NCBI RefSeq assembly: GCF_014466955.1
Contig: NZ_AP023396.1
Location: 7,768,429-7,832,428, forward strand
Length of the DNA: 64,000 nucleotides
Reading direction: 5' to 3'
Source of the DNA: Nocardia wallacei
GTDB taxonomy: Bacteria > Actinomycetota > Actinomycetes > Mycobacteriales > Mycobacteriaceae
A program made the translations under genes and the position numbers. A model generated the notes under the pieces. It saw only the letters and a program-made list of their open reading frames with translations. It searched no databases and was not told where the DNA came from. Numbering within the stretch: the stretch's first letter is position 1; each line of letters starts with the position of its first letter. Of this stretch, positions 1 to 64,000 are shown piece by piece.

Positions 1-173
1 CTGCGCACCACGCCGCCACCCGGGGTGACGGCCAGCCCGTCCTTGAAGTTGGCACTGGAGAAGTGCACCTTGATCGTCACCACGCCGGGCCCGAGGGAGT
101 CGTCGCCGACCTCCTCGCGCACCAGGTCCACGCCGCCGTCGGTCTCGTGTGCCACCATCGCCCAGAACTGCAT
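1..173 (-). CDS. YhdH/AcuI-type NADPH quinone/acrylyl-CoA reductase, N-terminal fragment
   Basis: The reverse strand opens with ATG at 171-173 and stays open for 57 codons to the window edge, so the gene is cut by the window. The start reads MQFWAMVAHETDGG and continues with VHFSSANFKDGLAV, followed by a glycine run and VVR. This is the hallmark N-terminus of the medium-chain reductase subfamily that includes YhdH and AcuI, where the equivalent is YSSLNYKDALAV. These enzymes reduce acrylyl-CoA or quinones with NADPH in the cytoplasm. The family identity rests on this motif alone; the NADPH-binding fold lies outside the window. Confidence 0.7.
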   Translation of the reverse strand, partial: MQFWAMVAHETDGGVDLVREEVGDDSLGPGVVTIKVHFSSANFKDGLAVTPGGGVVR

Positions 174-201
174 GGGTCCGAGGATAGAGGGCCGGCGCGG
201 C

Positions 202-2265
202 TCAGCGGTCGTAGGACGCGACGCCGACCGGTCCGGAACCGACGCACAGGTCGAGTCCCGGTGTGCGCGAGGCGATTCGGAGCGCGGACCCGCTGCCGAC
301 CAGCCGGACGAACACCGTGTGCAGGCCCGCCCGGATCGGCACGGAGACGACGCGGCCGTGCTCCATGCCCACGACGACGCGGCCGTCCCGATTCGCGAAA
401 TAGTTCAGCTGGGCGGTCCAGCCGTTGTCGAGCATCGGGCCGTCGAGGGCCAGTTCCACCGATGCCTCGCCGTCGATGCGATAGCCGCAGCCGGGCTCCG
501 GACCTGGCCGGATGCCACGGTTCCACCACACCTGCGCCGGGACGATCTCGCCGCTGTCGGTGATCATCCGCAACTGCGGCGTCGAGTCGGCGAACGCGTC
601 CGGCGCGACGGGCGACAGCACCCGGCTCGCCAGGTTCTGCGGATACGCCAGCGGAGTCAGCACCGCCCACGGCACCTCCTGGTCCAGCAACGCCGGACCA
701 CCCGCGTCGAGCCCCGCCCGCACAGTGGTGAGATACGTCCGCGCCGGGCTGACCGACCACGAGCGAGCAAAGGTCCCCGTAGACCACAAACTGCTCGCCA
801 CGAACACCAGGGCCAGCGCCACCACCCCCACCCGGTCACGCTGCCCCGCCCAACGACCACCCGCCGACTCGCCGGAACCGACACGCCGCCCCGCCCAACG
901 ACCACCCGCCGACTTGCCGGAACCGACACGCCGCCGCACCCAGCGGCCACCCGCCGACTCGCCGGAACCGACACGCCGCCGCACCCAGCGGCCGCCCGCC
1001 GACTTGCCGGAACCGACACGCTGCCTCGCCCAGCGGCCACCTGCCGAATTGGCGGAAGCGTGAACCGAGCCCGCGCTCTGGGGGCGAGGGTGGGCGCGCA
1101 GTAGCAGGGCGCCGGCGGCGGACAGGACGACCGCGACGTCGGCGAGGTAGCGCAGCGACTGCATGAGTTCGGCGGCGGTGTTCGGGCCGCCGCGGATCAG
1201 GGCGATCGGGAGTTGGGCGGCGATCACATACGCGGCCAACAGGATCCAGACGGGTGTCACTCGTGCGCGGGTCCGGACCGAGACCAGCACCGCACCGCCG
1301 AGGGCGATCCACGAGAGTGCGACGGCCCAGCCCGGCGGCACGGCCCACGGCGTGGACGGCAGCCACCGCGCCCACGACCACGGTCCGCCCAGCAGGGTCG
1401 GCACGATGCCCAAGGAGGTGGCGCTGTGCAGGAGATCGCGCAGGTTCGCCGGGTCGCTGCGGACGGCGGAGGTGTCGAGAACCGCGAAATACACGCCGGC
1501 CCAGCAGATCAGCACCACCGCCGAGCCTGCCCACAGCGAGGCGGCGCGGCGGGCCACCGCCCGCACCGCGCCCGGCAAGTGGTCGATATGGCCGATCAGC
1601 GCGGCCACCGCGAACGCGACGAATGGGATCACCACGCATTTCTCGAAGAACAGCAGCCCGGCGGCGAATACGGCGACCCCCGTGAGCGCGTACCGCCGCC
1701 GGCCGGTGCGGACCAGCAGCACCGCGTCACCGATCACCCAGGCCAGCGCCGCCTGCAGCGGCAGGGCGTTCAGGGCGGCCGCCCACCAGGCGAACGACGG
1801 CAGCGTCAGTGGGCAGAAGAGATAGAAGACCAAGGGCAGCAGGGTGATCCAGCGGGCATCGCGCCAACGGGGTGGGTCCGCCCGCCGGGTGTCGAGCACG
1901 ATCAGCATCCGCAGCACCGCGACCGACGCCACCAGCTGCAGTGCCAGCAGGGAGACCACCGGGCCGGCCCAGTTCAGCGGCGCCACCGCCGTGACGACCC
2001 AGGCGAGGACGAAGGCCAGCGGCATGAAATGCCCATCGTGGCTGTGCAGCAACAGGTTTGCGGACAGCAGGGGCTCCGTCCCCGCGCGGCCCACCAGGAT
2101 GAGGTCGTCCCAGTAGAAGAAGCCGCTGCCCGCCACCCAGCCGCGCACGCCCAGCTGCGCCAGGATCAGCGCGGCCGCCACCGCGATCGGCGGCACACGC
2201 CGGATGGCCCCCGTCCCGCGCCGGACAGACCCGTACTCCGGTGCCGCGGCCGGAGTGACGCTCAT
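202..2265 (-). CDS. polytopic membrane protein, GT-C glycosyltransferase-like, with internal minisatellite
   Basis: The protein has 687 aa when started at the ATG at 2263-2265; the open frame runs further upstream but would overlap the divergent gene at 2452. Roughly ten hydrophobic helices fill residues 20-405. An acidic pair in the first loop (FFYWDDLIL) followed by HSHDGHFMP resembles the catalytic loop of GT-C fold transferases that use polyprenyl-phosphate sugars, so a cell-envelope glycosyltransferase is plausible but unproven. Residues about 408-475 are four to five copies of a basic 15-residue repeat (SAGGRWVRRRVGSGE). After it come one more helix (VGVVALALVFVASSLW) and a soluble, probably extracellular, C-terminal domain. 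I do not recognise a named ortholog. Confidence 0.7.
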   Translation of the reverse strand: MSVTPAAAPEYGSVRRGTGAIRRVPPIAVAAALILAQLGVRGWVAGSGFFYWDDLILVGRAGTEPLLSANLLLHSHDGHFMPLAFVLAWVVTAVAPLNWAGPVVSLLALQLVASVAVLRMLIVLDTRRADPPRWRDARWITLLPLVFYLFCPLTLPSFAWWAAALNALPLQAALAWVIGDAVLLVRTGRRRYALTGVAVFAAGLLFFEKCVVIPFVAFAVAALIGHIDHLPGAVRAVARRAASLWAGSAVVLICWAGVYFAVLDTSAVRSDPANLRDLLHSATSLGIVPTLLGGPWSWARWLPSTPWAVPPGWAVALSWIALGGAVLVSVRTRARVTPVWILLAAYVIAAQLPIALIRGGPNTAAELMQSLRYLADVAVVLSAAGALLLRAHPRPQSAGSVHASANSAGGRWARQRVGSGKSAGGRWVRRRVGSGESAGGRWVRRRVGSGKSAGGRWAGRRVGSGESAGGRWAGQRDRVGVVALALVFVASSLWSTGTFARSWSVSPARTYLTTVRAGLDAGGPALLDQEVPWAVLTPLAYPQNLASRVLSPVAPDAFADSTPQLRMITDSGEIVPAQVWWNRGIRPGPEPGCGYRIDGEASVELALDGPMLDNGWTAQLNYFANRDGRVVVGMEHGRVVSVPIRAGLHTVFVRLVGSGSALRIASRTPGLDLCVGSGPVGVASYDR
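841..1048. repeat. 45-bp tandem repeat inside the membrane protein gene
   Basis: The core AACCGACACG recurs at 876, 921, 966 and 1011, an exact 45-bp period (15 codons), so copy-number changes keep the reading frame. The encoded repeat is rich in Gly, Arg and Ser and lies between the helical domain and the last helix. It is a candidate VNTR locus. Confidence 0.85.
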
Positions 2266-2451
2266 GGCCACCCACGGTAGTGCGTCTCGATCCCAGGCAC
2301 AGACGGGGCGGCGACCCCGGAACCACTTGATGTGTCGACATGTAACAGTTACCGTGACCGTTCTAGGCCGGGACAACAGCGGACAGCCGAACCCACGCGA
2401 CGGATCCCCGCGCCGGGTCGGCCGCCGCGCGGACCTCTGGACAGGTGAGCG

Positions 2452-2769
2452 ATGCCGAAACGGGTGCAGTTGACACATGATCAGAGCTGGAACGCCGACG
2501 ACCGCACGGTGATCGTCGCCGAACCGAGCCGCTGGGCGAACCCCTTCCGCGCGGGTGCGCACCCGGGCGCGACGCGCGCAGCGGTCACCGACCAGTTCCG
2601 CGACTGGCTGATCTACAGCGATGACGCCAAGGCCGCGGCCACCCGCGCCGCCCTGCCCGAACTACGCGGCATGGACCTCGCCTGCTGGTGCGCCCCCGGC
2701 TCCCCCTGCCACGGCGACGTCCTCCTCGCCCTCGCCAACGACGAGAACGAAGACCGCGCCGCAGGCTGA
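2452..2769 (+). CDS. DUF4326 domain protein
   Basis: This is a small soluble protein of 105 aa. It begins MPKRVQLTHDQSWNADDRTV and carries the DUF4326 features: WANPFRAG near residue 28 and the cysteine signature LACWCAPGSPCHGDVL near residues 76-91, which looks like a metal or nucleotide site. The family occurs in actinobacteria and phages and its function is unknown. The start is preceded by AGGTGAGCG and is divergent from the membrane protein gene. The 186 bp between them (2266-2451) contain the perfect palindrome TGTCGACA at about 2334-2341 but no promoter I can assign. Confidence 0.75.
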   Translation: MPKRVQLTHDQSWNADDRTVIVAEPSRWANPFRAGAHPGATRAAVTDQFRDWLIYSDDAKAAATRAALPELRGMDLACWCAPGSPCHGDVLLALANDENEDRAAG

Positions 2770-2854
2770 GGCCGAGCACGAATCGCGCTGCCGCTCAGGG
2801 TGCGAGCGCAGGTCATCGTCGCCGGCTGCGGCCGCGGGTGTGGGGCGCGGTGGG

Positions 2855-3640
2855 TCAGTTGAAGGTGGGGGTGCGCTTGGTGAGGAAGGCGTCGATGCCC
2901 TCTTGCCCGTCGGGGGAGTCGGCGCAGGCGGAGATGAAGGCCGACTCTCGGGCGAGTTGTTCCTCCAGGGTGTGGCTGGAGCTGACCAGCAGGAGTTTCT
3001 TCACACTCGCGTTGGCGTGTTTGGGGCCTGCGGCGAAGCGCTCGGCCAATTCGGCTGTCGCCGTGGCCAGTTCGGCGTCGGGGACGACGCGGTGCACCAG
3101 GCCCCAGTCCAACGCCTCACCGGCGGACAGGGCGCGGTTGGTGAGCATCAGGTCCTGGGTGCGGCGCAGGCCGATCAGGCGCGGCAGGTAGTAGGAGGCG
3201 CCGCCGTCGGGACTGAGCCCGGCGCGGGTATAGGCCATGGTGAACGAGGCCGACTCGCCCGCGAGCACCAGGTCGCCGATGACGGCCAGGCTGAAACCGG
3301 CGCCGGCCGCGACGCCGTTCACGGCGGTGATCAGCAGCGCGTCCATGCGCGCGAACGACGAGATCGCCGCGTGCAGATCATCGGCCAGCCCCTTGACGTA
3401 CGCCCCGGCGCCACCGTCGTGGGCGGCCATCGCCTTCAGATCGCCGCCGGCGGAGAAGAACTTGCCCGCGCCGGTCAGCGTGACCACCGCGAGCGCGGGG
3501 TCGTCGGCACACAGGCTCGCCAGCTGCGCCAGCTCCCTACCGAGCACATGGTCGATGCCGTTGGCCGAGTTCGGCCTGTTCAGGGTGATCCGGGCGATGC
3601 TGCCGCTCTGTTCGAACCGCAGGGTCTGGTACTCGGTCAT
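2855..3640 (-). CDS. enoyl-CoA hydratase/isomerase family protein
   Basis: The protein has 261 aa, the usual crotonase length. The oxyanion-hole segments are visible: SAGGDLKAM near residues 64-71 and the conserved AGAGFSLAV near residues 112-120. The DGGASYYLPRLIG segment typical of the family is near 140-152. It probably hydrates or isomerises an acyl-CoA in fatty-acid or amino-acid breakdown in the cytoplasm; the substrate cannot be read from sequence. The C-terminus (FLTKRTPTFN) is also typical. The gene lies alone, head to tail with dinB2, with 48 bp between them. Confidence 0.85.
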   Translation of the reverse strand: MTEYQTLRFEQSGSIARITLNRPNSANGIDHVLGRELAQLASLCADDPALAVVTLTGAGKFFSAGGDLKAMAAHDGGAGAYVKGLADDLHAAISSFARMDALLITAVNGVAAGAGFSLAVIGDLVLAGESASFTMAYTRAGLSPDGGASYYLPRLIGLRRTQDLMLTNRALSAGEALDWGLVHRVVPDAELATATAELAERFAAGPKHANASVKKLLLVSSSHTLEEQLARESAFISACADSPDGQEGIDAFLTKRTPTFN

Positions 3641-3688
3641 GCACTGCCTTCCGTCAAGTGTCCTGCTGACTGATCTTGCCGCACGAAT

Positions 3689-4759
3689 TCACCGCGGGAC
3701 CAGTTCGAGGCGGACCCCGAGCAACCGGACCGGGCGATCGAGTTCGAAGCGGTCCAGCACCTGCAGTGCGGCCCGCACGATTTCGTCGACATCGGTGGTG
3801 GGCGCGGGCAGCTTGCGCTGTTTGGTGCGGGTGTAGAAGGTGTTGCTGCGCACCGTGACCCCGACGCGCCGGGTGACGCGCCCCGCGGCGGCCATCTCCG
3901 CCGCGACCTCGGCGGCGAGCCGCCCGACCTGGGCGCCGATCTCGGCGCGATCGGTGAGATCCCGCGGGAAGGTCTCCGACCTGCTGCGGCCCATCGGGAT
4001 TCGCGGCTCGGTCACCACCTCGGTGTCACCGGCGCCGTGGCCGAGCAGCCACAGATACGGCCCGGTGGACGGCCCGAACTCGGCGGCCAGCACCGCGCGA
4101 TCGGCGGCCGCCAGTTGCGCCACCGTCTCGATGCCCGAGTCGGCCAGCCGCTTCGCGATGCGGGCGCCGATGCCCCAGAGCGCGCTGGTCGGGCGATGCG
4201 CCATCAGCTCGGTCCAGTTGTCGGCGGTGAGCCGGAAGACCCCCGTGGGCGATCCGGCGGATACGCCTTCCCCCGGATCGCCCTTGCCGACCGACTTGGC
4301 GAAGCCGGTGGCGAGCTTGGCCCGAAGCTTGTTGTCGCCGATGCCGATCGAGCAGGTCAGGTCCAGTGTCGCCACCGCGGCGCGAATATCGGCGGCCAGC
4401 CGCTCCGGATCGTCGACGTCGGCGGCGAGGAACGCCTCGTCCCAGCCGAGCACCTCGACGCGCCCGGGGAAGGTCCGCAGCAGCGCCATGACCTCCTCCG
4501 ACGCCTCCTCGTAGGTGGCCATGTCCAATGGCAGGAACACGCCCTCGGGGCATTTGCGCGCCGCCGCACGCAGCGCCATCCCGGCCCGCACCCCGAATGC
4601 CCGCGCGGGATAGGACGCGCAGGTCACCACCTTGCGCGGTTCCTCGGGATCGCCGTTGCCACCCACGATGACCGGCCGCCCGCGCAGCTCCGGGTGGCGG
4701 CGGAATTCCACCGCGGCCTGGAACTGGTCGAGGTCCACGTGCAGCAGCCATCGCGGCAT
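3689..4759 (-). CDS. dinB2: Y-family DNA polymerase IV, DinB2 type
   Basis: The 356-aa protein matches mycobacterial DinB2 along its length: HVDLDQF at residues 7-13, GGNGDPEEPRKVVTCASYPAR, the catalytic GWDEAFL, SIGIGDNKLRAKLATG, the little-finger segment SNTFYTRTKQRKL and a C-terminal FELDRPVRLLGVRLEL. The metal-binding Asp9 and the Asp-Glu pair are kept. Residue 14, which is the aromatic steric gate in most Y-family polymerases and Leu in Mycobacterium smegmatis DinB2, is Gln here. The family does translesion synthesis, and DinB2 is known to insert ribonucleotides. The gene has no C-terminal beta-clamp motif that I can see. Confidence 0.9.
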   Translation of the reverse strand: MPRWLLHVDLDQFQAAVEFRRHPELRGRPVIVGGNGDPEEPRKVVTCASYPARAFGVRAGMALRAAARKCPEGVFLPLDMATYEEASEEVMALLRTFPGRVEVLGWDEAFLAADVDDPERLAADIRAAVATLDLTCSIGIGDNKLRAKLATGFAKSVGKGDPGEGVSAGSPTGVFRLTADNWTELMAHRPTSALWGIGARIAKRLADSGIETVAQLAAADRAVLAAEFGPSTGPYLWLLGHGAGDTEVVTEPRIPMGRSRSETFPRDLTDRAEIGAQVGRLAAEVAAEMAAAGRVTRRVGVTVRSNTFYTRTKQRKLPAPTTDVDEIVRAALQVLDRFELDRPVRLLGVRLELVPR

Positions 4760-4822
4760 GAAAACAGTCTGCCCGGTCCGGAGCTATTGCCCAATCCGTG
4801 GATACCGAACTAAATTCTGGTT

Positions 4823-5407
4823 GTGAAGATTCGAGATCGGTTGCTGTTGGCGGCCGAGCGGCAGTTCGCCGAGAACGGCGCGCTCGACGCCACGCTCACG
4901 CAGATCCGCGACGCGGCCGGCGCCAGCGTGGGGGCGCTGTACCACCACTTCCCGGACAAGTCGGAGCTGTATCGGCAGGTGTGGGCGCACGCCCTGGCCG
5001 ACTACCAGCGCCACTTCTGGGAGGCGGTCGGCGACAGCGCCGACGCCCGCGCCGGGATCACCGCCGGAGTGGTCGAGCATCTGCGCTGGGTCACGGAGAA
5101 CCAGTACCGCGCCAAGGTGCTGACCTCGGCCCGGCCGCCGGGCGTGCGCGACAGCGACAGCAATCGCGAGTTCCTGCGCAATGTGGCCCGCTGGTGGCGC
5201 ACCCACGCCAACTACGGCGTGGTGCGCGCACTCGAATTCGACCTGCTCTACGCGCTGTGGCTGGGCCCGGCGCAGGAGTACTCCCGGCACTGGCTGGGTG
5301 GCGAGATCCGCACGGCCCCCGCCGAAGTCGCGCCCGAGCTGGCCCGCGCGGCCTGGCAGGCGCTGCGCGCACCCCGACCCGACGACGAATCCGGAGCCGA
5401 CCGATGA
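4823..5407 (+). CDS. TetR/AcrR family transcriptional regulator
   Basis: The regulator has 194 aa. The N-terminal helix-turn-helix reads RLLLAAERQFAENGALDATLTQIRD followed by ASVGALYHHFPDKSELY at residues 32-48, the diagnostic TetR DNA-binding segment. The C-terminal ligand domain is unassigned. Its stop codon overlaps the start of the thioesterase gene (ATGA), so the two are translated together. It most likely regulates its own operon in response to an acyl-CoA or other hydrophobic ligand, which is inference from context only. Confidence 0.9.
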   Translation: MKIRDRLLLAAERQFAENGALDATLTQIRDAAGASVGALYHHFPDKSELYRQVWAHALADYQRHFWEAVGDSADARAGITAGVVEHLRWVTENQYRAKVLTSARPPGVRDSDSNREFLRNVARWWRTHANYGVVRALEFDLLYALWLGPAQEYSRHWLGGEIRTAPAEVAPELARAAWQALRAPRPDDESGADR

Positions 5408-5883
5408 CGACCGCCCTCGATATCGACACCGCCCGCGCGGTGCTCGCCGCCCAGCCGTTCAGCCGCCTGGTCGGCGCCGAGATCGCCGCCTACGACGAGA
5501 ACGGGATCACGCTGGTGATTCCGCTGCGCCCGGAACACGGCCAGCAGTTCGGTTACGTGCACGGCGGGGTGCTCGCCTACGCCGCCGACAACGCGCTGAC
5601 CTACGCCGCCGCGCTCGTCCTCGGCCCCAACGTGCTCACCGGCGGCTTCACCATCACCTATCTGCGCCCGGCGAGCGGTGTCCGGTTGCGCGCCGAGGCG
5701 CAGTGCACCGGCGCCACCCGGCGACAGGCGGTGTGCCGGTGCGAGATCTTCGCCGAGACCGAGGACGGCGCGTCGGTGCTGGTCGCCGTCGCCCAGGGCA
5801 CCACGCGCACGGTGGAACGAGAACTGTCCGGCGGCACCGGTGGCGGACACCACGATTCGGCCCACAGCAACCGGGGCATGTAG
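5404..5883 (+). CDS. PaaI-type hotdog-fold acyl-CoA thioesterase
   Basis: This 159-aa single hotdog domain starts at the ATG overlapping the regulator's TGA. The motif GYVHGGVLAYAADNALTYAA at about residues 46-65 carries the conserved His-Gly-Gly and the Asp/Asn expected of PaaI/YdiI-like thioesterases. TGGFTITYLRPA follows, as in the family. It would hydrolyse an aromatic or medium-chain acyl-CoA. Coupling to the TetR gene suggests that both respond to the same metabolite. Confidence 0.8.
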   Translation: MTTALDIDTARAVLAAQPFSRLVGAEIAAYDENGITLVIPLRPEHGQQFGYVHGGVLAYAADNALTYAAALVLGPNVLTGGFTITYLRPASGVRLRAEAQCTGATRRQAVCRCEIFAETEDGASVLVAVAQGTTRTVERELSGGTGGGHHDSAHSNRGM

Positions 5884-5956
5884 ACATCCGACCGAGTAGC
5901 TAGGTTGGGAACTCGGCAACGCACATGCAACAGGTCGGGGAACGAAGTGATAGCAG

Positions 5957-7270
5957 GTGAGTGAAGGAAAAATCGAATACGGTCCACGGCCGGCCGAGCT
6001 GACACACCTGCGCATCACCCTGTTCACGCTCGCGGCCACCGCGGTGCTGGCGGTCGTGCTGGTGTTCACGATGGTCGACCCGTGGCTGGACAAGGCGGGC
6101 ATCCTCGACGGCGGGCTCGACGCTCACATCTATCGCGACGGCGCCTGGAAGATCCTGCACGGACATCCGCTCTACACGGAGTCCACGTTCTTCGGCCTGC
6201 TCTACACCTACACGCCGTTCTCCACGCTGGCGTTCATCCCCATCGCCCTGTTTCCGTGGGGCTGGGTCACCAACACGTGGATGGCGATCAATCTCGCGGT
6301 GCTGTTCGCCTGCATCGTGCTGAGCTGGCGGATGCTCGGTTACCGGACCGACCGGCGGCTCGCGGCGGTCAGCGCGCTGTTCGCGCTCACCCTGGTGTTC
6401 ATCGAACCGGTGCGGACCACGCTGTACTACGGGCAGATCAACCTCATGCTGATGGCGCTGGTGCTGTGGGACTTCTCGCGCGGCGACCGCAGCCGGTTGC
6501 GCGGGATCGGCGTCGGGGTGGCGGCCGGGATCAAGCTGGTACCGCTGTATTTCGTGGTGCAGTTCGTGGCGATGCGGCAGTGGCGTTCGGCCCTCACCGC
6601 GGCGGGCACGTTCCTGGGCACCATCGTGCTGTCGGGACTGGTGCTGCCCGGTGACTCGAAGCAGTACTGGACCTCGACCTTCTTCCAGTCCAATCGGATC
6701 GGCGAGGACGCGCATCCGGCGAATCAGTCCATCCGAGGCGCCATCGCGCATCTGCTCGGTACGCATTGGGCGCCACTGTGGCTGTGGATCCTGGTGGCGG
6801 GCGGTGTCGCGGTGCTGAGCCTGGCGGTCACGGCGGCCCTGCACCGGCACGGTGAGCGGCTGCTCGCGGTCACCGTGGCGGGGATGACGGCCTGCGCGAT
6901 CTCGCCGTTCGCGTGGGGACACCACTGGGTGTGGTTCGTACCGCTGCTGGTCTATCTGGCACATCGGGCGCAGACGCGGCCGGCGTGGTGGATCGCCGCG
7001 GTGGCCCTGGTGCTCTCGATCGGGGCGTGGACCTATGAGTGGAGTCCCACCTGGGTGAGTGTCGGGGTGTTCCTGCTGCCGCCGTGGTGGACGGTCGCGC
7101 CGCTGTTGATGAACGCCTACGTCCTCATCTACGCCGTGGTGCTGGCCGGGTCGGCAGTGCTGCTGTGGCGGCGGCAGCGCGAGAAGCACCGCGCCGCAAC
7201 ACCTTCCGTCGCTACCGAGGTCGCGGCGCCCGAGGTGGTGAGCGTCCCGCAGGGGACGGATGTCGCTTAG
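5957..7270 (+). CDS. GT87 (DUF2029) polyprenyl-phosphate mannosyltransferase-like membrane protein
   Basis: The 437-aa protein starts at GTG (VSEGKIEYGPRPAELTHLR) and has about ten hydrophobic segments. After the first helix an extracytoplasmic loop has DGGLDAHIYRDGAWKILHG, which places the conserved Asp and Tyr of GT87 alpha-mannosyltransferases. YYGQINLMLMALVLWDF and AAGIKLVPLYF are also family-typical. Relatives build PIM, LM/LAM or other mannosides from polyprenyl-phosphomannose on the outer face of the membrane. The exact acceptor is unknown. The gene ends just before a strong bidirectional terminator facing lon. Confidence 0.8.
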   Translation: MSEGKIEYGPRPAELTHLRITLFTLAATAVLAVVLVFTMVDPWLDKAGILDGGLDAHIYRDGAWKILHGHPLYTESTFFGLLYTYTPFSTLAFIPIALFPWGWVTNTWMAINLAVLFACIVLSWRMLGYRTDRRLAAVSALFALTLVFIEPVRTTLYYGQINLMLMALVLWDFSRGDRSRLRGIGVGVAAGIKLVPLYFVVQFVAMRQWRSALTAAGTFLGTIVLSGLVLPGDSKQYWTSTFFQSNRIGEDAHPANQSIRGAIAHLLGTHWAPLWLWILVAGGVAVLSLAVTAALHRHGERLLAVTVAGMTACAISPFAWGHHWVWFVPLLVYLAHRAQTRPAWWIAAVALVLSIGAWTYEWSPTWVSVGVFLLPPWWTVAPLLMNAYVLIYAVVLAGSAVLLWRRQREKHRAATPSVATEVAAPEVVSVPQGTDVA

Positions 7271-7283
7271 CTGACCAACCGCG

Positions 7284-7317
7284 AAGGGGCCGTGCACCTT
7301 TCGTGCACGGCCCCTTT
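7284..7317. terminator. intrinsic terminator between convergent genes
   Basis: A 14-bp perfect stem (AAGGGGCCGTGCAC with GTGCACGGCCCCTT, loop CTTTC) lies between the stops of the GT87 gene (7270) and lon (7329). The arm ends supply A/T-rich flanks on both strands, so it can serve both convergent genes. Confidence 0.8.
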
Positions 7318-7328
7318 CGGCGCCCGGA

Positions 7329-9671
7329 TCAGGCGGAGGCGGCCAGGGGCCGATCGTAGGCCGGTTCGGCGACCGGCTCGATGGCGTAGGCCAGGATCTC
7401 CGCCACGTCGGCGACGGGCCGGACATCCAGGGCCGCCAGCACTTCCGCCGGGACCTCGTCCAGATCCGGCTCGTTGCGGGCCGGGATGAACACGGTCTTC
7501 AGCCCGGCGCGCTGGGCGGCCAGCAGCTTCTGCTTCACGCCGCCGATCGGCAGCACCCGGCCGTTCAGCGTGACCTCGCCGGTCATGCCGACATCACCGC
7601 GCACCTGCCGGTCCAGCGCCAGCGAGACCAGGGCCGTGACCATGGTGACGCCCGCCGACGGACCGTCCTTGGGCACCGCGCCCGCGGGGAAGTGGATGTG
7701 GATGTTGCGGTCCAGCATCTTCGGCTCGATGCCGATCTCCTCCAGGTGCGAGCGCACGTAGGTCAGCGCGATCTGGGCGGACTCCTTCATGACGTCGCCC
7801 AGCTGGCCGGTCAGGGTGAGCGAGCGCTCGCCCTCGGCGGCATTGGCCTCGATGTAGAGGACGTCGCCGCCCGCTCCGGTCACCGCCAGCCCCGTCGCCA
7901 CGCCGGGAACCGCGGTGCGCTCCACCGAGTCCGGAGTGAACCGGGGACGGCCCAGGTAGTCCTTCAGGTCGCCGAGGCCGACGGTCAGCGGCTCGGCGAC
8001 AGCTCCCTCGGACAGCCGAGTCGCGGCCTTGCGCAAGGCTTTCGCGATCAAGCGCTCCAGCTGGCGCACGCCCGCTTCACGGGTGTAGTTCGCGGCGATC
8101 TCGCGCAGGGCCTCCTCGGTGATGGTCACCTCGTCGGCGGTCAGCGCGTTGCGTTCCAGCTGCCGGGGCACCAGGAAGTCGCGGGCGATGGCCACCTTGT
8201 CGTCCTCGGTGTAGCCGTCGACGGTGATCAGCTCCATGCGGTCCAGCAGCGGGCCCGGGATCGTCTCCATGACGTTCGCGGTCGCGATGAACAGCACGTC
8301 GGACAGGTCGAGATCCAGATCCAGGTAGTGGTCGCGGAAGGTGTGGTTCTGCGCCGGGTCCAGCACCTCCAGCAGCGCGGCCGCCGGGTCGCCCCGGAAG
8401 TCGGCGCCGACCTTGTCGATCTCGTCCAGCAGGACAACGGGATTCATCGAACCCGCCTCCTTGACCGCCCGCACGATGCGGCCGGGCAGCGCGCCGACAT
8501 AGGTGCGCCGGTGCCCGCGGATCTCCGCCTCGTCGCGCACACCGCCCAGAGCGACGCGCACGAACTTGCGGCCCAGCGCCCGCGCCACGCTCTCACCGAG
8601 CGAGGTCTTGCCGACACCGGGCGGCCCGGCCAGCACCAGCACCGCGCCGGAGCCGCGACCGCCGACGACCTCCAGGCCGCGCGCGGCCCGCCGGGCCCGC
8701 ACCGCCAGGTATTCGACCATGCGGTCCTTCACCTCGTCCAGGCCGTGGTGATCGGCGTCGAGCACCGCGCGGGCGGCCGAGATGTCGGTCGAATCCTCGG
8801 TTTTCACCGTCCACGGCAGTTCCAGGACGGTGTCGAGCCAGGTGCGGATCCAGCCCGCCTCCGGGCTCTGGTCGCTGCCGCGCTCGAGCCGGTCGACCTC
8901 GCGCAGCGCGGCCTCGCGGACCTTGTCGGGCAGGTCGGCGTTCTCGACCCGGGTGCGGTAGTCCTCGGCGCCGTCGGGCTCGTTCTCGCCCAGCTCCTTG
9001 CGAATCGCGTTGAGCTGCTGGCGCAGCAGGAACTCGCGCTGGGACTTCTCCATCCCCTCGCGCACATCCTCGCTGATCTTCTCGGTGACCTCGACCTCGG
9101 CGATGTGGTCCTTGGTCCAGCCGATCAGCAGGGTCAGGCGGGCGGCGACGTCGGGCGTGCCGAGCAGTTCGCGCTTCTGCTCGTCGGTGAGGTAGGGCGC
9201 GTAGCCGGCGGTGTCGGCCAGCGCGGACGGGTCGGTCAGCCGGTTCACCGCGTCGATGACCTGCCACGCCTCGCGGCGCTGCAGCACGGACACGACCAGC
9301 TTCTTGTATTCGGCCGCGAGCTCTTTCGTGCGGCCGTCGGGTGCGGGGGTCTCGACCGGTTCGGCCTCGACCCACAGCGCGGCGCCCGGTCCGGTCACGC
9401 CGTGACCGATCTTCGCGCGCTGCTCGGCCTTCAGCACGGCGGCGGGTGCGCCACCGCGCATCCGGCCGACCTGCTCGATGGTCGCGACCACGCCGTAGGC
9501 GGCGTAGCCCTCGGACAGCCGCGGTGCGAGCAGCACCGCCTCCAGGTTCGCGGCCCGGGCCGCGTCGATGGCGGCCTGCGCCGACTCGTCCAGCTCGATC
9601 GGCACGACCATGCCCGGCAGCACGACCGGATCGGTCAGGAACAGCACCGGCAGGCGTTGTGGGGTAGTCAC
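7329..9671 (-). CDS. lon: ATP-dependent protease Lon
   Basis: Lon is a cytoplasmic AAA+ serine protease that degrades misfolded and regulatory proteins. The order is canonical: LON substrate domain (LPVLFLTDPVVLPGM at the start), AAA+ module with Walker A GPPGVGKTS near residue 350 and Walker B VVLLDEIDK, and the protease domain with catalytic Ser in PKDGPSAGVT near 670 and Lys in GVKQKLLAAQRAG. I chose the GTG at 9669-9671 (780 aa) because GGAAGGGG lies 8-15 nt upstream; an upstream TTG at 9689 would cover that site. The promoter region holds a HAIR-like operator, so heat-shock control by HspR, as known for Streptomyces lon, is likely. Confidence 0.95.
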   Translation of the reverse strand: MTTPQRLPVLFLTDPVVLPGMVVPIELDESAQAAIDAARAANLEAVLLAPRLSEGYAAYGVVATIEQVGRMRGGAPAAVLKAEQRAKIGHGVTGPGAALWVEAEPVETPAPDGRTKELAAEYKKLVVSVLQRREAWQVIDAVNRLTDPSALADTAGYAPYLTDEQKRELLGTPDVAARLTLLIGWTKDHIAEVEVTEKISEDVREGMEKSQREFLLRQQLNAIRKELGENEPDGAEDYRTRVENADLPDKVREAALREVDRLERGSDQSPEAGWIRTWLDTVLELPWTVKTEDSTDISAARAVLDADHHGLDEVKDRMVEYLAVRARRAARGLEVVGGRGSGAVLVLAGPPGVGKTSLGESVARALGRKFVRVALGGVRDEAEIRGHRRTYVGALPGRIVRAVKEAGSMNPVVLLDEIDKVGADFRGDPAAALLEVLDPAQNHTFRDHYLDLDLDLSDVLFIATANVMETIPGPLLDRMELITVDGYTEDDKVAIARDFLVPRQLERNALTADEVTITEEALREIAANYTREAGVRQLERLIAKALRKAATRLSEGAVAEPLTVGLGDLKDYLGRPRFTPDSVERTAVPGVATGLAVTGAGGDVLYIEANAAEGERSLTLTGQLGDVMKESAQIALTYVRSHLEEIGIEPKMLDRNIHIHFPAGAVPKDGPSAGVTMVTALVSLALDRQVRGDVGMTGEVTLNGRVLPIGGVKQKLLAAQRAGLKTVFIPARNEPDLDEVPAEVLAALDVRPVADVAEILAYAIEPVAEPAYDRPLAASA

Positions 9672-9695
9672 AGTTTCGGCCCCTTCCAAAGCACG

Positions 9696-9719
9696 CCTTG
9701 GAGCGCTTCTTCTCCAAGG
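9696..9719 (-). promoter_or_regulatory. perfect 8-bp inverted repeat abutting the HAIR element
   Basis: CCTTGGAG-N8-CTCCAAGG lies 25-48 bp upstream of the lon GTG and shares its last GG with the HAIR arm. It could be a second operator or an mRNA hairpin in the lon leader. I do not recognise its regulator. Confidence 0.5.
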
Positions 9720-9740
9720 TTGAGCGTCATCTACTCAACC
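9718..9740 (-). promoter_or_regulatory. HAIR-like HspR operator upstream of lon
   Basis: GGTTGAG-N9-CTCAACC contains the TTGAG-N9-CTCAA core of the HAIR consensus (CTTGAGT-N7-ACTCAAG). It sits 47-69 bp upstream of the lon start. HspR represses lon through such a site in Streptomyces; here the role is inferred from the match. Confidence 0.65.
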
Positions 9741-9794
9741 CCGGTGGCCCTCGCCTTGTTCCGACCTGCTGTTCGCCCCGGGCGAACGACCCTC

Positions 9795-9818
9795 CGAAAA
9801 AATTTCCGAAATTTTTCG
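9795..9818. promoter_or_regulatory. AT-rich palindrome in the lon/PPOX divergent promoter region
   Basis: CGAAAAAATTTC and GAAATTTTTCG form a near-perfect inverted repeat, differing by one A. It is strikingly AT-rich for this GC-rich DNA. It lies midway between two divergent genes and may be a regulator site or a DNA-opening element. Confidence 0.45.
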
Positions 9819-9924
9819 CGGGGGATGTCGAGAAGGCCCGGGCGGCTCCGTCCCAGGGGTACGAGCGAGCCGAACGAGCTCGACGACACCGAACCCCGGC
9901 AACACCGAACAAGGAGCGACCGTC

Positions 9925-10425
9925 ATGCAGCAGAACGAGATCACCGCGATCCTGAACCACCCGACCAGCCAGGAACTGCTGGCCCGCGATCTGCTCCGGA
10001 TGGCCTACGTGGCCAAGGACGGCACGCCCCGCAATATTCCGATCGCCTTCGTGTGGAACGGCTCCCAGATCGTGGTCTGCACCACGAAGAACGCCCCGAA
10101 GCTGCCCTCGCTGCGGCACAATCCTCAGGTCGCGCTGACCATCGACACCGAGGTGCATCCGCCCAAGATCCTGCTCATCCGCGGCCGCGTGGACGAGCTG
10201 GACGTGGTGGACGGCATCCCGGCCGAATACCTGCAGATGAACGGCAGCTACGAGATGACGCCCGAGCAGCGGGTCGAATGGGAGGCCGAGGTCCGCTCGC
10301 TCTACGACGGCATGGTCCGGGTCGTGATCACCCCGACCTGGGTCAAGCTCATCGACTTCGACACCACGCTGCCCAGCGCGGTCGAGGAACTGGTCCGGCA
10401 GCGAGCCGAGCGCCAGCACGCCTGA
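9925..10425 (+). CDS. pyridoxamine 5'-phosphate oxidase-like flavin/F420-binding protein
   Basis: The 166-aa split-barrel protein has LLRMAYVAKDGTPRNIPIAF at residues 22-41, then a strand with VVCTTKNAPKLPSLRHNPQVAL. This is the PPOX/FDR pattern in which Lys/Arg and backbone atoms bind the cofactor phosphate. Relatives bind FMN, F420 or heme, and the true PNPOx substrate residues are not evident, so a general oxidoreductase is the safe call. The start is preceded by AAGGAGCGACC. It is transcribed away from lon and followed by the YciI gene 40 bp later. Confidence 0.75.
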   Translation: MQQNEITAILNHPTSQELLARDLLRMAYVAKDGTPRNIPIAFVWNGSQIVVCTTKNAPKLPSLRHNPQVALTIDTEVHPPKILLIRGRVDELDVVDGIPAEYLQMNGSYEMTPEQRVEWEAEVRSLYDGMVRVVITPTWVKLIDFDTTLPSAVEELVRQRAERQHA

Positions 10426-10465
10426 CACCGGCGAGAATCACCCGTAGCGAACCGAGGAGAACATC

Positions 10466-10873
10466 ATGGCCAAGTACCTGCTGCTCAAGCACTACCGGGG
10501 CGCCCCGGCGCCGGTCAACGACGTGCCGATGGACCGTTGGACGCCCGAGGAGGTCACCGCGCACATGCGGTACATGCGGGATTTCATCGAGCGGCTCGAG
10601 GCCACCGGCGAGTTCGTCGACAGTCAGGCGCTGTCCCCGCAGGGCGTCTTCGTCCGCTCGGACGGCGAGGGGCGCGCGCCGATCACCGACGGCCCGTTCG
10701 CGGAGACCAAGGACCTGATCGCCGGATGGGTGATCATCGACGTCGAGACCTACGAGCGGGCACTGGAACTGGCCGGGGAGCTGTCCGCGGCGCCGGGCGC
10801 GGGCGGTGAGCCGATCCGGGAGTGGCTCGAGATCCGGCCGTTCTTCACCGAATTGCCCACGGTCACCGAATGA
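10466..10873 (+). CDS. YciI/DGPF-domain protein paired with an ECF sigma factor
   Basis: The 135-aa protein has YLLLKHYRG at the N-terminus and the signature ITDGPFAETKDLIAGWVIIDV at about residues 72-92, which defines the DGPF family. Such proteins occur next to ECF42-type sigma factors, as here, where the stop overlaps the sigma start (ATGA). Their biochemical role is not established. A GAGGAGA site precedes the ATG. Confidence 0.85.
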   Translation: MAKYLLLKHYRGAPAPVNDVPMDRWTPEEVTAHMRYMRDFIERLEATGEFVDSQALSPQGVFVRSDGEGRAPITDGPFAETKDLIAGWVIIDVETYERALELAGELSAAPGAGGEPIREWLEIRPFFTELPTVTE

Positions 10874-12015
10874 ACGAGGCATTGCTGCGGGAACTGGTGC
10901 CCGCGGTGATCGGCGTCCTCGTCCGCCGCGGCGCCGATTTCGCCGCGGCCGAGGACGCCGTGCAGGAGGCGCTGATCCGGGCATTGGAGACGTGGCCGGA
11001 CGATCCGCCGCGAGATGCCAAGGGGTGGCTCGTCGCGGTGGCGTGGCGCAAGTTCCTCGATGCCACGCGGGCCGAAACCGCCCGGCGCGGAAGGGAACTC
11101 GCCGTGGAGGTCGAGCCCCCGGCGGGGCCGGTGCCCGCCACCGACGACACACTGTGGCTGTATTTCCTGTGCGCGCACCCCGCCCTGCCGCCGGGTTCGG
11201 CCGTCGCGTTGACCTTGCGCGCGGTCGGCGGCCTCACGACCCGGCAGATCGCCACGGCCTATCTCGTCCCGGAAGCGACCATGGCGCAACGGATCAGCCG
11301 GGCCAAGCGGCGCCTCGCGGGCCTGCCGCTGGACCGGCCCGGTGACCTCGCGACGGTGCTGCGCGTGCTCTACCTGGTCTTCAACGAGGGCTACGGCGGG
11401 GACGTCGACCTGGCGGCCGAGGCCATCCGCCTGACCCGCCAGCTCGCGGCCACGACCGACGAGCCCGAGGTGTCGGGGCTGCTCGCGCTGATGCTGCTGC
11501 ATCACGCCCGCCGGGCGTCTCGCACCGGAGCCGACGGTCGCCTGGTGCCGCTCGCCGAACAGGACCGAAACCGGTGGGACACCGCGACAATCGCCGAGGG
11601 CGTGGCGATTCTGCAGGCCGCGCTGGCCCGCGACCGGCTGGGCGAGTATCAGGCCCAGGCCGCGATCGCCGCCCTGCACGCCGACGCGCCCAGCACCGCC
11701 GAGACGGACTGGATCCAGATCGTGGAGTGGTACGACGAACTGCTCCGGCTGACCGACAGCCCGGTGGTACGGCTGAACCGCGCGGTGGCGGTCGGCGAGG
11801 CCGACGGCCCCCGCGCCGGACTGGCCGCCCTCGCCGAACTCGACCCGGACCTGCCGCGCCACACCGCGGCCCGCGCCTACCTCCACGAACGCGCCGGCGA
11901 CCTGGAACAGGCCGCCGCCCTCTACGTCGCGGCCGCCCGGGCCGCCACCACCCTCGCCGAACACGCCCACCTCACCCGTGCGGCAGCCCGCGTCCACCAA
12001 CAACTCCGACCCTGA
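10870..12015 (+). CDS. ECF42-type RNA polymerase sigma factor with SnoaL/TPR-like C-terminal extension
   Basis: The protein has 381 aa, far longer than a minimal ECF factor. Residues 1-60 hold a sigma-2 region (AAEDAVQEALIRALETWP, AKGWLVAVAWRKFLD). Residues about 120-155 hold sigma-4 (LTTRQIATAYLVPEATMAQRISRAKRRL). The long alpha-helical C-terminus (VLYLVFNEGYGG onward, then ARAYLHERAGDLEQAAALY, TPR-like) is characteristic of ECF42. The partner is the DGPF gene directly upstream, coupled by ATGA. No classical anti-sigma gene is adjacent, in line with C-terminal control in this class. Confidence 0.88.
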   Translation: MNEALLRELVPAVIGVLVRRGADFAAAEDAVQEALIRALETWPDDPPRDAKGWLVAVAWRKFLDATRAETARRGRELAVEVEPPAGPVPATDDTLWLYFLCAHPALPPGSAVALTLRAVGGLTTRQIATAYLVPEATMAQRISRAKRRLAGLPLDRPGDLATVLRVLYLVFNEGYGGDVDLAAEAIRLTRQLAATTDEPEVSGLLALMLLHHARRASRTGADGRLVPLAEQDRNRWDTATIAEGVAILQAALARDRLGEYQAQAAIAALHADAPSTAETDWIQIVEWYDELLRLTDSPVVRLNRAVAVGEADGPRAGLAALAELDPDLPRHTAARAYLHERAGDLEQAAALYVAAARAATTLAEHAHLTRAAARVHQQLRP

Positions 12016-12072
12016 GCCCGGCTGTCCGTTTCGTTCAAGACCGGGGTGGGGCGGGTCTGGTCGACTGGGCGC

Positions 12073-12501
12073 ATGACTCCTCGTATCAATGCCGTCACGC
12101 TCGGGGTGAGCGATCTCGAGCGGGCGCTGGCGTTCTATCGCGACGGGCTGGGGCTGGCCATGCCCGGGATCATCGGGACGGAATTCGAGCGGGGTGCGGA
12201 CGCGCCGGGTGGGGCGGTGGCGATGTGCACCCTCGACAACGGGATGCTGCTGTCGCTGTACGCGCGGACCGATCTCGCTCTGGACGCCGAGATCGAGGTG
12301 GAGCGGGTGGCCGGGTCGCCGATCAGCCTGGGGTGGTTCGTCGAGCATCGGGAAGACGTGGATCGCGTGCTGGAACAGGCGGAGCGGGTCGGGGGCACCG
12401 TCGTGCGGGCGGGGGCGCAACGGCCGTGGGGGATCTACGCCGGATATTTCGCCGACCCGGACGAGCACCTGTGGGAGGTCGTGTACTTCCTGCCGGGGTG
12501 A
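12073..12501 (+). CDS. VOC (glyoxalase/bleomycin-resistance) family protein
   Basis: This 142-aa protein is a vicinal-oxygen-chelate fold: an N-terminal AVTLGVSDLERALAFYRDGLGL and a C-terminal WGIYAGYFADPDEHLWEVVY with the conserved metal-ligand Glu. It is a small stand-alone cytoplasmic protein. It may be an isomerase, dioxygenase-like or drug-binding protein, and the substrate cannot be inferred. It lies 57 bp after the sigma gene and may be in the same transcript. Confidence 0.8.
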   Translation: MTPRINAVTLGVSDLERALAFYRDGLGLAMPGIIGTEFERGADAPGGAVAMCTLDNGMLLSLYARTDLALDAEIEVERVAGSPISLGWFVEHREDVDRVLEQAERVGGTVVRAGAQRPWGIYAGYFADPDEHLWEVVYFLPG

Positions 12502-12579
12502 GGTGTTGAATCGGGTGCGGACGGAATGTCCGGCGCCGCACACGGGTACGGCGACCGACGACCTCGCGAGGAGCCGACG

Positions 12580-13584
12580 ATGCTGGCAGCACGCCTTCAC
12601 CTGGGACCGGAACGCCGACTGGGGCTCGACGAGGTACCGGTGCCGGATCCCGGGCCCGATCATGTGCTGATCAAGGTCGAGGCGGCGGGCGTGTGCCTGT
12701 CCGATGTGCACCTCATCGACGGAACGCTGACACCGCTGTTCCTCAACGGCGACGCCGTCACCCTGGGCCACGAGGTGGCGGGCACCGTACACATCCTCGG
12801 GCCGGGCGTGACCGGGCCGAAGGTCGGCGACCGGGTGCTGCTGCAGGCGGGCGAGCAGCGCAACGGCGCGGTCTACACGCGCGGTGTCGACTACGACGGC
12901 GGCTGGGCCGAATACGCGCTGGCGCGCGTCGACACGCTGGTGCCGATCCCCGACGACCTGCCCTTCGAGCAGGCCTGTTTCATCCCCGACGCGGTGTCCA
13001 CGCCGTGGGCGGCGATCACCACCACCGCCGAGGTCCGGGCCGCCGAACCGGTCGGCGTCTGGGGCGTGGGCGGACTCGGCGCGCACGCGATCCAGTTGCT
13101 GCGCCTGGTCGGCGCGGCCCCGATCATCGCGGTCGATCCGCTGCCGGCCGCGCGGCAGCGGGCGCTGGAATTCGGGGCCGACCTGGCCTTCGATCCCGCC
13201 GAGCCGGATCTGCGCACCCGTATCTACGCCGCCACCCACGGCACCGGCCTGGCCGCCGCGTTCGACTTCGCGGGCGTCGCGGCGGTGCGCGAGCAGGCGG
13301 TGGTGTGCCTGGGCCCCGGCGGCCGGCTGGTGCTGGTCGGGCTGACCGACAAGCCGATCACCGTCACCGGCGGCACCGCGTTCAGCTTCTTCCAGCAGCA
13401 GTTGCGCGGGCACTACGGGTCCGCGCCGGAGCACGTCGACCAGCTCGTCCGGTTGCAGAGCCTGCACCGCATCGACTTCGCCCGCTCGGTCAGCGCCGTG
13501 GTGCCGCTGGCGGATGCCGCGAAGGCCGTGGAAGCCCTGGAAGCCAAGCAGGGCAACCCGATCCGTATCGTGCTGAAGCCCTAG
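12580..13584 (+). CDS. zinc-type medium-chain alcohol dehydrogenase
   Basis: The protein has 334 aa when started at the ATG with GAGGAG just upstream. VCLSDVHLIDG supplies the catalytic zinc Cys near residue 38, GHEVAG near 66 supplies His and Glu, and GVGGLGAHAIQLL near 165 is the nucleotide-binding loop. The four-cysteine structural-zinc lobe of classical alcohol dehydrogenases is not visible. It probably oxidises or reduces an alcohol/aldehyde with NAD(P); the substrate is unknown. Its TAG stop lies inside the first unit of a 20-bp tandem repeat. Confidence 0.85.
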   Translation: MLAARLHLGPERRLGLDEVPVPDPGPDHVLIKVEAAGVCLSDVHLIDGTLTPLFLNGDAVTLGHEVAGTVHILGPGVTGPKVGDRVLLQAGEQRNGAVYTRGVDYDGGWAEYALARVDTLVPIPDDLPFEQACFIPDAVSTPWAAITTTAEVRAAEPVGVWGVGGLGAHAIQLLRLVGAAPIIAVDPLPAARQRALEFGADLAFDPAEPDLRTRIYAATHGTGLAAAFDFAGVAAVREQAVVCLGPGGRLVLVGLTDKPITVTGGTAFSFFQQQLRGHYGSAPEHVDQLVRLQSLHRIDFARSVSAVVPLADAAKAVEALEAKQGNPIRIVLKP

Positions 13585-13656
13585 CGACCGCGCACGAGCC
13601 CTAGCGACCGCGCACGAGCCCTAGCGACCGCGCACGAGCCCTAGCGACCGCGCACG
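13581..13656. repeat. 20-bp tandem repeat at the dehydrogenase stop codon
   Basis: The unit CTAGCGACCGCGCACGAGCC occurs three times exactly (13581, 13601, 13621) and once more for its first 16 bases (13641). The first copy supplies the TAG stop of the dehydrogenase gene. It is a candidate VNTR locus 80 bp upstream of the DUF445 gene. Confidence 0.95.
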
Positions 13657-13735
13657 CCCCCTTCGGCGACTGCCTGTCCGGTTTCGGGATAGGCTCGTCG
13701 GAACATCTCCGCACGGCTCTAGGGGGACCCAGACG

Positions 13736-15091
13736 ATGACGACACTCGCAAGTGGAGTGTTCATCGACTGGGAGCAGTTGACCGGTCAGTCGAAGTTCGT
13801 CGTCGATCTGGTGACGTTCCCGGTCTTCAGCGCGATCGCCGGTTGGCTCACCAACTGGACCGGCGTGCTGATGCTGTTCTGGCCGGTCTTCTTCCGCGGC
13901 ATCCGGATTCCGGGTCTGCAGCTGCTGTATCCGTACTTCCCGCGGCGGGTGCAGGTGCTGCCGACGTTCTCCGGCGACGGGAAACGGCTGGGCTTCCAGG
14001 GCTTCATTCCGGCCCGCGCGGAGAAGATGGCCAGCATCTGCGTCGATATGGCGATCATGCGGATCGGCAGTCCGCGCGACTTCATCCACGAACTCGATCT
14101 GGAGGGCATCGCCGACTACATCGCCGAGGTGGCCCGCAAGCAGGTGCAGCCGATCGTGGACGAGGTGATGTACCGGGAGAATCCGGAACTGTGGCGCGCG
14201 GTGCCGCGCTCGGCCCGGCAGATCCTCTACCAGCGGGTGGAGCGGGAGCTGCCGGCGCTGACCCGGCGCGGTTTCGATCGGCTGGGCGACAATGTCGATC
14301 AGCTCATCGACATCAAGAGCTTCGTGATCCGCTACCTGCAGACCAATCCGTTCATCCTCAAGGACCTGACCACCACGATCGCGGCGCCCGAACTGCGCTT
14401 CATGGTGCGCATCGGGCTGCTGGGCGCGCCGTTCGGCCTGTTGCTGGCGTTGTATCTGCAGGTGCACCACGACATTCCGGTGCTCGGCTGGCTCCCGGCG
14501 TGGCTGGTCATCCTGGCGGCGGCCGCGGCGATCGGCGTGGTCGTCAATGTCTTCGCGATCAAGATGGTGTTCGAGCCGGGCGATCCGCAGCCGCGCTACC
14601 GATATCTGTGGAAGCAGGCGCTGCTGGCCAAGCGGCAGCCGCAGGCCGCGGCCGACCTCGCCCACATCCTGGCCTATCAGGTGCTGACGCTGCCCAATCT
14701 GGCGAACGAACTGCTCGACGGGCCCAACGGCGACAAGACTCGTCAGCTCATCGAGCATCTGATCGCCGACGAGATCTACCGCCAGCTCGGCCCGACCACG
14801 TCGGTGGTGCGGGCGGCGTTCGGCCGCCGCCAGTTCGACAATCTGAAGGTCGGTGCGGCCGGTGCGGCGGTCGGCCTGGCGCCGAGCCTGGTGGAGGACG
14901 AGGCGTTCGCGCTCGAGCAGGCCGAGAAGATCGACGAGTTCGCCGCCCGCAAGCTGCAGGAACTCACGCCGGGGGAATTCATGGGGATGTTCTACGCGTC
15001 GGTGGAGCAGGATGCCTGGCTGCTGTATCTGCACGGCGCGCTGCTCGGTCTGGCGGTCGGCGGCGTGCACCTGGTGCTGTTCGGCTGGTGA
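13736..15091 (+). CDS. DUF445 family membrane protein
   Basis: The 451-aa protein has an N-terminal helix (FVVDLVTFPVFSAIAGWLTNWTGVLMLF) matching the DUF445 signature. It has a second hydrophobic pair near residues 225-285 (GLLGAPFGLLLALYLQ, LVILAAAAAIGVVVNVFAIKMVF) and one C-terminal helix (ALLGLAVGGVHLVLFGW). The soluble part between them is helical. The family function is unknown. The gene stands alone, with a 151-bp leader containing the 20-bp repeat. Confidence 0.8.
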   Translation: MTTLASGVFIDWEQLTGQSKFVVDLVTFPVFSAIAGWLTNWTGVLMLFWPVFFRGIRIPGLQLLYPYFPRRVQVLPTFSGDGKRLGFQGFIPARAEKMASICVDMAIMRIGSPRDFIHELDLEGIADYIAEVARKQVQPIVDEVMYRENPELWRAVPRSARQILYQRVERELPALTRRGFDRLGDNVDQLIDIKSFVIRYLQTNPFILKDLTTTIAAPELRFMVRIGLLGAPFGLLLALYLQVHHDIPVLGWLPAWLVILAAAAAIGVVVNVFAIKMVFEPGDPQPRYRYLWKQALLAKRQPQAAADLAHILAYQVLTLPNLANELLDGPNGDKTRQLIEHLIADEIYRQLGPTTSVVRAAFGRRQFDNLKVGAAGAAVGLAPSLVEDEAFALEQAEKIDEFAARKLQELTPGEFMGMFYASVEQDAWLLYLHGALLGLAVGGVHLVLFGW

Positions 15092-15136
15092 GGCAATAAC
15101 AAGCACGCGCGCTTGCATTTTTCGAGCCGCGTTGCG

Positions 15137-15937
15137 ATGCTGAGTCGCGTGAACCTCGAGGCCCTGCTCGCCGATTTCGACGCCGAGTGCGCGGACCTCG
15201 ACGCCTTGGTCGCGCCGCTGCCGCAGGCGCGGTGGGCCGACCCGACGCCCGCGCCCGGCTGGACCATCGCCCACCAGATCGCACATCTGACCTGGACCGA
15301 CGAGGTCGCGACGATCTCGGCGACCGATGCCGACGCCTTCGCCGAGCTGGTCCGCGCCGCCGAGCCGAAGGCCCTCACCTTCGTCGACGAGGCCGCCGAG
15401 GAGGCCGCCGCGACACCGCCGCCGGCCCTGCTCGAGCGCTGGCGGCACGGCCGGGTCGCGCTCACCGCCGCGCTGCGGGCCGTGCCGGCCGGAACCAAAC
15501 TGCCCTGGTTCGGACCGCCGATGAGCACGGCGTCGATGATCAGCGCCAGGCTCATGGAGACCTGGGCGCACGGTCAGGACGTGGCCGACGCGCTGGGTGT
15601 GCGCCGCACCGCGACCGCGCGGCTGCGCAATATCGCCCATATCGGCGTGCGCACCAGGAACTTCGCCTATCTCGTGCACGGGCGGAGCGCGCCCACCGGG
15701 GAATTCCGCGTCGATCTGGCCGGACCGGACGGGGAGATGTGGAGCTGGGGCCCGGCCGACGCCGCGCAGCGGGTTTCCGGGACCGCGCTGGACTTCTGCC
15801 TGCTGGTGACGCAACGCCGCCACCGCGACGATCTGACGCTGACGACGGTCGGGGCCGAGGCCGCCAAATGGCTGACCATCGCGCAGGCATTCGCGGGGCC
15901 CGCCGGAACCGGCCGTGCCGCAGGGCAATTCGCGTAA
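15137..15937 (+). CDS. TIGR03084-type DinB/mycothiol-dependent isomerase-like protein
   Basis: This protein of about 266 aa has the mycothiol-dependent maleylpyruvate isomerase-like four-helix fold. [23 protein letters not shown] near residues 32-54 gives a metal-binding His, and [16 protein letters not shown] near 137-152 gives the His/Asp pair. A C-terminal beta domain follows, as in TIGR03084 proteins. Mycothiol is the actinobacterial low-molecular thiol, so a thiol-dependent transfer or isomerisation is likely. The start may be this ATG or the GTG at 15149, whose NLEALLADF fits the family better. Confidence 0.75.
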
Positions 15938-16352
15938 GACGGTCGCGGAGCGGTTGCGGCACGCTGGGAGCTGACGGGCGCCGGCTTTGGGTGCGCCGTG
16001 CCTGTGCCGACCGGACGCCATTGGCCGGAGGTAAAGAGTTGGCAGTCGAAGCAGGCGCTCCGCCAGCTAGATGACTGTTTACCCAGGCGTTCTCGACCGG
16101 AAACACTTGCCACACAAAGTAGTCGGATTTCTGCCGATATCGGGTTTTTGCCCTTCCTTGGCGGAGATTGCCGAGTCGACCGGCGGGAATGCCGTCTCGG
16201 CGGACGCAGGTGCGGCGATCGCGTTGTGATCTTGACCGCACCCGCCCGATGAGGTAGCGCGCGGCGCAGTAGCCTGGACACGCGTACGACTTTCAACGGT
16301 GTGGGTCGACGCCCGTAGTGGGGAACCAGGGGAACGGAAAGGACGCACCGTG
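15938..16352. other. intergenic region without an identified gene
   Basis: No reading frame here has family resemblance; long minus-strand frames crossing it are antisense to the flanking genes. Part of the region (about 16060-16145) is less GC-rich than its surroundings and probably holds the promoter of the next gene, but I cannot assign boxes. Confidence 0.4.
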
Positions 16353-17038
16353 ATGTCGCAACACCCAGCGACGCAACGTCGCAGGCAACCGGCCCAGATC
16401 TTCCAGCACACCGCCATCGTCTTCGCCGGCATGGCCTCCATCGGATTGACCGTGGCCGCCGGAACCTACATCGTCAACCAGATCGCCGAGTCCACCCGGC
16501 CGCCCGCCGTGCCCGCCCGGAGCCCGCGGCCACGCCGCCCGCCGCAACACCGGAATCCGCTCCGGCCCGCGAATTCCCGCGTGGCACAGCCGTTTCCGGC
16601 CTCGTCGGACTGGTGGCCGAGAGCCGACCGCTCCCGGCGCCGCCGATCGCCCAGGCGCCCGCGCCGGAGGCGGATCGGGTGCTCGCGCGTACCGTGGCGC
16701 CCGCCGTGCCCGCGCAGGCGCCGGCGCGACGGCCCGGGATGGGCGGGCAGTTGCCGCTGCCCGGCGACACCTACGTCGGCGCGAATGTCGCCACCGGCCA
16801 ACCGGATTCGGTCTCGATGACAGTGGACACGAATGTATTCACGGTCTTCGCCGACCGCCTCGGCAAACGCCCGGAGGGTGCCACGAACGAAATCACCCGG
16901 CTGCGTACCGATCTCGACACCAAGAGCGGTGAAGTGACGTTCGCCGTGTCGGATCCGCGGCTGGGCCAGCACGACCTGCGGTGGCAGCGGCACGCCCGTC
17001 CGGCCACCGTGCCGGAGAGTCCCGCGGAGACCGCCTGA
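16353..17038 (+). pseudogene. membrane-anchored hypothetical protein, disrupted by a frameshift
   Basis: Translation starts at ATG 16353 (MSQHPATQRRRQPAQIFQHT) and gives one transmembrane helix (IVFAGMASIGLTVAAGTYIV) and NQIAESTRPPAVPAR. The downstream continuation is in another frame: PEPAATPPAATPESAP, then GTAVSGLVGLVAESRPLP, and a conserved-looking C-terminal domain (GDTYVGANVATGQPDSVSM, FTVFADRLGKRPEG) ending at 17038. One missing C in the C-rich stretch near 16508-16521 would join the two halves. If uncorrected, the product runs out of frame to 16820. I do not recognise the family; it would be a single-pass, Pro/Ala-rich cell-surface protein of about 228 aa. Confidence 0.65.
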
Positions 17039-17083
17039 CGCACGCGCCGCCGCCCCGGCCCGGTCCTGTGTGAGACTGCTGGC

Positions 17084-18265
17084 GTGTACGACTACTGCGT
17101 GATCGGCGGCGGCATCGTCGGGGTGGCGACCGCGCACCGGATTCTCGAGCGGCGGCCGGGCGCGAGCCTGCTGCTGGTGGAGAAGGCCGCGGCGCTCGCC
17201 GCGCACCAGACCGGGCACAACAGCGGGGTGATCCATTCCGGGATCTATTACCAGCCGGACAGTCTCAAGGCGCGCTACTGCCGCCGGGGCGCCCGATGGA
17301 CCAAGGAATTCGCCGCGGCGCACGGCATTTCGCACCGGGTGTGTGGAAAGTTGCTGGTGGCCACCGACGCCGCCGAACACGAGCGCATGCTGGCGCTGTA
17401 CGAGCGGTCGGTCGCCAACGGCGTCGAAGTGGAACGGATCGACGCGGCCGAACTGGTCCGGCGGGAGCCGCACGTCACCGGGGTCGGCGCGCTGTTCGTA
17501 CCCGGCACCGGCATCGTCGATTTCACCCGCGTGACCGAGGTGCTGGCCGAGCAGGTGCGCGCCGCGGGCGGCGAGATCGTGCTCGGCGCCGAGATCACCG
17601 CGATCGATGAGAACACCGACGCGGTAACGGTTTCCGGCCCGTCCGGCACCTGGCGGGCCCGGCGGCTGGTGGTGTGCGCGGGGCTACAGGCCGACCGCAT
17701 GGCGCGACTGGCCGGACTGCGGATCGGCCTGCGGATCGTGCCGTTCCGCGGCGAGTACTACCAGCTGCCGCCGGAACGCTCGGACCTGGTACGCACGCTC
17801 GTCTATCCGATTCCGGACCCGGAGCTGCCGTTCCTCGGGGTGCACCTGAGCCCGACCGTCGACGGCGCGCTGACCGTGGGCCCGAACGCGGTGCTGGGGC
17901 TGGCCCGCGAGGGCTATCGCAAGGGCAGCGTCGATCTGCGGGATGTCCGAGAAGTGCTGGGCTACCGCGGTTTTCATCGCGTCGCGGCCGCCAATGTGCG
18001 CACCGGGCTGCGAGAACTGCGCAATTCGCTGTTCCGGCGCGGCTATCTGGCCCAGTGCCGCAAGTACTGCCCGGAACTGACGATCGCCGATCTGCTGCCG
18101 CGCGAAGCGGGCATTCGCGCCCAGGCGGTGCTGCCGGACGGCACACTGGCACACGACTTCCTGATCGAGCGCACCCCGCGCTCGGTACACGTGCTCAACG
18201 CGCCGTCGCCGGCGGCCACGTCGGCGCTGCCCATCGCCGATCACATCGCCGACCGATTGGACTGA
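17084..18265 (+). CDS. lhgO: L-2-hydroxyglutarate oxidase/dehydrogenase-like FAD enzyme
   Basis: The 393-aa FAD-dependent oxidoreductase starts at GTG. The dinucleotide-binding motif CVIGGGIVGVATAHRIL is at residues 5-21. The LhgO signature HQTGHNSGVIHSGIYYQP at about 44-61, VVCAGLQADRMARLAG near 198 and PFLGVHLSP near 245 follow. The family oxidises L-2-hydroxyglutarate to 2-oxoglutarate, feeding electrons to the membrane quinone pool, as metabolite repair. Family and length agree well; the exact substrate is inferred from the motif. Confidence 0.85.
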   Translation: MYDYCVIGGGIVGVATAHRILERRPGASLLLVEKAAALAAHQTGHNSGVIHSGIYYQPDSLKARYCRRGARWTKEFAAAHGISHRVCGKLLVATDAAEHERMLALYERSVANGVEVERIDAAELVRREPHVTGVGALFVPGTGIVDFTRVTEVLAEQVRAAGGEIVLGAEITAIDENTDAVTVSGPSGTWRARRLVVCAGLQADRMARLAGLRIGLRIVPFRGEYYQLPPERSDLVRTLVYPIPDPELPFLGVHLSPTVDGALTVGPNAVLGLAREGYRKGSVDLRDVREVLGYRGFHRVAAANVRTGLRELRNSLFRRGYLAQCRKYCPELTIADLLPREAGIRAQAVLPDGTLAHDFLIERTPRSVHVLNAPSPAATSALPIADHIADRLD

Positions 18266-18346
18266 TTCCGCCCCGTTTGCCGATAACGCTCAATAAAGAG
18301 GAGTTCTGTAGTACTTTTGTCGCAGCCGTGGAACAGGGAGCAGCCT

Positions 18347-18838
18347 ATGGGCCACATCAGGTACGCGAGCGATGTCGGTGCGCCGGTGGAGGTCGCGTTC
18401 ACGTACACGGACAACCATGTGTGCGTGCCGGACTGGATGTTCGGTGTCGCGGCCTTCGAGCCGGTCGGCGAGACCGGCCACGGGCCCGGGGCGCTGTTCA
18501 CCGCCACCGTCCGCCTGGGTGTGTGGCGTTCCGCGGTCGAGTGTGTGATCACCGAGTATCGCCACAACGCGGTCATCGGATACACGCTGCGCAGGCGCCG
18601 GCCGGGGAAGGTGGCGCCTGCGCTGGGCACCCTGACGCTGCGTTTCGATCCGCTCGGCTACGGACGCTCCGTACTGACCTCGGAGGCCGACTACCGTCCG
18701 GCCCGCGGCGTGCCCGGCCGCCTGGGCGCGCGGCTGATCGATGCCACGGTCCGTACGGCGGTGCGGCGCAGCGAATCGCAATTACGCAGGGAGATAGAGC
18801 AATTCCACGATACCGATCTTGTCGGTCGGATTGCGTAG
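18347..18838 (+). CDS. SRPBCC (polyketide cyclase/START-like) family protein
   Basis: This 163-aa small START-like fold begins GHIRYASDVGAPVEVAFTYTDNH, a typical first strand and helix of SRPBCC proteins. VPDWMFGVAAFEPVGE follows. I start at the ATG at 18347 after AGGGAGCAGCCT, not the earlier in-frame GTG. Such proteins bind hydrophobic ligands or act as cyclases/aromatases; nothing here indicates which. It precedes the RNase HI gene by 10 bp and may be co-transcribed with it. Confidence 0.75.
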   Translation: MGHIRYASDVGAPVEVAFTYTDNHVCVPDWMFGVAAFEPVGETGHGPGALFTATVRLGVWRSAVECVITEYRHNAVIGYTLRRRRPGKVAPALGTLTLRFDPLGYGRSVLTSEADYRPARGVPGRLGARLIDATVRTAVRRSESQLRREIEQFHDTDLVGRIA

Positions 18839-18848
18839 GGTACCGGTC

Positions 18849-19415
18849 ATGATCATCGTGAGCACGGACGGATCCTGCCTGCGCAATCCGGGCGGCGCCA
18901 TCGGCTGGGCCTGGGTCGATCATCAGGGCACCACGGCCAGCGGCGGCGCGGCCAGTGGTACCAACCAGGTGGCCGAGCTACGTGCGGTACTGGAGGCGAT
19001 AGTCGCGCACCCCGGCCCCGAGCCGCTGCTCATCGAGAGCGATTCGCTGTACGCGATCAAATGCGCGTCCGAATGGATCTCGGGCTGGCGGCTCAACGGC
19101 TGGCGCACCTCCACCGGTGGCGCGGTCAAGAATGTCGAGCTGGTGCGGCACATCGACCACCACATCGCTTCCCGGCCGGGCCCGGTGCGGTTTCGCTGGG
19201 TCCGCGGGCACGTCGGCAACTACTTCAACGAGCAGGCCGACAAGCTCGCGGGCGAGGCGGCGCGAGCGGCCGCGGCGACGCCGGACGCGGCCGAGTCCGG
19301 CATCTCCGACCTGCCCCCGCTGGTGCCTGCCGGGGCGGTCGCGGCGCCACCCGCTCCGGAACCGGTAGCCGAGCCGAAGCCGTCGGTCCCGGCGGAGTCG
19401 CTCACGCTGTTCTGA
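18849..19415 (+). CDS. rnhA: ribonuclease HI family protein
   Basis: The 188-aa protein carries the four acidic residues of RNase HI: Asp in STDGSCLRNPGG, Glu in NQVAELRAVLEA, Asp in IESDSLYAIKCAS, and Asp in NEQADKLAGEAA, with the handle region RGHVGNYFNEQAD. It cleaves RNA in RNA:DNA hybrids in the cytoplasm. Residues after about 145 are a low-complexity Pro/Ala tail ending ESLTLF, a short hydrophobic C-terminus whose role is unknown. A strong terminator follows 63 bp downstream. Confidence 0.88.
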   Translation: MIIVSTDGSCLRNPGGAIGWAWVDHQGTTASGGAASGTNQVAELRAVLEAIVAHPGPEPLLIESDSLYAIKCASEWISGWRLNGWRTSTGGAVKNVELVRHIDHHIASRPGPVRFRWVRGHVGNYFNEQADKLAGEAARAAAATPDAAESGISDLPPLVPAGAVAAPPAPEPVAEPKPSVPAESLTLF

Positions 19416-19477
19416 TCCGGTCGCGGGAGCGGCGGCTCGGCCACGGCTGTCGCCACGATTCGCGTCGGCGAATAGCG

Positions 19478-19510
19478 AAGGGCCCCACCGAAACTCCCGG
19501 TGGGGCCCTT
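19478..19510. terminator. intrinsic terminator between rnhA and the mce-associated gene
   Basis: A 13-bp perfect stem (AAGGGCCCCACCG with CGGTGGGGCCCTT, loop of 7 nt) is placed between convergent stops at 19415 and 19523. It can terminate both transcripts. Confidence 0.8.
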
Positions 19511-19522
19511 GCGATGACCGGT

Positions 19523-20524
19523 CTAGCCGCCCGGCTGCGGGGCGGGCGCGGGCTGCCCGCCGGTGCCCGGCGCCGGCTGGTCACCGCCCGGCGTAGGGAC
19601 CGGGCCCATGTCGTTCATCATCGGCGACTGGAAGCTGGAGGCCAGCCACTTGTCGCCCTTCTTCTCCATCGTCGCCACCACACCGATGGTGATGTGCTGC
19701 GGCTGCGGGGAGGCCGCCTTGGACTGGTTCTGCGTGATCAGCATGATCACGGTGGCCTTGTCCTCGTCGCCGCTCTCCCACGCGCAGTGGATCTCGTCGA
19801 TCCCCGAGCGCGCCTGCGCCTGGGTGGTGATGTCCTTCAGGGCGGAGGAGGCGGCCTCGAACTGGGTCGCCCAGTCGCCGGTGGACCGGTCCTTGACCCG
19901 CTTGACGTAGTCGTCGAAGTTCTTCGCGTCGTAGGTGCCGACCTGGCGGCCGAAATCGCAGGCGGCCGCGGTCGATTCGTCCCGCGCGTCCAGCTGTGCG
20001 CCCCGATCGCTCGCCTGCAACGCGAACACCACCACCGCGGTGATCGCGGCCACCAGCAGTACGCCCGCGGCGAAGGCCGCGACGATCGGCAGCCAGCTGG
20101 GTCGGCCACCGCCACCGGACGGCGCGGCCGCGGTGGCACCCGCGGCCCTCGGCTGGCTCAACTTGACCGTCGGCTCGTCCGCGGCGGCTGACTTGCTCGC
20201 CGCAGCCTTGTCCTCGGCGGGTTTGCTCGCCGCCTTGTCCGCGGCGGACGCGCTCGTTCCAGCCTTGTCCGCGGCGGACGCGCTCGTTCCAGCCTTGTCC
20301 GCGGCGGACGCGCTCGTTCCAGCCGTGCCCTCGGTGGACTCGCTCGCTCCAGCCGTGCCCTCGGTGGACTCGCTCGCTCCAGCCGTGCCCTCGGTCTTCG
20401 CACCGGCGTCGGAATCGAACTCGGCCGTCACGTCCGCGTCGGTGCTGTCTTGCGGCCGAGCAGCGTCGGCCGTCGCCTCGGCGTCGGTATTCGTGTCGTC
20501 CTTGGCAGCGTCTTCATCGGACAT
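19523..20524 (-). CDS. Mce-associated single-pass membrane protein with repetitive acidic N-terminus
   Basis: The protein has 333 aa, starting at the ATG 20522-20524. Residues 1-135 are acidic, Ala/Ser/Thr-rich and contain decapeptide repeats (EGTAGASEST three times, ADKAGTSASA three times). One transmembrane helix (PIVAAFAAGVLLVAAITAVVVFAL) lies near 145-168. The extracytoplasmic domain (FDDYVKRVKDRSTGDWATQF, TIGVVATMEKKGDKWLASSF) matches Mce-associated proteins, which stabilise Mce lipid importers. It follows mceF by 130 bp on the same strand, so it belongs to that cluster. The C-terminus is a Pro/Gly-rich tail. Confidence 0.8.
   Translation of the reverse strand: MSDEDAAKDDTNTDAEATADAARPQDSTDADVTAEFDSDAGAKTEGTAGASESTEGTAGASESTEGTAGTSASAADKAGTSASAADKAGTSASAADKAASKPAEDKAAASKSAAADEPTVKLSQPRAAGATAAAPSGGGGRPSWLPIVAAFAAGVLLVAAITAVVVFALQASDRGAQLDARDESTAAACDFGRQVGTYDAKNFDDYVKRVKDRSTGDWATQFEAASSALKDITTQAQARSGIDEIHCAWESGDEDKATVIMLITQNQSKAASPQPQHITIGVVATMEKKGDKWLASSFQSPMMNDMGPVPTPGGDQPAPGTGGQPAPAPQPGG
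20220..20395. repeat. two adjacent families of 30-bp tandem repeat in the Mce-associated gene
   Basis: Units of 30 bp (10 codons) repeat about three times each and encode ADKAGTSASA and EGTAGASEST. They are in frame and confined to the cytoplasmic N-terminus, so they are expected to vary in number between strains. Confidence 0.8.
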
Positions 20525-20654
20525 GAACTGATGCGTCACTTTCCCGGCGTGCTGGGCACACCGCGTAGCCGGATCGGCCCGAACACGTCCGGGCCGACGG
20601 ATTCTGTCAGCGAGTATGCCCGCACCGGCGGTGTCGCCGCCGGGCCGGGTGCAC

Positions 20655-21824
20655 TCACCGCACCGGGGGCAGGGTCCTCTCGTTCGGATCGGCACCCGCC
20701 GGCATCTGGGCGCCGTTGTTGGGCACATCGGGCCGCGGCGCGTTCGCCGAACCGCGGATCTGCTGGTCCGGCGGCGGGTTGGTGCAGTAGTTGTACTTCG
20801 GCAACGAGCCGTCCTGAATCACGTAGGGAGCGGTCGGCTTGTTGTTGTACTCGCAGAACGGGCGCGGCCAGATATCCAGAATGGTGTAGAACTCGTTGTC
20901 GTGCGCCGGGACGCCGATCGCCGACGCACCGGTGACCAGCGAGGGGAACAGCGCCCGCAGCGCCGGGACCCGCAGCTGTGCCGCCTTGGTGATGGCGGCG
21001 AAGTTGGTCGCCAGGCTGGTGATCGGGTCCGCGGTCTTGTCCAGCACCGCCCCCAGCTGCTGCATCTGCTCGGGCGCGGTGTCGAGCACCTTGCGCAATT
21101 CGTCGTTGGCGCCGTTGAACTGGTTGAACAACGTCTGCGAATTGGCGGTCAGGGTGCTCAGGTCCGGCTGCGCGTTGGACGTGGTGGACGCGATCGTGCG
21201 CAGGTTCGCCAGCAGGTTCGTGGTCTGCGGCAGCAGATTGTCCAGACCGGCGGTGACCAGGCTGAGCGCGTCGATCATGCTGCGCATCTGGTCGGGCCCG
21301 CCGGACAGGGCGACGTCCAGTTCGTTCAGGATCGCGGTGAAACGATCCGGGTCGATCTGGTCGAAGAACGCGCTGGCGTTGTCGAGCACCGACCACACCG
21401 GGGTCGGGGTGGTGACCTTCTCCGGGTCGTACTTGATCCTCGCGCCGTCGGCCAGGAACGGACCCTGGTCGGTCTCCGGGCGGAAGTCGATGTACTGCTC
21501 ACCGGCGCCGGACAGGGCCTGCACCGCCACGCGGGTGTCGACCGGGATGCGGTAGCGGCTGTCGATCTCGGCCTCGGCGGAGATCGATCCGCCGTGGTCG
21601 GCCAGCTTGATGTCGTTCACCTTGCCGACGCGGTAGCCGCGCAGGGTCACGTCGTTGCCCGGCTGCAGTCCACCCGAGCGATCCAGCGCCACGGTGACCA
21701 CGTAGGTCTGCCGCACCGGATTCACCCGCATCACGCTGATCAGCAGGTACGTCGCCCCCACCAGGAATACGAGGACCAGGCCCACGCTCGACAGCAGCAG
21801 TTTGTGCCGCTTCAGCCAGCTCAC
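20655..21824 (-). CDS. mceF: MCE family protein, MceF position
   Basis: The 389-aa protein has an N-terminal signal anchor (LLLSSVGLVLVFLVGATYLLISV at residues 8-30) and the MCE domain (YVVTVALDRSGGLQPGNDVTLRGYRVGKVNDIKL), then a long helical needle region and a Pro-rich tail (NNGAQMPAGADPNERTLP). MCE proteins assemble as hetero-hexameric tubes that carry lipids across the periplasm. The start overlaps the mceE stop (ATGA). It is the last true mce gene of the cluster. Confidence 0.88.
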   Translation of the reverse strand: MSWLKRHKLLLSSVGLVLVFLVGATYLLISVMRVNPVRQTYVVTVALDRSGGLQPGNDVTLRGYRVGKVNDIKLADHGGSISAEAEIDSRYRIPVDTRVAVQALSGAGEQYIDFRPETDQGPFLADGARIKYDPEKVTTPTPVWSVLDNASAFFDQIDPDRFTAILNELDVALSGGPDQMRSMIDALSLVTAGLDNLLPQTTNLLANLRTIASTTSNAQPDLSTLTANSQTLFNQFNGANDELRKVLDTAPEQMQQLGAVLDKTADPITSLATNFAAITKAAQLRVPALRALFPSLVTGASAIGVPAHDNEFYTILDIWPRPFCEYNNKPTAPYVIQDGSLPKYNYCTNPPPDQQIRGSANAPRPDVPNNGAQMPAGADPNERTLPPVR

Positions 21825-22921
21825 CGGTGGCCTCCCACTCGTCCCTGGACGATCTGCAATACCTGAATGAGGCTGCCCACCATGTCCTGTGCGTCGCGCA
21901 GGTCGTAGAACTTGCTGTGCGCCGGGTCGGTGATCAGGCCGATGTCGAGCTGGGTGAGGGTCGCGGCGACGGCGAGGACGTTGCCCTTGAACGACGCGTC
22001 CACCGCCGGGCGGATGTCGTGCATGGCGTCCAGCAGCGGACCGAAGTCGGTGCGGGTCTGCGCCAGCGCGCTCATCAGGTTGTGCACGTTGTCGAGCAGG
22101 CTCGACAGCTGCTCGGTGGAGGTGTTCGCGTAGTCGCCCAGCGCCGCGCTGGTGGTCGAGACCTTGGTCAGCAGGTCACCGATCTGCTTGTTGTTCTCGG
22201 CGATGGTGCCGATCATCGACGGCAGCGTGTCGGCGACCTGGCCCAGCTCGTTGTGCCGCGCCTCGATGGTGTCGGCCAGCGCGCCGAATCCGTTGAGGGT
22301 GGAGTCGATGCGCTCGCTGTTGCTGTGCAAGGTCGTTGTCACGCTGGTCATCTGGCGCAGCAGGTTGGCCAGCTGATCGGAACGTCCGCCGACCACCGAG
22401 TCCAGTTCCGAGGTGAGCTTGGTCAGCGCCGCGATCCCGCCGCCGTTGAACAGCATCGAGACCGACAGCAGCAGCTCCTCCACGGTGGCCCCGGCCGAGG
22501 TCTGCTCCAGGGTGAACGTGTCACCGTCGCGCAGCATCGCCGTGCCGGGTTCGGCCTTGGGCTTGGACACCGCGACGAAGACGTCACCGAGCGGGGTGGC
22601 CTGGCGCAGCTCGGCGGTCGACCCCTTGGGGAGCTCGATATCCTTGCGCAGCGTCAGGTCGACGACGGCCTGGAAGTTCTTGGTCTCGATGCGGGTGACC
22701 ACCCCGACGTCCGAACCGCCGATCTTGACCTTGGCCTGGTCGGGCAGGTTCAGCGCGTTGGTGAACACCGCGTGCAGGGTGTAGGTGTCGCCCTGCAGGC
22801 CCGGCTTGGGCAGCGGCACCTTCTCCACCGTCAGGCCGCAGCCCGCCGTGGCCAGCACACCGACCGAGGCGGCCAGCGCCACCACCGCGTGTCGCGCCCG
22901 TCGGGACAGGTGAGGAATCAT
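21821..22921 (-). CDS. mceE: MCE family lipoprotein, MceE position
   Basis: The 366-aa protein starts at ATG 22919-22921, overlapping mceD by 4 bp. The signal peptide (HAVVALAASVGVLATAGC) ends in a lipobox Cys at about residue 28. The MceE-typical LTVEKVPLPKPGLQGDTYTL then leads into the MCE domain (VFTNALNLPDQAKVKIGGSDVG) and a long helical region. In mycobacteria MceE is the lipid-anchored subunit of the importer. The order and the lipobox support the assignment. Confidence 0.88.
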   Translation of the reverse strand: MIPHLSRRARHAVVALAASVGVLATAGCGLTVEKVPLPKPGLQGDTYTLHAVFTNALNLPDQAKVKIGGSDVGVVTRIETKNFQAVVDLTLRKDIELPKGSTAELRQATPLGDVFVAVSKPKAEPGTAMLRDGDTFTLEQTSAGATVEELLLSVSMLFNGGGIAALTKLTSELDSVVGGRSDQLANLLRQMTSVTTTLHSNSERIDSTLNGFGALADTIEARHNELGQVADTLPSMIGTIAENNKQIGDLLTKVSTTSAALGDYANTSTEQLSSLLDNVHNLMSALAQTRTDFGPLLDAMHDIRPAVDASFKGNVLAVAATLTQLDIGLITDPAHSKFYDLRDAQDMVGSLIQVLQIVQGRVGGHR

Positions 22922-24006
22922 TTCGTCATTCCCATCAGTGCCGCGGTCAATCCGAGGTCGGGACCGAGATCTTCGACCTTCCCGGTCCGGCAGCCGTCCG
23001 CGCGCATCTGGATGCGCTCGCAGAACACGCTGATGATCTCGCCGGAGAGGGCGGTGCCGAGCACGCCGCGCAGCCGGATGAAACCGCGCTGGCGGTCCAT
23101 CGTCCGGTCGATGTTCTGCAGCAGCAGCGGCGCGACGTCGACGACCTCGGTGACACCGGCGGCGTTGGCGCGCAGCTGATCGGTGACCGCGGTCAGCCCG
23201 GACAGGCTGGAGGCCAGCTGGTCCTGGTACTGGGTGAACGCGCCGCTGGTGTTGTTGAGGAAGTCGTTCATCTGGGTGAGCGTGGCCTGCAGGCCGGGGG
23301 ACTGCTCGGCGAGCAGCGAGGTCATCTGGGTGACCTGGTTGCTGAAGTCGCGCACCGACTGATCGTTCTCCGCCAGCATGGTCGTCAGCTCGTTGAGCTT
23401 GACGATGATGCTCGCGACCGCGTCCTTGTTGTCGACGCCGACCTTCAACGCGCCGGACAGGGCGTTGAGGGTGTCGCGGATCTTCGAGCCCTGGCCGTTG
23501 ACCATGTCGTAGAGCAGGGTGCCCGACAGCGGGCCCTCCGCCGCGCCCGGCGCGGGCTTGAGCGCGTCGGCGAACTGGTCGATGGTTTTGATCATCGTGT
23601 CCAGCTCGACCGGCGTGCGGGTCTGCTCGACGGTCAGGTGCGACTTGTCGGGCAGGGTCGGCCCGCCGGTGTAGCGCGGAGTGAGCTCGATGTGGCGGTC
23701 GGTGACGATGGACGGCGAAATCAGCGCGGCCGTCACGTCTTTCGGCAGTTTCACATCGCTGTTGACGACCATGTGGACCTCGACGAACTGCCCCTTGGGC
23801 ACGATCTTGTCCACCTTGCCGACCTCGAGGCCGAGCACCGTGATCGGGTTGCCCTCGAACATGCCCGCGATATTGCGGAAGTCCGCGGTGATGTGCTGTG
23901 TCGTGCCGACCGCGTCCTGGACGTCGGTCGGCACGACCGAACAACTGCCGAGCGCCAGCGCCGCCACACCGAGCACCGCCACCTTCGCGGCCCGCATCAC
24001 TGTCAT
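22918..24006 (-). CDS. mceD: MCE family protein, MceD position, with lipobox
   Basis: The protein has about 362 aa, starting at the ATG (MTVMRAAKV) that overlaps the mceC stop by ATGA. The N-terminus VAVLGVAALALGSCSVVP looks like a lipoprotein signal with Cys near residue 21, so this cluster may have two lipid-anchored subunits. The MCE domain follows (ITADFRNIAGMFEGNPITVLGLEVGKV), then helical repeats and a short tail. Assignment as MceD rests on position. Confidence 0.85.
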   Translation of the reverse strand: MTVMRAAKVAVLGVAALALGSCSVVPTDVQDAVGTTQHITADFRNIAGMFEGNPITVLGLEVGKVDKIVPKGQFVEVHMVVNSDVKLPKDVTAALISPSIVTDRHIELTPRYTGGPTLPDKSHLTVEQTRTPVELDTMIKTIDQFADALKPAPGAAEGPLSGTLLYDMVNGQGSKIRDTLNALSGALKVGVDNKDAVASIIVKLNELTTMLAENDQSVRDFSNQVTQMTSLLAEQSPGLQATLTQMNDFLNNTSGAFTQYQDQLASSLSGLTAVTDQLRANAAGVTEVVDVAPLLLQNIDRTMDRQRGFIRLRGVLGTALSGEIISVFCERIQMRADGCRTGKVEDLGPDLGLTAALMGMTK

Positions 24007-25010
24007 CCCTGGCACCCCTCGTGAATTCGCGCGAAGCACAACCAGTTGTCCGGGAACAGCCACGGCAGGCCGACCTCGCCGTAGGGGCCGTTACCGAGCG
24101 CGTTGTTCAGCCCGCGGATGCCCACCGGCATGATCTGCAGCAAGCGGTCCAGGTTGTCCTTGTTCTTCTGCAGGCCCTCGGCCATGGTGTTCAGCTGTTC
24201 GATGGTCGGGCCGAGCTGATTGTCGTTCTCGGCGCCGATCTCCTGCAGCTGCTTGGTCAGCGACGCGATGTTGTCGAGCAGCTGGCGCAGCAGGGTCTGC
24301 CGTTCCATCACCCGGCTCGCGATCGCCTGGCCCTGGGTGATCACCAGCAGCACGCTGTTGCGGTTGTCGCCGAGGATCTTGGTGACCCGGTCGAGGTCCT
24401 TCAGCAGCTGGTCGACCTGGTCGCGGCGATCGTTGATGGTCTTGGCCAGCGCGCCGACGCTGTCGAGCGCCTGCGCGGTCAGGTGCGGCTGCCCGTTGAT
24501 CTGGTCGCCGATCACCTGGAACGACTCGGCCAGTTTCTTGGTGTCGAGCGCCTCGAACTTCGGCGTGCCGATCTGCACCACGTCGGCCAGGTCGTAGGGA
24601 ACCTGGGTGTTGTTCTTTGGGATTCGCTTGCCCTTCAGCCCGGAACCGTCGCCCGGATCCAGGTTGATGTAGCGCGCGCCGAGCAGCGTGGCCATCTTGA
24701 TCGAGGCCTTGGCGTCGGGGCCCAGCTTCACGTCGTTGTTCACCTGCAGGGTGAGCAGCACGTGATCGCCCTCGAGTTCGGCGCCGGACACAGTGCCCAC
24801 CGGCACGCCGGACACGTTGACCTTGTCGCCGACCCGCACACCGGCGGTCTGGGCGAACTCCGCCTTGATGTCCTGGGTGCCGACGCCGAGCTTGCGGTAA
24901 CCGCTGGAGGCGATCAGCAGCACCACGATGAGTACCGCGCCGAGCACGCCCAGCCAGAAGTAGCGATTGCTGTTGAATCGGTTCTTGAGCTTGGTCATCA
25001 TGGCCGGCAC
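24003..25010 (-). CDS. mceC: MCE family protein, MceC position
   Basis: The 335-aa protein has a signal anchor FWLGVLGAVLIVVLLIASSGY near residue 18 and the MCE domain IKAEFAQTAGVRVGDKVNVSG. Long amphipathic helices follow, containing QLLKDLDRVTKILGDNRNS. It overlaps the mceB stop by 13 bp if started at MPAMM; the internal Met three codons on would give 4 bp. It is a subunit of the lipid-import tube together with its neighbours. Confidence 0.87.
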   Translation of the reverse strand: MPAMMTKLKNRFNSNRYFWLGVLGAVLIVVLLIASSGYRKLGVGTQDIKAEFAQTAGVRVGDKVNVSGVPVGTVSGAELEGDHVLLTLQVNNDVKLGPDAKASIKMATLLGARYINLDPGDGSGLKGKRIPKNNTQVPYDLADVVQIGTPKFEALDTKKLAESFQVIGDQINGQPHLTAQALDSVGALAKTINDRRDQVDQLLKDLDRVTKILGDNRNSVLLVITQGQAIASRVMERQTLLRQLLDNIASLTKQLQEIGAENDNQLGPTIEQLNTMAEGLQKNKDNLDRLLQIMPVGIRGLNNALGNGPYGEVGLPWLFPDNWLCFARIHEGCQG

Positions 25011-26026
25011 ACCGCCGAGTGCGAGTGGCCGCCGATCTGGGTGAGCAGACCGCGGGGCAGCAGGATGTTGTAGAGCGAGACGTCCAGGCTGCAGATGTAG
25101 GCCGACGCGTAGGCGCCGTTCTGCGTGAACTTACCGAGATCGGCGAGGATGTTCGGCATGTCCACGGCGGCCTGGTCGAGCTTGGCGCCGTTGTCGATCA
25201 ACAGGGTCAGCGCGTCGGTGGTGGAGCGCTGCGCCTGCGCCAGCTTCGGCTGGATCTGTCCGACCATGTTCACCAATCCCGTTGTGGCGTCGGCGATCTG
25301 CACCGTCGACTGCTGCAGGGACTGCCCCTGGTCGTACAGCCCGCCGATGAGCGCGCGGGTCTGGGTCACCAATGTCTCCAATTCGTCGCCCCGCTTGGCC
25401 AGGCCCTGCATGGTCGCCGACAGGTTCGTGATGACGTCGGCGAGGATGGCGTCGCGCCGCTGGAAGTCGCCCGCCAGCGCGGCCGCCTGGGTGAGGAAGG
25501 TGCTCAGCGACACCCCGTCACCCTGCAGGGCCTGGATGAACGTGGTGGACAGGTTGTTGACCTGCTCCGGCTGCAATACCTGGAACAGCGGCTGGAAACC
25601 GTTGAGCAGCCCGGAGATGTCGAAGGACGGCTCGGTCTGGTCCAGCGGGATCGAGCCCTTGTCCCGCAGCGGCGCGGCGTCGCCCTTGGTACCGGGGGCG
25701 AGCGCCACGTAGCGCTGCCCGATCAGGTTCTGGTACCGCACCAGGGCCTTGGTGTTGCCGAACAGCGTCTGGTCGTCCTGCACCACGAAGGTGACCTTGG
25801 CCCGGTGCTGACCGTCGAGCTCGATCTTCTCGACCTTGCCGACCCGCACCCCGGCCATCCGGACATCGTCGTTGACCCGCAGTCCGAGCACGTCGCTGAA
25901 GGTCGCGGAGTAGGTCTTGGTGGAGCCGGAGACGTTGCGCGCCAACGTGTTCCAGACCAGGACCGTCACCAGGACCGACACGATCGCGAAGATCCCGAAG
26001 CCGATCAGCGGTTTGCGAATGCTCAT
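24998..26026 (-). CDS. mceB: MCE family protein, MceB position
   Basis: The 342-aa protein starts MSIRKPLIGFGIFAIVSVLVTVLVW, a signal anchor. The MCE domain YSATFSDVLGLRVNDDVRMAGVRVGKVEKI follows, then the needle helices and the MceB-like C-terminal YICSLDVSLYN. It is the first intact gene of the cluster. The expected mceA and yrbE permeases are missing upstream; only the overlapping end of a preceding frame remains. Whether a promoter still drives it is unclear. Confidence 0.87.
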   Translation of the reverse strand: MSIRKPLIGFGIFAIVSVLVTVLVWNTLARNVSGSTKTYSATFSDVLGLRVNDDVRMAGVRVGKVEKIELDGQHRAKVTFVVQDDQTLFGNTKALVRYQNLIGQRYVALAPGTKGDAAPLRDKGSIPLDQTEPSFDISGLLNGFQPLFQVLQPEQVNNLSTTFIQALQGDGVSLSTFLTQAAALAGDFQRRDAILADVITNLSATMQGLAKRGDELETLVTQTRALIGGLYDQGQSLQQSTVQIADATTGLVNMVGQIQPKLAQAQRSTTDALTLLIDNGAKLDQAAVDMPNILADLGKFTQNGAYASAYICSLDVSLYNILLPRGLLTQIGGHSHSAVCRP

Positions 26027-26070
26027 CGGGCTGCACCGCTTTCGGTGACTTGCAAGGTTCCACCCCTCAG
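26023..26070 (-). pseudogene. probable residual 3' end of mceA
   Basis: A minus-strand frame ends in GGTLQVTESGAAR and a TGA that overlaps the mceB ATG (ATGA), exactly the coupling seen between all other genes of the cluster. Upstream of about 26070 the same frame turns into the antisense of the L,D-transpeptidase fragment. It is therefore most simply the last codons of a lost mceA. This is inference from overlap and position; the tail itself has no diagnostic motif. Confidence 0.45.
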
Positions 26071-26415
26071 GATCGAGCTCAACACGAAACGCCCAACGGC
26101 ACCTACTACGTGGGCGAGAAGAACCGGAAGATGATCATGGACTCCTCCACCTACGGGGTCCCGACCACCGATCCGGAGGGCTACAAGCTCGAGGTCGAGT
26201 ACGCCACCCGCCTGTCCAACAGCGGCATCTTCGTGCACTCGGCCCCGTGGTCGGTCCCGCAGCAGGGTGTGTCGGACACCAGCCACGGCTGCCTCAACGT
26301 CAGCCCGGCCGACGCCCAGTGGTTCTTCGAGAACGCGCAGAAGGGCGACCCGGTGATCGTGCAGAACTCCACCGGCACCTTCAGCGCCGGCGACGGCATG
26401 GGCGACTGGAACTGA
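26050..26415 (+). pseudogene. L,D-transpeptidase catalytic-domain fragment, 5'-truncated
   Basis: From about 26080 the frame reads HETPNGTYYVGEKNRKMIM, SSTYGVPTTDPEGY, GIFVHSAPWSV and SHGCLNVSPADAQWF and ends GDGMGDWN. These are the YkuD catalytic residues (His, Ser-His-Gly-Cys) of an LdtMt2-like 3-3 peptidoglycan cross-linking enzyme. The signal peptide, Ig-like domains and the first strands of the catalytic domain are absent. No believable start with a ribosome site exists at 26050 (TTG). Upstream DNA belongs to the mce cluster on the other strand. It is a broken gene or an assembly join. Confidence 0.8.
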
Positions 26416-26441
26416 ACGCGCGCCGCTGACGCAGCCTCACC

Positions 26442-26470
26442 CGGCCCCGGACGGATTCCGTCCGGGGCCG
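26442..26470 (+). terminator. intrinsic terminator after the L,D-transpeptidase fragment
   Basis: A 13-bp perfect stem (CGGCCCCGGACGG with CCGTCCGGGGCCG, 3-nt loop) begins 27 bp after the stop codon. It is followed by TGGTCATTTC rather than a long T run. Confidence 0.7.
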
Positions 26471-26552
26471 TGGTCATTTCGCGCACCGACAGTTCCCTGG
26501 CCGGGCATCGGTAATTAACCGGGCGGTCGCCCGCGAACGTCACACTGCCGCA

Positions 26553-27449
26553 GTGCGGTCCCGGCCCGAACGAGTGCGTCCCTGGACCGACTACGCGCTG
26601 TTCGTGGTGCTCGTGGGGCCGAGCCTGATCTTGTTCGGCCTGTTCGGGTTCCGGCCGCTACTGGACACCATCCGCCTCTCGTTCACCGACCGGAACCTCG
26701 CCGAGCCGGTGGCGCACTACATCGGCGTCGAGAACTATCGGGAGTGGTGGGGGCGAGGCGATTCCTGGCAGATCCTCACCAACACCGTTGTTTTCGCGCT
26801 GGCGGCGGTCGGCGGCAGTCTGCTGCTGGGACTCGGCCTGGCGCTGCTGCTGAATCGGAAGCTGTTCGGGCGCAGTGTCGTTCGCTCGGTGGCCGTCGCG
26901 CCGGTGGTGATCTCCGGCGCCGCCGTCGGCGTGGCCTTCCAGTTCCTGTTCGATCCGACCTTCGGCCTGATCCAGGACGTGCTGCACCGCCTCGGAGTTT
27001 CGAATGTGCCGGATTTCTACCAGAATTCGCATTGGGCGCTGGGCATGGTGACGGCCACCCACGTCTGGAAAAACCTCGGCTACACCTTCGTCATCTACCT
27101 GGCGGCGCTGCGCGGTATACGGCGAGAGTTGCTGGAAGCGGCCGCGATCGACGGCGCGGGCCGGTGGGCGACGCTCACCCGGGTGCTGCTGCCGCAGTTG
27201 CGGCCGACCACGTTGTTCCTGTCGATCACCGTGCTGCTCAACTCGTTACAGGTCTTCGATCTCATCCACGTGCTGACCCGCGGCGGCCCGCTGGGCACCG
27301 GCACGACCACCCTCACCTATCAGGTGTACCTGGAATCGTTCCGCAATTCCCGCGCGGGGTACGGCGCCGTGGTGGCGACCGTGCTGTTCGTGGCGCTGCT
27401 GGTCGTGGCGCTGGTTCAGATTTGGGCCATGGACCGAGGTGAGCGATGA
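26553..27449 (+). CDS. sugar/glycerol-phosphate ABC transporter permease, UgpA-like
   Basis: The 298-aa protein starts at GTG. Six membrane segments are visible, beginning DYALFVVLVGPSLILFGLFGF, with FRPLLDTIRLSFTD after the first helix as in MalF/UgpA-class permeases. The EAA loop AAAIDGAGRWATLTRVLLPQLRPTT near residue 195 contacts the ATPase. It overlaps the second permease by ATGA. In the mycobacterial ugpAEBC order this would be the first gene, with the binding protein and ATPase downstream, but these are absent here. No clear ribosome site precedes the GTG. Confidence 0.8.
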   Translation: MRSRPERVRPWTDYALFVVLVGPSLILFGLFGFRPLLDTIRLSFTDRNLAEPVAHYIGVENYREWWGRGDSWQILTNTVVFALAAVGGSLLLGLGLALLLNRKLFGRSVVRSVAVAPVVISGAAVGVAFQFLFDPTFGLIQDVLHRLGVSNVPDFYQNSHWALGMVTATHVWKNLGYTFVIYLAALRGIRRELLEAAAIDGAGRWATLTRVLLPQLRPTTLFLSITVLLNSLQVFDLIHVLTRGGPLGTGTTTLTYQVYLESFRNSRAGYGAVVATVLFVALLVVALVQIWAMDRGER

Positions 27450-28330
27450 GCACGACCGCCGCACACCGCCGCACACAGCGCGCGGCCACGCTGCTCGGCT
27501 ACGCCGCGATGGTGTGCGTGCTGATCATCGTGGGCGTGCCGCTGTCGCGGGTACTGATCACCTCGTTCGAGGCCCGGCCGGACATCTACACCCAACCGGC
27601 GGTGTGGTGGCCGCGCACCTGGCACCCCGGCAACTACACCGAGGCCACGACCGCGCAGCCGTTCCGGTCGTTCCTGCGCAATTCGCTGCTCGTCACCGCG
27701 ATCGTCGTTGCGGTGAAGTTCGTGCTCGGTGTCGGCGGCGCCTACGGCCTGGTGTTCCTGCGCTTTCCGGGCAAGACCGCGATCTTCGCGCTGGTCGTCG
27801 CCGCGTTGCTGGTACCCGACGAGGTCACGGTCATCTCCAACTACACCCTGGTCGACCAGTGGGGCTGGCGAAACACCTTGCCGGGCGTCATCGTTCCGCT
27901 GTGCGGCGGCGCGTTCGGTATCTTCCTGCTGCGCAATCACTTCCGGTCGCTGCCCGCCGAGGTGATCGAGGCCGCCCGCATGGACGGCGCCGGCCGGTGG
28001 CAGTTGCTCACCCGGGTGGTGCTGCCGATGTCCGGGCCGACCATGGTGGCGTTCGCCGTGGTCACGTTCGTCACCGAGTGGAACGAGTACCTCTGGCCGC
28101 TGCTGATGGCCGACGACGCCCGCGCCGCCACGCTGCCGGTGGGACTGACCATGTTGCAGGAGACCGAGAACCCGTCCGTCACCGACTGGGGGCCGGTGAC
28201 GGCCGGGACACTGCTCACGATGCTGCCGATGCTGCTGGTCTTCCTGCTCGGGCAGCGTCACCTGATCCGGGGTCTCACCAGATGCGTACCCGCTGCGCCG
28301 GATCCAGATACAGGGCGTCGCCCTCGGTGA
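27446..28330 (+). CDS. sugar/glycerol-phosphate ABC transporter permease, UgpE-like, C-terminus altered
   Basis: This MalG/UgpE-class permease has six helices, a periplasmic loop (FEARPDIYTQPAVWWPRTWHPGNYTEA) and the EAA loop AARMDGAGRWQLLTRVVLPMSGPT near residue 170. Family members end with a short tail after RYLIxGLTxGAxKG. Here RHLIRGLT is followed by RCVPAAPDPDTGRRPR, which is simply the antisense of the last codons of the M13 peptidase gene. The natural last residues are therefore missing, and the expected binding-protein and ATPase genes do not follow. Confidence 0.75.
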   Translation: MSTTAAHRRTQRAATLLGYAAMVCVLIIVGVPLSRVLITSFEARPDIYTQPAVWWPRTWHPGNYTEATTAQPFRSFLRNSLLVTAIVVAVKFVLGVGGAYGLVFLRFPGKTAIFALVVAALLVPDEVTVISNYTLVDQWGWRNTLPGVIVPLCGGAFGIFLLRNHFRSLPAEVIEAARMDGAGRWQLLTRVVLPMSGPTMVAFAVVTFVTEWNEYLWPLLMADDARAATLPVGLTMLQETENPSVTDWGPVTAGTLLTMLPMLLVFLLGQRHLIRGLTRCVPAAPDPDTGRRPR

Positions 28331-30257
28331 CCTCGAAGGCCTCGTGGAAGCCGTCCAGATTGCGGACCACGCCGTTGCAGCGGAACTCCGGCGGCGAATG
28401 CGGGTCGACGGCGAGGCGGCGGATCGCCTCCTCCTTGCGAGCCTTGGTGCGCCACACCTGCGCCCAGCCGAAGAACACCCGCTGCAGCCCGGTGAGACCG
28501 TCGACGATCGGCGGCTCGGCGCCGTCCAGCGCGATCTTGTAGGCCTGCAACGCGATCGACAGACCGCCCAGGTCCCCGATGTTCTCGCCGATGGTGAATT
28601 CGCCGTTGACCGTGTGATTGTCGGGCAGGTCGGCGGGGGAGAACCGGCTGTACTGGTCGATCAGCGCCTTGGTGCGCTTGCCGAATTCGGCGCGATCGGC
28701 GTCGGTCCACCAGTCGACCATGTTGCCGTCGCCGTCGTACTTGCTGCCCTGATCGTCGAAGCCGTGCCCGATCTCGTGACCGATCACCGCGCCGATCCCG
28801 CCGTAGTTGGCGGCGTCGTCGGCGTTCATGTCGAAGAACGGCGGTTGCAGGATCGCGGCGGGAAAGACGATCTCGTTCATCCCCGGGTTGTAGTAGGCGT
28901 TGACCGTCTGCGGCGTCATGAACCACTCGTCGCGATCGACCGGGCCGCCGAGCTTGTTCAGGTCGCGGTCGTGCTCGGCGGCGTAGCCGCGGCGGTAGTT
29001 GCCGACCAGATCGGCCGGGTCGATCCGCACGGCCGAGTAGTCGCGCCAGCGGTCCGGGTAGCCGATCTTGGGGGTGAACTTCTCCAGCTTCGCCAGCGCG
29101 GCCTTGCGGGTGTCGGGGCCCATCCACTCCAGCTGGGAGATATTGCGGCGGTAGGCCTCGATCAGATTGGCCACCAGCTCCCGCATGCGCTGCTTGGCCT
29201 CCGGCGGAAAGTGCTTCGCCACGTACAGCTTGCCGACCGCCTCGCCGAGCAGGTCCTGCACCAGCGACACGCCCCGCTTCCAGCGCTCGCGGTTCTCCTG
29301 CGCGCCGGTGAGGGTGCGGCCGTAGAAGTCGAAGTTCTCCGCGACCAGCTCCGCGGTCAGATACGGAGCCCGCGCGCGCAGCACCCGCCAGGTGGCCCAC
29401 GCCTGCCAATCCGCGAGCGACTCCGCGGCCCACAACCGGGCGAAGGTGCGCGCGTAATCCGGTTGGCGCACCACGAGTTCGGCGAACAGCTCCGGACCGG
29501 GACGGTCCACGCCCGCGGCCGTCGCGGTGGCCCATGCGGCCCAGTCGAATTCGGGGTTCTCCGCGGTGAGCGCGTCGAAAGTGGTGAGGTTGTAACTCAA
29601 TTCGGCGTCGCGGCGGCGCACCACGTCCCAGTGCCCGGCCGCGAGCTTGCGCTCCAGTTCGAAGACCCGCTGCGGATCGTGGTCGATCCCGGCGAGGGCG
29701 AACATGCGGCCGATGTGCTCGACGTAGCGCGTGCGGATCTCGGCGTAGTCGTCACCGCGGTAGTACGACTCGTCGGGCAGGCCGATGCCGGACTGGGTGG
29801 CATGGACGAGGTAGCGCTGCGAGTTCTTGTCGTCGGTGTCGACGTAGAACGCCAGCGCGCCGCCGACGCCGGTGCGCTGCAACCGGCCCAGCAGCGCCGC
29901 GAACGCGCTACGGTCGGTGACGTCGCGGATCTCGGCCAGCTCGTCGGCGATCGGGGCGAGACCGGCGGATTCCACGGCCGCCTCGTCCATGAAGCTGTTG
30001 TAGAGGTCGCCGATCTTGCGCTCGACGCTGCCCGGCGCGGCGTCGGAGGCGGCGGCATCCTGGATGATCGTCTGCACGTCGAGTTCCGCCTGGTCGTACA
30101 GCGTGCGGAAGGCGCCGTCGACCGCGCGATCGGCCGGGATCTCGTGGGTCTGCAGCCACTTGCCGTTGACGTGTGCGAACAGGTCGTCCTGCACCCGCAC
30201 AGCGTCGTCGCGATAGGACAGATCGATTCCGGAGGGGGTCGTCACGTCGGCAGTCAC
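28275..30257 (-). CDS. M13 family zinc metallopeptidase (PepO/neprilysin-like)
   Basis: The 660-aa protein lacks a signal peptide. The catalytic domain contains NAYYNPGMNEIVFPAAIL, the zinc motif VIGHEIGHGFDDQGSKYD near residues 494-511, and ENIGDLGGLSIAL supplying the third zinc ligand and Asp. The C-terminus ends VRIW, the conserved Trp of the family. It cleaves short peptides. The N-terminal half (DLFAHVNGKWLQTHEIPADR) is complete. The gene is intact, but the convergent permease frame runs 56 bp into its 3' end. Confidence 0.92.
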   Translation of the reverse strand: MTADVTTPSGIDLSYRDDAVRVQDDLFAHVNGKWLQTHEIPADRAVDGAFRTLYDQAELDVQTIIQDAAASDAAPGSVERKIGDLYNSFMDEAAVESAGLAPIADELAEIRDVTDRSAFAALLGRLQRTGVGGALAFYVDTDDKNSQRYLVHATQSGIGLPDESYYRGDDYAEIRTRYVEHIGRMFALAGIDHDPQRVFELERKLAAGHWDVVRRRDAELSYNLTTFDALTAENPEFDWAAWATATAAGVDRPGPELFAELVVRQPDYARTFARLWAAESLADWQAWATWRVLRARAPYLTAELVAENFDFYGRTLTGAQENRERWKRGVSLVQDLLGEAVGKLYVAKHFPPEAKQRMRELVANLIEAYRRNISQLEWMGPDTRKAALAKLEKFTPKIGYPDRWRDYSAVRIDPADLVGNYRRGYAAEHDRDLNKLGGPVDRDEWFMTPQTVNAYYNPGMNEIVFPAAILQPPFFDMNADDAANYGGIGAVIGHEIGHGFDDQGSKYDGDGNMVDWWTDADRAEFGKRTKALIDQYSRFSPADLPDNHTVNGEFTIGENIGDLGGLSIALQAYKIALDGAEPPIVDGLTGLQRVFFGWAQVWRTKARKEEAIRRLAVDPHSPPEFRCNGVVRNLDGFHEAFEVTEGDALYLDPAQRVRIW

Positions 30258-30306
30258 GATCTCCAGTATGCCGATCCGCGCGACCGGACGCCCCTGCCGG
30301 CGACGG

Positions 30307-30681
30307 TCACACCGGCACCCGGTCGAACTCGCCCGCGCGGGCCCCGGCGACGAACGCGTCCCACTCGCCCGGCGTGTAAGTCAGCGCCAGGTCCGCGTGA
30401 CTCACTGTGGTGGAACCGTCGGCGGCCGTGCGCGCGATCAGCCCCGCGGTCCGCGCGGTCCCGCCGATCACGGCGTCGAGGAAGGCCATCCATTCGCCCG
30501 CGGTGACGGTGATGACGGGCTCGTCCGCGGGGCGATGCGCCGGATCGCGCCGGAACTTGCTGTCCCGGATCAGCACCGCGTCGCCGTCGAACCGGACCTC
30601 CACGCACTGGTTGCCATTGTTGGTACGGCTCGAGGTGAACCAGCCGGTGGCCTCGGGCCGATACCTGGCGGTGGTTGGCAT
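30307..30681 (-). CDS. DUF397 protein, two tandem copies
   Basis: The 124-aa protein starts at the ATG 30679-30681. WFTSSRTNNGNQCVEVRF at residues 13-30, then VLIRDSKF and VTAGEWMAFLDAV, is a full DUF397 domain. The second half (ADLALTYTPGEWDAFVAGA) is a shortened copy. DUF397 genes sit directly after XRE/DUF5753 regulators in actinobacteria and behave like antidote or effector partners in development and secondary metabolism. Here the regulator stop is 11 bp upstream. Confidence 0.85.
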   Translation of the reverse strand: MPTTARYRPEATGWFTSSRTNNGNQCVEVRFDGDAVLIRDSKFRRDPAHRPADEPVITVTAGEWMAFLDAVIGGTARTAGLIARTAADGSTTVSHADLALTYTPGEWDAFVAGARAGEFDRVPV

Positions 30682-30691
30682 GGGCAGGATC

Positions 30692-31543
30692 TTACCCTCG
30701 CGCATGCTTTCTGATCAGCGCCAACGACTCAGTGCGACTGAGGGATTGGTCGAGCGCCCGGGCATAGGCGAACGCCAGGTCACGCACCTGGTCCGGATTC
30801 TCGACCGCGCCGCCGAACACCGCGCTCTCCGCCCACGCGAACGTCGGCAGCGTCGCACCGGCGAAGTCGAGCAGGTGGAAGCTGGAGCCGCCCAGCATCG
30901 CACCCGCCGGAGCGCTGAACGGGATCACCCGCACCTCCACGGTGTCGAGATCCTCCAGCAGCTCCAGCAGATATTCCAGCTGGCCGCGCAGCACCTCGGC
31001 CCCGCCGATCTGCTGCAGCAGCGTCGCCTCGCTCACCACCGCGGTCAGCCGTGCCCGATCCGGACCGCGCAGCCGTTGCTGCCTGCGCATCCGGACCGCC
31101 ACCAACTGTTCCACCAGCACCGGCCGGATCATCACGTCCGCGCTGATCAGCGCCCGCGCGTAGGCCTCGGTCTGCAACAGGCCCGGCACCACGAGGCTGT
31201 CGTAGCTGCGGATGCTGTCCGCGCCGTACTCCATGCCGTAGTAGCGCTGCAACTCCGGGCCGAGCACAGCCGACGCCTTGGCCCACCAGCCGCGATCCTT
31301 GCTCGCCGTCAGCAGCGACAGCAGTTCGTCGCGGTCGCCGTCGCCCACTTCCAGCAGGTCCAGCACCGGGCCGATGGTGGTCAGGGTCAGGACGCGGCGG
31401 CCCTTCTCCACATGTGACCAGTTGGCCGGGGTGAAGCCGACCCGTTTGGCGAAGGTGGCCGAATCGAAGCCCCGTCGCTCGCGCAGCTCACGCAGGCGCA
31501 GCACCAATTCCCAGCGGGCGACCGTAGGCGACAGCGGAGCCAT
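30692..31543 (-). CDS. XRE-family regulator with DUF5753 domain
   Basis: The 283-aa protein has an N-terminal helix-turn-helix (LRELRERRGFDSATFAKRVGFTPANWSHVEKGRRV, residues 16-50) followed by the large DUF5753 domain. The latter carries LVVPGLLQTEAYARALI and QLVAVRMRRQQRL near 130-175. Such proteins, with DUF397 partners, are an actinobacterial regulatory pair related to BldB/WhiJ systems. The upstream 74 bp to the DUF4190 gene include an unusually AT-rich stretch (31569-31600) likely to contain the promoter. Confidence 0.9.
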   Translation of the reverse strand: MAPLSPTVARWELVLRLRELRERRGFDSATFAKRVGFTPANWSHVEKGRRVLTLTTIGPVLDLLEVGDGDRDELLSLLTASKDRGWWAKASAVLGPELQRYYGMEYGADSIRSYDSLVVPGLLQTEAYARALISADVMIRPVLVEQLVAVRMRRQQRLRGPDRARLTAVVSEATLLQQIGGAEVLRGQLEYLLELLEDLDTVEVRVIPFSAPAGAMLGGSSFHLLDFAGATLPTFAWAESAVFGGAVENPDQVRDLAFAYARALDQSLSRTESLALIRKHARG

Positions 31544-31617
31544 GGCAGGTGATGCTACGCCGCGGCGACCGACAATATGTGACTATTGTCATTTTAATTG
31601 CGTGGAGGTCCCGCCGG

Positions 31618-32142
31618 TCAACGGGTCGGCGCGGGCGTGACGCTCAGCTTGTTCTCCAGGTTGTCCCGGAAATCGTCCTCGCATTGCTGCACCTTGGACT
31701 GGTCGCCACCGGCGTCGCGGATGCAGTCCATGTAATCGCGACCGCCGTTGTCGACGAAGAAGCTGTAGCCGACGATCGCTTCGGCGACCGCACCGGCCAG
31801 GGCCAGCACACCCAGCACGATGCCCGCGACGGCCATGCCGAATCCGCCCGCCGTGCCGCGCCGCGCCTTGACCGCCGCGATGATGCCGAACAGCAGGGCG
31901 AACGGCCCGAGGATCACCGCGCCGAAGAAGATGAGCAACCCGAGCACCGCCAGAATGCCGAGCACGAGGGCCGTGATCGCCAGGCCCTTGCGCTGCGGCG
32001 ATTCCTGCCAATACTGCTGCTGCCCCGGATAATTGCCCGGCGGCGGGGGATAGTCGCCGGATGGCGGCGGGGGATACTGGCCGGGCGGTGGGTACTGGCC
32101 GGGAGGCGGGTACTGCTCACCGGACGGCGGGTGCTCCGACAT
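31618..32142 (-). CDS. DUF4190-type membrane protein with Pro/Tyr-rich N-terminus
   Basis: The 174-aa protein starts at ATG 32140-32142. Residues 1-45 repeat QYPPPG. Two hydrophobic helices follow (GLAITALVLGILAVLGLLIFFGAVILGPFALLFGII and GMAVAGIVLGVLALAGAVAEAIVGY), then a small extracytoplasmic domain with two cysteines (MDCIRDAGGDQSKVQQCEDDF). The layout matches DUF4190 small membrane proteins of unknown function. It is followed by the XRE gene on the same strand. Confidence 0.75.
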   Translation of the reverse strand: MSEHPPSGEQYPPPGQYPPPGQYPPPPSGDYPPPPGNYPGQQQYWQESPQRKGLAITALVLGILAVLGLLIFFGAVILGPFALLFGIIAAVKARRGTAGGFGMAVAGIVLGVLALAGAVAEAIVGYSFFVDNGGRDYMDCIRDAGGDQSKVQQCEDDFRDNLENKLSVTPAPTR

Positions 32143-32195
32143 GGCTGTCCTCTCGTTCGCCCAGGCGCTGTGCCGGGTTCGGGCGCTGTGAAATG

Positions 32196-32984
32196 TTATT
32201 GGGCGCCGAGCCGCGCGTGCATCTCCCACACCAGGACTTCCGACGGCGAATTAGCCACGACACGCTGCCCGCCACTGCGGGTCATCCGCACCGCGTCGCC
32301 CTCGTAGAGAGTTCCGACGCCCTCCAGCTCGATCTCACCGCGAGCCACGAACAGGTGCAGGTAGGGGGCCTCCGGGACGAGCACCGGTGCGCCCTCGGCA
32401 CCCGGCATGCGCGCGACATGCAGCGCGGCATGGCTGCTGTTGATCGCGATGGCGGTGCGGTCGCGGTAGCGCGGCAGCCCCGAGGCCACCGTGACCAGCC
32501 CGCCGCCGGCCAGTTCGGCGTCGATCTCCAACTGCTGATAGCCGGGGTTCAGGCCGGGCTCGTCGGGCACCACCCACATCTGCACGAAATGGACCGGCTC
32601 GGCATGCTCGGCGGTGCCGCCCGCGGCCGGCGCCAGCCGCCATGAATCGTTCTTCTCCGAATGCAGAATTCCGGTGCCCGCGCTCATGCGCTGCGCCAAC
32701 CCCGGATAGATGATGCCGCTGTGCCCCAGCGAATCCTGGTGCACCAGATTTCCGCTCAATACCCAGGTGACGATCTCCATATCCCGATGAGGGTGGGTAT
32801 CGAATCCGCTGCCCGGTGAAACAATGTCTTCGTTATTCACCAGCAACAGGCCGTGGTGGGTGTTTTCCGGGTCGTAATGCTCGCCGAAGGAGAAAGAGTG
32901 TTTCGAATCCAGCCACGCCACACGGGTTTTCATTCGGTCGCCGCCGCGGTGGACGTCGATGTGCGGTGTCGTGAGTGTGGACAT
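32196..32984 (-). CDS. pirin family protein
   Basis: The 262-aa bicupin protein has SFGEHYDPENTHHGLLLVNNEDIV near residues 32-55 and DTHPHRDMEIVTWVLSG near 62-78, holding the iron-ligand histidines. GHSGIIYPGLAQRMSAGTGILHSEKN follows, as in all pirins. Members bind iron and some are quercetinases; the role here is unknown. The start has GAGGAGGACC just upstream. The 268 bp above it (32985-33252) show no gene. Confidence 0.9.
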   Translation of the reverse strand: MSTLTTPHIDVHRGGDRMKTRVAWLDSKHSFSFGEHYDPENTHHGLLLVNNEDIVSPGSGFDTHPHRDMEIVTWVLSGNLVHQDSLGHSGIIYPGLAQRMSAGTGILHSEKNDSWRLAPAAGGTAEHAEPVHFVQMWVVPDEPGLNPGYQQLEIDAELAGGGLVTVASGLPRYRDRTAIAINSSHAALHVARMPGAEGAPVLVPEAPYLHLFVARGEIELEGVGTLYEGDAVRMTRSGGQRVVANSPSEVLVWEMHARLGAQ

Positions 32985-33252
32985 CGTGGTCCTCCTCTCC
33001 GGCCGATCACCTTTCAGGGTAGGAGCACATTACGAACCAGTCCCTGAATTCCCAGTAAATTCTACCGTGCGGGCCCCGGGCCGCGAGCCCGGCGACGTCA
33101 CGGCCCACCACGATAAGCTCCCCGGCGACGCGTCCTCCGATGGCAAATACGGGGCGCTCGGTATCGCCGCCGGATACGCACCGCGGCGCGCCGGTCGTGC
33201 GCGGCCGACCGTATCATGATGTGCCGCAACCGGAACCGGAGGTGATTCGCGA

Positions 33253-33399
33253 ATGCGACGCGAGGTGTTCGCGGGCGTCGAGCGCGTACTCCGGCAGGGG
33301 TCCCGCGCGGCGGTCGTCGATCACTCCGCCGCCGTCATGACGGTCTGCCGCACTCCGAAACCGCTGGTGGTACGGCGTGTCGCCGGTGATCGCGGATGA
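33253..33399 (+). CDS. 48-aa small ORF coupled to the MFS gene
   Basis: ATG 33253 is preceded by GGAGGTGA (33238-33245), an excellent ribosome site at 7-nt spacing. The frame ends in a TGA overlapping the MFS start (ATGA). The product, MRREVFAGVERVLRQGSRAA followed by VVDHSAAVMTVCRTPKPLVV and RRVAGDRG, is basic and has no family I recognise. It may be a leader that couples translation of the transporter, or a real small protein. The good start site and exact overlap argue that it is translated. Confidence 0.6.
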   Translation: MRREVFAGVERVLRQGSRAAVVDHSAAVMTVCRTPKPLVVRRVAGDRG

Positions 33400-34769
33400 C
33401 CGACCACGTCACCTCCAGCCCGGACGGACCGCCCGCGCCGAATCCGCCGCACCGGTTCGCCGCGGTTCGCACGGCGCTGACCGCCGTCGCCCACAGCCCC
33501 GGCATGCTCCGGCTGGCACTGGTCCGTTTCGCCGGGCAGTTCGGTGACGGGATGTTCCAGGCGGCGCTGTCGGGCGCGATTCTGTTCAATCCGGAACGCG
33601 CCACCGATCCGCTGGCCATCGCGGCCGGGTTCACGGTGCTACTGCTGCCGTATTCGGTGATCGGACCCTATGCCGGGGCACTGCTGGATCGCTGGGACCG
33701 ACGGCTGGTGCTGCTGGTGGCGAACCTGCTGCGCGGCGTACTGATCCTGGTGACGGCCGCCGGTCTGCTCGGCGGGATCACCGACACCCCCTTGCTGCTG
33801 CTGGCGCTGGCCGTGATCGGGATCAGCCGATTCGTGCTGGCCGGTGTGAGCGCCGCGCTGCCGCGCGTGCTGGCGCAGCAGTGGCTGGTGCCGATGAACT
33901 CGGTGCTGGCGACGGCGGCGTCGGGCTGTGCGGGCGCGGGCGCCGCGGCGGCCGTCGCGATCATCGGCGGCATCGGCGCGGGCGATGTCGGTTCCGCGGC
34001 GGCGGTGGCCGCGGCCGCCGCCGGATCGGTGCTCGGCGCGGGAGCCGCCTACGGATTCGGCCGCCGGGCGCTGGGTCCGGAACAGGAGGAGTCCACATCG
34101 CGTAGTTCGCTGCGCGCCGTGGCGACCGGGTTGCGCACCGGCGCGCGAGCGGTATGGGAGTCGCGCGAATGCACGACCGCGATGATCGGCATCGGGACGC
34201 ATCGAATCGTGTTCGGCGCCAACACCCTGCTGATGGTGCTGGTCCTGCGCCGTACACCCGCCGAGGGCGTCTCGCTCAGCAGCGGACTGGTCGGATTCGG
34301 GGTGGCCATCGCCGCCGCGGCCTCCGGGATGCTCGTCGCCGCGGTGATCGCGCCGCTGCTGATCCCGCGCCTGGGTCGGCCGCGCACGGTCGCGGCGGGC
34401 CTGGCCGCGGCCGTGCTGGTGCAATTGCTCCTGGTCACGCCGATCACCGTCGCCACCGGCGCTGCCGAGCGGCACGCCCATCAGCTGCTGCTGGCCGGAG
34501 CCTTCCTGCTGGGCATGGCCGGGCAGACCATCAAGCTCACCGGCGACGCCACGCTGCAGATCGATATCGACGACGCCCGGCGCGGGCAGGTATTCGCCTT
34601 GCAGGACACGGTCTTCAACATCACCTTCGTGCTGGCCATCGCGGTGACCGCGGTGCTGATCCCCGACGACGGGCGGTCGCTGGGGGTGGTGCTGGCCGGA
34701 GCGGCGATCTACGCGCTGGGCATCGCCGCCGTAGCGATCAACACCAGGCGGCATACGCTCATTCGCTGA
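33396..34769 (+). CDS. MFS transporter
   Basis: The 457-aa protein has about twelve hydrophobic segments. VRFAGQFGDGMFQAALSGAILF is the first helix and AGALLDRWDRRLVLLVANLLRG is the loop 2-3 signature of major-facilitator antiporters. It probably exports a small molecule or drug. The start overlaps the small ORF upstream (ATGA), and there is no other ribosome site. The 3' end overlaps the convergent DUF6802 gene by 11 bp. Confidence 0.85.
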   Translation: MTDHVTSSPDGPPAPNPPHRFAAVRTALTAVAHSPGMLRLALVRFAGQFGDGMFQAALSGAILFNPERATDPLAIAAGFTVLLLPYSVIGPYAGALLDRWDRRLVLLVANLLRGVLILVTAAGLLGGITDTPLLLLALAVIGISRFVLAGVSAALPRVLAQQWLVPMNSVLATAASGCAGAGAAAAVAIIGGIGAGDVGSAAAVAAAAAGSVLGAGAAYGFGRRALGPEQEESTSRSSLRAVATGLRTGARAVWESRECTTAMIGIGTHRIVFGANTLLMVLVLRRTPAEGVSLSSGLVGFGVAIAAAASGMLVAAVIAPLLIPRLGRPRTVAAGLAAAVLVQLLLVTPITVATGAAERHAHQLLLAGAFLLGMAGQTIKLTGDATLQIDIDDARRGQVFALQDTVFNITFVLAIAVTAVLIPDDGRSLGVVLAGAAIYALGIAAVAINTRRHTLIR

Positions 34770-35040
34770 CCGGGCGGATCTGCTCGTCCCAGACGCCGAG
34801 ACCGGCGGGATCGGTGAAGTAGGCGTCGAGTACGCCGTCGTCGTCGAGGTCCAGCGCGGCGATGTCGGCGAGACCGTCACCGTCGTGATCCCACAGCGCG
34901 TCGTCGATCGCGCCGTCGCCGTCGAAATCGAGGGCGACGCCGTCGAACACGCCGGTGCCCGACAGGTCCAGATCCGCCGGGGACGACCAGGGGTGGCGAA
35001 CGCCGTCGCCGGTGCCGAACACATACGCGATGTCGGTCAT
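34759..35040 (-). CDS. DUF6802-like small Asp-rich protein
   Basis: This 93-aa protein is built of acidic repeats: DLDLSGTGVFDGVALDFDGD, DDALWDHDGDGLADIAALDL, DDDGVLDAYF. The DxDxDGxxD spacing resembles calcium-binding EF-hand-like or FG-GAP loops. Similar short proteins occur across mycobacteria and nocardiae as DUF6802. It has no signal peptide. It is divergent from the DUF4185 gene, with 167 bp between. Confidence 0.65.
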   Translation of the reverse strand: MTDIAYVFGTGDGVRHPWSSPADLDLSGTGVFDGVALDFDGDGAIDDALWDHDGDGLADIAALDLDDDGVLDAYFTDPAGLGVWDEQIRPVSE

Positions 35041-35207
35041 GACAATTCCGACGCATTCGAATCGATACGGGTTCCCCGCCGTGCCGTACTGCGTACGGGC
35101 AAATCGGTCGGTTAAATTGGACGGGCTGTGTTCGGCCCCAGCGACGACGGCGGCCGATTGTGCGATGTCACCGCAGCGCAGCCGGCACCGAGGAGAATTG
35201 ATACCGC

Positions 35208-36881
35208 ATGGGAAAAGGCACTGCGCCTGCGCTTTTCGGTGTCCTGCTGACCGCTGCCGGGCTGTCCGCCCCGGCCGCGGCGGCACCGGCGCCCTGGGCG
35301 CCACCGCCGGTGAACGCCTGCGGTGAAACGGGTTTCGACCCGCTGGCGCGCGAACCGGACCCCAACGCACCGCCACCGCCCCTGCTGCCGCCGCTACCGC
35401 CGACCATCGACATCCCGGTGCCGGTCCCGGAGATCGTGCCCGTACCCGTACCCGGACCGCAGCCGGACAACACCCGGATCGATCCGGCACCGCTGCCGCC
35501 GGACCCGTGCGGCAACCCGTGCCCCGACATTCGCGACAGTCCCAAGCCCGAACCCGAAAAGCCCAAGGAGCCCAACGGTTCCAAGCCGCAGACCGCGCCG
35601 GAGCTGGAGCCGGAACCCGAACCCGCGCCGACGCCCGTGCCGCCGACCGGTTCGGGATCGTCGGATTCGGGGGCCGGGTCGTCAGGGTCCGGGTCGTCGG
35701 GGTCCGGGTCGTCGGGGTCCGGATCGCCCTCGGCGCCGTTCAATCTGCCGCGCATCCAGATCAAGCCGGAACCGGAACCGATTCCGATCCCCGTGCCCGG
35801 CGGCGAGCCGCCCGCGCCGCAGACCCCGCCGCCGCCGGTCGTGCATCCGGCCGAGCCCGGTCCGGTCGCGCCGCCGGTGGCGCCGCGGCAGGTGGAGTCG
35901 ACGAAGCTGGTGAACCAGGTGACCGGGCACGGCTCGGACAACCGCACCGATATGCGCTGGCAGGTCGACGGCACCGATCTGGGCATCATGTGGGAGACCA
36001 AGCCGGGTGAGGTGGCGGTGCTGTTCGGCGACACCTTCGGCAAAGGCTGGGCGCCGGGCGGGGCCGGTGGCGCGGACGCCGACTGGCGCAGCAACGTGAT
36101 GGGCTACAGCACCGAGCGGGATCTGTCCAAGGGGCTGGTCATCGACACCATGGTGCAGGACAGCCGCTGTCACGCCGCCGAACTGCTGGACAGTCGCAAG
36201 ATCAAGAACTACGAGACCACGGTCATCCCCACCTCCGGCTTCGCGCTGGGCAACCGCCAGTACATGAGCTACATGTCGGTCAACCACTGGGACCGGATCC
36301 CCGGCATGTGGTGGACCAACAACGGCGGGCTGGCCTACTCCGACGACAACGGCCGCACCTGGGTCAAGGACCAGTTCGCCAAGTGGGACAACATGTTCGG
36401 CCTGAATCGATTCCAGGTCACCACCATGGTCCCGCACGGCGACTACGTGTACATGTTCGGCACTCCCAACGGCCGCATCGGCGTGATCGGCCTGGCGCGG
36501 GTGCGCCGGGACGAGGTGCTCAACAAGTCGGCCTACCAGTACTGGGTGGACGGCACCTGGGCGCCGGCGGCCGAGAACTCCGCCACCCCGCTGCTGCCGG
36601 GTATCGCCGGGGAGATCTCGGTGCGCTACGACGAGTCCAGCCGCCAGTGGCAGATGGTGTACCTGGACCCGGCCCGGGGCTCGATCGTGCTGCGCACGGC
36701 GGCCGAACCGCAGGGGGCATGGACGGACGGCGTGCCGCTGGTGAGCACCGCCGACTATCCGAAGGCGTACGGCGGCTTCATTCACCCCTGGTCGTCGGGC
36801 CGGGATCTGTACTACACGATCTCGGCGTGGGACAGCTACAACGTGTATCTCATGCACACGACGCTGGACGAACCGCGCTGA
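35208..36881 (+). CDS. secreted DUF4185 protein with long Pro-rich linker
   Basis: The 557-aa protein has a signal peptide at residues 1-27 (LFGVLLTAAGLSAPAAAAPA). Residues 30-225 are Pro, Glu and Ser rich, including a Gly/Ser repeat encoded by a 15-bp tandem (35660-35730). From about 232 the DUF4185 domain follows: VTGHGSDNRTDMRWQVDGTD, LGIMWETKPGEVAVLFGDTF and a five-bladed-propeller-like C-terminus (DSYNVYLMHTTLD). Related proteins are exported and wall-associated in mycobacteria; the substrate is unknown. It lies alone on the plus strand. Confidence 0.8.
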   Translation: MGKGTAPALFGVLLTAAGLSAPAAAAPAPWAPPPVNACGETGFDPLAREPDPNAPPPPLLPPLPPTIDIPVPVPEIVPVPVPGPQPDNTRIDPAPLPPDPCGNPCPDIRDSPKPEPEKPKEPNGSKPQTAPELEPEPEPAPTPVPPTGSGSSDSGAGSSGSGSSGSGSSGSGSPSAPFNLPRIQIKPEPEPIPIPVPGGEPPAPQTPPPPVVHPAEPGPVAPPVAPRQVESTKLVNQVTGHGSDNRTDMRWQVDGTDLGIMWETKPGEVAVLFGDTFGKGWAPGGAGGADADWRSNVMGYSTERDLSKGLVIDTMVQDSRCHAAELLDSRKIKNYETTVIPTSGFALGNRQYMSYMSVNHWDRIPGMWWTNNGGLAYSDDNGRTWVKDQFAKWDNMFGLNRFQVTTMVPHGDYVYMFGTPNGRIGVIGLARVRRDEVLNKSAYQYWVDGTWAPAAENSATPLLPGIAGEISVRYDESSRQWQMVYLDPARGSIVLRTAAEPQGAWTDGVPLVSTADYPKAYGGFIHPWSSGRDLYYTISAWDSYNVYLMHTTLDEPR

Positions 36882-36909
36882 GCCGTCCGGGCTTTCGGGC
36901 TCGGCCGAG

Positions 36910-38037
36910 TCAGCGCGGATAGACCTCGACCTCGGTGGCCTTCACGGCGAAGTACACCTCGAGGTCCGGCGCGAGGCGTAGTTCCGCGGCGGCGGCGGGC
37001 GTCAGGTCGGCCGCCGGGCCGGGGTTGCCGTCCGCGCGCTCCGCCGCCTGCACTCGAACGATGCCGCCGCGGTCGGCGAGTTCGGCGATGCGCACCCGAA
37101 AAACGTTGCGGGGGCTGCCCGTCGGCGGTTCCCGATGGACGGCGACAGCGGACGGGGAGAACACGGCGGCGGCCGCGACGCCGGGGGGCCACGTGTCGGC
37201 GCACCGGCCGTGCACGACATCCGCGCCGCATCGCACCGCCCGCATCGGGTGTGGTTCCTCGGCACCGCGGTCGGTGTCGATCGCGGTACCGATCATCAGG
37301 TTCACACCGGCGATGCGGGCGGCGAAGGCGCTGCGCGGGCGGGACAGCACCGCCGCGACCGGGCCCTGTTCCACGATCCGGCCCGCCTCCAGCACGGCGA
37401 CCCGGTCGGCCAGTGTCAGCGCGTCGACGATGTCGTGGGTGACCAGAATCGTGCTGGGGGCGTGGGTGTCCGGGGTCTCCCGCAGCACGCGCCGCAACAG
37501 GGTGCGCACGGCCGGGGCGGCGGTCACATCGAGTGCGGCCATCGGTTCGTCGAGCAGCAGCACACGCGGTTCGACGGCCAGCGCCCGCGCCAGCGCCACT
37601 CGTTGCGCCTGTCCGCCGGAGAGTTCCCCGGGTCGCCGCGCGGCGAGCGCGGCGGCATCGACCGCGTCGAGCCACCGGCGTGCCACGGCCGCGGCCCGCG
37701 CGCGACCATCGCGGCTGCGCGGACCGAACGCCACATTCGCCGCCGCCGTCAGATGCGGGAACAGCAGGGGATCCTGTGCCAGCAGCGAGATCTCGCGCCG
37801 ATGCGGCGGCACCGCCACACCGGACGCGACATCGGTCAACGTCCGCCCGGCCAGGCGGACCCACCCGCCGTCCGGCGCCACGAGGCCCGCCACGACCTCG
37901 AGCACGGTCGATTTGCCCGCGCCGTTGGGTCCCAGTACCGCGAGCACCTCCCCGGGCGCCACCGACAGCTCCACCTCCACGTCGCGCTCGACGACTCGGA
38001 ACGAAACCTCCAGTCCCGCACCGTCGCCCGTGCTCAT
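36910..38037 (-). CDS. modC: molybdate ABC transporter ATP-binding protein
   Basis: The 375-aa protein has Walker A LGPNGAGKST near residues 34-43, the Q-loop LLAQDPLLFPHLT, the signature LSGGQAQRVALARAL near 138, Walker B VLLLDEPMAAL and the switch His in VTHD. Residues after about 290 form a TOBE/Mop-type C-terminal domain (AAAAVFSPSAVAVHREPPTG, VYFAVKATEVEVY). It energises import of molybdate through ModB. It is 103 bp downstream of modB on the same strand. Confidence 0.9.
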   Translation of the reverse strand: MSTGDGAGLEVSFRVVERDVEVELSVAPGEVLAVLGPNGAGKSTVLEVVAGLVAPDGGWVRLAGRTLTDVASGVAVPPHRREISLLAQDPLLFPHLTAAANVAFGPRSRDGRARAAAVARRWLDAVDAAALAARRPGELSGGQAQRVALARALAVEPRVLLLDEPMAALDVTAAPAVRTLLRRVLRETPDTHAPSTILVTHDIVDALTLADRVAVLEAGRIVEQGPVAAVLSRPRSAFAARIAGVNLMIGTAIDTDRGAEEPHPMRAVRCGADVVHGRCADTWPPGVAAAAVFSPSAVAVHREPPTGSPRNVFRVRIAELADRGGIVRVQAAERADGNPGPAADLTPAAAAELRLAPDLEVYFAVKATEVEVYPR

Positions 38038-38140
38038 CGGCCCGCGATCGATCGCCGTGCCGAGGCAACGGACGAGCGCGTAGCCCCGGTCCGGTCGTGG
38101 ATCTCGGCGGTTTGCGGTACCCGGATCCCTTCCGCGCGGC

Positions 38141-39070
38141 TCACTGTCGCCGACCCCGTCCGGAGCCGCCCCAGCGCCACAGCCCGCCCGCCCACTCGCG
38201 ACCTTCGGGCACGCCGACGCGGCGATACGCCACCAGCACGATCAGCACGGCGATCAGGACCAGGAGCAGGGAAAGTGCCACGGCCGCATCGGGATCGGCC
38301 TCGCGTCGCAGGTAGATCTCCAGGGGCAGGGTGCGGGTGCGGCCCTGCAGGCTGCCCGCGAAGGTGAGCGTGGCACCGAATTCGCCCAGGGCGCGGGCGA
38401 AGGCGAGCACCGCGCCGGAGATCAGCGCGGGACGCAGCAGCGGCAGCGTGATCCGCCACCACACCGTCGTGGGCGCCGCGCCGAGCGTCGCCGCGATCCG
38501 TTCGTAGCGGTCACCGGCCGTGCGCATCGCTCCCTCGAGCGTGATCACCAGGAACGGCAGCGCCACGAAGGCCTGCGCCAGCACAACCGCGGTGGTGCTG
38601 AAGGCGATCCGGGCACCGGCCGCCTCCAGCTGCCTGCCCAGCATCCCGTATCGCCCGAACAGATACAGCAGCGCCAGACCACCGACCACCGGTGGTAATA
38701 CCAAGGGCAGCAACACCATCGCCCGCAACACCGGCAGTACCCGCCACCGCACCCGGGCCAGCAAGACCGCCATCGGCACCCCGGCCACCACACACAGCGC
38801 CGTACTGGCCAGCGCCGTCCGCACACTCAGCCACAACGCGTCCCGCGAGGCGGGCGAGGACACCAGCCCGAAGAACCCCGACCAGTCGACCGCCCCCGCC
38901 AGAGCCACCAAAGGCGTTGCCACGAAAGCGAACCCGAGCAGCGCGGGCAGCAGCAGCCAGCGCGGCACCGCGGGCCCGGGACCACGCACCATCGCGCGCA
39001 GGCTCCGAACGGCACGCCCTCGCACCGGCTCCGTGCCCACCGTATTCCCGGCAACGGGCCGATCAGTCAC
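38141..39070 (-). CDS. modB: molybdate ABC transporter permease
   Basis: The 309-aa protein starts at the GTG 39068-39070 (VTDRPVAG). It has about six helices ([21 protein letters not shown] onward) and the permease EAA loop [20 protein letters not shown] near residue 200. [27 protein letters not shown] is strongly ModB-typical. It translocates molybdate across the membrane. The GTG overlaps the stop of the repeat-bearing ORF upstream (GTGA), so translation may be coupled to it. Confidence 0.9.
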
Positions 39071-39591
39071 CACACACCGCCGACACCCGACGGAAATCCT
39101 CCGCCCCACTCGACCACCCACCGTCGCACCGGGCCACCCCACCCAACGGGATCCCACGCAGACGATCGGCCAGCGGGGCTGCACCGCCGAAAAGAACGGC
39201 ACACACGGCCACCACTCAGGGCAACACCGCCCGAAGGAACAGCACACACACGCTCACCACGCGGAGCAACACCGCCCAAGGGAACAGCACGCACACAGCC
39301 ACCGCGCGGGACTACACCACCCGAAGGAACAGCACGCACACGGCCGCCACACAGGGCAACACCACCCAAGGGAACAGCATGCATACGGCCACCATGCAGG
39401 GCTACACCGCCCGAAGGAACAGCACGCACACGGCCGCCACGCAGGGCAACAACGCCCGAGGGAACAGCGCGCAGGCGGCCGCCGTGCGGAGTTGCACCGT
39501 GCCGTGTGACGTCCTGTGGCGCAAGCACGTGTTGCGGCCGGGCCATCCGGTCCCGGGTCATGGGTGAGGGCTCGTGGACTTGCCGGGTCAC
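39067..39591 (-). CDS. repeat-bearing ORF between modA and modB, uncertain
   Basis: This 174-codon frame has GTG overlapping the modA TGA, and its own TGA overlaps the modB GTG. Both joints are GTGA, as between the regulator and modA. It encodes six to seven copies of a 15-residue unit ([15 protein letters not shown]) without family resemblance. Against it, its codons are poor in G/C at the third position. The other frames are also open because the 45-bp unit keeps frame, and the plus-strand frame here has higher GC at third positions. It may be a coupled small protein, or non-coding repeats that arose between the two genes. Confidence 0.35.
39191..39500. repeat. 45-bp tandem repeat between modA and modB
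   Basis: The core GGAAC recurs at 39236, 39281, 39326, 39371, 39416 and 39461, an exact 45-bp period. The units alternate two subtypes (CCGAAGGAACAG and CAAGGGAACAG). Copies are imperfect, so this is an old array. There are no spacers, so it is not a CRISPR. Confidence 0.9.
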
Positions 39592-40355
39592 GGTGCTCCG
39601 AAACCTGCCTTCGAGAGGGCCGCGCGGCCCTGCGGACCGGTGACGAGTTCCTCGAATCGGTGGGCGAGTTCGGCGTGCTTCGAATCGGCGACCGCGGCAA
39701 TGGGATACGAGTTCACCGCGCCCGCGGATTCGGGGAAGGGGATCCGCGCCACCTTCGCGCCCGCACCGGCGGCGTCGGTGACGTAGACCAGACCGGCGTC
39801 CGCCTCGCCGGAGGTGACCTTCGCGAGCACGTCGGTCACCGCCGATTCCTCACTCACCGGTGCGATCGACACCTGCGCCGCGGTGGTCACCTTCTTCGTC
39901 GCCGCACCGCACGGCACCTGCGGCGCGCACACCACCAGGCGAAGTCCCGGCCGGGCCAGATCCGCGAGGGACGCAACATGTTCCGGGTTGCCCGGCGGCG
40001 TGACGATGGTGAGCACGTTGGTGGCGAACACCTGGGGCTGCTCGGTGATCCGCCCGCTCCGCACGGCCTTGTCCATATTGGCGGTATCGGCGGAGGCGAA
40101 CACGTCGGCGGGCGCGCCCTGGTCCAGCTGCGCCGCCAGATCCGACGAACCGGCGAAGGAGAAGGTCACCTTCGCGTCCGGGTGGGTGGCCTCGAACTCG
40201 GTGCCCAGCTCGGTGAAGACCTTGTTCAGCGAGGCCGCGGCGAACACCGTCACGGTGGTGGCGCCGGAATCGGACGAACCGCACCCGGCCAGTGCGACCG
40301 TCAGCGCCGCCGCGCCCAGCACGCCGACCCCGTCGCGCCATCCCCGTCGCGTCAC
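39588..40355 (-). CDS. modA: molybdate-binding lipoprotein
   Basis: The 255-aa protein starts at the GTG overlapping the stop of the regulator. The signal GVLGAAALTVALAGC has a lipobox Cys near residue 22. The mature part begins TVTVFAAASLNKVFTELG, with FAGSSDLAAQLDQGAPADVFASAD carrying the anion-binding Ser and Asp pattern of ModA. It captures molybdate outside the cell. The C-terminus is complete (KAGFGAP). Confidence 0.9.
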   Translation of the reverse strand: MTRRGWRDGVGVLGAAALTVALAGCGSSDSGATTVTVFAAASLNKVFTELGTEFEATHPDAKVTFSFAGSSDLAAQLDQGAPADVFASADTANMDKAVRSGRITEQPQVFATNVLTIVTPPGNPEHVASLADLARPGLRLVVCAPQVPCGAATKKVTTAAQVSIAPVSEESAVTDVLAKVTSGEADAGLVYVTDAAGAGAKVARIPFPESAGAVNSYPIAAVADSKHAELAHRFEELVTGPQGRAALSKAGFGAP

Positions 40356-40756
40356 GCGCGCTCGGCGGGTGTCTCGACGACGACCGTGGTCGCCTTCACG
40401 CTCGCCACCGCCACACTGCCCGGCTCCAGCCCGAGCGCCCGTACCGACTCGCTGCTCATCAGCGACACCACCGTGAACGGCCCGCATTGCATCTCCACCT
40501 GTGCCATCACCCCGTCGGCCACCACACGGGTGACCAAGCCGGGAAACCGATTGCGTGCCGAACTGGCACTGCCCACCCGCGCCCGCGGCGTCCGCGCGTG
40601 TTCGACCGCCAACGCCGCCAGCTCGGCGCCGTCGATGGTCAGCCGACCCGACTCGTCCTTGCGCGCGGTGAGCGCGCCGGTGTCGATCCACCGGCGGACG
40701 GTGTCGTCGCTGACGCCGAGCAGTTCGGCGGCATCACGGATACGCAGGCTGGGCAC
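40352..40756 (-). CDS. HTH-TOBE molybdate-responsive regulator
   Basis: The 134-aa protein has an excisionase-type helix-turn-helix (LRIRDAAELLGVSDDTVRRW, residues 4-23) joined to a TOBE/Mop domain (SARNRFPGLVTRVVADGVMA, VVSLMSSESVRALGLEPGS). The second half binds molybdate or tungstate, so the protein probably senses the anion and controls the modABC operon it heads. The stop overlaps the modA start. The 138-bp region above it is divergent to the next plus-strand gene and likely holds the operator. Confidence 0.85.
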   Translation of the reverse strand: MPSLRIRDAAELLGVSDDTVRRWIDTGALTARKDESGRLTIDGAELAALAVEHARTPRARVGSASSARNRFPGLVTRVVADGVMAQVEMQCGPFTVVSLMSSESVRALGLEPGSVAVASVKATTVVVETPAERA

Positions 40757-40894
40757 CTCAGCAGCATAGGTCCGAACAATCGGGCAAACAACGGCAGAAC
40801 CTCCGAGTATGCGGATCTGAGAGCGGTTGTTTTCGGAGACGTCACCGACGACGGGATCGTGTTGTCACCCACGCCCAGTACTGTCGAAGCAATC

Positions 40895-41680
40895 ATGGCC
40901 ACCTATTTCGATCCCAAGACCTGGTCGCCGCTGCGTGCCGTGGATGTCGGCAGGCGCCTGCTCGACCCGGGTCTGCTGGATCAGGTCGCCGATCTGGGCG
41001 CCGGCACCGTCACCGCGCTGCTGCCGGACGTGCTGATGACGCTGCTCAGCGAGGGCATCCTGAGCCAGTTCGGCGGCCGGGAGGTCAACGCCACCCTGCT
41101 CGGCCACGAGATGACGGCCACGCTGGGCACGCTGAAGGCCCGTCGCCGCGGCGCCCACTTCCAGACCAAGACGGTGCTGACCGACCTGCGCTGGAACGGT
41201 CACCCGATCGAGGAGATGACCGTGATCGCGCACGGCGTCCGGCTGATTCCGGGCATCCCGACCAAGGTGCGCACCACCAATCTCGACGTCACCGGCACCG
41301 TGACCACCGCGGCGCTGGTCGGCTGGCTCAACGACGGGCGGCTGGACTGGCGGCTCGGGGTCGACGCGCGGACCGGCCTGTTCACGGCCCACCATCGGGA
41401 GCGGCGCATCCGGGCCCTGGTCGACGCGTCGATCGGGGAGAACCTGGTCACCATCGCGGTGCACCGGGCGAGCTGGTTCGGCATCCCCGTGCCCCGGCGA
41501 TGGATCAGCATCGCGCCGGTGCCGCTGACCGACCTGCCGAAACACATCACCGTCGTGCGCGCCGACCGAGACGGCGACCGTGTGCGTTTCCGCATCGATA
41601 TCCCCGAGATCACCGGCTCGTTCGATCTCGCGCAGATCCGTTCGGCCATCGTGGCGGGCACCACGCTGATCGTCTTCTAG
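40895..41680 (+). CDS. LmeA/DUF2993-like phospholipid-binding protein
   Basis: The 261-aa protein has no clear signal peptide. The repeated beta-strand/helix pattern (LRWNGHPIEEMTVIAHGVRL, TNLDVTGTVTTAALVGWL, RIDIPEITGSFDLAQIRSAI) resembles DUF2993/LmeA-type lipid-binding proteins, but the match is by pattern only. It overlaps the convergent pcnA stop by 4 bp. No catalytic motif is visible. Confidence 0.5.
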   Translation: MATYFDPKTWSPLRAVDVGRRLLDPGLLDQVADLGAGTVTALLPDVLMTLLSEGILSQFGGREVNATLLGHEMTATLGTLKARRRGAHFQTKTVLTDLRWNGHPIEEMTVIAHGVRLIPGIPTKVRTTNLDVTGTVTTAALVGWLNDGRLDWRLGVDARTGLFTAHHRERRIRALVDASIGENLVTIAVHRASWFGIPVPRRWISIAPVPLTDLPKHITVVRADRDGDRVRFRIDIPEITGSFDLAQIRSAIVAGTTLIVF

Positions 41681-43125
41681 GGCGCGCCCGCGTTCCACCA
41701 TTCCAGCAGCGCCGCCTCGGCCTCGTCGCGCGACAGCGGCCCGCGGTCCAGCCGCAGCTCCTTCAGATACCGCCAGGCCCGGCCCACCTGCGGACCCGGT
41801 TCCAGACCGAGCAGTTCCATGATCGCGTTGCCGTCCAGATCGGGGCGGACGCGGTTCAGGTTCTCCTGCTGCTGCAGGTGCTCGATGCGTTTCTCCAGGT
41901 CGTCGTAGGTGGACTGGAGTTGCGCGGCGCGTCGCTTGTTGCGGGTGGTGCAGTCGGCGCGGACCAGCTTGTGCAGCCGCGGCAGCAGTTCACCGGCGTC
42001 GGTGACGTAGCGCCGCACCGCCGAATCGGTCCACTGGCCCTTGCCGTAGCCGTGGAAGCGCAGATGCAGGTAGACCAGCCGCGCCACGTCCTCGGTGAAC
42101 TGCTTCGGATACTTCAGCGCCCGCATCCGCTTACGCACCATCTTGGCGCCCACCACCTCGTGGTGGTGGAAGCTCACGCCGCCGCCGGGCTCGTTGCGTT
42201 TGGTCGGCGGCTTGCCGATGTCGTGCAGTAGTGCCGCCCAGCGCAGCACCAGGTCCGGGTCGCCCTCCTCCTGATCGATGGCCTGCCGCAGCACGGTCAG
42301 CGAGTGCTGGTAGACGTCCTTGTGCTGGTGATGCTCGTCGATCTCGAGCCGCATGGCCGGCACCTCCGGCAGCACGCGCTCGGCCAGCCCCGTCTCGCAC
42401 ATCACGTCGATTCCCTCGAGCGGGTGTTCGGCGCCGATCAGCTTGTCCAGCTCGGTGCGCACCCGCTCGGCGGTGATGCGATCGATCTCGTCGGCCATCA
42501 CGGCGATCGCCTCCCGCACCCGGGGCGCGAGTTCGAAGCCGAGCTGCGCCACGAAACGCGCGGCGCGCAGCATCCGCAGCGGATCGTCGTTGAACGAATC
42601 CTCCGGCGCCGCAGGCGTATCCAGCACCCCCGCCAGCAGCGCGTCCATACCGTCGAGCGGGTCGACGAATTCCAGCTCGCCCGCCGCGCCGATGCGCACG
42701 GCCATCGCGTTCACGGTGAAGTCGCGCCGAACCAGATCACCCGCGAGCGTGTCCCCGAAGGTCACCTCCGGATTGCGCGAGACCCGGTCGTAGCTGTCAC
42801 TGCGAAACGTGGTGATCTCCAGCTGCCACCCCGCTTTCGACGCACTGACGGTCCCGAACGCCAAACCGCCCGTGTCCCAGAGATTGTCGGCCCACCCCCG
42901 CACGATCTCCTGCACGGTCTCCGGCCGAGCATCGGTGGTGAAGTCCAGATCGGTCCCCAGCCGTCCCAGCACCGCATCCCGAACACTGCCCCCCACAAGG
43001 TACAACTGATGCCCCCGCGCCCCGAACATCTCGCCCAGCGGAGTAAGCACATCCGACAGCCGCCCCACCGTGATCGCCGCCGCCGCCAGCAAACGAGTAC
43101 GACGATCCACTTTCGGATCAGACAC
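41677..43125 (-). CDS. pcnA: CCA tRNA nucleotidyltransferase
   Basis: The 482-aa protein starts at GTG 43123-43125. The nucleotidyltransferase head has YLVGGSVRDAVLGRLGTDLD with the catalytic DxD near residue 58. RRDFTVNAMAV and RMLRAARFVAQLGFEL follow, and an HD domain (VLRWAALLHDIGKPP, residues about 290) is present. It adds or repairs the 3'-CCA of tRNA. In mycobacteria it is divergent from mutT4, exactly as here. An alternative start 27 bp upstream exists. Confidence 0.92.
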   Translation of the reverse strand: MSDPKVDRRTRLLAAAAITVGRLSDVLTPLGEMFGARGHQLYLVGGSVRDAVLGRLGTDLDFTTDARPETVQEIVRGWADNLWDTGGLAFGTVSASKAGWQLEITTFRSDSYDRVSRNPEVTFGDTLAGDLVRRDFTVNAMAVRIGAAGELEFVDPLDGMDALLAGVLDTPAAPEDSFNDDPLRMLRAARFVAQLGFELAPRVREAIAVMADEIDRITAERVRTELDKLIGAEHPLEGIDVMCETGLAERVLPEVPAMRLEIDEHHQHKDVYQHSLTVLRQAIDQEEGDPDLVLRWAALLHDIGKPPTKRNEPGGGVSFHHHEVVGAKMVRKRMRALKYPKQFTEDVARLVYLHLRFHGYGKGQWTDSAVRRYVTDAGELLPRLHKLVRADCTTRNKRRAAQLQSTYDDLEKRIEHLQQQENLNRVRPDLDGNAIMELLGLEPGPQVGRAWRYLKELRLDRGPLSRDEAEAALLEWWNAGAP

Positions 43126-43302
43126 TGTTGCATCCTCGGATGTCGGCGAAACCACGAAAACGCAGCTTAGTTGGTCCCACCCGAGACACCTGAACTGCGC
43201 CCGTGCCCCACATATAACGGCTTCGCGGCCCGACAGGCACCCGAAACGATCGGCACCGCACGACCTCCCCGAAACCCGACTTCCCGCACGCCGACCCGCA
43301 AG

Positions 43303-43330
43303 GTTTGCGGCGCCACAGGGCGCCGCAAAC
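43303..43330. repeat. 12-bp perfect inverted repeat in the pcnA/mutT4 divergent region
   Basis: GTTTGCGGCGCC-ACAG-GGCGCCGCAAAC lies 48 bp upstream of the mutT4 start. It has terminator-like geometry but no T run, and neither neighbour ends here, so it may act in the mutT4 leader RNA or as an operator. Confidence 0.7.
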
Positions 43331-43377
43331 CCCGCGACGCCGAAGGCGGCCCAATTAGACACAGCTAGACTGACGCA

Positions 43378-43929
43378 GTGTCTCCGGCCGATCGCGCGAA
43401 CAGTCGACGTCGCCAGCCCCGGCGCCGTGGTTCGGCCGGTAATGCGGCGGACCCCCGCAGGGGCAAACCACGCCTGCGCACGGTCCGGGAAACCTCCGCG
43501 GGCGGGTTGGTCGTCGACGGCCTGGACGGGCCGGGCGAGCAGCGCTGCGCGGCCCTGATCGGGCGCACCGACCGCCGGGGTCGGTTACTGTGGTCGCTGC
43601 CGAAGGGACATATCGAGGAGGGGGAGACCGCCGAGCAGACGGCCGTGCGCGAGGTCCAGGAGGAGACCGGCATCAACGGAGTGGTCGTCGCCGAGCTGGG
43701 CAGTATCGACTACTGGTTCGTCACCGACGGCCGCCGGGTACACAAGACCGTGCATCACTATCTGATGAGGTCGGTGGGCGGCGAGCTGTCCGATGCCGAC
43801 GTCGAGGTCACCAAGGTGGCGTGGGTGCCGTTGAGCGAGCTCGACACCCGGCTCGCCTACGCCGACGAGCGCCGGCTGGCGGAGGTCGCGAACCGCCTGA
43901 TCGACCGGATGGAGAACGGCAGACAATGA
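43378..43929 (+). CDS. mutT4: Nudix hydrolase, MutT4-like
   Basis: The 183-aa protein starts at GTG. The Nudix box [20 protein letters not shown] near residues 79-98 is complete, followed by TGI, with the metal-binding Glu residues in place. The first 35 residues are basic and Arg-rich, as in actinobacterial relatives. Members sanitise nucleotides or cap-like substrates. It overlaps the next gene (ATGA), in the order seen in Mycobacterium (Rv3908-Rv3909). Confidence 0.88.
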
Positions 43930-46490
43930 CGCGTGCGGGCAACCATCGACGCCGCTGGGTGCCGATGCTCATCGCGCTGGCGCTGGGGGTGCTCGCCGCA
44001 CCGTCGACCGGCCCGGCGGGGGCGCAGCCGTCGGACAGCGGCGGTTCGGCGACCGCGACGCCGAAGTTCGTCAAGCTGACCCTCGATTCGGTGGCGCCGA
44101 ATACCGTGACCACGAGCAGTGATTCGGTGTTGACGGTGACCGGTACGGTCACCAATATCGGCGACCGCGTCGTCGACGACGTGAGTGTGCGCATCCAGCG
44201 CGCGGGCGCCATCACCGCGCCCAGCGGCCTGCGTTCGACGTTGCGGCTGGATCAGGTCAACTACGACCTCGTGGGCCCGTTCCAGGATGTCACCGAGCGG
44301 CTGAGTCCGGGCCAGCGCAAACAGTTCACCCTGCGGGTCGGGGTGCGCGAGGGCACGCACGGCAGCAGCGGCGCGCCCATCACCTCCTCGCTGGATATCA
44401 CCGATCCCGGGGTGTATCCACTGTTGTTGAACGTCAACGGCGAACCCGCCTACGGCAATCAGGCCCGGCTCGACGACGCCCGCTTCCTGCTGCCGGTGGT
44501 GGGACTGCCGCCGACCTCGGCGGATTCGAAAGAGGATGGGGCACAGGCGGTTCCAGCGACGACCGACGCGCCGGTGGCGACCACCATGGTGTGGCCGCTG
44601 GCCGATCGGCCGCGGCGGGTCGGCGGCATCCCCGGCTCGGTCGACGGCAAGGATCTGCTGACCGACGACGAACTGGCCGGTGAGCTGGCGCCCGGCGGGC
44701 GGCTGGATCAGTTGCTGTCCGCGCTGGAGTCGACCCTGCGCCCCGATTCGGCGCGCGACCCGGCGCGGTCGGGCCCGAGCCTGACCGGCGCGATCTGTCT
44801 GGCCATCGATCCCGATCTGCTGCTGACGGTGTCGGACATGATCGACGGCTACCGGGTGCTGGCGAGCCCGTCGGACCCGGACGGCCCGACGCGCGACGGC
44901 GCGGGTTCCGGCGCCGCCCAGTCCTGGTTGGATCGGCTGCGCACGCTGGCGCCGTCGATGTGCACGGTCGCGCTGCCGTTCGCGCAGGTCGATATCGATG
45001 CGCTGGCCGCGGTGCACGATCCCGAGCTGACCGCCCGCGCGATCGACGCGCCCGCCGACATCGTGGATTCGCTGCTGTCGGTGAAATCGGTGCGCGGGGT
45101 GAGCCTGCCGGCCTCGGGCAGTCTCGACGCCGACGGCGCGACCCTGCTCGCCGGGCACGGTTATCACACCGCCGTACTCGCGGACAATGCCGTGGCACCG
45201 GCCGGATCCCTCGACACCGCGACCGGCTCCGGGCTGTCGCGCTCGGACAGCATCCGGGTTCGCAGCACCGCGTCGGTGACCGCCGAGACCGATGTGCCCA
45301 GCCCGGAAGTCGTTCGCCTGCCGGGCATTACCGCACCCGCGAACGGCCCGGCCGCGCCGCAGGCCGAAGGCGGTTTGCGGGCAGCCACATTCGACACCTG
45401 GTCGGCCACGGCGCTGGCCGCGGTCGGCTCCAACCCGCCGACGCAGCCGTTCACCCCCGACGGGGTGCGCTATGAGGTGACCAACGATTCGCGGGCGGCC
45501 CGGCTGCAGGACGCGCTCGGCGCGGTGTCGTGGGCGGCCCTGAACCCGCAGGCCGAGCGGCCGCGGTCGGTGCTGTTCATGCCGCCGCAGCAGTGGGGTG
45601 CGGGCCGCGACGAGGCGACCGCCCTGCTCGGACAGCTCGATCTGCTGTTCCGCAGCGGGCTCGCGACGTCGCGCCCGTTCCAGGAAATGCTGGCGCTGCC
45701 GCCGGATCCGCAGCCGTACGAGGTGGACTACCGATCCGGGGTCGCCGAGGCCGCGGTGCCCGACCAGTTCGTCGCGCCGATCCAGGAGCAGGCGCGGCGC
45801 ATCACCGATCTGATGGGCGCGCTGGTCGAGGTGCCGCAGCAGGAGCCGACGCCGCGCACATTCGTCACGCCGCTACGCAACGACCTGGTGCGGGCGCTGA
45901 CCGTGTCGGACCGGACGGCCACCGGCACCCAGGCCGACACCGCCGCGCAGCGCCGCGTCGACCAGGTCACCCGCACGATGGACAATCTCTATCGGTCGGT
46001 CACGGTGCTGCCGCCGGGCGGCGTGTACACGCTGGCCTCCGAGCAGAGTCCGCTGTTGCTGGTGGCGCGCAACGAACTTCCGGTGGCGATCCGGATCCGA
46101 TTCCGGATCGGCGCGCCGGCGGAGACGAACATCACCGACATCGGCGAGCAGCAATTGCCGGCGGAGGGGACGCGGTCGTTCCAGATCCCCACGCAGGTGA
46201 GCGACAGCCGTAACCTGGTGATCCCGATCTCCATCAGCACACCGGACGGCATCCCGCTCGGCAACGCCACGTCGGTCTCGGTGCGGTCCAACGCATACGG
46301 TCAGGCGTTGGCGATAATTACCGCATGTGCCGGTGCGCTGCTGTTCCTGCTGGCCGGTCGCCGACTGTGGCGGCGGTTCCGGGGACAGCCCGATCCGGCC
46401 GACGAGGGGTTGGACCCGGGGAAGCGGCGCAGACTCAACCGATACCTGCGCGCGCGGAAGCGGGTGCTGCAGCGACAGGAGGGACCATGA
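43926..46490 (+). CDS. DUF6049 family exported/membrane protein (Rv3909-like)
   Basis: The 854-aa protein has a signal peptide ([20 protein letters not shown]) at residues 15-35. An extracytoplasmic region follows with [20 protein letters not shown] near the start and a C-terminal helix ([20 protein letters not shown]) before a basic tail. Position between mutT4 and murJ is that of Rv3909, an essential protein of unknown role in mycobacteria. It is likely part of the same cell-envelope pathway. The start overlaps the mutT4 stop. Confidence 0.82.
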
Positions 46491-46576
46491 GCGACGCCGG
46501 CTCGGACTACCCGAGCACCGCCGCACCCGTCCGGCCGCTACCCGCGCGGGTCCCGTCGACCCTGGGGGCGCGGTGA
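46487..46576 (+). CDS. 29-aa coupling ORF between DUF6049 and murJ
   Basis: ATG 46487 has AGGAGGG three nt upstream and overlaps the DUF6049 stop (ATGA). The frame gives [20 protein letters not shown] and stops at 46576, overlapping the murJ GTG (GTGA). It may be a short leader that passes ribosomes to murJ, or the true murJ start separated by a frameshift. The composition (Pro/Ala-rich) is similar to the murJ N-terminus, which favours the second idea slightly. Confidence 0.5.
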   Translation: MSDAGSDYPSTAAPVRPLPARVPSTLGAR

Positions 46577-49500
46577 GTGAGTACGACAACCGCCCTCGCG
46601 CAACCGGTTCCGCCGACGACGACCCGCCGCCCCGGCGCACACCAGCGGCCCCGTGGGAGCGCGGCCGCCCGCGCCCCGCGCCACCGGCCGACGGCCCACC
46701 GGCCGATCCGCGGCGTTCGGGCTCGCGCCCGGTCCCGCGCCGCCCAGGCCCGCTGAGCGGCCCCGTCCCCCCCGTACCGCCGGGCCAGAACCCACAGCTT
46801 CCGCCGCCCAGCGGACCCCTACACCGAGTCCCGCCCAGCGACCCGGCCCGCCGAATCCCCCCGGGCACCCCCGCACGCCCGGCACCACCCAACAGCCGCA
46901 CGCCACCAGCCGGTCCCGCACGCCGAACACCACCCCCCGACGCCCGCCCCGCGCCGCAACAACCACCACTCGACAGCCGCCCGGCCACCCAACGACCAAC
47001 TCCCGACAACAGGTCGGCCCCGCAACAACCGACACCCGAGGGGTGGCCAGCCGCACAGCAACCACCGCCCGACGGCTGGGCAGCCTCGCAACAACCCACA
47101 CCCGACGGCTGGTCGGCCACGCAACAACCACCGCCCGACGGCTGGGTAGCCACGCAACAACCCACACCCGACGGCTGGTCGACCACACGACAACCGACAC
47201 CTGACAGCTGGTCGGCCACGCAACAGCCGACACCTGACAGCTGGGCAGCCTCGCAACAACCGACACCCGACAGCTTGTCGGCCACACAGCGACCGACACC
47301 TGACAGCTGGGCAGCCACGCAACCACCCACACCCGACAGCTGGCCGGGCTCGCAACAACCGGCATCCGACGGGCGGGCCACCGCGCCGCGGCCGGGGCAG
47401 CCGTCGGGGCGCACTGTGCCGCCGGGCTCGGGGCGACCCGCGCCGTCGTCCGGTCGGCGGCCGCAACCGGACGACCCGATCGACGGGCCCACCCGCAAGA
47501 TCCCGCGGCGGGACCTACCGGCCGACGCCGGGCACGCCGACGACCGATACCCCGAGGCGGATCCGCGGCAACGCGAGGCCCGGCGTCCGGACACCCGATA
47601 CCCCGGCGGCGAGCAGGCCGACGTCCAGCACCGCGCTGCCGATCCGCGACGCCGCGACACTCGGCCTGCGGACGCCCGGCGCCCGGACCCGCGGCATCCT
47701 GACGCGCGGCCGGTCCGGCGCTCGTCCGTGCCCGACCACGACGCCCGGGCCGCCCGCTCGGCCCCACCGCGCACCGCGCCGCAGCCGGTCGCAACGCGGG
47801 AGAGTTCCAACAGCCGGCTGGTCCGCGACTCCGGTTCCATCGCGATCGCCACGTTGATCAGCCGGATCACCGGTTTCGGCAAGCAATTGCTGCTGGTGAC
47901 CGTGCTCGGCCCGGCGATCGCCAGTGCCTTCGCCTCGGCGAGCCTGATGCCGAACATGATCGCCGAACTGGTCCTCGGCGCCGTGCTCACCGCGATCGTG
48001 GTGCCGACCCTGGTGCGCGCGGAACAGGAGGACGCAGACGGCGGCGCGGCCTTCGTCCGCCGCCTGGTCACCGCCGCGGCCACGATCCTGCTGTTCGCGA
48101 CGGTGCTCGCGGTGGCGGCCGCGCCGATTCTGGCCACGCACGTATTCGTCTCGTCGGACGGCAAGGTGAACACCACGCTCACCACGGCGCTGACCTATCT
48201 ACTGCTGCCCGCGATCCTGTTCTACGGGCTGTCGGCCCTGCTGACGGCCGTGCTCAACACTCGCGGGGCGTTCAAGCCGGGCGCTTGGGCGCCGGTCATG
48301 AACAACGTCGTCGTGCTGGTGGTGCTGGCGCTCTACGCGCTGTCCCCGGGCGAGATCACCCTCGACCCGGTCCGGATGAGCGATCCGAAGCTGCTGCTGC
48401 TGGGCGTCGGCGTGACGCTCGGCGTCATCACGCAGGCGGCGAGCCTGCTGCCCGCCATCCGCCGCAACAACATCGACCTGCGCCCGCTGTGGGGCCTCGA
48501 CGACCGGCTCAAGCAGTTCGGCGCGATGGCCACGGCGATCATCCTCTACGTGCTGATCAGCCAGATCGGCATGATCATCGCCAACAACATCTCCTCACAC
48601 GCCGACGCCGCCGGCCCGACGATCTACCAGAACGCCTGGCTGCTGCTGCAGTTGCCCTACGGCGTCCTCGGCGTCACCCTGCTCACCGCGATCATGCCGC
48701 GGCTGAGCCGCAATGCCGCCGCCGACGACACTCCGGCCGTGGTGGACGACCTGTCCGTGGCGACCCGCCTGACCATGATCGCCCTGATCCCGGTCGTCAC
48801 CTTCCTGACCATGGCCGGTCCGCAGGTCGGCGAGGCGCTGTTCGGTTACGCGCGTTTCGCCGAGGACGCCGAACGGCTCGGCCAGGCGGTCAGCTGGTCG
48901 GCGTTCACGCTCATCCCGTACGCGCTGGTGCTCATTCATCTGCGGGTGTTCTACGCCCGCGAGCAGGTGTGGACGCCGACCTGGATCGTCCTCGGCATCA
49001 CCACGGTCAAGGTGCTGTTCTCGGCGCTGGCTCCGATGATCGCGAGTTCGGCCGAGCAGGTCGTGATCGTGCTGGGCGTCGCCACCGGTCTCGGGTACGC
49101 CGTCGGCGCCGTGATCGGCGGGTACCTGCTGCATCAGAGCCTGGGCGATCTGCGCATGGCCAATGTCGGCCGCACCGTGACCCGCGTGGTGCTGGCCTCG
49201 GTGGCCGGCGCCGCGGTGGCGCTGATCATCGACCAGGTGATCGGCCTGTCGAACCTGCATCACGGCATCGGCGCGCTGTTCCGCGTGGTCGTGGACGCCA
49301 TCGTCATGTTCGGCATCGCCTTCGGGCTGATGCGCCTGGCGGGCATCCCCGAGATCGTGGCCATCACCGTGGCGATCTCGCGGCGCCTGGGTCTCACGCC
49401 GCCCGCTCCGGACCTCGGTCTGGACGAGGGCGATGCGGATATGCACGACACCACGGTGCTGCCGCGGCCCGACTTCGACGCGCCCTACTACTACCGGTAC

Positions 49501-51564
49501 GACCCCTACATGGACAGCCAGCAGACCATGGTTCTCCCTGTTATCCGACCGGGGGCCGTTGACCGCACCGGCGGGAGTGAGTTCCCGTACCCTGTTCCGC
49601 AGAGAAACGCAAACGCCGGTACCGGCACCCGCGGGGCCGGCGATGCCGGTACCCGTGCGGAGCCGGATGCCGGTCGAGTCGGCGACGTCCCCGGTGCGAC
49701 GCCGGCTTATCGAACTTCGACACACCAGGGCGAAGGAGGCACGAGGGTGAGCGACGACGCGGCGGGCGGCGTCCCGGCCGCCGACCCTGCCGACCCGGCA
49801 GGCGCAGTGCGCACCGACGATGTCCCGCCCGGGCAGGCCCCGGCCGGTCGCGCTGCGGACCCCGGCGACGCCGAACGAGCCGCGGCCCAGTCGGCCGATG
49901 CCGAGTCGGAGGTCGGCGGCGAGCAGCCGCCGCCGCGCGACCCGGCCTACGACACCGGCATGATGGCCCCGGTCGGTTCTCCCGAGATGCCGCCGATGCG
50001 GGTCGAGCCGCCGTCGCGGCGTGCGCAGCGCGGTCCGAAACTGATGCCGGGCGCCTCGGTGGCCGGTGGCCGCTACCGCCTGCTCGCCGACCACGGCGGG
50101 GCCCGCGGACTGCGGTTCTGGCAGGCGCTGGATGTGAAGCTGGACCGCGAGGTCGCCCTGACCTTCGTCGACGCCGATCAGAAGGCGTCGGACAACTCCG
50201 GTCACGACGGCCCCCAGGCGATCCTGTCCCGCACGCTGCGTCTGGGACGGATCAACTCGCCGGGTCTGGCGCGCGTGCTCGACGTGGTCCGCGGCAGTTC
50301 CGGCGGCATCGTCGTGGCCGAGTGGACGCCCGGCCGGTCGCTGCGCGAGATGGCCGAGACGCGGCCGTCGCCGATCGGCGCCGCGCGCTCTATCCGCGCC
50401 CTGGCCGCCGCGGCCGAACTCGCCCACCGCGGCGGCGGTTCGCTGTCCATCGATCATCCCGACCGGGTCCGGATCAGCGCCTCGGGCGACGCCGTGCTCG
50501 CCTTCCCGGGCACGCTGTCCGATGCCGACGCCCAGTCCGACGTGCGTGGACTCGGCGCGATGCTGTACGCGCTGATCACGGCGCGCTGGCCGATCCGCTC
50601 CGGCGGCGTCAGTGGCGCGGCGGCCTCGGTCGGCGGTTTGCGGCTGGCCGATTTCGGGGCCGACGGCACCCCCGTGGAGCCGCGGCAGATCCGCCCCGAG
50701 ACCCCGTTCGAGATCTCTGCGGTCGCGGTGCGCTCGCTGGAGTCGAACAAGGGCGTGCGCACGGCGGCCACCGTCCAGCACGTGCTGGAGCAGGCCTCGG
50801 TGGTGGACCAGAAGACCGATTTCATCCCGGTGCTGCGGCTGGGTCAGCGGGCCACGAGCGCGCCGGACGAGTCGCTGGCCGATCCGGAACTGCTCGCCGC
50901 GGAGAAGGAACGGTCGCAGCGGATGATGTGGATCCTGGTCGGCCTCGGCGTCCTCGCGGCGCTGGTGGTCGGCGTCATCATCTGGTGGCTGCTGAGCATC
51001 TTCGCGCCCGGCGACGCCGAGGCGCCGCTCAACGAGCAGCGCAAACTCGGGCTCACCACAGCCAGTGTGGCGCCGGTGAATCCGAGTGCGGGCGCGTCGG
51101 AGACACCGGCGGCGCCCGGCGGCGCCGTCACGGTGCGGCCCACCGCGGCGACGGTGTTCTCCCCCGAGGGCACGCCGGACAGCCCGGCGACCGCCGGGTC
51201 GGTGCTGGACGGTAACCCGACCACTGTCTGGCACACCGACCAGTACTTCCAGCAGTTCCCCGCCCTGAAGAAGGGCATCGGGGTCATGACCACCCTCGGC
51301 AGCCCCAGCAAGCTGAACCGGGTGATCATCGATTCGCCCAGCCCGGGCACGGTGGTGGAGGTCCGCACCTCGCCGACCGCCACCCCCACGCTCGACCAGA
51401 CGCAGCTGATCGGCCAGGCCACCCTGGCCGACGGCGCCACCGAGATCCCGCTGCGCGCCGACCAGTCCGCCCGGTACGTGCTGGTCTGGATCACCTCCCT
51501 GGCCAACTCCGGCGGCCAGTTCCAGACCTCGATCGCCGACATCCGGTTCGAGGCGGCCCCCTGA
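46573..51564 (+). CDS. murJ: lipid II flippase MurJ (MviN) fused to pseudokinase and galactose-binding-like domains
   Basis: The protein has 1663 aa. Residues 1-410 are Pro/Gln/Thr-rich and carry an 11-residue repeat (PTPDGWSATQQ). From about 410 to 943 is the MurJ core with about fourteen helices (DSGSIAIATLISRITGFGKQ; FYAREQVWTPTWIV). Around 1156-1423 is a kinase-like fold (YRLLADHGGARGLRFWQA) in which VALTFVD lacks the catalytic Lys and no HRD or DFG is visible, so it is a pseudokinase. A helix (WILVGLGVLAALVVGVIIWW) leads to a secreted beta-rich domain (VLDGNPTTVWHTDQYF). In Mycobacterium the pseudokinase recruits FhaA to control peptidoglycan precursor export. The cwlM gene nearby fits this pathway. 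Confidence 0.9.
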   Translation: MSEYDNRPRATGSADDDPPPRRTPAAPWERGRPRPAPPADGPPADPRRSGSRPVPRRPGPLSGPVPPVPPGQNPQLPPPSGPLHRVPPSDPARRIPPGTPARPAPPNSRTPPAGPARRTPPPDARPAPQQPPLDSRPATQRPTPDNRSAPQQPTPEGWPAAQQPPPDGWAASQQPTPDGWSATQQPPPDGWVATQQPTPDGWSTTRQPTPDSWSATQQPTPDSWAASQQPTPDSLSATQRPTPDSWAATQPPTPDSWPGSQQPASDGRATAPRPGQPSGRTVPPGSGRPAPSSGRRPQPDDPIDGPTRKIPRRDLPADAGHADDRYPEADPRQREARRPDTRYPGGEQADVQHRAADPRRRDTRPADARRPDPRHPDARPVRRSSVPDHDARAARSAPPRTAPQPVATRESSNSRLVRDSGSIAIATLISRITGFGKQLLLVTVLGPAIASAFASASLMPNMIAELVLGAVLTAIVVPTLVRAEQEDADGGAAFVRRLVTAAATILLFATVLAVAAAPILATHVFVSSDGKVNTTLTTALTYLLLPAILFYGLSALLTAVLNTRGAFKPGAWAPVMNNVVVLVVLALYALSPGEITLDPVRMSDPKLLLLGVGVTLGVITQAASLLPAIRRNNIDLRPLWGLDDRLKQFGAMATAIILYVLISQIGMIIANNISSHADAAGPTIYQNAWLLLQLPYGVLGVTLLTAIMPRLSRNAAADDTPAVVDDLSVATRLTMIALIPVVTFLTMAGPQVGEALFGYARFAEDAERLGQAVSWSAFTLIPYALVLIHLRVFYAREQVWTPTWIVLGITTVKVLFSALAPMIASSAEQVVIVLGVATGLGYAVGAVIGGYLLHQSLGDLRMANVGRTVTRVVLASVAGAAVALIIDQVIGLSNLHHGIGALFRVVVDAIVMFGIAFGLMRLAGIPEIVAITVAISRRLGLTPPAPDLGLDEGDADMHDTTVLPRPDFDAPYYYRYDPYMDSQQTMVLPVIRPGAVDRTGGSEFPYPVPQRNANAGTGTRGAGDAGTRAEPDAGRVGDVPGATPAYRTSTHQGEGGTRVSDDAAGGVPAADPADPAGAVRTDDVPPGQAPAGRAADPGDAERAAAQSADAESEVGGEQPPPRDPAYDTGMMAPVGSPEMPPMRVEPPSRRAQRGPKLMPGASVAGGRYRLLADHGGARGLRFWQALDVKLDREVALTFVDADQKASDNSGHDGPQAILSRTLRLGRINSPGLARVLDVVRGSSGGIVVAEWTPGRSLREMAETRPSPIGAARSIRALAAAAELAHRGGGSLSIDHPDRVRISASGDAVLAFPGTLSDADAQSDVRGLGAMLYALITARWPIRSGGVSGAAASVGGLRLADFGADGTPVEPRQIRPETPFEISAVAVRSLESNKGVRTAATVQHVLEQASVVDQKTDFIPVLRLGQRATSAPDESLADPELLAAEKERSQRMMWILVGLGVLAALVVGVIIWWLLSIFAPGDAEAPLNEQRKLGLTTASVAPVNPSAGASETPAAPGGAVTVRPTAATVFSPEGTPDSPATAGSVLDGNPTTVWHTDQYFQQFPALKKGIGVMTTLGSPSKLNRVIIDSPSPGTVVEVRTSPTATPTLDQTQLIGQATLADGATEIPLRADQSARYVLVWITSLANSGGQFQTSIADIRFEAAP
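46965..47375. repeat. 33-bp tandem repeat in the murJ N-terminal region
   Basis: The GACGGCTGG core recurs at 33-bp spacing (for example 47104 and 47137). About twelve imperfect copies encode PTPDGWSATQQ-like units. Length variation would alter only the disordered N-terminus. Confidence 0.85.
49733..49749 (+). promoter_or_regulatory. internal ribosome site and GTG inside murJ, before the pseudokinase
   Basis: AAGGAGG (49733-49739) is 7 nt before an in-frame GTG (49747, residue 1059, VSDDAAGGVPAA). It is better than most start sites in the window. It could give a separate 605-aa pseudokinase product. Confidence 0.5.
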
Positions 51565-51806
51565 CGACCGCCGTCGTCGCGTTTCCCGCTCTGCTTGCTG
51601 CTCATCTGAGACAGCCGATATGATTCACACCGCGCTCTCAGCAGGGAGCTTCCCGGGATCTGGTTCCTCGGTCCTGGACGACGCGGAATTTGTGGTGATG
51701 CCTCGCCCTCTGGCGCGGTGCCGCAGTGAGTCGGCAAGGGCATCGTGAGCGCCGATCCGAGGGGTTTGTGTTGTCGTTTGAAGCGGTCGAGCGCTCCAGC
51801 GGGGGG

Positions 51807-52403
51807 ATGTCCGAGTCATCTGCCGTCCGGCGCCGGTCGTTCGATCTCGACGAGGCCACCGATCGCGAGTTGCTCGCCGCGCACGTCGACGGCGACCGCG
51901 ATGCCTTCCGGGTGCTGTTCCGCCGTCATTACAACCACCTCTGGCAGCTCGCCCTGCGCACCTGCCGCACCTCCGAGGACGCGGCCGACTGCCTGCAGGA
52001 CGCCCTGCTGTCGGCCCACCGCAACGCCGCCCGCTTCCGCGGTGACGCGGAGGTCCGCAGCTGGCTGCACCGCATCGTCGTCAACGCCTGCCTGGATCGC
52101 ATGCGCCGCAACAAGGCTCGCTACAGCGTGTCGCTGTCGGAGGAGGGGATGCCCGAGCCCGCGGTCGAGCGCGACGACATGGCGCACCGCGAGATCTCCA
52201 TGGTGGTCGACGCCGCACTGTTCCGATTGCCCGACGACCAGCGCGCCGCACTTGTCGCGATAGACATGGAAGGGTATACCGTGGCGGAAGCCGCGCAGTT
52301 GCTGGGCGTCGCCGAGGGCACCATCAAGAGCCGGTGTTCCCGTGGTCGCAAGCGGCTGCAGCAAGAGTTGGAATTCCTGCAGGATCCGGGGAACCGGACG
52401 TAG
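51807..52403 (+). CDS. sigM: ECF sigma factor SigM
   Basis: The protein has 198 aa from the ATG 51807; an upstream GTG at 51768 would add 13 residues. Sigma-2 has LLAAHVDGDRDAFRVLFRRH and SEDAADCLQDALLSAHRNA. SWLHRIVVNACLDRMRRNKA is highly like mycobacterial SigM. Sigma-4 has MEGYTVAEAAQLLGVAEGTI and KSRCSRGRKRL. The gene is followed by an anti-sigma candidate and trxB/trxA, the same order as in Mycobacterium. It directs transcription of a stress or late-growth regulon; its own promoter could not be assigned in the 242-bp upstream gap. Confidence 0.9.
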   Translation: MSESSAVRRRSFDLDEATDRELLAAHVDGDRDAFRVLFRRHYNHLWQLALRTCRTSEDAADCLQDALLSAHRNAARFRGDAEVRSWLHRIVVNACLDRMRRNKARYSVSLSEEGMPEPAVERDDMAHREISMVVDAALFRLPDDQRAALVAIDMEGYTVAEAAQLLGVAEGTIKSRCSRGRKRLQQELEFLQDPGNRT

Positions 52404-52475
52404 TCGAGATGCGTCATTACTAGAGACGAACGAAAACCCTTTACCCGGCCGCAGCAGGCCCGACCCGGAGAGGCG

Positions 52476-53405
52476 ATGGACGACAAGGGCGAAGCCGACC
52501 GGCGACGCCGGCCCGGGTCGCGAGTCGGTGAGGACGAGACAGGAGGCACGATGGCAGCCCGCCCGGCGCCGCAGCCCCCTTTCTCGACCGACCTGCTGGC
52601 CGACCTCCATGCCGACAATGTCTCCCCGGAGCTGTCCGAGCAATTGTGGCCGCAGGTCCGCGAGGATCCGGAGTCGCTGCGCTTCCTGCGCTCCCTCGAC
52701 GACGTCACCGCGGAATTACAAGCGCTGGGCCAGGATTCGCGCATCCTGCACGAGATGCCACCCGAGGTCACCGCCCGCCTGGACCGATTGCTGGACGATC
52801 TCTCCCGCGGCGAGCACCCCGGCGAGTCCGCACCCGCGGAGCAACTGGCCACCGTGCATCCGCTGCCCCCGCGCCGAATATCGGCCGAGTCCACCGACCC
52901 GCCGTCCACGCGCCCCATGCCGGCGCTGTCCGCCGAAGCGGCCGCAGCCCAGGACGAGCCCGCCGCGGAGCCGATCCGGCTCGACACGCCCCGTTCCCGG
53001 CGCTGGCAGTGGCTCACCGCGGTGGCCGCCGCCGTGGCTGTCCTGGCCGGCACCCTGATCGCGATCGATGCCGTCCGCGGCCCCGGCCAGGCGCCGAAGG
53101 CGTTGCCCACCGAACAGACCGCGGTCCCGCTCGACGACGACCTGCCCACCGCCACACTGGTGAGCGCCATCGGCCGCAACGATGTCACGGGCCCGCTGGC
53201 CGCCCCGGGCGCGATGGCGGGCTGCATCGCCGCCGCCGGATACGAACGGCCGGTGCTGGGCTCGATGAATGTCACCTTCCGCGGCGCTCCGGCGGTAGTG
53301 ATCATCCTCACCGGCCCGCAGCCGCCCGAGATCACCGCGCTGGTCGTCGGAACGGGTTGCGGCCCAGGTGATGCGCAGCTGCTCGACCAGCGCGACATCG
53401 GCTGA
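52476..53405 (+). CDS. SigM anti-sigma factor candidate (Rv3912/RsmA-like)
   Basis: The 309-aa protein has a soluble N-terminal part containing LLADLHADNVSPELSEQLWP, one transmembrane helix (WLTAVAAAVAVLAGTLIAIDAV near 182-203) and an extracytoplasmic domain with two cysteines (GAMAGCIAAAGYERP, VVGTGCGPGDAQLL). No zinc HxxxCxxC motif is seen. Its place directly after sigM matches the mycobacterial anti-SigM gene. The ATG at 52551, with AGGAGG just upstream, is an alternative start giving 284 aa. Confidence 0.75.
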   Translation: MDDKGEADRRRRPGSRVGEDETGGTMAARPAPQPPFSTDLLADLHADNVSPELSEQLWPQVREDPESLRFLRSLDDVTAELQALGQDSRILHEMPPEVTARLDRLLDDLSRGEHPGESAPAEQLATVHPLPPRRISAESTDPPSTRPMPALSAEAAAAQDEPAAEPIRLDTPRSRRWQWLTAVAAAVAVLAGTLIAIDAVRGPGQAPKALPTEQTAVPLDDDLPTATLVSAIGRNDVTGPLAAPGAMAGCIAAAGYERPVLGSMNVTFRGAPAVVIILTGPQPPEITALVVGTGCGPGDAQLLDQRDIG

Positions 53406-53415
53406 GCCGGGCCGG

Positions 53416-53441
53416 GGAACAACAGCGTTTAGGCTGTTGTT
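53416..53441 (+). promoter_or_regulatory. candidate ECF-type promoter and inverted repeat before trxB
   Basis: GGAAC at 53416 and GTT at 53439 (18-nt spacing) resemble a SigH/SigM-type promoter; trxB2C is SigH-dependent in Mycobacterium. The same bases form a perfect inverted repeat, AACAACAGC-N6-GCTGTTGTT (53418-53441). The promoter call is a weak match. Confidence 0.45.
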
Positions 53442-53480
53442 GACCCACAAGCCTGCTGACATACTCCTCGGAAGGGCCCC

Positions 53481-54467
53481 ATGAACACCCCTGTTCGCGA
53501 TCTGATCATCGTCGGCTCCGGCCCCGCCGGCTACACCGCCGCGGTCTACGCGGCCCGGGCCGAACTCGAACCGCTGCTGTTCGAGGGCACCCAGTTCGGC
53601 GGCGCCCTGATGACGACCACCGAGGTGGAGAACTTCCCCGGCTTCCGCGCCGGCATCATGGGCCCCGACCTGATGGAGGAGATGCGCGAACAGGCCAAGC
53701 GCTTCGGCGCCGACATCCGCACCGAGGACGTCGACGCGATCGACCTGTCCGGCCCGATCAAGTCCGTCACCGTCGGCGGCGAGACCTACCAGGGCTACGC
53801 GATCATCCTCGCCATGGGTTCGGCCGCCCGCTACCTGAACGTGCCGGGGGAGCAGGAGCTGCTCGGCCGCGGCGTGAGCGCCTGCGCCACCTGCGACGGC
53901 TTCTTCTTCAAGGGCCAGGACATCGTCGTCGTCGGTGGCGGCGATTCGGCCATGGAGGAGGCGACGTTCCTCACCAAGTTCGCCGCCAGCGTCACCATCG
54001 TGCACCGCCGCGAGGAGTTCCGCGCCTCGCGCATCATGCTCGATCGCGCCAAGTCGAACGAGAAGATCCGCTTCGTCACCAATGCCGAGGTCACCCGGGT
54101 GCACGGCGAGAACAGCGTGACCGGCCTCACCCTGCGCGACACCAGGACCGGCGAGACCTCCGAGCTGGCCGCGACCGGTCTGTTCGTCGCCATCGGCCAC
54201 GACCCGCGCAGCGAACTGGTGCGCGGTCAGGTCGACCTGGACGGCGAGGGCTACGTGCTGGTGCAGGACCCCACCACGGCCACCTCCGTCGACGGCGTAT
54301 TCGCCGCGGGCGACCTGGTCGACCACACCTACCGCCAGGCCATCACCGCCGCCGGTACCGGCTGCCGGGCGGCCATCGACGCCGAGCGCTGGCTCGCCGA
54401 GAAGGGCGACATCACCTCCAACACCCTGGACCACGCCGGTCAGCCGGTCGAGGTCGCCGCCAACTGA
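53481..54467 (+). CDS. trxB: thioredoxin reductase
   Basis: The 328-aa protein has the FAD motif [17 protein letters not shown] near residue 12, the redox pair in [15 protein letters not shown] near 133-147, and the NADPH motif [15 protein letters not shown] near 151. [21 protein letters not shown] is near 275. It passes electrons from NADPH to thioredoxin. The thioredoxin gene follows 33 bp later, so the two form one operon, and the sigM/anti-sigma pair is upstream. Confidence 0.95.
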
Positions 54468-54500
54468 TCAATCTCGTCGTAGAGTTCGAGGAGTTTCACC

Positions 54501-54830
54501 ATGTCCGACACCGCCACCAAGACCGTCACCGACGCCACGTTCCAGCAGGACGTGCTGGGCAGCGACAAGCCGGTTCTCGTCGATTTCTGGGCGGCCTGGT
54601 GCGGTCCCTGCAAGATGGTCGCTCCCGTGCTGGAGGAGATCGCCGCCTCCCACGGCGACAAGCTCACCATCGCCAAGGTGGACGCCGACGCCAACCCGCA
54701 GACCGCGAAGGACTACGGCATCCTGTCGCTGCCCACGCTGGTCCTGTTCTCCGGCGGACAGGAGACCAAGCGGATCGTCGGCGCCAAGGGCAAGGCCGCG
54801 CTGCTGCGCGAACTCGAGGGCGTCATCTGA
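54501..54830 (+). CDS. trxA: thioredoxin
   Basis: The 109-aa protein has the classical thioredoxin fold: VLVDFWAAWCGPCKMVAPVL near residues 25-44 with the WCGPC active site, and the cis-proline in LSLPTLVLF. It is the partner of the upstream TrxB and keeps cytoplasmic protein thiols reduced. Its start has GAGGAG 9 nt upstream. It corresponds to mycobacterial trxC by order. Confidence 0.95.
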   Translation: MSDTATKTVTDATFQQDVLGSDKPVLVDFWAAWCGPCKMVAPVLEEIAASHGDKLTIAKVDADANPQTAKDYGILSLPTLVLFSGGQETKRIVGAKGKAALLRELEGVI

Positions 54831-55075
54831 CGACCCCCCTTCGGGACTCGGCGTCGGCGCTGTAGTATTTCGGCGCTGACAACAGCTTTCGGTAGTTGCA
54901 CAGGGCTACCGTCTCCGGGCCCGGACGCGATGTCGGGGGTTAGGATCTCTGCACTCGGAGGATTGCTGAAATTCGGTCCGGGTCTGAGACAATCGAGCGA
55001 CGCTCCGGTCGTGCGAGGGTGTGAGCCGTCGCATGAGTGGGTACCCGGATTGGCGGAAGGAAAGGGCTCTCACGC

Positions 55076-56275
55076 ATGCACCGACTTCGTCACGGCGATA
55101 GTGGACCAGCCGTCGCTGAGGTTCGGAGCACTCTGGCAAGTCTCGGATTCCTGCACATCCGCCCCCACGGGACCGACCGGTCCGACGGAAACGGCGCGTA
55201 CTGGAAGGATTCCGACGCCACCTTCGATCACGATCTCGATTCCGCGGTGCGTGCCTTCCAGCAGCACCGCGGACTCTTGGTGGACGGCGTCGTCGGCCCG
55301 GCCACCTACCGGGCGCTGAAGGAAGCCTCCTACCGTCTCGGCGCCCGCACGCTGATCTACCAGCTGTCGGCGCCGCTGTACGGCGACGACGTGGCCACCC
55401 TGCAGCGTCGCCTGCAGGATCTCGGCTTCTATGTGCACCGGGTGGACGGCTATTTCGGCCCGCACACCCACGACGGTCTCACCGCCTTCCAGCGCGAGAT
55501 CGGCCTGTCCGCCGACGGCATCTGTGGTCCGGATACGCTGCGCTCGCTGGATCTGCTCGGCGCCCGCGTCACCGGCGGCAATCCGCACCGCATCGCGGAG
55601 GAGGAGGTCGTGCACCGGGCGGGCCCGCAGCTGACCGGCAAACGGATCGTCATCGACCCCGGAATGGGCGGCCCCGACAAGGGTTTCGCCGTCCCCACCG
55701 AATTCGGCGACGTCTACGAGTCGGAGATCCTGTGGGATCTGGCCAGCCGCCTGGAGGGCCGGATGGCGGCCACCGGCATGGAGACCTTCCTGTCCCGGCC
55801 GTGGGGCGCCAACCCCTCCGACGCCGAACGTGCCGAAACCTCCAACACTTTCGACGCCGATCTGATGATCTCGTTGCGCTGCGCGCACAATCCCAGCCCG
55901 CTCGCCAACGGCATCGCCAGCTTTCACTTCGGCAATTCGCACGGCTCGGTGTCGATGATCGGGCAGGTGCTGGCCGGATTCATCCAGCGCGAGATCGTGG
56001 CCCGAACCTCGCTGCAGGACTGCCGGACACACCCGCGCACCTGGGACCTGCTGCGGCTGACCAAAATGCCGACCGTCCAGGTCGACATCGGCTACCTCAC
56101 CAACGAGTACGACGCCTCGGTGCTGACCAATCCGCGCATGCGCGACGTGATCGCCGAAGCCATCCTGATCTCGGTCAAGCGGCTGTACCTGCTGGGGCAG
56201 GACGATCAGCCCACCGGCACATACACTTTCGCCGAGCTGCTGGCCGAGGAGCTGGCCGCGGCCGACCGGATGTAG
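55076..56275 (+). CDS. cwlM: CwlM-like amidase-fold regulator of peptidoglycan synthesis
   Basis: The 399-aa protein has no signal peptide (MHRLRHGDSGPAV), so it is cytoplasmic. Two peptidoglycan-binding-like repeats (DLDSAVRAFQQHRGLLVDG and TLQRRLQDLGFYVHRVDGYF) precede an Amidase_3 fold. There the zinc His of DPGHGG is Met (DPGMGGPDKG), the second His site reads ISLRCAHN, and the catalytic Glu appears as Asp (VDIGYLTNEYD). It therefore looks catalytically impaired, in line with mycobacterial CwlM, which activates MurA and binds FhaA/MurJ when phosphorylated. A 245-bp leader separates it from trxA. Confidence 0.88.
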   Translation: MHRLRHGDSGPAVAEVRSTLASLGFLHIRPHGTDRSDGNGAYWKDSDATFDHDLDSAVRAFQQHRGLLVDGVVGPATYRALKEASYRLGARTLIYQLSAPLYGDDVATLQRRLQDLGFYVHRVDGYFGPHTHDGLTAFQREIGLSADGICGPDTLRSLDLLGARVTGGNPHRIAEEEVVHRAGPQLTGKRIVIDPGMGGPDKGFAVPTEFGDVYESEILWDLASRLEGRMAATGMETFLSRPWGANPSDAERAETSNTFDADLMISLRCAHNPSPLANGIASFHFGNSHGSVSMIGQVLAGFIQREIVARTSLQDCRTHPRTWDLLRLTKMPTVQVDIGYLTNEYDASVLTNPRMRDVIAEAILISVKRLYLLGQDDQPTGTYTFAELLAEELAAADRM

Positions 56276-56293
56276 CGCCGAACGCGGCTCGTC

Positions 56294-57076
56294 TCAGGGG
56301 CAGCCCACCCGCGACTTCGACTCCACCGACGCGGCCGCCAGCAGTTGATCCAGCGCTCGCTCCACGTCTTCCTTCCAGAAGTGGTCGCTGTCGAGTTCCA
56401 GGCGCAGCCGCGGGAAACGATGATGCGGCGCCACCACGGTGAATCCGACATCCTCCAGGAAGTCGGCGTCGATCATGCAACTCTCGGGGGAGCAGCCCGA
56501 ATTCGATCGCTGCCGCGGCGAGGTCGGCACGCCCTGTGCCGGATTGTCGATCCGTTCCAGCAGGAACATCGACCGGACCGACCGCGTGGACATCGCGGTA
56601 GCCGAAGGGTCCTGGCGGATACCGAACGCCTCGATGGCCCGTACGCCGCGCCGCACCAGATCGTCGACCACCGCCTGGATCAACCGGGTGGCAATGTCGT
56701 TGTGCTGGTAGGGCGGTTCGGACCGCAGCGTGGTCAGCAGCACGGCGTCCGGGCTGACCGGCGATGTCGGGAACAATGTCGCCCGAGGTACCGCGCTCGG
56801 CGGCGAGTACAGCGCGCAACCGGCGGGCTGGTCGTCGACCAGCGCGATCTGACCACACGAGCCCCATTCGAGCAGCACGGTCGACAGCCAGGCCTCCTTC
56901 TCGAAGACCGGGTCGCTGAATTCGCGAGAGTCCGCCGCCACGGCGGGATCGATCTCCCAGAACACGCACCGCCGGGCGTGTGCGGGCAGCTTGTCGAGTC
57001 CGCCGAGGGTAAGTGCGGTAACGCTGGTCGACACCGCTCTACTCAGCCTCCAGCTTTCCGATTCATCCACATTCAC
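56294..57076 (-). CDS. GNAT-like protein (Rv3916c-type)
   Basis: The 260-aa protein begins with a variable stretch; an internal GTG at 57034 may be the true start. ALTLGGLDKLPAHARRCVFWEID is near the N-terminus. QHNDIATRLIQAVVDDLVRRG near 120-140 is a GNAT-type acetyl-CoA-binding segment, and ADFLEDVGFTVVAPHHRFPR is the last strand and helix. Its location between cwlM and parB is that of Rv3916c. Acetyl acceptor unknown. It overlaps neither neighbour. Confidence 0.75.
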   Translation of the reverse strand: MNVDESESWRLSRAVSTSVTALTLGGLDKLPAHARRCVFWEIDPAVAADSREFSDPVFEKEAWLSTVLLEWGSCGQIALVDDQPAGCALYSPPSAVPRATLFPTSPVSPDAVLLTTLRSEPPYQHNDIATRLIQAVVDDLVRRGVRAIEAFGIRQDPSATAMSTRSVRSMFLLERIDNPAQGVPTSPRQRSNSGCSPESCMIDADFLEDVGFTVVAPHHRFPRLRLELDSDHFWKEDVERALDQLLAAASVESKSRVGCP

Positions 57077-57166
57077 GCCGCATCAATATCTACTCGCCAG
57101 CAAGAATAAGCGATCAAAGCGAACCGCCTCATTTCCGATAGCTGTGCTGTCATCAGGATCGCAGCG

Positions 57167-57186
57167 CGGCGCCCCCGAGGGCGCCG
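57167..57186. terminator. 8-bp hairpin between parB and the GNAT gene
   Basis: CGGCGCCC-CCGA-GGGCGCCG lies 75 bp after the parB stop on the minus strand. It has no clear T run, so it is a weak terminator candidate. Confidence 0.4.
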
Positions 57187-57260
57187 TCACAGTGACGTTT
57201 TGCCGTCAGGGCCAGGTATCTCCGCTGATTTCGCGGTTTTCGGCCGTGACGCCGGTCGTC

Positions 57261-58262
57261 CTAGCCCTGCTGCTCCATCATCTTCACGATGCGTTCCAGA
57301 TCGGCGAGATCGCCGAACTCGACGACGATCTTGCCCTTCTTCTTGCCCATGCTCACCGTGACACGGGTGTCGAAGGAGTCGGCGAGCCGCTCGGCCAGCC
57401 GCTCCAGACCCGGCATCTGCACGGGTTTGCGGTCGGCGGGGCGCCGCTCCTTCTCCTCATCGGGATACCGGTTGGCGAGGGTGACCGCCTCCTCGGTGGC
57501 CCGGACCGAGAGCCCTTCGGCGACAATCCGTTCCGCCAGTTTCTCCTGCGCCTCCGCGCCGGACTCCAGCCCGAGTAAGGCGCGGGCATGCCCGGCGGAC
57601 AGCACGCCCGCCGCGACCCGCCGCTGCACCGGGATCGGTAGCTTCAGCAGGCGGATCATATTCGTGACGACCGGCCGGGATCGGCCGATCCGGTTCGCCA
57701 GTTCCTCGTGGGTGACGCCGAACTCTTCCAGCAGCTGCTGATACGCGGCCGCCTCCTCGAGCGGATTCAGCTGCACCCGATGGATGTTCTCCAGCAGGGC
57801 GTCGCGCAGCATGGCGTCGTCGGTGGTCTCGCGGACGATGGCCGGAATGGTCTCCAGCTTCGCCTCCTGGCACGCGCGCCAGCGGCGCTCGCCCATGACG
57901 ATCTGATAGCGCGGGGTAGGGGAGGACTCCAGCTGGCGCACCACGATCGGCTGCATGAGGCCGAATTCGCGCACCGAATGGATCAATTCGTCCAGCGCGT
58001 CTTCCTCGAAGACCTGGCGCGGCTGCTTGGGGTTGGGCTCGATCTGGTCCGGCGGGATCTCCCGGTAGACCGCTCCGGCATCGGATCCGCCGGCCGGGTC
58101 GGGAACCCGGTGCAGATACGCCGAGGCCGGATGCGGACCGATCGGATCCAGGCCGATGACGGCATTCGCGGCGGCACTTCCGAGCCCCTGGACGTCGGTC
58201 GGCCCGGTCGGGATGAGCGCGGCCAGCCCGCGCCCCAGTCCACCCTTCTTCGCCTGACTCAT
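57261..58262 (-). CDS. parB: chromosome-partitioning protein ParB
   Basis: The 333-aa protein has [20 protein letters not shown] near residue 73, the CTP-binding [20 protein letters not shown] near 128, the [23 protein letters not shown] near 190 and a C-terminal dimerisation helix ([18 protein letters not shown]). It spreads from parS sites as a CTP clamp and loads SMC near the origin. It overlaps nothing but lies 4 bp after parA on the same strand, so the two are co-expressed. Confidence 0.95.
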
Positions 58263-58266
58263 CGGC

Positions 58267-59274
58267 TTACCGACCCCTTTCCTCGTTCACTCCACCAGCT
58301 GTGCCCACCACAGCGCTCCGGGCGGCCATCTCCCGCCCGGCATCCAGATAGCTCATCGCACCACGGGAACCCGGATCGTAATCCAGCACCGTCATGCCGT
58401 AGCCGGGCGCCTCGGAAACCTTGACGCTGCGCGGAATCACCGACCGCAGCACCACATCGCCGAAGTGCCCCCGCACCTCCTCGGCGACCTGATCGGCCAG
58501 CTTGGTCCGCCCGTCGTACATCGTGAGGACGACGGTCGACACATGCAGTTCCGGATTCAGATGCGCCTGCACCAGACTGATATTGCGAATCAGCTGACCC
58601 ACGCCCTCCAGGGCGTAGTACTCGCATTGGATAGGGATCAGCACCTCTTTGGCGGCCACGAGCGCGTTCACGGTCAGCAGGCCGAGCGACGGCGGGCAGT
58701 CGATCATCACGTAGTCGATGTCGTAGCCGGCCAGGTTCGCCTCCTGGATCGCGGCCTTCAGCCGACCCTCGCGGGCCACCATGGACACCAGCTCGATTTC
58801 GGCGCCGGCCAGATCGATGGTGGCCGGAATGCACAGCAGTCGTTCGTTGTGCGGGCTGCGCTGAATCGCCTGCTGCACAGTCGCCTCGCCGATCAGCAAC
58901 TCGTAGCTGGACGGGACACCGGAGTGATGTTCGACGCCCATCGCGGTGCTGGCATTGCCCTGCGGGTCGAGATCGATGACCAGAACGGTCATCCCCTGTA
59001 GCGCAAGCGCGGCAGCAAGATTCACGGCGGTCGTGGTCTTGCCGACACCACCTTTCTGGTTCGCGATGGTGATGATGCGTTGTTCGCGCGGCTTGGGGAT
59101 GGTCATCGAACCAGGATGCAGTACTTGGCTGGCACGCTGCGCCTCAGCGGCTATGGGCGTGTCGGCGGAAATGCTTCCGAACGGAGCCTGGTCCAGATCG
59201 AAGCCAGTTCCGTCCAGCATTCCGGGCACCCGCGACGTTGTTTCCCGTGAAACATTCGCTGGACCGTTCGACAT
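58267..59274 (-). CDS. parA: chromosome-partitioning ATPase ParA
   Basis: The 335-aa protein starts at ATG 59272-59274. The deviant Walker [19 protein letters not shown] is near residue 71 and [20 protein letters not shown] is near 232. It binds DNA non-specifically with ATP and moves ParB-parS complexes apart. The N-terminal extension (about 60 aa) is long, and its codons for NVSRETT coincide with a parS site (59239-59254), a clear case of a DNA-binding site inside coding sequence. Confidence 0.95.
59239..59254. promoter_or_regulatory. parS site inside parA
   Basis: TGTTTCCCGTGAAACA differs from the consensus TGTTTCACGTGAAACA at one position. It overlaps the codons for residues 7-12 of ParA. 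Confidence 0.9.
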
Positions 59275-59647
59275 ACAGGCTCCTAACCCCGAGAACTTCA
59301 GACACGTGCCCAAGCAGCGTCGATGCCGCGTCGGCTCGAGCAAACGAAGCGCGGCACAGCGGAATCGAGACCGATGCCCATCCCGGCGAGCCTGTCGGGC
59401 ATCGCGAATCTGCACTCGCGCTCGATGACACCTAGCTTGCCAGCACCGGACCCAATACGGAAGTTGAACCGCTGCGATCACACCACGACACGCGAAGTTT
59501 CTTCCCCGGAAGGCGTTTCGCGCACCCACACCCCGCCCGGGAGGGGCCTGGAGATCGAAAGGGTTGCTCCCCAAGTCCGTACACATCGGAGGACGGTGGC
59601 GCATTCGAGGTGTCGATGACGGTCCTGCGGCAGGGGAGGGGATCCTT

Positions 59648-59663
59648 GTTTCACATGAAACAC
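59648..59663. promoter_or_regulatory. parS site
   Basis: TGTTTCACATGAAACA, one mismatch to consensus, in the parA-rsmG intergenic region. Confidence 0.9.
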
Positions 59664-59690
59664 GAACCAGCGCGGGAGCGGCGGCTCGCA

Positions 59691-59706
59691 TACTTCACAT
59701 GAAACA
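59691..59706. promoter_or_regulatory. degenerate parS site
   Basis: TACTTCACATGAAACA, three mismatches to consensus but with the right half-site intact; 43 bp after the previous site. Confidence 0.65.
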
Positions 59707-59780
59707 AGGCGGCCGGGGCGAAACAGGAAGCGCCGAGCCGTCTTCCAGCCCCGGCCGATGACGATGAGTTCGCCCGCCTA

Positions 59781-59796
59781 TGTTTCATGTGAAACA
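59781..59796. promoter_or_regulatory. parS-like site
   Basis: TGTTTCATGTGAAACA, a match in both half-sites with the central ACGT read as ATGT; flanked by a further palindrome (CCTA...TAGG). Confidence 0.85.
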
Positions 59797-59852
59797 TAGG
59801 CACGGGGCGGAGCGAAATTTCGCGGCTCGTTCCACCGGGCCTGACATCCGCA

Positions 59853-59868
59853 AGTTTCATGTGAAACA
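59853..59868. promoter_or_regulatory. parS-like site
   Basis: AGTTTCATGTGAAACA; first base and one central base differ from consensus. Confidence 0.8.
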
Positions 59869-59928
59869 ACGGCAGAAGAGGCTCGGGACGAGTCGGCGCA
59901 GAGACCCCTGCACGCAACCGCTGCGCGA

Positions 59929-59944
59929 TGATTCACGTGAAACA
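59929..59944. promoter_or_regulatory. parS site
   Basis: TGATTCACGTGAAACA, one mismatch to consensus, 20 bp beyond the rsmG stop codon. Confidence 0.88.
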
Positions 59945-59963
59945 AGACCCGAAGGGCCAACCT

Positions 59964-60707
59964 TCACCGACGACGCTTCGCCTGATTACGTTCGGCCCTG
60001 CGCTCGGCTCGGGGGAGGCGCTCGACGCTCAGCACGACCGTCGGCGGATCGACGATCCCCACCCCACACTCGAGCACCTGAGCATGGCCGCCACCCGCGC
60101 GAGCCAGATCGTCGCGATCGCGGTCGAGTTCCTCCGCGGCACTCGACCCCTTGAGCGCGAGCATGCGACCGCGGTCGTGCACCAGCGGCAGCGACCACTT
60201 GGCGAGCTTGGCGAGCGGAGCGACCGCACGCGAGGTGACGACATCCGCCCCGCCGGCCACCTTCCGCACATCGGGCTGTTCGGCCCGGCCGCGCACGACC
60301 GTCACCTCCAGTCCCGCCGACTCGATGAACTCGGCAAGAAAGATGGTCCGGCGCAGCAGCGGCTCGACCAAGGTGATCCGGAGATCGGGCCGCGCGATCG
60401 CGAGCGGGATTCCGGGCAGGCCCGCGCCACTGCCGATGTCGACGACCGCCGCGGAGGCGGGGATGAGCTCACCGAGCACGGCACAGTTGAGAATGTGTCG
60501 ATCCCATAGCCGCGGCACCTCGCGGGGGCCGATCAGCCCGCGCTCCACACCGGCGGTCGCCAACGCGGCACAGTAGCGCCGAGCCAGCGGCAGTCGATCC
60601 CCGAAGACCCGCTCCGCCGCGGCGGGCGGTTCCGGCTCCGCGACCGCGCCCGGGGGAGGGGAGTACTCCGGGTCGGTCACACCGTTTCCTCGTTCCACGT
60701 GAAACAT
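59964..60707 (-). CDS. rsmG: 16S rRNA (guanine-527-N7)-methyltransferase
   Basis: The protein has 247 aa from ATG 60705-60707, or 238 aa from GTG 60680; the latter better fits the family length. [17 protein letters not shown] precedes the SAM motif [20 protein letters not shown] near residue 85, and [20 protein letters not shown] follows. It methylates G527 of 16S rRNA; loss gives low-level streptomycin resistance in actinobacteria. The upstream start would lie in a parS site. A basic tail ([15 protein letters not shown]) is present. Confidence 0.92.
60691..60706. promoter_or_regulatory. parS site at the rsmG start
   Basis: CGTTCCACGTGAAACA, two mismatches to consensus, covering the codons MFHVE at the possible rsmG start. 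Confidence 0.75.
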
Positions 60708-60754
60708 CCTTCCGGATCCGGCGCCGGACGGAGAATCCGACCCCGCACAAGGGT

Positions 60755-60785
60755 AGGGCCCCCGGTTCCGCGAACCGGGGGCCCT
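60755..60785. terminator. intrinsic terminator after jag
   Basis: AGGGCCCCCGGTTC-CGC-GAACCGGGGGCCCT is a 14-bp perfect stem that begins 20 bp after the jag stop on the minus strand. It separates the jag-yidC transcript from rsmG. Confidence 0.78.
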
Positions 60786-60804
60786 CCACATTCCCATTGC
60801 CACA

Positions 60805-61395
60805 CTAGGACGGCAGCACGACCACGTGCCGGTTCGGCTCGACGCCCTCACTCTCGCTGGCGACGCCGTCGATCTCCGCCACCGCGTCGTGCACGATCTT
60901 GCGCTCGAACGGCGTCATGGCCGCCAGTGACTCGGGCTTGCCCGACTCCAGCACCCGCTGCGCCGCGGCGGTGCCGAGCGAACTCAGCTCCTCCCGGCGC
61001 TGCGCCCGCCAACCGGCGACGTCCAGCATGAGCCGGCTGCGCACACCGGTCGCCTGCTGCACCGCCAGGCGAGTCAGCTCCTGCAGCGCGTCCAGCACCT
61101 CACCGCGGCGCCCCACCAACTTGGACAGATCGCGGCCCCCGTCGATGCTCACCACCGCACGGTCGCCCTCGACGTCCAGGTCGATATCGCCGTCGAAGTC
61201 GAGGACGTCCAGCAGTTGCTCGAGGTAGTCGCCGGCGATCTCGCCCTCCTCGATGAGCGCTTCCTCGGCGTCGCTCACGCCCTCCGCCGCCTCGTCCGCG
61301 ACGGGCTCCGACTCGTCGGTTGCCGGCTCGTCCGCGATCGTGCTGTGTGCACTGAGGGCCACGGTGGCGTCCCCTCCGTCGGTTTCAACAGTCAT
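60805..61395 (-). CDS. jag: KhpB/Jag RNA-binding protein (KH-R3H)
   Basis: The 196-aa protein starts at ATG 61393-61395 ([16 protein letters not shown]). The first 60 residues are acidic. The KH domain has [20 protein letters not shown] near 98-117 and the R3H domain has RRVLESG-type basic helices with [20 protein letters not shown] near 158. It binds RNA and is linked to yidC/rnpA in most Gram-positives. The yidC stop is 77 bp upstream on the same strand. Confidence 0.85.
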
Positions 61396-61471
61396 GTGTG
61401 TCGTTTCCTTCAATCTGCGTCATCCGTCGTGTCCGGCGGTCACCCGCCGGGAAGCTGTGGCAGGCGACGCG

Positions 61472-62599
61472 CTAACGACGTCGCTTCTGATTCGGGCGGC
61501 CGCGGTTTCCGGATCGCTTCCGATTGCCTTGTCCGCCTTGCTTGGACGAAGCTGTGGCCTTCCCCGGCTTGGTCGCGCCGGAACCGTTGCGCGTCGCGGG
61601 CGGCGTCGCGGATTCGCCCTCGGCCGCGGGCACGTCGGTCGCCGCGTCCGCCGCGGCGGTGGGCTGCCTCTTCTTCGGCTTGGCGCCCGGCTTCGGTGCG
61701 TTGGCGGTCTGGCGCTCCTTGGCCTCCTGCTTCTTCTGCTCCTCTTCCTTCTCCATCCGGCCGAAGACGAGGTGCTGCTGTCCGTAGGTCCAGATGTTGT
61801 TGGCGACCCAGTAGAGCAGGATGGCGATGGGCAGGAACGGGCCACCGACGATCACACCGAGCGGGAACACCCACAGCGCCAGCTTGTTCATGATCGCGGC
61901 CTGGGGGTTGGCCGCGGCCTCCGCGCTCTGCCGCGCGACGGACGCCCGCGCGTTGAAATGGGTCGCCAGGCCCGCGATGATCATCAGCGGCACCGCGACA
62001 TACACCATGTTCGCGACGTGCGGGATACCGCCGTAGTCGGCGAACGCCTCCAACTGCGCCTTGGGCGAGGTGATCGCCGCGGAGATGGGTGCACCGAAGA
62101 TGCGGGCCCGCAGGAACGACTGCACATCGTCGGCGTTGAAGACGTAGTTCGCCGTGTGCGCGTTGTCGTAGGCGGACATGTTCCCGCCGCCGCCGAAGCC
62201 ACCGATACTGCCGCCGGTCCGGTTGAACGACCGCAACACGTGGTACAGACCGATGAAGACCGGCACCTGCGCCAGCACCGGCAAGCAGCCCATCAAGGGA
62301 TTGAAGCCGTGCTCCTTCTGGAGCTTCTGCATCTCGAGCGCCATCTTCTGGCGGTCGTTCTTGTACTTCTTCTGCAGCTCCTTGATCTGGGGCTGCAGCT
62401 CCTGCATCTGCTTGGTGGTGCGGACCTGCTTGACGAACGGCTTGTAGAGCACCAGACGCAGGGTGAACACCAGGAACACCACCGCCAGCGCCCAGGCGAG
62501 GCCATTGTCCTTGCCTAGGGCGAACCCGAAGATGCGGTGCCAGAACCACAAGATCCAGGACACCGGATAGTAGATGAAATCGAGCACGGCTCTATGCAC
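61472..62599 (-). CDS. yidC: membrane protein insertase YidC
   Basis: The 375-aa protein has a first helix with [20 protein letters not shown] and a core helix pair. A cytoplasmic loop with [20 protein letters not shown] sits near residue 70, [20 protein letters not shown] near 103-122, and [20 protein letters not shown] and [18 protein letters not shown] near the end. A long basic, Ala-rich tail (to [16 protein letters not shown]) is suited to ribosome contact. It inserts proteins into the membrane with SecYEG or alone. It overlaps yidD by 8 bp. Confidence 0.93.
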
Positions 62600-62924
62600 T
62601 CCCGTCGGTCGTGTCGCCGGTCACCGAGGGCGGCGACCCCTTACAAGTCTCCTGTGCGGCCGGCTCATCGGCGGCTGCCCCGTTCCGTTTCCGCTCCGGA
62701 ACGGGGTCCCACCCACCAGGGTGCCAGGGCGCACATTTGACCAATCGCACGGCCGTCAATCCGAGGCCGACGAACAGGCCCCGGGTGCGCAACGCCGTCA
62801 CCGCGTACTCGCTGCAGGTGGGAGTGAATCGGCACACCGGCATGCGGGTGGGGGAGACGTAGGTCCGGTACAGCTCGATGACGAAGATCAGCGCATCGGA
62901 CGGCAGCCGGGCGAGGCGCCTCAT
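62592..62924 (-). CDS. yidD: membrane protein insertion efficiency factor YidD
   Basis: The 110-aa protein has the family motif [24 protein letters not shown] N-terminus ([20 protein letters not shown]) and the [20 protein letters not shown] segment with conserved cysteines. It ends the conserved part with [15 protein letters not shown]. It assists YidC at the inner membrane. The start overlaps rnpA (ATGA) and the stop overlaps yidC. Confidence 0.92.
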
Positions 62925-63310
62925 GACGGCCCGCCCGAGAGCTTGCGCAGTGCCGCTCGCAGCTGCTGATCGAGTTCGGCCGAGGAGGCCGCCGCGGCGC
63001 CGGGCAGGGCGCGGATCACGATGTCCGTGTCCGCGGGCAGCTCGGCGATCAGCGGGGCGCAGATATGACGCAGGCGGCGGGCCACGCGGTGACGTACCAC
63101 CGCGGTGCCCACCGCCTTACTGACGATCAATCCGAAGCGCGGACCGCCACGGCGAACCGCCGGGCCGGGTGGATCACCCTCCGCAGCAGTCCAATCCGTG
63201 GTCGATACCACAGCGTGCACGACCAGATCACGTCTCCCGATTCGTCGGCCACGCCGCACCGTCCGGGAGAAATCGGCACGATGATGCAGCCGATACGGCT
63301 CAGGCAACAC
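62921..63310 (-). CDS. rnpA: ribonuclease P protein component
   Basis: The 129-aa protein starts at GTG (MLPEPYRLHHRADFSRTVRR). KAVGTAVVRHRVARRLRHIC near residue 68 is the RNR motif region that binds the RNase P RNA. IVIRALPGAAAASSAELDQQ follows. It processes tRNA 5' ends. It lies 85 bp from the rpmH stop in the same orientation and overlaps yidD. Confidence 0.92.
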   Translation of the reverse strand: MLPEPYRLHHRADFSRTVRRGRRIGRRDLVVHAVVSTTDWTAAEGDPPGPAVRRGGPRFGLIVSKAVGTAVVRHRVARRLRHICAPLIAELPADTDIVIRALPGAAAASSAELDQQLRAALRKLSGGPS

Positions 63311-63395
63311 CCGAGTGTCCGAGCGTGTATCGGATGAGGTGGTACGGCGAACCGAACGGCGAACGGGACATGACGCCGAGGCCGGTGCCGATGAA

Positions 63396-63539
63396 TCAGG
63401 CCGTGAGCTGGGCGCGGCCCTTGCGACGACGCGCCGTCACGATCGCGCGGCCCGCACGGGTCCGCATCCGGAGGCGGAAGCCGTGGACCCGCGCACGACG
63501 ACGGTTGTTCGGCTGGAACGTCCGCTTGCCCTTGGCCAC
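63396..63539 (-). CDS. rpmH: 50S ribosomal protein L34
   Basis: The 47-aa protein starts at GTG 63537-63539: [20 protein letters not shown], then [12 protein letters not shown] and RKGRAQL. It is the standard L34 sequence and length. It is the first gene of the rpmH-rnpA-yidD-yidC-jag string next to the origin and is transcribed away from dnaA. It is too short to show as a long ORF. Confidence 0.97.
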
Positions 63540-64000
63540 GGTCAACACTCCTCGAGTTGGTGGGCGCCCCTCGGCGCCCGAAGCTTGTCGGTGAAACTCT
63601 TGTCGCGATGAGTGACCAGGTCCTCATCGGCGCAATACCCATCGCGGCCCGGGCAGCACGCAGCTGCCACCGCGTCAATGGGTGACTGTACGAGAGTACT
63701 GACCGGCTCCGGCCGGGTCAAACCGGGGTCCGTCACCGCGGCCGGGCTACTGACCTCGGCCGATAGGTCGCCGCACCCGGCCGCCGACCGGTGCGGCAAC
63801 GCCCTGGCGGTGACGAAGGACACGGCCGCGAACGGGCCTTGTCGCCGTCGCGACACACCCACTACGATACGTAGCCAGAAGGTAGCTATAGAAGCGCTGG
63901 TCCAAGCGCTGACCGGGGGGACACGGCAGCGCAGCTCACATCCCTGTGGTTCTCCACATCTGTGGATAATTGTGTGGAAATACCCCTGGAGTGGCATATT
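63540..64000. other. rpmH-dnaA intergenic region with DnaA boxes (start of the oriC region)
   Basis: No gene is seen. TGTGGATAA (63961-63969) is a perfect DnaA box (TTATCCACA on the other strand). TTCTCCACA (63950-63958, one mismatch) and TGTGGAAAT (63973-63981, two mismatches) lie beside it. An AT-rich patch sits at 63875-63900. dnaA itself is expected just beyond the window. The rpmH promoter lies here but I cannot assign boxes safely. Confidence 0.7.

What the first reader, a model, noticed from the sequence alone, without database searches (positions are those of the whole stretch)
26023..28330. Mce cluster beheaded by a 2.2-kb piece broken at both ends
mceB-F are intact and all coupled, but mceA and the two yrbE permeases are absent. 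The only trace of mceA is a 13-residue tail ending in ATGA with mceB. The adjacent DNA holds a transpeptidase lacking its N-terminal half, then UgpA/UgpE-type permeases whose last residues are replaced by antisense of the M13 gene. Both ends of the piece therefore fall within genes, and ugpB/ugpC do not follow. Either a rearrangement or an assembly chimera explains this. If real, the MceB-F tube has no MceA or YrbE here.
Basis: partly seen in the sequence, partly recalled or inferred. Interest (0 to 1): 0.75.

Follow-up and report, generated by a model that had tools for sequence, protein, structure and literature searches.

The report
Mce operon beheaded by chromosomal deletion
A lipid-uptake gene cluster in a Nocardia chromosome has lost its first three genes to one deletion of roughly 11 kilobases, and a neighbouring transporter was trimmed by a second small deletion; this looks like ordinary gene loss rather than a foreign insert or an assembly error.

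Summary
In relatives the order is M13 – ugp genes – L,D-transpeptidase (LDT) – P450 – other genes – protease – yrbEA – yrbEB – mceA – mceB-F. The 2.2-kb LDT-ugpA-ugpE segment is therefore native, flanked by two deletions. Deletion 1 (window 26081-26084) removed about 10.9 kb (N. transvalensis as yardstick): all of mceA but 18-19 codons, both yrbE permeases, protease, P450 and more, and the 5' two thirds of LDT. Deletion 2 (28277-28279) removed about 0.22 kb relative to the nearest relative and clipped ugpE at the M13 stop. At most 3 bp are shared at the joints, so illegitimate joining is likely. The nearest relative keeps the removed genes. The joint-1 pattern occurs in 1 of 150 Nocardia genomes. 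Sizes identify N. wallacei FMUON74, a closed hybrid assembly with concordant assemblers, so a chimera is unlikely. No orphan mceA or yrbE was found. MceB-F probably form no transporter: the one MceA paralogue compared, from the operon with the closest YrbE, is 54% identical. mceB-F show no measurable decay; ugpAE do. New instance of a known kind (like RD7/mce3); low interest.

The parts
19523..20728 (-). Likely Mce-associated (Mas/Mam-type) protein downstream of mceF
   Evidence: ORF; function inferred from position only, not tested
20655..21824 (-). mceF, open
   Evidence: TIGR00996 MCE family
21821..22921 (-). mceE, open (lipobox by eye)
22918..24006 (-). mceD, open; two extra copies of its body elsewhere in the chromosome
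24003..25010 (-). mceC, open
24998..26026 (-). mceB, open, now first gene of the cluster
26023..26082 (-). mceA remnant: last 18-19 codons plus stop, overlapping mceB in ATGA
   Evidence: identical 19-residue suffix with MceA of G001/L009
26081..26084 (.). Joint of deletion 1; 10.1-11.5 kb present here in three relatives (10.9 kb in N. transvalensis); at most 3 bp shared
   Evidence: pattern in 1 of 150 genomes
26083..26415 (+). 3' third of an L,D-transpeptidase gene; lacks signal region, Ig domain and the first 35 positions of the catalytic-domain profile
26553..27449 (+). ugpA-type permease, native neighbour of the LDT gene, relaxed
27446..28330 (+). ugpE-type permease: 278 native residues plus 16 read from antisense M13
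28277..28279 (.). Joint of deletion 2 (about 0.22 kb missing relative to G001); shared ACC
28275..30257 (-). M13 metallopeptidase, full length; its stop codon (TGA) is supplied by ugpE sequence, G001 has TAG

Best explanation
Two lineage-specific illegitimate deletions in an otherwise collinear chromosome region. Shown: the order in relatives is M13 – (ugpC – ugpB, or in nearer relatives an MDMPI-like gene) – ugpE – ugpA – LDT – P450 – other genes – trypsin-like protease – yrbEA – yrbEB – mceA – mceB-F. Deletion 1 removed about 10.9 kb (by comparison with N. transvalensis) from inside the LDT gene to the last 18-19 codons of mceA. Deletion 2 removed about 0.22 kb (by comparison with G001) from the last codons of ugpE to the M13 stop codon, leaving M13 full length. 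Inferred: both arose by end-joining or slippage, since at most 3 bp are shared at the joints. Inferred: MceB-F can no longer make a working Mce transporter because the YrbE permeases, the sixth ring subunit and the native upstream region are gone; the LDT piece is dead; UgpA/UgpE, without UgpB/UgpC beside them, are decaying. Inferred: deletion 1 is recent relative to the split from the closest relative, because mceB-F do not yet show relaxed constraint.
For: Five of 5 related loci examined upstream of mceB carry yrbEA-yrbEB-mceA there: L009, L012, L114, L116, L117. In 10 of the 19 loci the LDT 3' part lies about 7-8 kb upstream of mceB, and in L114, L116 and L117 at 10.1-11.5 kb. LDT-ugpA-ugpE-M13 neighbourhood in relatives. 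The closest relative (G001, mceB 97%) keeps the protease, yrbEA, yrbEB and mceA on one contig (L009) and MFS, lipoprotein-like, secreted-type, beta-lactamase-fold, P450 and LDT genes on another (L115). Same breakpoints in other genomes. Joint 1 in 1 of 150. No long repeat: longest exact direct match 9 bp between 300-bp windows centred on the two breakpoints in L114. Own genome: 16 yrbE = 8 pairs, 56 MCE domains = 8x6 + 5 here + 3 orphans; the orphans are one MceB-like and two MceD-like, none MceA. LDT 5' part and P450 orthologue: best own matches 47% and 37%. Window-branch syn/nonsyn changes: mceB-F 27/10, flanking genes 47/19, ugpAE 30/40; mce vs ugp p = 0.004. Assembly.
Against: No raw reads were mapped here. 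The protease and the MFS, lipoprotein-like, secreted-type and beta-lactamase-fold genes were not searched in the own genome, so their relocation is not excluded. In G001 the region is split over contigs, so its full collinearity is not shown. In G003 the LDT orthologue was not found and the P450 only as a fragment; contigs end there. In 9 of the 19 loci no LDT was found within the fetched flank; for N. transvalensis (L026) it lies further out, others are short of contig or more distant genera. Whether one event or several nested ones made joint 1 cannot be told. ugpAE do not differ significantly between window and sister branch (p = 0.15), nor mceB-F from ugpAE on the sister branch (p = 0.14); counts are small. 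G001 mceD was only partly available (codons 36-362).
Confidence: 0.94

Rival explanations
1. Assembly chimera or collapse: the strain has the full locus and the joint was made by the assembler.
For: Both joints fall inside genes and none of the other 149 genomes searched has the joint-1 pattern. The genes are present in the nearest relative.
Against: No long repeat at the joint-1 breakpoints that could cause a collapse. Order and orientation on both sides are those of relatives, unlike a random chimera. Reads were not examined here.
Confidence: 0.04
2. Insertion or translocation of a 2.2-kb LDT-ugpAE piece into an mce cluster.
For: Both ends of the segment are truncated genes.
Against: The segment is in the same place between M13 and the mce operon in relatives. 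An insertion would leave yrbE/mceA next to it or elsewhere, and no unattached copy is found.
Confidence: 0.01
3. MceB-F are still used: they pair in trans with YrbE and MceA from a paralogous operon (for example the one at G000:C1:7070363-7078359) to form a hybrid Mce transporter.
For: YrbE of 7 of the 8 other operons was compared and the closest has YrbEA 70% and YrbEB 61% identity. In M. smegmatis an MceA paralogue encoded elsewhere (80% identical) replaces Mce1A (PMC10517005, passages). mceB-F show no relaxation (27 syn / 10 nonsyn, against 33/12 on the sister branch).
Against: The MceA of that operon, the only one compared, is 54% identical over 351 residues to G001 MceA, whereas in M. smegmatis a 60% paralogue did not co-purify. 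mceB-F lost their upstream region; no promoter was tested. The absence of relaxation is equally explained by a recent deletion.
Confidence: 0.06

Closest known systems
RD7 deletion of the mce3 operon in the M. tuberculosis complex
   Same: Lineage-specific chromosomal deletion that takes mce genes together with neighbours (PMC5360109, passages). That the other mce operons there stay intact is recalled, not checked.
   Different: The table of that paper lists yrbE3A, yrbE3B and the mce3 genes together as RD7 genes found only in the human isolates; here only the head (yrbEA, yrbEB, mceA) is lost and B-F remain open.
Canonical Actinomycetales mce operon / Mce1 transporter (8FED-8FEF)
   Same: mceB-F have the gene order, MCE domain and overlaps of the canonical operon; MceB matches the M. 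smegmatis Mce1 chain 8fed_B (E 5e-47).
   Different: The solved complex has one each of YrbE1A, YrbE1B and Mce1A-F plus two MceG (PMC9882608, passages); the counterparts of three of those are deleted here.
M. smegmatis MceA paralogue (MSMEG_6540) complexes
   Same: An MceA supplied from elsewhere can complete Mce1B-F (PMC10517005, passages).
   Different: There YrbE1AB are present and the paralogue is 80% identical; here YrbE is missing from the locus and the MceA compared is 54% identical.
Ugp-type sugar/glycerophosphate ABC importer
   Same: Two adjacent permease genes with UgpA/UgpE as best NCBIfam matches, all below curated cut-offs; four-gene sets in relatives L081 and L082, the last two genes named by eye.
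   Different: No ugpB/ugpC beside them and the UgpE C-terminus is replaced.

Membership tests
Canonical mce operon (yrbEA-yrbEB-mceA-F) | Six MCE-domain genes mceA-F in a row | tested here: not met
   Five (B-F) open; mceA reduced to 18-19 codons
Canonical mce operon (yrbEA-yrbEB-mceA-F) | Two YrbE/MlaE permease genes at the head | tested here: not met
   16 MlaE-family places in the genome, none within this locus
Canonical mce operon (yrbEA-yrbEB-mceA-F) | Head of the orthologous operon present in relatives | tested here: met
   yrbEA-yrbEB-mceA-mceB in 5 of 5 loci examined
Lineage-specific deletion (RD-like) | Collinear flanks, a block missing relative to relatives, sharp joint | tested here: met
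Lineage-specific deletion (RD-like) | Missing block not elsewhere in the genome | tested here: inconclusive
   Met for yrbE, mceA, LDT 5' part and P450; protease, MFS, lipoprotein-like, secreted-type and beta-lactamase-fold genes not searched in the own genome
Lineage-specific deletion (RD-like) | Raw reads cross the joint | not testable with these tools
   Only the published assembly statement
Functional L,D-transpeptidase | Full YkuD domain with N-terminal part | tested here: not met
   Profile 36-146 of 146 only; the L012 relative has an Ig domain plus YkuD 6-146
Complete Ugp ABC importer | UgpB binding protein and UgpC ATPase beside the permeases | tested here: not met
   Nothing lies between ugpE and M13 in the window; in L081/L082 two ORFs lie there, recognised by eye as binding lipoprotein and ABC ATPase

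The most novel reading that the evidence does not exclude
The headless MceB-F set is still expressed and assembles into a hybrid Mce complex with YrbE and MceA borrowed from a paralogous operon, or works as a permease-less MCE tube; mceB-F would then be under selection as an interchangeable module, which the two extra copies of the mceD body in the same chromosome would fit.
Probability: 0.06. Interest if true: 0.6.

Novelty: new member of a known kind. Interest (0 to 1): 0.2.

Why it matters
It is a clean natural loss of MceA and both YrbE permeases with B-F left open, so it suggests that one mce operon is dispensable in a clinical Nocardia isolate, and it places the loss after the split from the nearest relative found. 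It also shows that the interval between M13 and the mce operon is repeatedly eroded in this clade. It warns against counting mceB-F genes as a working transporter in annotations or virulence-gene tallies. No new system is involved.

Tried and rejected
Rejected: insertion of a foreign 2.2-kb piece (synteny). Rejected: yrbE/mceA relocated elsewhere. Rejected for joint 1: recombination between long repeats (joint 2 was not tested that way). Rejected: loss of ugpB/ugpC in the same event as joint 2; they are already missing beside ugpE in N. mexicana (L080), in the strain labelled N. wallacei 740803001 (L079) and in G001 (L078).

Tested without clear result: relaxed selection on mceB-F after beheading (27 syn/10 nonsyn on the window branch vs 33/12 on the sister branch, p = 1), which has low power. 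In-frame start codons exist upstream in the frame of the mceA tail (for example GTG 20 codons before the stop), but no expression can be inferred. Empty sites of the two mceD copies were not found: in the 9 other genomes searched the flanks gave only weak or partial matches, the longest 71% over 1.4 kb in G002.

Not used: structure prediction, fold search, homologous-protein search, RNA-family search.
Full report
Source. The window is G000:C1:7768429-7832428 of a genome of 7,892,862 bases in 2 contigs. The chromosome length of 7,832,428 and the total match exactly the closed genome of Nocardia wallacei FMUON74 (7,832,428 + 60,434 bp; PMC7679093, read whole). That paper rotated the chromosome to just upstream of dnaA, so the window is its last 64 kb.

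Observation. mceB-F are open and overlapping on the minus strand; LDT, ugpA and ugpE follow on the plus strand; M13 is convergent. The mceA tail is 18-19 residues, not 13.

Order in relatives. The search for related loci gave 19 loci. In 10 of 19 the LDT 3' part lies about 7-8 kb upstream of mceB. In the other 9 it was not found within the fetched flank; some of these are short of contig, some are other genera, and in N. transvalensis it lies further out. Five loci were examined upstream of mceB and all 5 have yrbEA-yrbEB-mceA there (L009; L012; L114, L116, L117). Of 9 stretches fetched around ugpE in relatives, 9 of 9 have ugpA, ugpE and M13 on one stretch, and LDT lies next to ugpA in 6 of 9 (L080-L084, L086). 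L078 and L079 run into a contig end there, and on L085 none was found. M13 lies about 0.2-10 kb from ugpE, in either orientation. Between protease and P450, N. transvalensis (L114) has an MFS transporter, a lipoprotein-like gene, a small secreted-type gene and a beta-lactamase-fold gene. The protease label rests on a trypsin-like Pfam match below its cut-off; the lipoprotein-like and secreted-type labels are by eye. The closest relative G001 ("N. wallacei 760185014") has all of these genes: four of them with P450 and LDT on contig L115, and protease-yrbEA-yrbEB-mceA-mceB on contig L009. In G003 the LDT orthologue was not found and the P450 only as a fragment, where its contigs end.

Joint 1. 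The mce side matches relatives through 26081 and again at 26083-26084; the LDT side matches from 26083. At most 3 bp are shared. The block present in relatives at this point is 10,908 bp (L114), 11,468 bp (L116) and 10,093 bp (L117). The longest exact direct match between 300-bp windows centred on the two breakpoints in L114 is 9 bp. The joint pattern with up to 3 mismatches is found in 1 of 150 Nocardia genomes.

Joint 2. ugpE matches G001 through 28279, M13 from 28277, sharing ACC. About 0.22 kb is missing relative to G001. M13 stays full length because its stop, TAG in G001, is now TGA read from ugpE sequence. The interval between ugpE and M13 differs stepwise among relatives. L081 and L082 carry two further ORFs there, recognised by eye as binding protein and ATPase. 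L079 and L080 have about 0.8 kb with an MDMPI-like gene (Pfam on L080). G001 has about 0.2 kb with a remnant of it (by eye). N. transvalensis (L114) and G143 (L116) have lost ugpA-ugpE altogether: the LDT match ends about 170 and 80 bp before the M13 match, and the best ugpE match in N. transvalensis is 33%.

Rest of the genome. There are 16 MlaE-family permeases in 8 pairs and 56 MCE domains. By position these are eight operons of six, five here and three orphans (grouping is mine). The orphans are one MceB-like gene (69% identical to window MceB) and two copies of this cluster's mceD. Hence no orphan mceA and no orphan yrbE was found. Own best matches to LDT outside the window are 47% and to the P450 37%, against 78-81% and 65-66% in G001, G002 and G004. 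The protease, MFS, lipoprotein-like, secreted-type and beta-lactamase-fold genes were not searched in the own genome.

Decay. Changes polarised with outgroups, window branch syn/nonsyn: mceB-F 27/10, flanking genes 47/19, ugpAE 30/40. Sister branch: 33/12, 51/29, 31/23 (sites that could not be polarised were dropped: 109 for mceB-F, 112 for flanks, 81 for ugpAE). On the window branch mceB-F vs ugpAE differ (p = 0.004) and flanks vs ugpAE differ (p = 0.001), mceB-F vs flanks do not (p = 1); on the sister branch mceB-F vs ugpAE do not (p = 0.14). Window vs sister branch: mceB-F p = 1, flanks p = 0.38, ugpAE p = 0.15. ugpAE DNA identity to G001 is 88%, against 93-97% for the others. So ugpAE look decaying, perhaps on both branches, and mceB-F do not, which fits a recent deletion 1.

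Function (inferred). The M. smegmatis Mce1 complex contains one each of YrbE1A, YrbE1B and Mce1A-F with two MceG (PMC9882608, passages). In M. smegmatis deletion of yrbE1AB significantly reduced palmitic acid uptake, each of Mce1B-F was required, an 80% identical MceA paralogue could replace Mce1A, and a 60% one did not co-purify (PMC10517005, passages). Here YrbE and MceA are gone. YrbE of 7 of the 8 other operons was compared; the nearest is the operon at 7070363-7078359 (YrbEA 70%, YrbEB 61%). Its MceA, the only one compared, is 54% identical to G001 MceA over 351 residues. Rescue in trans is therefore unlikely, though not excluded. The LDT remnant lacks the N-terminal part, the Ig domain and the start of the catalytic domain.

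Literature. A search for at least two of "Nocardia wallacei", mce, yrbE gave 32 papers, 10 listed; none of the 10 holds "Nocardia wallacei", and since papers with more terms come first, none holds all three terms; the other 22 were not seen. FMUON74/AP023396 gave 4 papers, of which only PMC7679093 was opened; it does not mention mce. So I found no paper on this deletion, within those limits. PMC1810536 (passages) describes proliferation and deletion of mce operons in Mycobacterium and Nocardia. RD7/mce3 is taken from PMC5360109 (passages).

Verdict. Real, ordinary, explained: two deletions in an eroding interval.

Noticed in passing
G000:C1:4371132-4372100 (in L130:9633-10677) and G000:C1:4426306-4427332 (in L131:9231-10333), against window 22925-23957: Two extra copies of this cluster's mceD body, 99.6% identical to each other over 1045 bp and 95% to the window copy. 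Over 974 aligned positions each differs from the window at 11 of the first 800 (G001: 24), at 32 of the next 80 (a divergent patch both share) and at 9 of the rest. Each copy has a different 5' end with its own lipobox-like start (by eye). In 9 related genomes the flanks gave only weak or partial matches.
   Followed up: partly
window 23900-23937: Inverted repeat with 13-base arms in mceD at the lipobox-proximal codons (by eye). G001's contigs break there (one end filled with a run of G), and homology of one orphan mceD copy stops beside it.
   Followed up: partly
L132:6895-7929 (G000:C1 about 2034894-2035928): Orphan MceB-like gene, 73.5% DNA and 69% protein identity to window mceB.
   Followed up: no
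window 28275-28279: The deletion removed the M13 stop codon's own bases, yet ugpE sequence supplies a new stop (TGA) at the same codon.
   Followed up: yes
L114:17337-17507 and L116:18141-18224 (coordinates of the reversed L116): N. transvalensis and genome G143 have lost ugpA-ugpE entirely between LDT and M13, so this interval is repeatedly eroded.
   Followed up: partly
L081 and L082 against the other seven stretches: The M13 gene is inverted relative to its neighbours in L081 and L082.
   Followed up: no
L024/L079 (record titled Nocardia wallacei 740803001): Only 89% (mceB) and 91% (M13) protein identity to this strain; its species label looks doubtful.
   Followed up: no
window 30307-31543: Adjacent DUF397-like and XRE-type regulator genes, also found near M13 in relatives; the names are recalled, no family search was made.
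   Followed up: no
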